DNA of 25,913 nucleotides, taken from positions 1-25,913 of the IMG/VR virus record IMGVR_UViG_3300042879_001540. One strand, written 5' to 3'. Under the pieces are notes generated by a model. That model was not told the origin of the DNA. It did no database searches and worked only from the letters and a program-made list of their open reading frames with translations. Positions 1 through 25,913 of this stretch are shown here, one piece after another. The position numbers and the translations under genes were made by a program. How positions within the stretch are numbered: the first letter of the stretch is position 1; the number at the start of each line of letters is the position of its first letter. This DNA comes from a virus.

Positions 1-686
1 ACCGCAGGCTTGTTCAGCCCAATCGGACGGGCGTTGACCTCGGCCCCGTATTCCGTGATGAGCGTGTCGCCGGCCTCGGACACCAGTGTGTCGCCTGCGA
101 CCGTCTCCAGGTCGCACTCGCCGTAGTCAGGCTTGGGATACAGGATGTACCGGATGCCACGCCCCATGCCGTCCACGCCGTACACGTCGTTGTACCTGCC
201 GGCGTAGAACGTCAGCGGCCGAATAGATCCCGTGTAGGCAAAAGCTCTAGCCGTAGCCCCTGAGCCGTTGTGGTAGAGCGTGGCGGCACCAGTCGTCGCA
301 GCCGTCCCTGATACCACCAGCTGGGTGGCGTTAGAGAACTGCACTACGGAAGAGGTTGTGCCGCCGCTGAGAATGCTCGGCCAGGACGTGGAGCTGACCT
401 CTGAAGCCAGCGTGACCGTTGTGGAGTTTGTGCCTGCCGTCACCGACTGAACGGTGACGGCCTGAGCCCTGGCCGTGATGGTCACCGTAGGATTGCTGGT
501 GTAGCCAGTCCCGGCGTTAGTGATGACCACGGACTGCACACGGCCGCCGTCGATGTGGGCAACGCCTTGTGCGCCTGTGCCACCGCCACCGGAAATAGTC
601 ACGTCCGGCGGCGCTGAGTAGCTCGCACCGAACGTGCCCACGGATATCCTGATCAGCCCGCCGGCTGTGCGTGCTGCGATCTGCAT
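1..686 (-). CDS. Phage tail/fibre structural protein, C-terminus cut by window edge
   Basis: An uninterrupted minus-strand frame of 228 codons starts at ATG 684-686 and runs off the left edge. That ATG overlaps the upstream stop by one base (TGATG), so translation is probably coupled. The visible part is rich in Gly, Ser, Thr and Val. It begins with two copies of a short beta motif: residues 23-35 (SYSAPPDVTISGG) and 60-71 (GTGYTSNPTVTI). This GxGYxxxPxVTI pattern is common in phage virion proteins and some bacterial surface proteins. A longer beta-rich stretch follows, ending in an Asp/Glu-rich segment that contains GDTL twice (around residues 203-217). It closes a run of tail genes, so a tail or fibre role is inferred. 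The exact role is unknown because the C-terminal half is missing. Confidence 0.7.
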   Translation of the reverse strand, partial: MQIAARTAGGLIRISVGTFGASYSAPPDVTISGGGGTGAQGVAHIDGGRVQSVVITNAGTGYTSNPTVTITARAQAVTVQSVTAGTNSTTVTLASEVSSTSWPSILSGGTTSSVVQFSNATQLVVSGTAATTGAATLYHNGSGATARAFAYTGSIRPLTFYAGRYNDVYGVDGMGRGIRYILYPKPDYGECDLETVAGDTLVSEAGDTLITEYGAEVNARPIGLNKPA

Positions 687-952
687 CAGCTCGGCCCCTG
701 GGCGATCCGCACCACACCGTCACGTGACTGGTAGATGATCGATTCGGTGGGCGACGGGTAGCGGAACGAACGCCAAATGCCAGACGTTGATCCCGTGTGC
801 GTGGTGAACGACAGGGCGACCGTGCCGGGACGAACGGTCAGCTCGCCAGGCGACAGGACCTGGAGGTTGACCTGCGTGACCGCGGCCCCTGGCTTGATGC
901 CGTATGGGGAAGCATTGGTTACCAGGCCGGACCACTGATCGATGATGATCAC
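686..952 (-). CDS. Small tail-module protein of a phage-restricted family
   Basis: An 88-residue protein begins MIIIDQWSGLVTNASPYGIK and continues through GAAVTQVNLQVL to a Gly/Thr-rich end. The DQWxGLxTNASPYxIxPGAAxxQVNLQ pattern is one I associate with small structural proteins of uncultured and marine phages, but I know of no assigned function. Its start overlaps the stop of the adaptor-like gene by four bases (ATGA), and its own stop overlaps the next start by one base. It lies between the adaptor-like gene and a long tail protein, so a tail component or assembly role is likely. There are no membrane segments or cysteines. Confidence 0.75.
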   Translation of the reverse strand: MIIIDQWSGLVTNASPYGIKPGAAVTQVNLQVLSPGELTVRPGTVALSFTTHTGSTSGIWRSFRYPSPTESIIYQSRDGVVRIAQGPS

Positions 953-2091
953 GGTGAGCCTCCATCCACGCCGTCAGCCTGCGGAGTTGACCGCCAGCCG
1001 GAGAGGTCCCACATGACCCGCCTGGCCCCTGAGAGCGGAGCCAGTTGGTCGTTTTCCATCGCCAGGCGGAGGTCACGCTGGTAGAGCGAGAACGCCTGGT
1101 CAGCCTTCTGGTTGCGGATACGTGCCAGCCAGTACTCCGTGGCGCTGTGCAGGCAGTTGGTCATGCCAGGAGGAAAGTCCACTGGGTCCGTGATCAGGTA
1201 CTTGGCGGACGAGGCCGTGAGCGATGTGTTGACCGTCAGGCTGGTAGCGCTGCCGACTGCCGTGATCTTGGCCTCTGACACATAGGGGTTGAGGCCGCTG
1301 ATGGTCTCCGGGCTATCGGATGCTGTGCCAATCCGAATGATCGATCCGACCATGGCAGAGTTGAACGACGTGCCAGTGCCCGTGACGGTGGTTCCAGAGG
1401 CAGTTACAGTCCCAGCCCTAGTTGCCGTCTCATGGCCTGAGTACCGCAGCTGCCGCGGTGAGCGGCGGTAGGTGAAATCGATCGTCTCCAGGCGGGCCGG
1501 GTAGCCGATGATCCGGATCGCCCAGCCACCAGTGATGTCGTCCCGCGTGACGGTCCAGTACGCCTGCGGGCCCTGGGCGTCCAGGACCCGTTCGATCTTC
1601 ATCGCCTCGTCCTGGGACACATAGCTGAATGCTGACCAGCTGTGTTCATCGATCGGCTTGTCCAGGTTGCGGAAGTCGGTTGGCAGCGGGTAGAGCGTGC
1701 GGTAGAGCAGGGCGACCGTGGAGGTGCTGAAGTCCTCCGGGTAGGTCAGCGCACTGTCCAACACCAAGACGCTAGAGCTTGTCCTGGTGGCAACCTTGGC
1801 GATCACGTCATTGATGCGGATGAAGCAGTAGGCGGCTCCGGCCGGAAATGGATCGCCTACGGTCTTGGTGATCGTCCTGGTGGAGGCGACGAACGTGACT
1901 TCTCCCTGCCATGCCGGCTCAATCACCACGCGGCCGGTCTGCTGGTGGAACTCCCAGTCCTTGATCCAGCCCAGCTCTTGGTAGGCACGCTGCACAGCGG
2001 TGCGGATGTCACGCTGTTCCGCATCCTGAGCGCCACCACCGGAAGTGGTGATGAGGTTCTCAACCAGATCGTAGTAGGTTTGGTATGGCAT
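949..2091 (-). CDS. Head-to-tail adaptor-like structural protein
   Basis: A 380-residue protein with a mainly helical N-terminus (residues 1-50, starting MPYQTYYDLVENLITTSGG), a mixed central region, and an inserted beta domain at roughly 228-300 (AGTVTASGTTVTGTGTSF, then MVGSIIRIG). It ends in a helical stretch (NCLHSATEYWLARIRNQK) and a Gly/Asp-rich tail. Helical proteins with a small beta insertion of this kind are often found next to phage portal and fibre genes and are annotated as adaptor or gatekeeper-like. I infer a role in joining portal to tail; no catalytic motif is visible. The gene begins three bases after the preceding stop, with AGGGTGA upstream of the ATG as a reasonable ribosome site. 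A plain virion protein of another type cannot be excluded. Confidence 0.7.
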   Translation of the reverse strand: MPYQTYYDLVENLITTSGGGAQDAEQRDIRTAVQRAYQELGWIKDWEFHQQTGRVVIEPAWQGEVTFVASTRTITKTVGDPFPAGAAYCFIRINDVIAKVATRTSSSVLVLDSALTYPEDFSTSTVALLYRTLYPLPTDFRNLDKPIDEHSWSAFSYVSQDEAMKIERVLDAQGPQAYWTVTRDDITGGWAIRIIGYPARLETIDFTYRRSPRQLRYSGHETATRAGTVTASGTTVTGTGTSFNSAMVGSIIRIGTASDSPETISGLNPYVSEAKITAVGSATSLTVNTSLTASSAKYLITDPVDFPPGMTNCLHSATEYWLARIRNQKADQAFSLYQRDLRLAMENDQLAPLSGARRVMWDLSGWRSTPQADGVDGGSP

Positions 2092-2094
2092 TCG

Positions 2095-2403
2095 TCACCC
2101 TGCAACCACGCCCTCTGCCACGCCCACCTTCGCCACATACGCCATGAGCGCCCCAACCGCCGCCGCGAGGTCCGCGTCGGCCTCCGCTCCAGCCAAGAGG
2201 TCTTTGACATGAAGCCGCACCGGCTCGGCGGGTGCCTCTTCCACGCCGGTCTCGGTCGTCCGGAATCGGACGAGGGTCACGCGGGCTTCGGCTTCGCCGC
2301 CGACTGTGCTGGCGCTTATCACGCACTCACGCAGCCACAGCTTGTCGTACGTGGCACTGATCGACAGTGGCTCGCTTGCGTACAGCGTGGGGATGTCAGC
2401 CAT
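2095..2403 (-). CDS. Small acidic protein of unknown function in tail module
   Basis: A 102-residue protein, MADIPTLYASEPLSISATYD at the N-terminus and an Ala/Gly/Val-rich C-terminus ending VAEGVVAG. It overlaps the end of the spike gene by eight bases and stops three bases before the adaptor-like gene. The N-terminal half looks like two or three beta strands with alternating charged and hydrophobic residues (ARVTLVRFRTTETG). The C-terminal 40 residues are likely helical. I do not recognise the family. Position suggests a small tail or assembly protein. There are no cysteines beyond one, no signal peptide and no membrane segment. Confidence 0.7.
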   Translation of the reverse strand: MADIPTLYASEPLSISATYDKLWLRECVISASTVGGEAEARVTLVRFRTTETGVEEAPAEPVRLHVKDLLAGAEADADLAAAVGALMAYVAKVGVAEGVVAG

Positions 2404-3916
2404 GGTTCAGTCGCTCCTCTAGTGCGGCGATGCGTGCGTTGCTCTCCTGTAGTGCGGCTACCAGCAGCGGCACCAACTTGGACAGGTCAACGCTCTGCCA
2501 GATTGGCTTGCCGTCGCCTCCTACTGCGTCCTTCTCTCCTGTCACTGCAAGCGGCACGGCGTCTGCGAGTTCATGGGCGAGGAATCCCTCTCCAACGCCG
2601 CCAACTCGCCACTGCCATGTGACTGGCCGCAACGAAGCAAGCCGTGCGGTTGCGCCATCCATCGCCTGCACGTCGTCCTTCAGCCTGTAATCGGACGAGG
2701 TATTGAACGCTGTCGCTGCGTTAGTCGTCGTTATGCTTCCTACCGACGTGCCGTTGCGCAGAATGTTGAGCGTTGTCTGACCGGCACTTCCTGTGTCTGT
2801 GTTGTTCCAGCCAGCGGCGAACGTAGTCGCTCCGTTGTGGTTGATTGCCAGCCTGCCCCAGTTCGTAATTGTGCTGAGATACAGGTTGTCAATCCATGCG
2901 GAGCCTGTGGCTTGCAGGTTGAACCCGCCTTGATCGGTTGTGCTGCCGATAAGCAACTCGCCTCCGCCCGTCAGCCGCATCTTCCCTGAGCCACCGATCT
3001 GCCATTCATGGTAGCCGCTGTTTGGATTGTCGTAGTACACGCCAGCCGATGCCGTTACTCCAATGTCCAGCGTCTGCGTGGAGTTGTCGGTGAACCGCGC
3101 GGCTATGCCGGTGCCAGAACGTACTACGTGGAGTCGCTGCGTCGGTGTAACCCCAATCCCCACATTCCCCGACGCATCCACCCGCACCCGCTCGGTGCCG
3201 CCCGTCACCACCGTCAGAATATCGGCTCCAGCCCGTCCGACTCCTGTGTTTGTGTCGCCGTCGAACGCATAGACGACGCTATTCGATGTAGCGAGGTCGT
3301 CCGCGAGTATCTGCCCCGCGAACGTGGCGACGCCGGTGGAGGAGATGGTGAGGCGGGTGGTGGCGGCAGTCCCAAACAGCAGATCAGTGCTTTCGCGATT
3401 CCATACATACGCTCCACCGCCTGAGTCTTGCAGCAACTCAAACCCGTCTGTAGCCGTCTGCCCAGTGGTAGCGTTAGTGAGCCTCAACGATGTCGCAGTT
3501 GCCGCATGAATATGCACGCCTGAATAATTGGCATTGACGAACGTCGGCGTGCTGGTGCCGACTGACACGCTGGCTCCGAAACTTGCCGTCCCAGTGAACG
3601 CCGGGCTCGCCGTCGGCTGCACGGAAAGCGTGGTGCGTGCCGCTGCGGCGTCGGCGTCGTCGATCAGCGACCTACCGAACGACGTGCAGGTGATCTCCTC
3701 CGCACTGCCGGCGCCGGCGGAGGAGCGGCCCAGCAACCTGTCGGTCGCCGTCACGTATGGCGTGACATAGGAAAGCGAGGAGTATGCCGTGCTGCCGTCA
3801 CCCAACTTGAACCGACGGGTGTCGGTCTCAAACACAAGCTCCCCGGCCGCTGGCGTGGGGTTAGCCGACGCCACCGCAGAGGCGGTGCCACGCTTGTGCT
3901 TGATCTTGATGGTCAT
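2396..3916 (-). CDS. Tail spike/fibre with C-terminal S74 intramolecular chaperone domain
   Basis: A 506-residue receptor-binding type protein. Residues 1-50 form the phage tropism-determinant-like N-terminal module (KHKRGTAS, then AAGELVFETDTRRFKLGDG), which typically attaches a fibre to the tail. The middle is a Gly/Ser/Thr-rich beta region with repeated short motifs such as LTISSTGVATF and VRVDASGNVGIGV. From about residue 407 there is a peptidase S74 (endosialidase-type) chaperone domain: SSDYRLKDDV, PVTWQW, GEGFLAHELADAVPLAV and a terminal helix. In this family the domain helps trimerise the fibre, then cleaves itself off before the Ser of the SDYRxK motif. The start is ATG 3914-3916, sharing one base with the upstream TGA. 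An extra in-frame TTG lies just upstream and is less likely. The target receptor is unknown. Confidence 0.92.
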   Translation of the reverse strand: MTIKIKHKRGTASAVASANPTPAAGELVFETDTRRFKLGDGSTAYSSLSYVTPYVTATDRLLGRSSAGAGSAEEITCTSFGRSLIDDADAAAARTTLSVQPTASPAFTGTASFGASVSVGTSTPTFVNANYSGVHIHAATATSLRLTNATTGQTATDGFELLQDSGGGAYVWNRESTDLLFGTAATTRLTISSTGVATFAGQILADDLATSNSVVYAFDGDTNTGVGRAGADILTVVTGGTERVRVDASGNVGIGVTPTQRLHVVRSGTGIAARFTDNSTQTLDIGVTASAGVYYDNPNSGYHEWQIGGSGKMRLTGGGELLIGSTTDQGGFNLQATGSAWIDNLYLSTITNWGRLAINHNGATTFAAGWNNTDTGSAGQTTLNILRNGTSVGSITTTNAATAFNTSSDYRLKDDVQAMDGATARLASLRPVTWQWRVGGVGEGFLAHELADAVPLAVTGEKDAVGGDGKPIWQSVDLSKLVPLLVAALQESNARIAALEERLNHG

Positions 3917-4536
3917 CAATAAGAGCCGCCGTCCAACTCCGTTGCCCAGGAGATGGTGTCGGTGCTGGCCGTGTAGTACAGGACGCCGTTGCTGGTGCCG
4001 CCGCCATCCAGGGCGCTGATGGTGTTGGTGTCATTGGCGACCAACACAGTCCCCTTGGCTGCGGAAGTCAGGCCGGTGCCGCCCTTGGAGACTCCAATGG
4101 CCGTGCCGTTCCATGTGCCGCTGACGTTGCCGCTGGCGGTCACGTCGGTGCAGGACAGATCACCAGTGCCAAGGCTGATGTCCTTGTTGGCATCAACCAC
4201 CAGGGCCTTGGATGCTGTGGCTGTGCCGGCCGTGACGCCGGCCAGCGTGTTCAGCTCCGCCGCTGTGGATGTGACCGACGTGCCACCGATCTTGAACGTC
4301 CCGGACAGGTTGACTGTTCCGGAGTAGGTGTAGGTGCCGCTGGCGGTTTGCGTGGCAGTCAGGCTGAGAAACGCCCCAGGCCCGCCAATAGCCAAGACGG
4401 ACGCACCGCCGCCGGATCCCTTGCCGATGTGCAGGATGTCATCGACTTCAGAAAACGCCAGCTCCGACTGAGCGAGCGTACTGGGCGCCCCACTCGCACC
4501 GCCGGTCGCACGCCTCTTGATCCGCAGCGTAGCCAT
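3916..4536 (-). CDS. Tail fibre protein with short tropism-determinant-like N-terminus
   Basis: A 206-residue protein starting MATLRIKRRATGG, then SELAFSEVDDILHIGKG. This is a divergent copy of the N-terminal attachment module seen in both neighbouring fibre genes. The rest is low-complexity beta structure typical of fibre shafts: TSTAAELNTLAG, GNVSGTWNGTAIGVSKGGTG, then LVANDTNTISALDGGG. The GTAIGVSKGGTG type motif is frequent in phage fibre proteins. There is no terminal chaperone domain. Both ends overlap neighbours by one base (TAATG upstream, TGATG downstream), so it is probably translated in step with the spike below it. It may be a connector subunit or an alternative fibre. Confidence 0.85.
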   Translation of the reverse strand: MATLRIKRRATGGASGAPSTLAQSELAFSEVDDILHIGKGSGGGASVLAIGGPGAFLSLTATQTASGTYTYSGTVNLSGTFKIGGTSVTSTAAELNTLAGVTAGTATASKALVVDANKDISLGTGDLSCTDVTASGNVSGTWNGTAIGVSKGGTGLTSAAKGTVLVANDTNTISALDGGGTSNGVLYYTASTDTISWATELDGGSY

Positions 4537-4826
4537 TAGAAATCACCTCCGTTGACAACTTCCTGCTCTGGATAGTTACGCCATTTCCCTGATGAGTAAC
4601 GCAGCACATCACCCGTTTGGACGCTGGTCAGCTCAAACTCAGTGATGTTGTCCAGGCTGGCGGAGGCGGTGTAGTACGGCAGGGCATTCCACGCCGTTTC
4701 ACCGTCACCAATTTTGAACTGGTTGGTATCCAGTTCCAAACCGAGTTCGCCCGCCAGCAGGACCGGGTTGCGCTCTGTCCAGGTCGCCGCCAGACCCCGG
4801 CGGAGTTGAAGGCGGTTTCTGCTCAT
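4536..4826 (-). CDS. Stand-alone fibre N-terminal attachment module
   Basis: A 96-residue protein that consists almost entirely of the N-terminal module found at the start of the next two fibre genes. It has LQLRRG, an acidic/hydrophobic stretch (LLAGELGLELDTNQFKIGDG), and then WNALPYYT. After the module it carries about 40 extra residues ending in EVVNGGDF. Such modules usually anchor a fibre to the virion, so a free-standing copy could be an adaptor subunit or a remnant of fibre duplication. The stop overlaps the following start (TAATG). The gene sits 15 bases downstream of the glycosyltransferase. Confidence 0.8.
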   Translation of the reverse strand: MSRNRLQLRRGLAATWTERNPVLLAGELGLELDTNQFKIGDGETAWNALPYYTASASLDNITEFELTSVQTGDVLRYSSGKWRNYPEQEVVNGGDF

Positions 4827-4841
4827 GGCGCACTCCGTTAT

Positions 4842-5933
4842 CTATTGCCCGCCATCCTCATTGCGGGCTGCGAAGTACCTGCGAACCCAGGAACGCAGGC
4901 CGTCCGGAGCGGAGTCGGTCCATTCCAGGAGTCCGTTGTCCGCAACGCGGAGGTGTTCCGCAGGATCGAACCCGGCGTTGATCACGGGCTGCCAACGGTC
5001 CACGTATTGCCTGTCCTGACGGGTGCCGTGGAACAGGTGGAACGCCTCCCCCTTGAGGGATCCGATGTTCCCGCCAACCTTGCTCCAGGCGGTCTTGGCC
5101 CAGGGCTCGTAGTCACGCTTCATTGCCTCGCTCATACGCCCCAGGCAGCGGGAATGCTCCAGGCCCATCCAGCCCTCCAGGCACATGGCGTCACCTGACC
5201 CAACAATGTGCCTGTCATAGAGCGGGAATATGGACCGCCGTGCCGCCCAGGCCCCGCCAGGGGAACTCACCCCGGCCCCCATGTATCGCTCTGCCATCGG
5301 CCCCACGCCGGCCAGGACCTGGACCACCGCACCGTCCTCGTCGCAGCAGTGCCAGCGGTTCCAGAGCTGGACCACCGGATACTCAGCCAATGCAGCCATG
5401 GCCTTGGAGGGCCAGTCCCTGTCCAGGAACAGGATGTCGGCGTCGATCCAGGCTATGTGCGTGAAGTCCTTTGGGAGGGCCTCCACCAGCAGGTTGATCA
5501 GCCGCTCCTTTTGCCAGATGGCCTGGCCATCCCGTGCGTGGATCTGGAGGAAGGCGTCGGTTGTTGGAAACTCCTGCCCAGGAAACGCTACCTCTGCATT
5601 GAAAACAGGCACTCCGTGCCACTCCATGGAGTGCAGGAACCGCAGGTAGTTGTCCCTGGGCCTGGACCAGTTGGCTGGATTGAAGTGGCAGCACACAACC
5701 GCCAGCCTGCCGGGCCGTTTGGTCCTGGCGGCCCGCTTGGCCATGGCGAGGATGCGTGACACGGACCTCCTGGGAAGGCTGACGCCACGCTTCTCAGCCT
5801 CTTCGGCAATCCATGACTCCAGGACGGCGTCTTCGACGCGGTCTGCCTGGGCCGCGCGGGCCATCGCCACGCCGCTGCGCAATGGCGCACGCAACAGCAG
5901 GCTGCCGATGCGGAGTAGCCGCTGGCCGATCAC
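4842..5933 (-). CDS. GT-A fold glycosyltransferase
   Basis: About 363 residues from the GTG at 5931-5933. That start overlaps the upstream TGA by four bases (GTGA), in keeping with neighbouring junctions. An ATG at 5862-5864 is a shorter alternative, and neither has a strong ribosome site. The catalytic core starts near residue 76 (RLAVVCCHFNPANW). The nucleotide-sugar/metal-binding DxD motif is at about 164-166 in FTHIAWIDADILFLDRDW. Further conserved parts are GGAWAARRSIFPLYDRHIVG, an SGDAM acidic site, and the C-terminal HLFHGTRQDRQY with a final FDPAEHL, a signature I associate with this transferase family. It should transfer a sugar from an activated donor in the cytoplasm. Its place inside the fibre cluster suggests modification of tail proteins, but a host-surface target is possible. 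Confidence 0.88.
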   Translation of the reverse strand: MIGQRLLRIGSLLLRAPLRSGVAMARAAQADRVEDAVLESWIAEEAEKRGVSLPRRSVSRILAMAKRAARTKRPGRLAVVCCHFNPANWSRPRDNYLRFLHSMEWHGVPVFNAEVAFPGQEFPTTDAFLQIHARDGQAIWQKERLINLLVEALPKDFTHIAWIDADILFLDRDWPSKAMAALAEYPVVQLWNRWHCCDEDGAVVQVLAGVGPMAERYMGAGVSSPGGAWAARRSIFPLYDRHIVGSGDAMCLEGWMGLEHSRCLGRMSEAMKRDYEPWAKTAWSKVGGNIGSLKGEAFHLFHGTRQDRQYVDRWQPVINAGFDPAEHLRVADNGLLEWTDSAPDGLRSWVRRYFAARNEDGGQ

Positions 5934-6748
5934 GTTCCGCCGCAGCAGTTGGGCACCACTCGCCAGCGTTGGCTGGTTGGATCGTAGCGCCCGTGAGCCC
6001 ACTGGTTCTCGCCCAGTGAGAAGTTCACCCCACCCGGGCACAGGAACGCCGCAGAGTCGGTGCTGTGATTGTGGACGAACGTGACGTTGTTGACCCCCAC
6101 ATTGACGAACGTGGCCCTGGTGGACCCGTCCCGCACGGCGTTGGTGATGCCACGCAATTCCGTGTTGGTGGACGAGGTGAGGCGGTACACGTCGGCTACC
6201 GTGGAAATCACGGAGTTGCTGATCGTCACTGTGGCCCACCGTTCTCCCGTAGCCACGGCAGTGACGAAGTCGGTCACCGCGGTGGAGTTGTGACTGTGCG
6301 ACGATGGGGCGGCACCAATCGTTGTTGCGTTCAGACTGACCGCCCCCGTAAGGCCGTTGACCGACGTGACCGGCGCAGCCGTTCCGGCGACGATAGCCAC
6401 GGCGCTGTTGAAGCCGGTGATGTCTCCGGTCGCATGACTGTGCGAAGCCAGGGCAGCGCCCACTGAGGTGGCGTTGAGGCTCACTGCACCCGTGGCACCG
6501 TTGACCGACGACACGGGCGACGCAGTACCGGCAACCACCGCCACTGCCGTGTTGAAGTTGCTGATGTCGGCCGACGTAATGGCCACCGCTCCAGTCCTCC
6601 CGGCGACCGAATGGACCGGGCCAGACAGTGCCGCAATCGCCCCAGCCGTCACACGCTGGGTCTGCGTGTTGCCGGCGTTGTTGATGATCAGTATGGCGTT
6701 TGGGTCTGCGGCACCGACCGGAAGCGAGGAGATTTTGATCGACGGCAT
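5930..6748 (-). CDS. Tail fibre protein with internal repeats
   Basis: A 272-residue protein. Residues 1-43 (MPSIKISSLPVGAADPN, then IINNAGNTQTQRVT) resemble the short attachment region of many phage fibres. Residues 44-168 hold three tandem repeats built around SVNGxTGAVSLNAT and FxxAVAxVAGTAxPV, two of them with HSH motifs that could bind metal in trimeric fibres. The last 100 residues are a beta-rich head ending CPGGVNFSLGENQWAHG, then RWRVVPNCCGGT. It starts one base after the preceding stop and overlaps the glycosyltransferase start. I read it as a fibre or spike; the receptor is unknown. Confidence 0.85.
   Translation of the reverse strand: MPSIKISSLPVGAADPNAILIINNAGNTQTQRVTAGAIAALSGPVHSVAGRTGAVAITSADISNFNTAVAVVAGTASPVSSVNGATGAVSLNATSVGAALASHSHATGDITGFNSAVAIVAGTAAPVTSVNGLTGAVSLNATTIGAAPSSHSHNSTAVTDFVTAVATGERWATVTISNSVISTVADVYRLTSSTNTELRGITNAVRDGSTRATFVNVGVNNVTFVHNHSTDSAAFLCPGGVNFSLGENQWAHGRYDPTSQRWRVVPNCCGGT
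6245..6619 (-). repeat. Three imperfect in-frame repeats within a fibre gene
   Basis: The repeats encode residues 44-168 of the fibre. Each unit is about 35-48 codons and is built on PVxSVNGxTGAVSLNAT followed by AVAxVAGTAxP. The second and third units are most alike and both carry a SHSH insertion; the first is shorter. Repeats of this type lengthen fibre shafts and can expand or contract by recombination. Confidence 0.8.
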
Positions 6749-6749
6749 G

Positions 6750-7277
6750 TCACTTACCCTTCGGTCGATAGGAGTGCTTGGCGATGATCATCTCCCGCAG
6801 CTCGCCCGCCTTCTTGTTGGGATGGAGCTTGCGGTAGTGCCGCATGTCTTCGGCAATGATCTTCTCGGATAGTGGCGCCCGCTTGGGAGGAACAGGAATG
6901 CCCTTGTGGCTGACGATCCCCTCCACGGTCAGGTTGCGCTTCCGGGCCACGCGGACGATGTCGGCGGTGGAATCAACCCATGCTTCCGGGTCCTTGTGGG
7001 CCCGCTTGTCTGCCAGGCCGCCCACGTACTGCTTGCCGGCCGTGCTGATCCCCGCCTCGCGGGCCTCGCGGAGCATGTGTTCCGCCATCAGCTTGGGCAT
7101 GTCGTCAAACTGCTGCTGGTTGTACCGGCCCTGGTTGAACGCCCGGTCCGTGCCCTTGGTGCCAGGAGGGCACTGGAGCGCACACATTGACGCCCACTTC
7201 TCGCCGTAGGGCAGGGCGGCCTTGTAGGTCCGCACAGCCTCCGGGCCGGCATCAAGCACCTGCTGGGGGATTGGCAT
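6750..7277 (-). CDS. Unknown charged protein downstream of portal
   Basis: A 175-residue protein starting MPIPQQVLDAGPEAVRTYKA and ending in a lysine/arginine-rich helix (HYRKLHPNKKAGEL, then AKHSYRPKGK). It contains two cysteines close together (SMCALQCPPGTKG) and long amphipathic helices. The start overlaps the portal stop region by 26 bases and has AGGAG seven bases ahead of the ATG. I do not recognise the family. Between portal and fibre genes, an assembly or minor virion role is possible. A nucleic-acid-binding role is another option given the basic C-terminus. Nothing catalytic is visible. Confidence 0.75.
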   Translation of the reverse strand: MPIPQQVLDAGPEAVRTYKAALPYGEKWASMCALQCPPGTKGTDRAFNQGRYNQQQFDDMPKLMAEHMLREAREAGISTAGKQYVGGLADKRAHKDPEAWVDSTADIVRVARKRNLTVEGIVSHKGIPVPPKRAPLSEKIIAEDMRHYRKLHPNKKAGELREMIIAKHSYRPKGK

Positions 7278-9240
7278 TCTGTTGCTCCTGCGGTGGAGGT
7301 GGAGGCTGTGGCGGAGGCGGCGGGACCATGTACCGTGCCACGTCGATGTCCATGGCTCGTCCCCAGTCCTCCAGGAGTGCGTTGAACAGCTGCGGCTGCC
7401 CAGCCTGGAGCATGCCCTGCGCCACGGGCATCATGACCTGGAGGGCCTGGTTCATTTGTTCGACCTTGGTCCCCTTGTTGGGCTTTCTGGCGCTTCCAGC
7501 CTCAACGCGGTAGTCGAACTCACGGACGATCTCGTCCGGGCTCGCCGCCAGGACGTGCATCTGCCACGCACCCGCAGCCATGGGACCAAGCAGCGGGGCG
7601 ATGTCCTGCGGCTGTACCAGCCACCGGGCACAGAACGCCTCCTTCCGTGCCAGGAGGGACATGGCATCTTCCAGCTGGTTCGCCATGTCGTCTGGCCTGA
7701 CCGAGATTTGTTCACTCTTCACGGCGGCTTCTGCGGCTGACCTGAACTGATTTCTGGACATGCCGTAAATCAGCTCTGTCAGACCGACGCGCCGGTCGAA
7801 CAGGTTGGTGACCTCTGCCACAATTTGGAACAGCTCATTCGGCACGCCGGGAAGATTGAAGACGCTGATCACGTCATTCACTGAACGGCCGATCGCCTCA
7901 CTGATCTCTACGATCTTGAAGCCGGAATCATCGGAGTCCAGGATCTTGGCCTTCAGGTCGTTGTCCGCGGCCTTGGCGACACCGATAAGCGTCTGACTGG
8001 ATGTGGCGATCTTGGTGGCGATGAAACTCATCGCATAATTAATAAACCTCAACTCACCAATGCCGGGTTTGATGAGCGAGATGGGGTACGAATACCCCGG
8101 CTTGCCGTGCCACTGGAGGATGGTGCAGGGCCACCCGTCCGGCTCCACCCAGAACGGGATGGGCCACTGAGCCGATTGGAACAGTCGCTGCGGCAGGCCG
8201 CTCTCGTCCACCTCGTCCTGGATGATGTCCGGCGGCAGGTTCAGCGGATACGGCACGCCCTCGCAGACGACGATGTAGCAGAAGTCGCCCAGGGCATCGA
8301 ACTTGCCACGGAGCTTCTGGTCCGCATCCTTCAGGCGATCTCCGAACCCCGTCTTACTGTATATCTCCCAGTACGTGACGAGGTCGTTGGTCTTGCCGTT
8401 CTTCTTCTTGTTCTCGTAGCCCACCTCGCGGCGGCGGCTGCGTGAGTCGTAGGACTCGCTGTGACCCTTCAGGTCCTCTTCAGGGACACCGAACTTCTGG
8501 GCGACAAAGTCCCGTGAGTGCGTGCGGCGGCGGGCGATCCAGCGGATGTCCTGCTGGTCGTCTGCGTCCGGGTCCCAAAGGACGTTGTCGAACGTCTCAT
8601 AGAACGACCCGGCGACACGGGTTTCCGTTCCTGGGAACTGGTACAGCTCAGTAAACCAGCACCCAGCTCCTTTGATCAACGCCTCGTCCACCACCTTGCG
8701 GCTGTGGTCCTTGAGGTGCAGTTCGTTGGGCGTGTAATTCAGGTAGTCCTCCAGGAGCTTGGCGATGACGCCACGCTTCTCAGAGAGGAACTGGGTCTGC
8801 TGGACCAGCTGCTGGTACATCTGCATGCCCGGATCAGGCATCATCACCGGCTGGCCGTCCGGACCGATGACGGGCTGGCCATCAGGCCCCATCTGCGGCA
8901 CTGGAGGTTGGGGAAAGATCCCCAGCATCTGCGGGCTCACCATGGGGTACTGGCGAGCCGTGACGTTCCGCACCGGGTTGCGGTGATGGATCACCGCGCC
9001 GAAGAGGCGAACGGCCTCCCAAACGCGGTTGATGGTCATCCGGAAGGCCGGCGGAGCCAGACCTTTTACAAACCCCTTGACGCCCCGCGTGTAGTCATTG
9101 CGGAACATCCAGGCGTTCTCGCCGTCATAGAACTGCATGGCCTCATCAGCGTCCTCCTGAAAAGGCCGTTTGTGTTCCTTGGCGAGTTCGATCTTTTCCA
9201 GCCAACCTTGGACGATTGGCCGGAGCGGGTGTTCTTGCAT
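7252..9240 (-). CDS. Phage portal protein
   Basis: A 662-residue protein with the length and build of podovirus-type portals. These form a dodecameric ring at one capsid vertex, through which DNA enters and leaves. The N-terminal region has the acidic/aromatic DADEAMQFYDGENAW and a basic/hydrophobic patch. A Pro/Gly/Met-rich insertion sits at about 110-135 (PQMGPDGQPVIGPDGQPVMM). The long core contains NYTPNELHLKDHSRKVVDEA, a stem-like region, and KSEQISVRPDDMANQ near the C-terminal helical barrel. The last 30 residues are almost pure proline and glutamine. It lies near the large terminase (separated by one small gene), as usual. The terminal segment overlaps the next gene. Confidence 0.9.
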   Translation of the reverse strand: MQEHPLRPIVQGWLEKIELAKEHKRPFQEDADEAMQFYDGENAWMFRNDYTRGVKGFVKGLAPPAFRMTINRVWEAVRLFGAVIHHRNPVRNVTARQYPMVSPQMLGIFPQPPVPQMGPDGQPVIGPDGQPVMMPDPGMQMYQQLVQQTQFLSEKRGVIAKLLEDYLNYTPNELHLKDHSRKVVDEALIKGAGCWFTELYQFPGTETRVAGSFYETFDNVLWDPDADDQQDIRWIARRRTHSRDFVAQKFGVPEEDLKGHSESYDSRSRRREVGYENKKKNGKTNDLVTYWEIYSKTGFGDRLKDADQKLRGKFDALGDFCYIVVCEGVPYPLNLPPDIIQDEVDESGLPQRLFQSAQWPIPFWVEPDGWPCTILQWHGKPGYSYPISLIKPGIGELRFINYAMSFIATKIATSSQTLIGVAKAADNDLKAKILDSDDSGFKIVEISEAIGRSVNDVISVFNLPGVPNELFQIVAEVTNLFDRRVGLTELIYGMSRNQFRSAAEAAVKSEQISVRPDDMANQLEDAMSLLARKEAFCARWLVQPQDIAPLLGPMAAGAWQMHVLAASPDEIVREFDYRVEAGSARKPNKGTKVEQMNQALQVMMPVAQGMLQAGQPQLFNALLEDWGRAMDIDVARYMVPPPPPQPPPPPQEQQNANPPAGA

Positions 9241-9254
9241 GGCAGGGCCCTGGG

Positions 9255-9584
9255 CTACTGCTTATTGCCCCGCAGCTTCTGCTCCAGCATCGCAACCCGC
9301 TCGGAAAGCTGGGCGACACGCGGATCCCGCGGGGCGTAGGTCCAAGTGCCAAACCGCCGCCATTCCGTGCTGTCGTCCAGGCGAGGATCGTCCCGGTGGC
9401 GGACGCTGGGCTTCTCCACCCCGCCGTACCCAGGAGACAGGGCCCAGAGGGTGAGGGTGTCCTGGCCCACCTTGATGACGAACGCCATCACCTGCTCAGA
9501 CCCCTCATGAGCCTGATACAGCACCGTGTCGCCCACGGAGGCGGCCGGCATCTTCCAGTTCACTTTTTCGTCGGTCCCAGGCAT
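9255..9584 (-). CDS. Small beta-rich protein with coiled-coil end, terminase-portal junction
   Basis: A 109-residue protein. Residues 12-65 look like a small beta barrel (KMPAASVGDTVLYQ, FVIKVGQDTLTLWALSPGY). The C-terminal 22 residues form a helix with heptad-like spacing (RVAQLSERVAMLEQKL), so it probably oligomerises. It overlaps the large terminase stop by 25 bases and has AAAGGGA ahead of the ATG. I do not recognise a family. Its place between the DNA-packaging motor and the portal suggests a head-completion or assembly role. That is inference only. Confidence 0.75.
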   Translation of the reverse strand: MPGTDEKVNWKMPAASVGDTVLYQAHEGSEQVMAFVIKVGQDTLTLWALSPGYGGVEKPSVRHRDDPRLDDSTEWRRFGTWTYAPRDPRVAQLSERVAMLEQKLRGNKQ

Positions 9585-11239
9585 ACGTATCCCTTTCCGT
9601 CATCGCCCTGACGTTTCAGACGCTCGGCTCGCCATTTGACATACCACGGCTCAGGGCCTGGCCGGGCTGGCGGTTGGTGGTACTGCGGCTCATAGGCACA
9701 GAGGTATTCCAGGCATTGGCAGCTGTGGACCTCGCCGCGTGTGTTGGGCATGTCCGTGACGAACGGACCGTTGTTGGACTGCACCACCTTCTTCTTGTAC
9801 CGACGCAGCTCGCGGTACAGCTCTGGCACAGCGTTCTCCAGGAACTTCAGCTGAGTGCTGCCGTCACCGCGGATGTGCAGCATTTGCCGCACTAGGGCGG
9901 TTCTCGCCTGGATGTCGTCGGATCCGGGGACGAACTGGAATCCAGACATTTGTGCCCGGATGTTGCGTTCCCGGAGTTGCTCCGAATACAGGTCGCATGG
10001 CAGCCTGCCTGAACCAAGGTCCCTCAGTGTACCTCCGTGCATGTCCATGATGAAAGCGTAAAAGTGCTGCCCCTCGCACTTGGCCGCGAACGCCTCGCCC
10101 CAGATCAGGGCGTTGGCGTTCCGCAGGTACAGCTCGTCATAGACCAGGATGAACCGCTCGTCCGGAGGCACTGCTGCGAACACGCAGGCCATGACTGTGT
10201 GACCAGGGTCGATCGATACGTAGCGTGTCCAGTCAGGCGGAACGATGCCGTCCGGCAGTTCCGATCTGGGGAGGGTATGGACCATGGTGTTGAACGACGG
10301 GTACATGAGGATGGAGTCCTGAGTGAACTCGCCCTCTGCACGCATCCGCAGCTCGTCCACGCCCAGGGCTGACCACCGGGCGATGTTCTTTTCCTTTTCT
10401 TCTTTATCGATATGGTCGTTGTCCAGGAACCGCAGGACGAACTTCTTGATCTGCGGGTTTTCCTTACCCTCCTCGGCCTCCTTGTCTGCCCGCTCGCACA
10501 GGCCCAGCAGGGCGTCGTTCTTGGAGTGAGGCATGGCACTCCACACCAGCCGGCCCTTACGGTCAGCCAGGCGTGCCTGCATCTCACCCACCCACGCGGG
10601 ATTAGAGATATCCTCGTCCAAATGCACTAAATCGGCCTGAAAACCCTGGGGCGGCTCGCCCTCAGAGGAAAAGAAGTTGACCGTCCATCCATTGGTCAGG
10701 ACGACACGCTGGCAGTACCCGGCGTTCTTCAGCACCCATGACACGTCTTCGACCAGCCTGGGTGGAACCAAGGGTGGCGCTGGTTTCGTCTCGGCTCGGC
10801 GGGCGGCGTCCTGGCCCGGGCGGTACGCACGCCACTCGCCCGTCTCCAGGTCCTTGATGATCCGGAACGCACCGGCCTTGAAGAGCATGGGGTAGGCCAC
10901 CAGGCCGATGTGCGGCCAGTTCCGGCCCACCACCACTAGGTTGCCGCCCTCCTTGGGGTACTTGTCGAACGGATCAGTACCCGTCAATGCACGTGCGTCC
11001 TCTACGAACGTGGAGAGCGATTTGCCGGATCGGTTCCCGCCAAGCACTATCCGCTCAGACGCCATGCTGGCGTGCATCTGCTGCTGAAGCGGCATGGGCT
11101 CATACAGCCGAAGCGCTTCGATCTTCCGACTCTTCAGCTCCGCCTGGACCTCCTTGAGGTGGCCAAGCGTGTGCTGGGTCACGCCGGGGACGACCGGCGG
11201 CTTAGGATGGTCCGGGACCTTCCGCGGGTGCGGCTTCAC
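9560..11239 (-). CDS. terL: Terminase large subunit (ATPase and nuclease)
   Basis: About 559 residues. This motor subunit pumps DNA into the prohead and cuts the concatemer. The ATPase domain shows Walker A at about 67-74 (GGNRSGKS) and Walker B at 204-210 (LVHLDED), followed by SNPAWVGEMQARL and SAMPHSK. The RNase H-like nuclease domain shows Asp344 (YVSIDPG), Asp399 (FIMDMHGG) and HSCQCLEYLCAYEP near the end. I chose the GTG at 11237-11239 because GGAGG lies six bases ahead of it; an in-frame GTG 18 bases upstream has no such site. The gene overlaps the preceding gene by 38 bases. The ATG-less start and overlap suggest coupled expression with the zinc-finger protein. Confidence 0.93.
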   Translation of the reverse strand: MKPHPRKVPDHPKPPVVPGVTQHTLGHLKEVQAELKSRKIEALRLYEPMPLQQQMHASMASERIVLGGNRSGKSLSTFVEDARALTGTDPFDKYPKEGGNLVVVGRNWPHIGLVAYPMLFKAGAFRIIKDLETGEWRAYRPGQDAARRAETKPAPPLVPPRLVEDVSWVLKNAGYCQRVVLTNGWTVNFFSSEGEPPQGFQADLVHLDEDISNPAWVGEMQARLADRKGRLVWSAMPHSKNDALLGLCERADKEAEEGKENPQIKKFVLRFLDNDHIDKEEKEKNIARWSALGVDELRMRAEGEFTQDSILMYPSFNTMVHTLPRSELPDGIVPPDWTRYVSIDPGHTVMACVFAAVPPDERFILVYDELYLRNANALIWGEAFAAKCEGQHFYAFIMDMHGGTLRDLGSGRLPCDLYSEQLRERNIRAQMSGFQFVPGSDDIQARTALVRQMLHIRGDGSTQLKFLENAVPELYRELRRYKKKVVQSNNGPFVTDMPNTRGEVHSCQCLEYLCAYEPQYHQPPARPGPEPWYVKWRAERLKRQGDDGKGYVCLGPTKK

Positions 11240-11744
11240 TGAGGACCTCCACTGCACGGCTGACCGGCAGGGCCTTGAGCGTGATGGCCGTCTCCATCAG
11301 CCGCTGCCGCAGTTCCTCCTCCAGCTCGTCTTCGGTCCACACCGACAGGGGCTTCTTGGCACCGCCCATGGCTGTGTTGGCGTTCACCAGCCGCACCAGC
11401 GTCTCCAGCATCTTCGTCCGATGTGCCCCCCCAGGAGGCGAATCGTAGTACTGTTTCATGAACACATTGCCGAAACCACGCACGCCGCCGAAGTACTCCA
11501 GAAGGACTTCGATCAGCTCGGCACTGTGGGGGATCGTTGACCCGCCCAGCCTGGCAGCCTTGCAGAACACGTCCACCGCGTCCTGCTCTATGGCATCCAG
11601 CCGCGAGTCCTTCTTCTTCTTGCGGCGTTTTCGTTCGTAGGACGACCGGCACGTCTTGCATTTGGGGTGCATCCTGCCATCGGCGGAACGATGGAAACTG
11701 GTTTCTGGCAGCTCCTGCTTACATTCGATGCAGGTCTTCTTCAT
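11202..11744 (-). CDS. Zinc-finger protein in small-terminase position
   Basis: A 180-residue protein. The N-terminus has a four-cysteine zinc-binding pattern: Cys5 and Cys8 (CIEC), then Cys29 and Cys32 (CKTC), with FHRSADGRMHPK between. This is followed at once by a very basic stretch (ERKRRKKKKDSR). This finger type is often seen ahead of HNH nuclease domains, but I see no HNH residues here. The remainder is helical, with LIEVLLEYFGGVRGFGNVF, then MLETLVRLVNAN and EDELEEELRQRL. It lies directly upstream of the large terminase and overlaps it, so DNA recognition as the small terminase subunit is the best guess. A separate DNA-binding regulator is possible. Confidence 0.7.
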   Translation of the reverse strand: MKKTCIECKQELPETSFHRSADGRMHPKCKTCRSSYERKRRKKKKDSRLDAIEQDAVDVFCKAARLGGSTIPHSAELIEVLLEYFGGVRGFGNVFMKQYYDSPPGGAHRTKMLETLVRLVNANTAMGGAKKPLSVWTEDELEEELRQRLMETAITLKALPVSRAVEVLSEAAPAEGPGPS

Positions 11745-13123
11745 AGCTTGCAGTGCCAGACGTTCCCGTTAACCACGGGCACCAAGCCGCAATCAGCCAC
11801 CGCCCGCTTCACGCCATCGAATGCGTGGTAGTCATGGCCCGCCAGGATGTGCTTGGCCTTGGGCTTCCAGGCCAGGATGTCCTGCTTCACCGATTCGTAG
11901 TCATGCTCGGCATCGATGTAGACGATGTCGAACTGGCCGTCCCGGAACTTGGCTGCGGCGTCAGGCGACTTGGCCTTGACGGCGGAGATGTTCATGCCGG
12001 CGGTGTTGCGCTGGAACACCTCAAACGGTGACCCGGCCTGACCGTCGTACTGCTTGCACCCCTCGTCGTTGGTGTTGCCGCCCCACGTGTCCACGCAGGT
12101 CACGTGTGCTGCACCAGACTGCGACATGATGATCGCACTGCGGCCAGCCCATGAGCCGACTTCCAGCACCACCGGCTTGCGGCGATGCTCGTCGCGGAAC
12201 TTCTGCACCAGTGCAGCCAGGGCCTCGGCGTCAGACTGGGGCAGGTCCATGCCCATGTCGTTGAAGGTCTTTGGCAGCCAGGTTGGTTCCGGGAGATCCA
12301 TCAGCTTGGTGACGCAGCCGGCCTCTACCGCACCGCGGAGCTTCTCCGACACGTGGGCGGCTGTGATGATTACAGGCTTGCCAACGCACTTGGGCTTCCA
12401 ATGACCGGCCCAGGCGTCCCAGTTGCAGAACACCGGGTTGTATCCCAGCTTCTGGACGCCGACGAGCGACAGGTCCCTCGTCATCGTCACGTCTTCGGTG
12501 CTGGCCTTCTCTGCGGCGTAGCGGTCCTTCCACTCATAGTAGAACCAGGGCTTGTCCGCTTCAGACCGCGGCTCGGTCACGTCAAAGGCCCGCATGTCGT
12601 ACATGATCAGGCCGGTTGGCAGTGCGGCGCACTCCTGGATGCCGGTCATGTTGTGGCCGGTGTTCCGGTCATACATCTCCAGCTGGTAGTCCGGATTGGC
12701 GTGTTCCGACTGCATGTTCTGCCAGCGGAACACGTACACGCACTCCGCCGGAGGAGGGCCGCAGTAGGGGGCCCCAATCACACACGGGCCCTTGGGGTAG
12801 TGGTTCACCAGGAAGTCAAAGCTGCTGTGGAAGAACGGCTTCGCCCCTGGGTGGCCGGCGTTGATGTCCGGCTTCATGTCGGAGTCCACCATCACCAGCA
12901 CATCAAGCCCGTAGTCCCTGGCCATGAGGACGGCCCGGTTGCGGGTCATGGTGATAGGAGTGTCAGACAGGTTCCAGATGCGGACCTGTTCGATCCTGTC
13001 GGACTTGGACAGGTCTGCGACCAGCGGCACCATCCACTCTCGGATGTCAGGCACCTCGGAGGAGATGCCGCCGTTGCCGCCGTATGAGAACGTACAAAAT
13101 CCGACGTTGAACTTCTGGTGCAT
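11741..13123 (-). CDS. Fused glycosyltransferase and SAM-dependent methyltransferase
   Basis: A 460-residue two-domain enzyme. Residues 1 to about 250 are a GT-A type glycosyltransferase with DVLVMVDSDMKPD (DxD at 80-82), a preceding MTRNRAVLMARDYG, and PTGLIMYDMRAFD. From about residue 290 a class I methyltransferase follows. It has motif I VVLEVGSWAGRS (318-329), the ribose-binding acidic residue in CVDTWGG (Asp345), and FDIVYIDAEHDYESV (398-412) with LAGHDYHAF. This is the arrangement of family-24-like methyltransferases. Both sites look intact, so it may add a sugar and then methylate it, or act on two substrates. It overlaps the zinc-finger gene by four bases (ATGA). GGAG lies seven bases ahead of ATG, within a hairpin. 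Confidence 0.88.
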   Translation of the reverse strand: MHQKFNVGFCTFSYGGNGGISSEVPDIREWMVPLVADLSKSDRIEQVRIWNLSDTPITMTRNRAVLMARDYGLDVLVMVDSDMKPDINAGHPGAKPFFHSSFDFLVNHYPKGPCVIGAPYCGPPPAECVYVFRWQNMQSEHANPDYQLEMYDRNTGHNMTGIQECAALPTGLIMYDMRAFDVTEPRSEADKPWFYYEWKDRYAAEKASTEDVTMTRDLSLVGVQKLGYNPVFCNWDAWAGHWKPKCVGKPVIITAAHVSEKLRGAVEAGCVTKLMDLPEPTWLPKTFNDMGMDLPQSDAEALAALVQKFRDEHRRKPVVLEVGSWAGRSAIIMSQSGAAHVTCVDTWGGNTNDEGCKQYDGQAGSPFEVFQRNTAGMNISAVKAKSPDAAAKFRDGQFDIVYIDAEHDYESVKQDILAWKPKAKHILAGHDYHAFDGVKRAVADCGLVPVVNGNVWHCKL

Positions 13124-13128
13124 GCCTG

Positions 13129-13145
13129 GGCTCCAAGGGGGAGCC
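13129..13145 (-). promoter_or_regulatory. Hairpin enclosing the ribosome site of the fusion enzyme gene
   Basis: A perfect six-base inverted repeat (GGCTCC and GGAGCC, five-base loop) lies 5-21 bases ahead of the start of the glycosyltransferase-methyltransferase gene. The 3' arm contains the only good Shine-Dalgarno sequence, GGAG, so a folded transcript would hide it. It lacks a following T run, so it is not a terminator. A regulatory role is inferred from position. Confidence 0.5.
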
Positions 13146-13180
13146 GTCAGTGTACGGGCGGCCAGTATAGCGGTGCAAAC

Positions 13181-14479
13181 CTACCGGCGGCGTGTGCCCT
13201 GCGTGCGCGTCGGTGTCGGACGGGCCCGGCCGGGCGTTGCTTGCGTGCGGATGTACTCAGCCATAGCCGCCGACTGATCTTTTTTCTGGCTTGCAGGCTT
13301 AGGCGCTGGCAGCCAGCTACCCGTTTGCCCGGGTGCCCTGGGCTTCACGTATCGCATGCCAGTTTCCTGCTCTCGGCGCTTGATCTCCGCCTGGCGTGCC
13401 TCTTCGGTCATGATCTGCTCACCACTTGGCCCACGTCTCATTCCTGGAAGAAGTGGGTAGGACCAAGGGTCATTGGAGGACCAAGGAGCGGAAGAATTGG
13501 GCTGCGCAGCCGGCGGCGTATCCATGGCAGGGCCGCCTGGTGGGGCGTATTGCCGGCCGCCTGGCTGTGTGTAACCAGGAAAGCCCCAGTCCGCCATGCG
13601 GCCGGGCGGCCCCCCGTTGTCAACAATCAGGCCCATAACAGGCATTCGCGGCGCCACTGGCTGGCGAGGCGCAGGCTCAGGCTCGGCAACCACAGGCTGC
13701 CTTACTGGCGAAGCGTCCTGGTTCAGGCCAGGATTCATCATGTACTGGACGCGGCTCTGGTATTCAGCGTCTCGTCGCTGCTGCTCACTTCGCCATCCGC
13801 CTGGAGGTGGAGGTGGCGGCGTCCACGGGGCACGCTCAGGAGGCGGCGGAGCGGGCGGCGGAGCTGAGGCTGCGGGTTGAGTAGGCTGCTGCGGGTTTCG
13901 GAAAGCGGGCCAGTACTCACCGTTTGGGCCAATTGAACCATCCGTCAGCGGCAGGCCGTTGAGCAGGCCAGTGCCGGGGTTGATGGGCCGCGGAACATCA
14001 AACGCCGGCTGTGGCGCATACATCGGCGGTGCCGACTGCTGGCCCAGCTGGGAGATGAGCTGGTCCCGGAAGCCTTCAGGAGGAGTGAATCCGTACTGGC
14101 CGAACATGCCCATCAGTGCGTCCACGTTGCCAGTGGCAAACGGATTGCCCTGATACAGGCCATCCCTGATGTTGTTGGCCGCCTGCCCCCACGTGGCGCC
14201 TAAGTCCACTGGCTCCGGACGCTGGCCACCCATGACGCCCTGGTTGTACTGGGCCTGGTTCTGAAGGAACTGCTGGACGAATGCGTCCTGCTGGTTCTGG
14301 TATGTCTGAAGGTTGGGCATGGAGCCGAAGGGCGTCTGGACGCCCTGTGGCTTCTGGAATGCGCTCATGTTGAGCGGCGCGGACTGCGGTTGCGCTTCGG
14401 ATCCGGGCGTGTTTGTCCGTTCGCCCTTGCGGGACGTGAAGCCCATGAATGGATTGGACTGATTGCTACGTGTATCCAT
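13181..14479 (-). CDS. Long disordered proline/glutamine-rich protein
   Basis: A 432-residue protein starting at ATG 14477-14479, with AGGAG five bases ahead; the GTG two codons upstream is less likely. It is very rich in Pro, Gln, Gly and Ala. A Gln/Asn-rich segment is near residues 55-95 (FVQQFLQNQAQYNQ), and polyproline runs are around 210-235. The C-terminus is basic, RPTPTRTQGTRRR. Little ordered structure is expected apart from short helices such as ARQAEIKRREQETGM. No family is recognised. With its neighbour it separates capsid genes from the fusion enzyme. It may be a virion-internal or DNA-ejection protein, or a substrate for the glycosyltransferase. Confidence 0.75.
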   Translation of the reverse strand: MDTRSNQSNPFMGFTSRKGERTNTPGSEAQPQSAPLNMSAFQKPQGVQTPFGSMPNLQTYQNQQDAFVQQFLQNQAQYNQGVMGGQRPEPVDLGATWGQAANNIRDGLYQGNPFATGNVDALMGMFGQYGFTPPEGFRDQLISQLGQQSAPPMYAPQPAFDVPRPINPGTGLLNGLPLTDGSIGPNGEYWPAFRNPQQPTQPAASAPPPAPPPPERAPWTPPPPPPGGWRSEQQRRDAEYQSRVQYMMNPGLNQDASPVRQPVVAEPEPAPRQPVAPRMPVMGLIVDNGGPPGRMADWGFPGYTQPGGRQYAPPGGPAMDTPPAAQPNSSAPWSSNDPWSYPLLPGMRRGPSGEQIMTEEARQAEIKRREQETGMRYVKPRAPGQTGSWLPAPKPASQKKDQSAAMAEYIRTQATPGRARPTPTRTQGTRRR

Positions 14480-14510
14480 GACCACTCCTACGTAGATCGG
14501 ATGCCGTCAA

Positions 14511-15902
14511 TTACAGCAGGCTCCACTTCTGCTTGGCGTCACCGCCGTACCGCTGCGCGTACCATTCGTCAAACGGACGCGGACCCTGCCAGCCCGCCAG
14601 GAATTGCTGTTGACTTGCTGCGTCATTGCGTTGCGCGGATTGCCGTTCATTGAAGCGACGAGCCATTTCGGCGTCGAAGTCGGCAGGATTGCCTCGGTGC
14701 TGGCCGGCAAACAGATACGGGTCGTTCGGCATCGTACCCAAAGGCTTATCGAACTCTCTGGTGCGTTGACGGGATTGATGGTATTCGGCTGGGCTCATGT
14801 TGGCCCTTCGCTGTTCCTGCATCCATTCGTCTATGAACTTCTCACGGTCTTTGTACTGTGCGGCGCGTGGTGCGTCGTCACGCTCGGCCTGGCGCTTCTT
14901 GAGGAAGTCATCGCGGCTTATCTGCTGTCCGCCTTCCAGCGTGTTCAGGCGGTACAGAATGTCATCGTCCTGAGCGGATGTGCCGCCTGCTAGCTGCCGC
15001 CGCAGGCCCTGAATCTCATTGAATCTGGCCGTGGAATCCTGCTGCTTCTTGGCGTCTCCATACGCTGCCCCTAATTGCGTGGCGTACTCTGGGCTATAGC
15101 GTTGTTGGCCGACGCCTGCCGATGCGGCAGCGCGTTGCGCCGGCGTCCACTTGTTCCATTGATCGACCGCAGCCTTCTCCATTCGCTCAATAGCGGGCGA
15201 ACGTGCTTGGCCGGGCTGGTATCCGCTCCATTTGGCAAAGCCTGCATCTGTCCGCGGATCTACGCTGGCCGCGCCTCCAAGAGGCTCTAGGTCGCGCGGC
15301 GGCCCCGCATACGGCGTCCCCGTGCTGGCCGGTTGAATTGGTTGGGCCTGTCCCATTGTCGGCATTGGACCGCCGGTCTGCGGCCCCATGACGCTGGCGT
15401 ATGTGGGGAACGGGCCGCCCGTCGGATGGTTGACATAGTTGTTGGAACCCTGGCCGCTCCTCCATTCGTCATAGGTTGGGAATGGACCGCCGGTCTGAGG
15501 CTGGGATGGTGGAGTAGATGGCTGCGTCACGCCAGGAGAAGTTGGCGTCGGTCCGCCGGTTTGTGGCTGGCCTCGCATCCAATCGTCATAGGTTGGTATT
15601 TGGCCGCCCTGCTGCGATGACGTACCGCCACCGGAAGACTGAATTGGCTGGGCCTGACCCATGGTCGGCATTGGTCCGCCGGTCTGAGGCTGGCCACCGT
15701 AGGCAGGCATGCTCGCCGGCTGCGGGCGTGGAGTGGCTGGCCGGCTGCTGGGGGCCGGCTGCGACTGCTGGCTATAGATGTTGAACGTCGGTGCCTGCTT
15801 GGCCTGGCGCACCTGATTGCCGTAGGGGTCCATCTGCCCCTGGGCCCGCAGTTGATTCTGGCGACCACGTGATCCAAAACCGGCATGCCCAAACGCACTC
15901 AT
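14511..15902 (-). CDS. Repeat-bearing disordered protein with PQTGGP motifs
   Basis: A 463-residue protein. Residues 1-65 are Gln/Pro-rich. About residues 70-190 hold five or six units of P(Q)TGGPxPT, often followed by YDxW or MGQAQPIQ. The C-terminal 240 residues are charged and helical (KWTPAQRAAASAGVGQ, then EKFIDEWMQEQRRANM), ending FDEWYAQRYGGDAKQKW. The stop is 25 bases from the next gene. The start overlaps the upstream stop by four bases (ATGA). I do not recognise the family. The design, a repeated disordered linker with a helical end, fits an internal virion or scaffold-like protein. That is inference. Confidence 0.75.
   Translation of the reverse strand: MSAFGHAGFGSRGRQNQLRAQGQMDPYGNQVRQAKQAPTFNIYSQQSQPAPSSRPATPRPQPASMPAYGGQPQTGGPMPTMGQAQPIQSSGGGTSSQQGGQIPTYDDWMRGQPQTGGPTPTSPGVTQPSTPPSQPQTGGPFPTYDEWRSGQGSNNYVNHPTGGPFPTYASVMGPQTGGPMPTMGQAQPIQPASTGTPYAGPPRDLEPLGGAASVDPRTDAGFAKWSGYQPGQARSPAIERMEKAAVDQWNKWTPAQRAAASAGVGQQRYSPEYATQLGAAYGDAKKQQDSTARFNEIQGLRRQLAGGTSAQDDDILYRLNTLEGGQQISRDDFLKKRQAERDDAPRAAQYKDREKFIDEWMQEQRRANMSPAEYHQSRQRTREFDKPLGTMPNDPYLFAGQHRGNPADFDAEMARRFNERQSAQRNDAASQQQFLAGWQGPRPFDEWYAQRYGGDAKQKWSLL
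15332..15693 (-). repeat. Tandem coding repeats, PQTGGPxPT units
   Basis: About six units of 17-30 codons lie in frame. The outermost two encode the same 17 residues (PQTGGPMPTMGQAQPIQ) from nearly identical DNA. Others vary after PT (SPGVTQP, YDEWRSG, YASVMGP, YDDWMRG). The unit number could vary between related phages by slippage or recombination. Confidence 0.85.
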
Positions 15903-16051
15903 CGCTCGCCCTGCTTGTTGGTCATGGAATCAGTGCCCACGCCATACCCGTGGAGCATCCTGAGCCGCTCGGCATCCATCTGGGGCTCCGCCTGTCGCAC
16001 CTCATTGATGAGCTGCCGGAGGTAGTCCAGGTTGGGTATGGCTGCGTCCAT
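15899..16051 (-). CDS. Fifty-residue protein after the capsid terminator
   Basis: A short ORF, start MDAAIPNLDYLRQLINEVRQ and end TDSMTNKQGER. It is helical, acidic at first and then mixed. Its stop overlaps the start of the repeat protein by four bases (ATGA), the same junction type as confirmed neighbours, which argues that it is real. It starts seven bases past the T tract of the terminator. Read-through transcripts, or a promoter hidden near the hairpin, would be needed to express it. Function is unknown. Confidence 0.65.
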   Translation of the reverse strand: MDAAIPNLDYLRQLINEVRQAEPQMDAERLRMLHGYGVGTDSMTNKQGER

Positions 16052-16057
16052 CTATAG

Positions 16058-16094
16058 AAAAAGCCTCTGACCCAGTCGCCCAGGTCAGAGGCTT
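16058..16094 (-). terminator. Strong intrinsic terminator after the decoration protein gene
   Basis: A perfect 12-bp inverted repeat (16061-16072 with 16083-16094, AAGCCTCTGACC arm) with a ten-base loop is followed on the minus strand by TTTTTC. It lies 30 bases after the stop of the decoration gene. It would end most capsid transcripts while letting some polymerase reach the tail and packaging genes. Confidence 0.85.
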
Positions 16095-16123
16095 CCCCCT
16101 AGCCCCAGAAGGGCGTGAACGGT

Positions 16124-16714
16124 TCAGACCCCGCAGTTGACGATCGCCAGCACCGCGGAGCCGGTCGTTGCACCGGCAGAGCAGGCGATACCGATCACAC
16201 CCAGGCCGTTGTTTCCGGCACCCGTGGTCGCCGCACCGACGCCGCTCGGCGTCACGCGGCCAGCCGTGGTCGCACCGGCCGTCGCAGCGGTGATCGCCGC
16301 GAGCCGGTCGCCCACCGCCACCTCCGTGCCTGAGAGAGCGTGAGCCACCTCGGTCGGACCGGAGACGGTCACCCAGAACACGTCGTTGGACGCAACCCCG
16401 GAAGCCGGGAGATGCTCGTCAACGATGCCGACTCGCTCCTCATTGGTGATGGCCGAATAGCCGTCCACCTCGGAGAACACCGCCGTGCCGGCCGTGCCAA
16501 CCTTGAACCGCACCACCCGCTTCGGCAGCAGGGCGCCACCGGAGCTGTTGCGGACGGCGATGCAGGTCTTCAGCCGGTTGCTGCGGATCGCACCCGTCGA
16601 AGGGTTCACGTCGGGAAACTGCTTCAGGCAGCCCACCCAACCCGTACCATCGGCAGTGGACGACACGCCCAGGGTCTGGCCAAGAGCGAACGGCGGATCG
16701 ATCGTCAGAGACAT
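16124..16714 (-). CDS. Capsid decoration/stabilisation-like protein
   Basis: A 196-residue protein starting at ATG 16712-16714 with AGGAG eight bases ahead; a GTG three codons upstream is less likely because it overlaps that site. It begins MSLTIDPPFALGQTLGV and has RLKTCIAVRNSSGGALLP, followed by the Val/Gly-rich KRVVRFKVGTAGTAVFSEVD. The C-terminal half is Ala/Gly/Thr-rich beta structure (GAGNNGLGVIGIACSAG). Small, beta-rich, Gly/Ala-rich proteins immediately after the major capsid gene are commonly cement or decoration proteins that bind the outer capsid. No enzyme motif is visible. Its stop is followed by a terminator, consistent with a highly expressed structural pair. Confidence 0.7.
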   Translation of the reverse strand: MSLTIDPPFALGQTLGVSSTADGTGWVGCLKQFPDVNPSTGAIRSNRLKTCIAVRNSSGGALLPKRVVRFKVGTAGTAVFSEVDGYSAITNEERVGIVDEHLPASGVASNDVFWVTVSGPTEVAHALSGTEVAVGDRLAAITAATAGATTAGRVTPSGVGAATTGAGNNGLGVIGIACSAGATTGSAVLAIVNCGV

Positions 16715-16733
16715 GCGACTCACTCCTAACGGG

Positions 16734-17846
16734 TCAGGCGTAGTTCTTGAACTTGATGAACGACCTGGGCGACTTGAACTTCATGTTGCCCAGCGTGGAG
16801 ACACAGTAGCGATAGGACTGGGTGACCTCGTCGTAGAAAGGCCCTTCGCTGTTATACATCTGCGACTCCATGTTCAGGAGTTCGATGTTGCCGATGGCGA
16901 GGCCGTATCCGGTGTCCGCCGGGACCGCGTACTCCGTGCCCACTTCCACGCCGTCGATTTCGACGGTGTTGAAGCCGAACGACCGCAGGCCGTTCTCGCG
17001 GGAGACGATGACGCGCTCCTTGGAGTCCTGCTTGTTGAGGAAGTCGATGTAGAGCTTCCGGTCCAGGACCACCAGATCGATGGCGTCTTCCTTGGTGTCG
17101 TTCCGCTTGGCGTAGTGCAAGCCGGCCCGGATCGCCTTCACACAGTTCTCGGCCCAGGTGGCAGAGCTGCCGCCCCAGTACGTGGACGTGTAGTTCACCA
17201 GGATGGGCGAGTAGAAATCGTACTCGCTGTCCGCCTTGCCGCCCGGCCACGTGCCGGCCAGCTGCGAGCCGCCGTAGTAACCCAGCTGGGTGTTGAGCCC
17301 GGCGTAGGTGTCCGACGGGTAGGCGAACGGGTCCGCAGCATTGGCCGTCCGCTGGGTGCCATCGGTCACGTGGAGCGTGCCGTTGTTGCCGAAGAACGAC
17401 TCCAGGCCGTGATACCGAAGCTCGTTGCCGCTGGCGTTCCCGTCGATCCAGACCTCCTGCGAGAGGTACTGTTCGATGGAGGTAAGGAGACGGCTGGCCA
17501 TCTTGCCGGCCACGTTCACCAGGGCGCTGGTGCCCCGGTTCTCCAGAAGCTCCTTGCGGTAGATCATGTCCGTGGCCTGATAGCCCCGGTACTCAAGCTC
17601 CGCCTTCTTCCACAGGTTCTGGCGGCTGAACGACCGCGGAGTTTCTCCGTTGTTGCCCTGCGGCTGATGCAGCCTATAGGACACCTCCCAGTCGAAGCCC
17701 CTTCCGGCCATGTTCATCCGGATGTTGCCGCGGCTTTCGATGGCAGCGAACACCATGTACTTGCGGAGGGAGGCGATCTCCTCTTCCCGCAGGTGGTTGA
17801 CGATCGTCGTTGCAATCGACCGGGCGAAATCAGTGGACGAAGGCAT
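16734..17846 (-). CDS. Major capsid protein
   Basis: A 370-residue protein in the standard slot between scaffold and decoration genes. It starts MPSSTDFARSIATTIVNHLR, then AIESRGNIRMNMAGRGFDW, a strand pattern often seen in HK97-fold capsid proteins. The middle contains WKKAELEYRGYQATDMIYR and the extended, Gly/Tyr-rich segment GLNTQLGYYGGS. The end is MKFKSPRSFIKFKNYA. Length and aromatic content fit a shell protein that assembles into hexamers and pentamers around the scaffold. AGGGAG lies 10 bases ahead of ATG. I cannot prove the fold from sequence alone, but context is strong. Confidence 0.87.
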   Translation of the reverse strand: MPSSTDFARSIATTIVNHLREEEIASLRKYMVFAAIESRGNIRMNMAGRGFDWEVSYRLHQPQGNNGETPRSFSRQNLWKKAELEYRGYQATDMIYRKELLENRGTSALVNVAGKMASRLLTSIEQYLSQEVWIDGNASGNELRYHGLESFFGNNGTLHVTDGTQRTANAADPFAYPSDTYAGLNTQLGYYGGSQLAGTWPGGKADSEYDFYSPILVNYTSTYWGGSSATWAENCVKAIRAGLHYAKRNDTKEDAIDLVVLDRKLYIDFLNKQDSKERVIVSRENGLRSFGFNTVEIDGVEVGTEYAVPADTGYGLAIGNIELLNMESQMYNSEGPFYDEVTQSYRYCVSTLGNMKFKSPRSFIKFKNYA

Positions 17847-17860
17847 CGCTTAGTAACTCC

Positions 17861-18883
17861 CTAGATGGACCCGTCTTTGACCAGCTGCGCCCGTAGACGC
17901 TCCTCAAAGCTCATCTTCGGCTGCGGAACCCGCGGCTCCGTAGCCCCGCCGCTCCTGCTCGGCGCGCGTGTCGCACGCTGTCGCAGGAACTGCATGTTCG
18001 ATTGGGCCTGCGGCTCCACCGGAGGCGGCTCCGGCTGGGGCGGAGGCGCCTGCGGCGTGGCGAACATCTGCTGCACCTGCTGATAGCGGAGATTCAGCAG
18101 ATCACGCTCCAGCATGCTGGTTGCGTACTGCCATCTCCCTTCAGCCGTGGCGATGCCCGCCTGCGCGGCCTGTGCGATGTAGCCCCGGATGGCCTGACCC
18201 TCTGGGGTCACCTGTCCGTTGCCGTCGTACAGCCAGTCGGAGTTCTGCTGCTCCAACGACTGCACGTAGTTTTGTGCGGTGTATTGACCCAGCTGCTGCT
18301 GAACCAGCTCCTGGGCCTTCTGCTGGGCGATCGATTCGATGAAGGGCTTCAGGGTCCCTTCAGGATCGGTGACGAACTTCTTGGCGAAGTTGGCCGTGTA
18401 CGCCTGGTACGCCCTGATCTGGGCCTGGGCGTCGATCGGTGCGTCCTGGGCGATGACCTCGCGGCCGGTCTCAGGATCCCGGACGATGTACTGACGCCAT
18501 TCGTCCTTCACCTGCGGAGGGTCCCACCACTTGGGCTGGGCGGGAGCCTGCTGCTGGGTGGCCTTCTGCTGGGCCTGCCACTGCCGGTACTGCTCGGCGT
18601 TCTGCATGTACTCCAGGGTCGCCGGCATCATGGACTGATACTGGCGGAGCTGGCCCTGGGCGTCGCGGTAGCCCTGCATCGACTGATACAGGGTGCGAGC
18701 GATCGTTACGTCATCGGCTCCGTTGAACTCCGGCAGCTGCTTGAAAGCGTCATAGACGCTCCCGGCCGGCTGGGCCGATGCTTGCGTAGGCTGCGAGTTG
18801 TCAAAGGACTGCTGCGGTGCCGCACTCTGCGGCGCCGACTCCGGAGCTTGCGACTCCGGCGACGGCATTGCGTCGTCGCTCAT
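17861..18883 (-). CDS. Capsid scaffold-like protein
   Basis: A 340-residue, glutamine- and alanine-rich protein, highly charged and mostly helical. An acidic disordered N-terminus (MSDDAMPSPESQAPESAPQS) is followed by SVYDAFKQLPEFNG, long Gln-rich helices (YMQNAEQYRQWQAQQKATQQ and QKAQELVQQQLGQYTAQN), and a proline-rich linker (PQPEPPPVEP). The C-terminus is basic, ending KMSFEERLRAQLVKDGSI. Scaffolds of this type sit just before the major capsid gene, and their C-terminal helices bind coat protein inside the prohead. It lacks a visible protease domain. AAAGGAAAGAG just ahead of ATG is a good ribosome site. A gap of 75 bases separates it from the preceding gene. Confidence 0.82.
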   Translation of the reverse strand: MSDDAMPSPESQAPESAPQSAAPQQSFDNSQPTQASAQPAGSVYDAFKQLPEFNGADDVTIARTLYQSMQGYRDAQGQLRQYQSMMPATLEYMQNAEQYRQWQAQQKATQQQAPAQPKWWDPPQVKDEWRQYIVRDPETGREVIAQDAPIDAQAQIRAYQAYTANFAKKFVTDPEGTLKPFIESIAQQKAQELVQQQLGQYTAQNYVQSLEQQNSDWLYDGNGQVTPEGQAIRGYIAQAAQAGIATAEGRWQYATSMLERDLLNLRYQQVQQMFATPQAPPPQPEPPPVEPQAQSNMQFLRQRATRAPSRSGGATEPRVPQPKMSFEERLRAQLVKDGSI

Positions 18884-18958
18884 CTCTTTCCTTTCAGGTG
18901 GCCAGGGGGTGCCTGTGGAAAGAGTGCCCGTGGTCTGCGGATCGCAAACCGATTTTGC

Positions 18959-19897
18959 CTATGGCGACGTGTACTGCCGCAGCAGCTCGGAGGTGATCGC
19001 CTGGTTTTGCCGCTGTTGAGCGCCGTCCGGGGCGAGCATGCTGCCCGCTACGAACGGGGCTACAAACGCTGCGCCACCGCCAACGTCTTCGGCAAAAGCC
19101 CGGGGCAACTGCCGGATTGCTTTGCCGGCGTAAGGCACAAACGGATCCGTGGCCGTGCCAAGGACGAGTCCGCCAAGGACGTGCGTCCACGGCGAGGCAT
19201 CAGGGAACGCCCGTTGCAGCAAGTCCGTTTCGTCTACGGTCGTCAGCTCTGGTGAAGGCCGATAGTCTTCGCGGCTCACGTCGTAGAGGGGCCTTGCACG
19301 CTCCGCGGCGAGGTAGTCGTCGTAAGCCCGCAAATGCGCTGGCCGGCGGCCGACATAAGCCGTGAGTGGGTAAGTCAGGCCATCCACTGCGTTGGAGAAT
19401 TGCGCAGCCGCTTCTGGGCTTTGGGCAGGCTCGCCAATTGCGCCCAGGACCTGATCGGTTGCCATCTGGCCAGCGCTCATCAGTGCCTGGAAAGGAGCCA
19501 TGACAGCACCCATGCGTGACGCACCGGACCAGGGCGGAGCCATGCCTGCGGAAAATGTGTCGGACCGGAGCTGGGACGTGTCCATCCCAGACCACCCCAG
19601 GCGGCCCTTCACGTCCTGCCTGAGATCGGTTGGAACTCCCCGGAGGGCCTCTTCAACTCCGTCGATGATGTTGGCACGCCGCTGGTCACGCTGCCACATC
19701 CCTTGTGGCTTGACGTACTGGGGCGACCAAGAGTTCAGGAAGTCGGTGCGGTACGGATACTGCTCGGCTATCGCAGCCGCCGTTGGGCGAGGATGCTCCG
19801 GCAATGAGGCATTGGCGGCCTCGTCCCGCAGCTCGCGGATGCGGGCTGCAATCCGCATCGCCTCTTGCAGGACCATTCCATCACGGCCCGGCTCCAT
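18959..19897 (-). CDS. Unknown protein, possible internal virion/ejection protein
   Basis: A 312-residue protein. Residues 1-30 are a charged helix (EAMRIAARIRELRDEAANAS). A Pro/Tyr/Trp-rich part follows (FLNSWSPQYVKPQGMW). Weakly hydrophobic, Gly/Ala-rich stretches are at about 130-155 and again at 238-290 (THVLGGLVLGTATDPF, GGGAAFVAPFVAGSML). The final helix is QQRQNQAITSELLRQYTSP. These two hydrophobic stretches could insert in or line a membrane channel, as in short-tailed phage ejection proteins. The start shares one base with the upstream TGA. I do not recognise the family. Confidence 0.7.
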   Translation of the reverse strand: MEPGRDGMVLQEAMRIAARIRELRDEAANASLPEHPRPTAAAIAEQYPYRTDFLNSWSPQYVKPQGMWQRDQRRANIIDGVEEALRGVPTDLRQDVKGRLGWSGMDTSQLRSDTFSAGMAPPWSGASRMGAVMAPFQALMSAGQMATDQVLGAIGEPAQSPEAAAQFSNAVDGLTYPLTAYVGRRPAHLRAYDDYLAAERARPLYDVSREDYRPSPELTTVDETDLLQRAFPDASPWTHVLGGLVLGTATDPFVPYAGKAIRQLPRAFAEDVGGGAAFVAPFVAGSMLAPDGAQQRQNQAITSELLRQYTSP

Positions 19898-20361
19898 CAG
19901 CCCACCTGCCTGGCAGTGCCAGTGAGATCAATGAGCAACGGACTCATGGGAGCGGAGAGTTCCTGGGCCTGGCGGGCCATGCGGACTCGCTCCAGCATGG
20001 ACTGGGCCCGGATCTGTTCGATGTCCTTCTCATGCTCCATGCGACGAATCTCCCGGACCTGGGAGACACGGGACTTCATCTCGTCGTCAATGGCGTCGTT
20101 TACGTCGTCCGCGGCCTTGGCCAGGACGCCTGCCTGCACGTCAGGGGTAATGACCGGGACCGGAAGGCCGACTTGCGGCATGTTGAACGCGGCGCGGGGT
20201 CTCGCCTGCTGGTTGGCCTGGTTGTTGGCTGGGCGACGTGGCTGACCCACCGGAGCCAATGGATTGGCAGGGATCTCGTCCCGCTTTTCCTTGGGCTGAT
20301 CGCCAAACTGCTCGGCAAAGCCTCTGCGGATCGACTCCTCCAGAATCGCATTCAGGTCCAT
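19897..20361 (-). CDS. Unknown helical protein upstream of scaffold
   Basis: A 154-residue protein. It starts MDLNAILEESIRRGFAEQFG, has a disordered Asn/Gln/Pro/Arg-rich centre (RRPANNQANQQARPRAAF), and then long charged helices (AADDVNDAIDDEMKSRVSQ, RMEHEKDIEQIRAQSMLERV) likely to form a coiled coil. Both junctions are one-base stop/start overlaps. No family recognised. The pattern suits a small assembly or internal head protein, but this rests on position only. Confidence 0.7.
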   Translation of the reverse strand: MDLNAILEESIRRGFAEQFGDQPKEKRDEIPANPLAPVGQPRRPANNQANQQARPRAAFNMPQVGLPVPVITPDVQAGVLAKAADDVNDAIDDEMKSRVSQVREIRRMEHEKDIEQIRAQSMLERVRMARQAQELSAPMSPLLIDLTGTARQVG

Positions 20362-20768
20362 TAGGTCTTCCTCTTGGCTTTCCAGCAGGCCATGCGTACC
20401 AGGGCACGTCCGGCGGTACGTATGAACGGCAGGCCACGCTTCTTGGCCGTCTCCTCCATCACGTCCACTATCTCATCAATGTGCTTCATGGCCTCGTCTG
20501 GCCCCCATTCGTCCATCTTGCGGGCCATCTTGTTGCACTTGCAGGTAGGGGAGGCGTGGATCCCCATGGTGGACAACATGGCTTTCAGCTCTGTCCCTGG
20601 GCCGGGATTGGGTGCGTACTTGGCCCGTATCCTCTGGAAGTGATGCTCCGGCATCTCCAGGTGGGTGTCGGAGACCTTGGTGGCAAAACGCAAGACCTCC
20701 TCCATGTACCCCGGCTTACGGGAGGTGGCAGCCTGTTCCAGCTTTGCTAGGGATATGAGGTGCTTCAT
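20361..20768 (-). CDS. Unknown protein with a CxC motif
   Basis: About 135 residues from ATG 20766-20768, which overlaps the cysteine-rich gene's stop by four bases (ATGA); an in-frame start 13 codons upstream would overlap more and is less likely. It is rich in Met, Lys and His and has SPTCKCNKMARKMDEWGP near the middle, then helices (DEAMKHIDEIVDVMEETAKK) and a basic end (RMACWKAKRKT). The CxCN plus MDxWGP arrangement could bind metal. Similar short motifs occur in phage proteins of unknown role. Being coupled to a highly cysteine-rich gene, it may act with it. Confidence 0.7.
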   Translation of the reverse strand: MKHLISLAKLEQAATSRKPGYMEEVLRFATKVSDTHLEMPEHHFQRIRAKYAPNPGPGTELKAMLSTMGIHASPTCKCNKMARKMDEWGPDEAMKHIDEIVDVMEETAKKRGLPFIRTAGRALVRMACWKAKRKT

Positions 20769-21439
20769 GGAGGATCGTCGGCTGATTCGCAACAGGCACC
20801 AGGGCACAGGAACGGATTAAGTGCGTAGTTGCTGCCAACGCAACAGTAGTAGTCCTGCGTGCCCTCCGGCGAGCCCGCGTAGGCACGCCCAGGAGGGCAG
20901 ACGTTCGCACCGCCTGGCTCAAAAGGGAACAGTTCGACACCGCCCGGATCCTGACATAAGCCGTTCACGCAGCAGCGGCAGGTCCCGCAGTCTGCGTCTG
21001 TCTCGCATGACTCCGGGCACTCCCCGCACTCTCCATCGTTGCAGCACTCACTCCCTGGGCAGTCCTCGTCGGATTCGCACTCGCACGGCGCGCACACGCC
21101 ATCGACGCAGCATTCGCCCTCGGCGCAACAGACCCCGGCACAGCAGACGACGCTGGATTCACAGCATGTGGCGCCCTCGTCGCCTATGCAGCAAATCTCA
21201 CCCACCTCACAGCACACGCCCTGGCCGTCATTGCAGCAGTACTGGGCCTCGGTGCAGCAGACCTCTGACTCACCAACCCCCACTTCATAGACAGTGCAGC
21301 ACTCCCTTGGGGTCTCACAGCAGACCTGGGACTCTCCTGTGCCGCAGCACACGTCCGGGTCCTTGCAGCACACCTTGCTGCCATCAGGCCCGCAACACTC
21401 GCCATCCAGCTTGACGCAGCAGCAGGTGCAGCAGGGCAT
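20765..21439 (-). CDS. Extremely cysteine-rich protein with paired cysteines
   Basis: A 224-residue acidic protein with 51 cysteines by my count and about 19 CC pairs, only about six Lys/Arg, and no signal peptide. Residues 1-105 are a string of CC pairs 3-12 residues apart, most often 5-8 (for example QYCCNDGQGVCCEVGEICC). This resembles the spacing in granulin-type disulfide stacks, though no match is claimed. Residues 115-165 have DxDCxxxxCCxxGxC units (SDEDCPGSECCNDGEC, TDADCGTCRCCVNGLC). The C-terminus has SNYALNPFLCPGACC. Both ends are coupled by overlapping codons to neighbours, so it is a real gene. It could be a disulfide-knotted virion surface or internal protein, or a metal-binding protein; function is unknown. 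Confidence 0.88.
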   Translation of the reverse strand: MPCCTCCCVKLDGECCGPDGSKVCCKDPDVCCGTGESQVCCETPRECCTVYEVGVGESEVCCTEAQYCCNDGQGVCCEVGEICCIGDEGATCCESSVVCCAGVCCAEGECCVDGVCAPCECESDEDCPGSECCNDGECGECPESCETDADCGTCRCCVNGLCQDPGGVELFPFEPGGANVCPPGRAYAGSPEGTQDYYCCVGSNYALNPFLCPGACCESADDPP

Positions 21440-22353
21440 TACTCGCCCTCCTGGAGTGCAGGCAGGGCCATGGGGGCCAGCAGTCCGTACTTGCGTAGGA
21501 TGCGGATGTGGTCTTCGGTGCCGGGGAACATGACGTAGTTGTGTGTGCCCTGGCCGGCTGAGCGGGAGCCGGCGTCTAGATATCGCATGCCAAGCACGCC
21601 ACCAGACCGCAGGGCATCAGCAGCCGCTACCGCCGCGCGTGCAGGCGGCATTTGGCCTTTGCGGGCTGGGCCGCTCATGCTAATGCGATCCACCAGGCGC
21701 CTATACGCTTGTTCGCCAACTGGCTCCCACGGCACCGATGACGGCAGCTCCGGAACCGCATCATAGGCACGCAAGACCTGCATGAAGTTTTGCGGCTGCG
21801 AGGATAGCGGAGCATCCCAGTCCATGAGGGTCCCCTCCGGTACGCCCAGCTCTACTTCGTACATGTGACCGCGGAGCCCGTCCCTGGCCCTTTGCTGCTC
21901 CATGCGCAGGGCCGAAAGTTGAGCGCCTATCTCTTTTAGCCTGGGCCCCAGAGACTGCTGCACGTCTTGGGGAACGTCTCGTATTGTGCCCCAGCCTGGC
22001 GACAGAGTCCCCCGCTCGGCCGCAGCCTGCTCCATTGCGTCACGGATTCTGCTGGCCTCAAGCTCCAGCTGCACTGCGCGGCGATGCATCTCCTGAATCG
22101 CCTTGGCCGCCTCATCAGATGGCACGGCCGGTGAAATGTCTCTGTACGTTCTGGCAACGTCCTCCGCCCCAGCAAAGTACAGGCCATGCCCATACGCTTG
22201 GGCACCCTCGCCAGTGCCGATCTTCGACGCATCGAATCGGTCGAAGTTGTGGGGGCTGCCGTGATACGCCCGGATTGGCTTGACCGCCCGGGCCACATCG
22301 TCAGCGCCGGAAGTTGCCCTGATCAGCGCGCGTATGGAGTTTAGGGGTGGCAC
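21439..22353 (-). CDS. ADP-ribosyltransferase-fold protein, copy 1
   Basis: A 304-residue protein starting at GTG 22351-22353 with AGGAG seven bases ahead. After RAL..ADDV it has the family core RAYHGSPHNFDRFDASKIG (His31), then GTGEGAQAYGHGLYFA (Tyr59). It continues with a charged helical insertion (about 80-155), HMYEVELGVPEGTLMDWDAP, GGVLGMRYLDAGSRSAGQGT, and NYVMFPGTEDHIRIL at the end. His and Tyr correspond to the NAD-binding residues of the His-Tyr-acidic ADP-ribosyltransferase group; which acidic residue completes the site is not clear. Such domains in phages may be injected to modify host proteins. Copy 2 lies 1.4 kb upstream. Confidence 0.8.
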   Translation of the reverse strand: MPPLNSIRALIRATSGADDVARAVKPIRAYHGSPHNFDRFDASKIGTGEGAQAYGHGLYFAGAEDVARTYRDISPAVPSDEAAKAIQEMHRRAVQLELEASRIRDAMEQAAAERGTLSPGWGTIRDVPQDVQQSLGPRLKEIGAQLSALRMEQQRARDGLRGHMYEVELGVPEGTLMDWDAPLSSQPQNFMQVLRAYDAVPELPSSVPWEPVGEQAYRRLVDRISMSGPARKGQMPPARAAVAAADALRSGGVLGMRYLDAGSRSAGQGTHNYVMFPGTEDHIRILRKYGLLAPMALPALQEGE

Positions 22354-22859
22354 TACCAGCTCCTATCTGGTGGTGGCAAACCACGCGCGGCTCGCTCTAG
22401 CCAGTCCGCCCAGCTTGGTTCTGCATCCACCGCCGTAATGGGATTGCCAAAGTGCTGTCCTCCCCCCAGCCAGGTCTCCAATGGCAACAGGCCGGAGCCT
22501 GGCGATTCTGCATAGGGCACAATGGTGCCACGGATAGGACGCGGGTTGCCTTCTTGCATGACTGCTAGACGTGGCGACGCTGTGTCTCGGATCAGCCTGA
22601 ACGGCCGATCGGCCCTGGCCTCAACGAGCGAAAGGGCATTTGCGTCCTGCGGCGTCAGATAGGCCGTGTGATCCGACCTAGCCATCCAGCCAAAGTCGTT
22701 GCCGTGTTCAGGGCGCATGGCCTTGTGTCGCAGGGTAGTGCCGTCAGGCAACTGCACGTACAGCGAGCCGCGCTGCGTGGCGAATCGGCTGGCTTGCTGC
22801 CTACCTTGGGCGACTTCTTCGATTAGCCTTGCCAGTGCATACGCTCGCTTGGCATCCAT
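22353..22859 (-). CDS. Unknown protein between ADP-ribosyltransferase-type genes
   Basis: A 168-residue protein starting MDAKRAYALARLIEEVAQGR. A likely small beta domain is at 30-60 (GSLYVQLPDGTTLRHKAM, then PEHGNDFG) and another around 75-115. The Trp/Pro-rich C-terminus is PSWADWLERAARGLPPPDRSW. Its stop and the next GTG start share two bases (TAGTG), so it is tightly coupled to ADP-ribosyltransferase copy 1. It could be a partner, chaperone or immunity factor for that enzyme, but nothing proves this. No family recognised. Confidence 0.72.
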   Translation of the reverse strand: MDAKRAYALARLIEEVAQGRQQASRFATQRGSLYVQLPDGTTLRHKAMRPEHGNDFGWMARSDHTAYLTPQDANALSLVEARADRPFRLIRDTASPRLAVMQEGNPRPIRGTIVPYAESPGSGLLPLETWLGGGQHFGNPITAVDAEPSWADWLERAARGLPPPDRSW

Positions 22860-22870
22860 GGACTGCCCCC

Positions 22871-23143
22871 TTAGCAGTTCCAGGCACGGAGCGACTTGTT
22901 GATACGGCTATCCGGGTCGTTGGCCGTTTCCTTACTCGTCAGCTTCTCCTTCATGCCCTTCATCCTGGCACAGAAGGAATCACGCCTCGGCCCGCCTTCA
23001 GGCTGCGGGGCCTTCAGATTGGCGCCATGCTCCCGGTTGTAGGACGCACGGCCACGGGCATTCAGGCCGCCATCCGGGTCCTGGCCCTCAGAGCGGGTCC
23101 AGGCACCAGATCGCAGCCGGCGGATGTTGTCTTCACTTGCCAC
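22871..23143 (-). CDS. Small phage protein of the DUF6321-like family
   Basis: About 90 residues from the GTG at 23141-23143. The family pattern is clear: RSGAWTRSEGQDPDGGLNAR, then RASYNREHGANLK, PRRDSFCARMKGMKEKL, and the end SRINKSLRAWNC. I recall these elements (AWTRxEG, GGLNAxG, SFCARMxGM, RINKxLRxWNC) from a widespread phage family of unknown function. It overlaps the 50-residue gene upstream by 11 bases. An in-frame GTG farther up (23215) would overlap that gene by over 80 bases, so the shorter start is preferred. Confidence 0.82.
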   Translation of the reverse strand: MASEDNIRRLRSGAWTRSEGQDPDGGLNARGRASYNREHGANLKAPQPEGGPRRDSFCARMKGMKEKLTSKETANDPDSRINKSLRAWNC

Positions 23144-23285
23144 TGAGCTTGTTCCACTGCTTCTGGTCCGGATAGCCCTTGTCCCCAGGCTTGGCCGGAG
23201 CTTCACCACGCTCACGCTTGGCGTGGACGTTGGCCCACAGCCCAGGCCGCAGCTTGCGGATCCGATCGCCCGCCTGATCAGTCAT
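23133..23285 (-). CDS. Fifty-residue phage protein with GLWANVHAKR motif
   Basis: A short ORF starting MTDQAGDRIRKLRPGLWANV and ending PDQKQWNKLSGK. GLWxNxHAKRxR followed by KPGxKGxP is a pattern of very small phage proteins of unknown role, often found near virion genes. GAGGTGGATGAGG just ahead of ATG offers ribosome sites. Its N-terminus (DRIRKLRPGLW) resembles that of the next gene (DNIRRLRSGAW), so the two may have diverged from one ancestor or bind a common partner. Confidence 0.72.
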   Translation of the reverse strand: MTDQAGDRIRKLRPGLWANVHAKRERGEAPAKPGDKGYPDQKQWNKLSGK

Positions 23286-23328
23286 CCTCATCCACCTCAA
23301 AGAGGAACCAGTAGAGGTCTTCGCCCAT
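23278..23328 (-). CDS. Possible 16-residue leader-like peptide
   Basis: ATG at 23326-23328 directly follows a TAA stop, and the ORF (MGEDLYWFLFEVDEDD) ends eight bases into the next gene. The peptide is acidic with an aromatic core. It could act as a coupling ORF that carries ribosomes to the next start. It may equally be chance, since 16 codons give little statistical support. Confidence 0.3.
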   Translation of the reverse strand: MGEDLYWFLFEVDEDD

Positions 23329-23508
23329 TTACTCAGTGTCCTGAGAGGCCATCACGCCACCCACACCAAGGGCCTTCATGAGGTAGGGGATGTAGTCATT
23401 CCGGAGCTTCTGGGAGCCCAGCAGTGCTTCCGCGGTCGCACGCTCCCGGACGGTCCCGCATTCACGGGCCTGCTCCAGCAAGGCCCTTTCGCTGGCGATT
23501 CGGGGCAC
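23329..23508 (-). CDS. Small helical protein of unknown function
   Basis: A 59-residue ORF from GTG at 23506-23508: a charged helix (PRIASERALLEQARECGTV), a second helix (RERATAEALLGSQKLRND), then IPLLMKALGVGGVMASQDTE. It overlaps the DUF551-like gene by 47 bases in another frame, which is unusual here, and no clear ribosome site is visible. The frame is closed by TAG eight codons further up. Plausible but not certain. Confidence 0.45.
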   Translation of the reverse strand: MPRIASERALLEQARECGTVRERATAEALLGSQKLRNDYIPYLMKALGVGGVMASQDTE

Positions 23509-23743
23509 TTGGGAGCGCCATCCAGTGGCTGCACCTCGCTAGCGGCATGCTTAAGTCGCCACCCCAATCAAGGCCATCGCCGTCTAGCTTGGCTACTACC
23601 GCTGAACCCGCTATGGCGTCGTACCACAGCGATTGGACGCCCTGTTTGGGAAGTCTGTCTTCCACGCCAATCCATCGCTCTTCTTCGCATTGGCACAACT
23701 CGGTCCCGGCCGCGTCACAACATCTGTTTTGCACAAGAATCAT
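23462..23743 (-). CDS. DUF551-like small protein
   Basis: A 93-residue protein with the family layout ERWIGVEDRLPKQGVQSLW, a variable centre, and SHWMALPSAPN near the C-terminus. DUF551 proteins (W.xVxDRLP ... HWMPLPxxP) are frequent in phages and have no established role. An N-terminal CCDAAGTELCQCEEE carries four cysteines and might bind metal. AGGAG abuts the ATG at 23741-23743, so initiation three codons later at GTG, with better spacing, is possible. Confidence 0.72.
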   Translation of the reverse strand: MILVQNRCCDAAGTELCQCEEERWIGVEDRLPKQGVQSLWYDAIAGSAVVAKLDGDGLDWGGDLSMPLARCSHWMALPSAPNRQRKGLAGAGP

Positions 23744-23788
23744 CTCCTGGGTGAACTGCTTATAGCTATCCTAGACTCTGGCCTGGTT

Positions 23789-24553
23789 TCAGTACGTCCG
23801 CAGAATCCGAATCCTGTCCTCCGTTCCGGGGAACATGACGTAATTGCGGGTTCCCTGGCCCGCAGAGCGAGACTGCCCATCTAGGTAGCGTATGCCAGGG
23901 ATGCCGCTGTGCCGCAGGTCCCTGACCCCGTGCGTGATGCCAAGCCTGTCGCCGGGCGCGACTACGGTGCGATAGACCTGCTGGCCTGTGGAGTCCGGCG
24001 CCGAATAGCCGAGAAGCGCCCGCATGGACGATTGAACCGCATCGCTCTGGGAACCGACTGGGCTATCCCAGTCCAGCAATGCCTCCTCCGGGACACCCAG
24101 CTCTACTTCATATACACGCCCAAGCCTTGGCGGAGGCGCCGGGGGCGGCGGCACAAACCCGGCAGGAAGGGATTCTAGGTATTCAATCGCCGCCCGGTTA
24201 TCTATGCCAAGCCGTTCCTGATCCATCACCAACACGTCGCGCACGGTGCTTTTCACATCCCCAGAGCCTGGCTTGTCATGGTATCGCCACAACAGCTGGA
24301 CTTTCTCGGATGGAGTGTGCCTCGCAAGCCCGGCGCTTAGTTCCTCTCGGTATTGCTCGGCCACATTTGGGCTCTGGGCGAAGTACAAACCATGGCCATA
24401 CGCCTGGGCACCTTCTCCCGTGCCGATCTTGGACGCGTCAAACTGAGAGAAGCTGTGCGGGCTGCCGTGGTAAGCCCGGATCACGCCTCGCGGTACATCG
24501 TCCGCCTTCGACAGGGCGCGGATGACGCGGAGGGATGCACTCGCTGGGTCCAT
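23789..24553 (-). CDS. ADP-ribosyltransferase-fold protein, copy 2
   Basis: About 254 residues from ATG 24551-24553; the frame stays open upstream but that part does not look coding. It matches copy 1 at both ends. ALSKADDVPRG leads to RAYHGSPHSFSQFDASKIG (His29) and GTGEGAQAYGHGLYFA (Tyr57). Later come VYEVELGVPEEALLDWDSP, GIPGIRYLDGQSRSAGQGT and NYVMFPGTEDRIRILRTY. The middle differs, with a proline run (FVPPPPAPPPRLG), and copy 1's C-terminal tail is absent. It should be an NAD-binding transferase fold; target unknown. No strong ribosome site is visible. The upstream 569 nt hold no clear gene. Confidence 0.8.
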   Translation of the reverse strand: MDPASASLRVIRALSKADDVPRGVIRAYHGSPHSFSQFDASKIGTGEGAQAYGHGLYFAQSPNVAEQYREELSAGLARHTPSEKVQLLWRYHDKPGSGDVKSTVRDVLVMDQERLGIDNRAAIEYLESLPAGFVPPPPAPPPRLGRVYEVELGVPEEALLDWDSPVGSQSDAVQSSMRALLGYSAPDSTGQQVYRTVVAPGDRLGITHGVRDLRHSGIPGIRYLDGQSRSAGQGTRNYVMFPGTEDRIRILRTY

Positions 24554-25122
24554 GCGGACTAGTGCCCAACCACGCCGAACCGGGATGTGGGAAAAAATCC
24601 AGGAGGGGATATGACAAACTCCTGTTTCGACGATTGGGGGGGGGACCCGGGGGCATCTGACCATGCCCCGGACCACTACCCCCTCCCGCCCCCGGTCCGG
24701 CGGCGTCCGGGCCGGTCGTCGCCCCGGGTCGCAACCCTCGGCGGTGCCGTAGGTTGCGCGTCTGGCGACGTTCGTACGGCGATCCCCCCCCAACGGGCCG
24801 TGGTGCGGCGCTAGCTAGTGGCGGGATCGGCGGCGGCGTGCGCCCTGGTGCGGTGCATCTGCACCCTTCGACCTGGTGTCGATGGTCGCGGGGTGGTCTG
24901 CGGCGGCGGTGTACGGTGTCCACCGTGGCGACGGGCTGCGCTGGCCTGCCGGCATGCTCCACGGTGGATCGCCCCGGCCTACTTCTACCTCCGGGGTCTC
25001 CGTGAGGCGTCCGGGTGAGGCGGTGCCGCGCTTCCCCGCTGGGGCCTGCGGCGGCGTGTTCGGTGGTGCGGGCCATCCCCCGGGGCGGCGACACTGCGCG
25101 CCCCGGGGGACGTTCCCGGCGA
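24554..25122. other. GC-rich stretch with no defensible gene
   Basis: This 569-nt stretch carries G9 (24636-24644) and C8 (24784-24791) runs. Several long frames are open only because stop codons are rare in GC-rich DNA. Minus-strand frames read as Arg/Pro/Gly-rich low-complexity protein (for example a 110-codon frame from GTG at 25147 ending at 24815). One plus-strand frame of 67 codons (24611-24814) has AGGAGG ahead of its ATG. None matches a family I know. It could be a non-coding control region or a poorly conserved gene. Confidence 0.5.
24592..24624 (-). terminator. Weak terminator-like hairpin ahead of ADP-ribosyltransferase copy 2
   Basis: On the minus strand CAGGAG pairs with CTCCTG across a 13-base loop (arms 24619-24624 and 24600-24605). 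A T6 tract follows two bases later (24592-24597). The stem is only six pairs, so termination would be partial at best. Confidence 0.35.
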
Positions 25123-25737
25123 TTAGGCTCGGCCGTGCGTTGCCCACCGATCCCCGTCCCGCATTGGACGGTGTGCCGTTCCATCTCCCGGCGTCGCGGG
25201 CAAGCCCCGGGTCGGCGGTGCCGTTCCGGGCCCGGTGCCGTAGATGCTGGGAGTGGTGTAGGGTTCATGGACGGCGGCGGTGGGTCCGATCCCCTGAGAG
25301 GCCAGAACGGCGTCGATGGCGCTGTGCGCTCCGGCGGCACGGGTTGCGGCTGCCCGTTGGAGACTGCCCCAACCGTCGGCGGTCGCGGCCAACTGCAACG
25401 GGGTGAGGTTCCCGCTACGCTCCCGGTAGACGGCCATGGTCGCCATTTCCACGGCGCGTGTCTGCTCATCGCCCCGGGGCTGCGTGGAGCGGGGCAGGAC
25501 GCTACCCCAACCGACACGGCGGAACAGCCGCACGTATCCTATGGCGGCGACACGGGGCGACGACGGGCATCGGTCCCCCTTGTACTCGCGTTGCATCATC
25601 CGCAGTGCAACCGTCTGGGCAAGGTCGTCTGCGGTGGAGGCATCGAAGCCTGCCCTACGTGCGGCGCTTGTGATGATCCGAAGGGCGTCGGTCCATAGTT
25701 CGGCGGGGCATCCGGCGTGGTTCAAAGTGCGGTCCAT
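25123..25737 (-). CDS. Sigma-70 region 2-like protein, possible phage transcription factor
   Basis: About 204 residues from ATG 25735-25737, with GGAG nine bases ahead; the in-frame ATG 27 bases upstream lies within an operator repeat and has no ribosome site. Residues 20-75 look like sigma region 2: LWTDALRIITSAARRAG, then FDASTADDLAQTVALRMMQ (compare the AeDlvQevFl pattern) and PRVAAIGYVRLFRRVGWG. The C-terminal half has a helical part (GNLTPLQLAATADGWG) and a Gly/Pro/Thr-rich end, with no clear region 4 helix-turn-helix. It may redirect host RNA polymerase to late genes, or only bind DNA. The family call is tentative. Confidence 0.6.
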   Translation of the reverse strand: MDRTLNHAGCPAELWTDALRIITSAARRAGFDASTADDLAQTVALRMMQREYKGDRCPSSPRVAAIGYVRLFRRVGWGSVLPRSTQPRGDEQTRAVEMATMAVYRERSGNLTPLQLAATADGWGSLQRAAATRAAGAHSAIDAVLASQGIGPTAAVHEPYTTPSIYGTGPGTAPPTRGLPATPGDGTAHRPMRDGDRWATHGRA

Positions 25738-25751
25738 GTTCTCTATCTCCG

Positions 25752-25809
25752 GGGTGTGAAACATGCCGTAGCGTCGGCATGTGCAGGGATTGTAACAGGG
25801 TGTGAAACA
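25752..25809 (-). promoter_or_regulatory. Three copies of a 12-bp operator-like repeat
   Basis: TGTTTCACACCC occurs at 25809-25798 and again at 25763-25752 (minus strand). Between them, directly after the first, is TGTTACAATCCC at 25797-25786, identical at 9 of 12 bases. The first fills most of the promoter spacer and the second spans the -10 box. A protein bound here would control the promoter; the sigma-like product is one candidate. Confidence 0.6.
25762..25781 (-). repeat. Perfect inverted repeat near transcription start
   Basis: CATGCCG and CGGCATG are perfect 7-bp arms around a six-base centre. The element lies between the -10 box and the start codon of the sigma-like gene. It could be a dimer-binding site or a 5' leader hairpin. 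Confidence 0.6.
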
Positions 25810-25816
25810 ATGTCAA
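25789..25816 (-). promoter_or_regulatory. Strong sigma-70-type promoter
   Basis: The minus strand shows TTGACA (25816-25811) and, 16 bases on, TACAAT (25794-25789), with an extended TGT just before the -10. Transcription would start near 25782 and give a leader of about 45 bases before the sigma-like gene. The -35 box overlaps the stop codon of the preceding gene. Confidence 0.75.
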
Positions 25817-25913
25817 CGTCTCTTACGCTTGGGCGGGTTCCACGGGCGGCGGTTGTTAGGACACTCCCAGCGGTAGCGCTGAATGACCCGTAGCGTGTCG
25901 TTATCGGTGACGG
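25813..25913 (-). CDS. C-terminal end of an unknown basic protein
   Basis: The last 32 codons of a minus-strand gene that enters from the right edge. They end with RYRWECPNNRRPWNPPKRKRR before TGA at 25813-25815, given here only in its final part. A second frame is open over the same short stretch but is less protein-like. The basic end (KRKRR) suggests nucleic-acid binding, but too little is present to assign a family. Its stop codon lies inside the -35 box of the next gene's promoter. Confidence 0.6.
   Translation of the reverse strand, partial: VTDNDTLRVIQRYRWECPNNRRPWNPPKRKRR

Follow-up and report, generated by a model that had tools for sequence, protein, structure and literature searches.

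In the viral contig analysed here (25,913 bases, 25.9 kb; hereafter the window), a near-consensus promoter followed directly by a leader hairpin precedes the gene for the protein P0001, and this combination, which is rare by chance, is found at this gene or its homologue in three phages, whose stems fall into two unrelated sequences. On balance, we think it probable that the site is a promoter for the host RNA polymerase that opens a phage operon, and that the resulting mRNA carries at its start a hairpin whose most likely role is to protect the 5' end. The promoter and its leader hairpin are real and conserved, and they are not a new kind of system.

A predicted extended -10 promoter ahead of P0001

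The window has a GC content of 63%, and its recognisable genes lie on the minus strand; terminase, portal, and major head protein were recognised among them by PHROGs. It spans a whole virus record, which may itself be a fragment. The terminase has a weak match only, to Arthrobacter phages (27%). On the minus strand, a TTGACA -35 element (25811..25816) is separated by a 16-base spacer from a TACAAT hexamer (25794-25789), which a TG at 25797-25796 turns into the extended -10 element TGTTACAAT (25789..25797). With one mismatch in 12 to the sigma70 hexamers, a spacing in the 16- to 18-bp range, and the TGn extension, this site, which a sequence-only reading had noticed as a near-consensus promoter, has the hallmarks of a sigma70-type extended -10 promoter, and it is the sole site of this type in the window with no more than two mismatches at 16 to 18 bp. 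First-order Markov resampling in 60 trials, scored against TTGACA/TATAAT at the same spacings, gave 0.43 sites with up to two mismatches per strand, and in none of the 60 shuffles did a site with at most one mismatch or with an extended -10 arise. From the geometry of the promoter, transcription would start at 25782 (+/- 2), 7 nt past the -10.

A stretch of 79 bases, adjoining the end of an upstream ORF, begins with the -35 and reaches to the ATG of P0001 at 25737. The stop codon of that ORF, TGA (25815-25813), sits within the -35 hexamer itself; the ORF is cut by the contig end, so that its 3' part is seen (25813..25913, minus strand, ending in RYRWECPNNRRPWNPPKRKRR), and it has a full-length homologue of 84 aa in the relative G002. 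A ribosome-binding site, GGAG (25747..25750), precedes P0001, and CCCCGGAG also stands 5' of the starts of neighbouring genes in G002.

Two close relatives, G001 (25.8 kb) and G002 (59.6 kb), encode a P0001 homologue that is 73% identical, and both read TTGACTTTGTTTCACACCCTGCTACAATCCCAGTACATGCCAACGCTAGGCATGTAACACCCCGGAG at the promoter site, with TTGACT as the -35 and TGCTACAAT as the extended -10. The 31 bases that span the promoter and the repeat in its spacer are kept in 29 positions in these phages, whereas the coding stretch just upstream keeps 74 of 97 in G002 (p ~0.016 at 77% identity, the level of G002 against the window in this part of the genome; where the structural block aligns over long distances, the two are 93-96% identical). 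Neither this 31-mer nor the palindrome discussed below recurs in the window or in G002, the next best 31-mer having 11-12 mismatches. A more diverged relative, G003 (58.9 kb), was brought in by a search with the protein of a neighbouring gene. It has a syntenic P0001 homologue of about 33-37% identity and, further upstream, the same small gene at 58%. Here the promoter reads TTGAAC-17-TAGAAT, weaker at three mismatches and devoid of the TGn, and is followed in order by the hairpin GCTGCGG-CAGTCA-CCGCAGC, AGGAG, and the ATG. The GTGTAA repeats that surround the G003 promoter do not exceed chance (17% of shuffles).

Two side features of G002 may be recorded here. Its contig ends (L011 1-460 and L013 19150-19605) encode similar but non-identical gene pieces, which suggests that the genome is circular or terminally redundant and varies between strains. 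At L013:17670-17740 (~57.7 kb), immediately upstream of the leftward gene block, there is a 14-bp inverted repeat (AATAGTTCACCGCG...CGCGGTGAACTATT).

A predicted leader hairpin conserved in position and pairing

The leader contains the inverted repeat ACATGCCG-ACGCTA-CGGCATGT (25761..25782, minus strand), with an 8-bp stem and a 6-nt loop. The sequence-only reading had seen it with arms of 7+7; the repeat is there, and its arms are 8+8 around a 6-base loop. By itself, such an 8+8 repeat is expected ~0.02 times per 80 bp. The predicted start coincides with the first base of the palindrome, and the RNA would therefore begin ACAUGCCGACGCUACGGCAUGU, followed by GGAG and AUG. The hairpins of the window and of its relatives fold in isolation and leave the ribosome site outside the stem. 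In each phage a perfect stem begins no more than a few nucleotides from the predicted 5' end, the arrangement of a 5'-terminal stem-loop; the fold energies of the leaders are moderately below those of shuffles (z -1.3 to -1.9) and not exceptional. No family of Rfam scores up to its threshold. An intrinsic terminator or attenuator was ruled out because no T run follows the stem, which is succeeded by TTCACACCCC and begins at about +1.

Across the relatives, the palindrome is conserved as a position and as a hairpin rather than as a sequence. In G001 and G002 it is still 8 bp long, having gained an outer T-A pair and lost an inner G-C pair. In G003 the stem is wholly unlike that of the window in sequence and occupies nearly the same place, 10 nt past the -10 versus 6 nt. 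A scan of both strands of the window, G002, and G003 (26, 60, and 59 kb) for a promoter with up to three mismatches and a stem of 7 bp or more that starts no more than 15 nt past the -10 returned exactly one site per phage, each at P0001 or its homologue, against a chance expectation of 0.05 per 26-kb strand; the three phages amount to only two independent lineages, as the window and G001/G002 are close. Conservation of position and pairing without conservation of sequence argues for a hairpin that forms in the RNA, where the message starts.

A DNA palindrome bound by a diverging repressor would look the same, and the palindrome could accordingly be an operator at +1 for a dimeric regulator, possibly P0001 acting on its own gene, with a specificity that has drifted between phages. 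A perfect palindrome lies over or just past the predicted start in all three phages, it is unique in both the window and G002, and it varies in sequence along with the adjacent protein, as in G003 with its homologue of 33-37% identity. Against this, P0001 has no recognised DNA-binding domain except for a weak resemblance to sigma region 2, and its structural matches are not decisive; we regard this explanation as unlikely, if still worth entertaining.

P0001 (204 aa; 25123..25737, minus strand) is predicted to have an N-terminal three-helix domain (mean pLDDT 79). Pfam Sigma70_r2 scores 14.2 bits on it and 14.7 bits on the G003 homologue, both under the cut-off of 24, and gives no match for the G002 homologue. 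In VIA-align, the P0001 model matches sigma and PhyR chains with Z of 4-6.3, not above unrelated helical chains, and the best structural matches, a RECQL5 domain and designed helical repeats, resemble what ordinary packing of helices would give. That P0001 is a sigma factor is suggested by the two sub-threshold Pfam scores and is not established. A bolder proposal, that P0001 is a phage regulator resembling sigma region 2 that switches the leftward operon by acting on its own +1 palindrome or on the melted promoter, operator and protein co-evolving, strikes us as very improbable. A search of phage records with P0001 returned no match.

The window has some further features. Between P0001 and the next gene lie ~560 bp (24560-25120) that are very GC-rich and contain no convincing gene; blocks within them match G002 at 84-92% identity. 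The genes at 21442-22353 and 23792-24550 have in common an N-terminal motif that is almost the same in both (RAYHGSPH.F..FDASKIGTGEGAQAYGHGLYFA), and both give weak ART-PolyVal matches in Pfam, which points to a duplicated ADP-ribosyltransferase-like domain. A 224-aa ORF at 20765-21439 is extremely cysteine-rich (MPCCTCCCVKLDGECCGPDG...), and G002 has one too.

Repeated 12-mers around the promoter

The promoter was originally read as a tightly controlled switch threaded with three 12-bp repeats. All three copies exist in the window: copy 1, TGTTTCACACCC, lies in the promoter spacer (25798..25809), copy 2, TGTTACAATCCC, coincides with the extended -10 (25786..25797), and copy 3, again TGTTTCACACCC, lies in the leader (25752..25763), where it shares three bases with the 8+8 inverted repeat. 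Their common motif, TGTTnCAnnCCC, occurs exactly three times (25809-25798, 25797-25786, and 25763-25752), and the search of the remaining sequence that had been recommended finds it nowhere else in the window. It is expected 0.2 times per window, and three copies appeared in 0 of 20,000 shuffles with the promoter bases held fixed, odds that flatter the motif since it was defined after the copies were seen. No exact 12-mer other than that of copies 1 and 3 is repeated at a distance of up to 60 bp in the window, where 0.11 such repeats are expected per 26 kb. Copy 2 is not an independent repeat because it is largely the extended -10 itself, promoter letters making up five of its nine defining letters.

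These observations could point to a repressor switch, in which RNA polymerase is blocked by a protein of the phage or the host that occupies the TGTTTCACACCC copies of spacer and leader. The exact 12-mer pair exceeds chance, G001 and G002 keep copy 1 together with its entire spacer, and G002 encodes both a tyrosine and a serine recombinase, so that the phage may be temperate and have a repressor. However, the repeats are not kept in relatives as the sequence-only reading had expected of such a switch: in G001 and G002, copy 2 reads TGCTACAATCCC, its single change falling on the free N of the TGn of the extended -10, and copy 3 has lost two bases to become TGTAACACCC, no longer a copy, and no exact copy of TGTTTCACACCC exists anywhere in the 58.9 kb of G003. 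Moreover, the site is present once per genome and nowhere else in G002, and no repressor gene was recognised among the ORFs scanned. Of the proposed switch, the conserved promoter and palindrome are thus supported and the three operator repeats are not; control through the 12-mers appears decidedly doubtful to us, slightly more so than the +1 operator. Operators of the lambda OR type and the stoperators of mycobacteriophages are likewise repeated short sites that overlap a promoter, but the direct repeats of the window differ from them in not being kept in relatives, in not being scattered, and in having no known repressor.

It is also conceivable that this is an ordinary host promoter and that the repeats and the palindrome are functionless products of chance or of a recent local duplication. 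The -10 accounts for most of copy 2, copy 3 is confined to one lineage, and a stretch of 80 bp contains an 8+8 repeat ~2% of the time; the sharing of the hairpin position by three phages with two unrelated stem sequences speaks against it, and we hold this explanation to be highly unlikely.

In the viral contigs searched, the tandem 24-mer has no match, and copy 1 together with the -10 is matched in G001 and G002 only. GTTTCA is found in promoter spacers of viral contigs 49 times versus 10 for the reversed control; as the independent families number only 10 versus 7, a role as a general spacer element is not demonstrated. A 12-mer pair was also matched twice in bacterial genomes, both times by unrelated tandem repeats. 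The ParB site parS is a 16-bp palindrome, TGTTTCACGTGAAACA; copies 1 and 3 share only its half TGTTTCAC and continue with ACCC, and a parS site was rejected.

Discussion

The preferred explanation, an operon promoter whose message starts with a hairpin, can be laid out as follows. A strong extended -10 promoter, used by the RNA polymerase of the host with its primary sigma factor, would drive the leftward block of P0001. It would be placed at an early gene of that block, which extends as far as the structural genes in the fuller relative. Transcription would begin at about 25782, on the first base of the 8-bp stem-loop. The message would then open with the hairpin at its very 5' end, and behind it would come the ribosome site, mostly unobstructed, and the P0001 start codon. 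Most probably the hairpin would shield a long phage message from decay that depends on its 5' end and leave the ribosome site open. What is observed is the sequence, its rarity, and the recurrence of promoter and hairpin in the three phages; the promoter activity, the start site, and the stabilisation of the mRNA are inferred.

As in Sigma70/SigA extended -10 promoters of phage operons, TTGACA, a 16-base spacer, TGnTACAAT, GGAG, and a start codon ~50 bases on follow one another, but the spacer is 16 rather than 17 bases and carries a 12-mer kept in one relative. As in the stabilising leaders of ompA, papA, and aprE, a predicted stem-loop lies a few nucleotides from the 5' end with the ribosome site outside the stem; unlike these, the leader belongs to a phage operon and is short (~45 nt). 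That 5' stem-loops slow mRNA decay is established in bacteria (PMC7509114, which cites Emory et al. 1992 and others).

For this group of uncultivated phages, the finding supplies an operon promoter that is located and testable, together with a leader hairpin whose structure is kept and whose sequence is not. More generally, the P0001 leader offers a clean case for telling the function of an RNA hairpin from that of a DNA operator.
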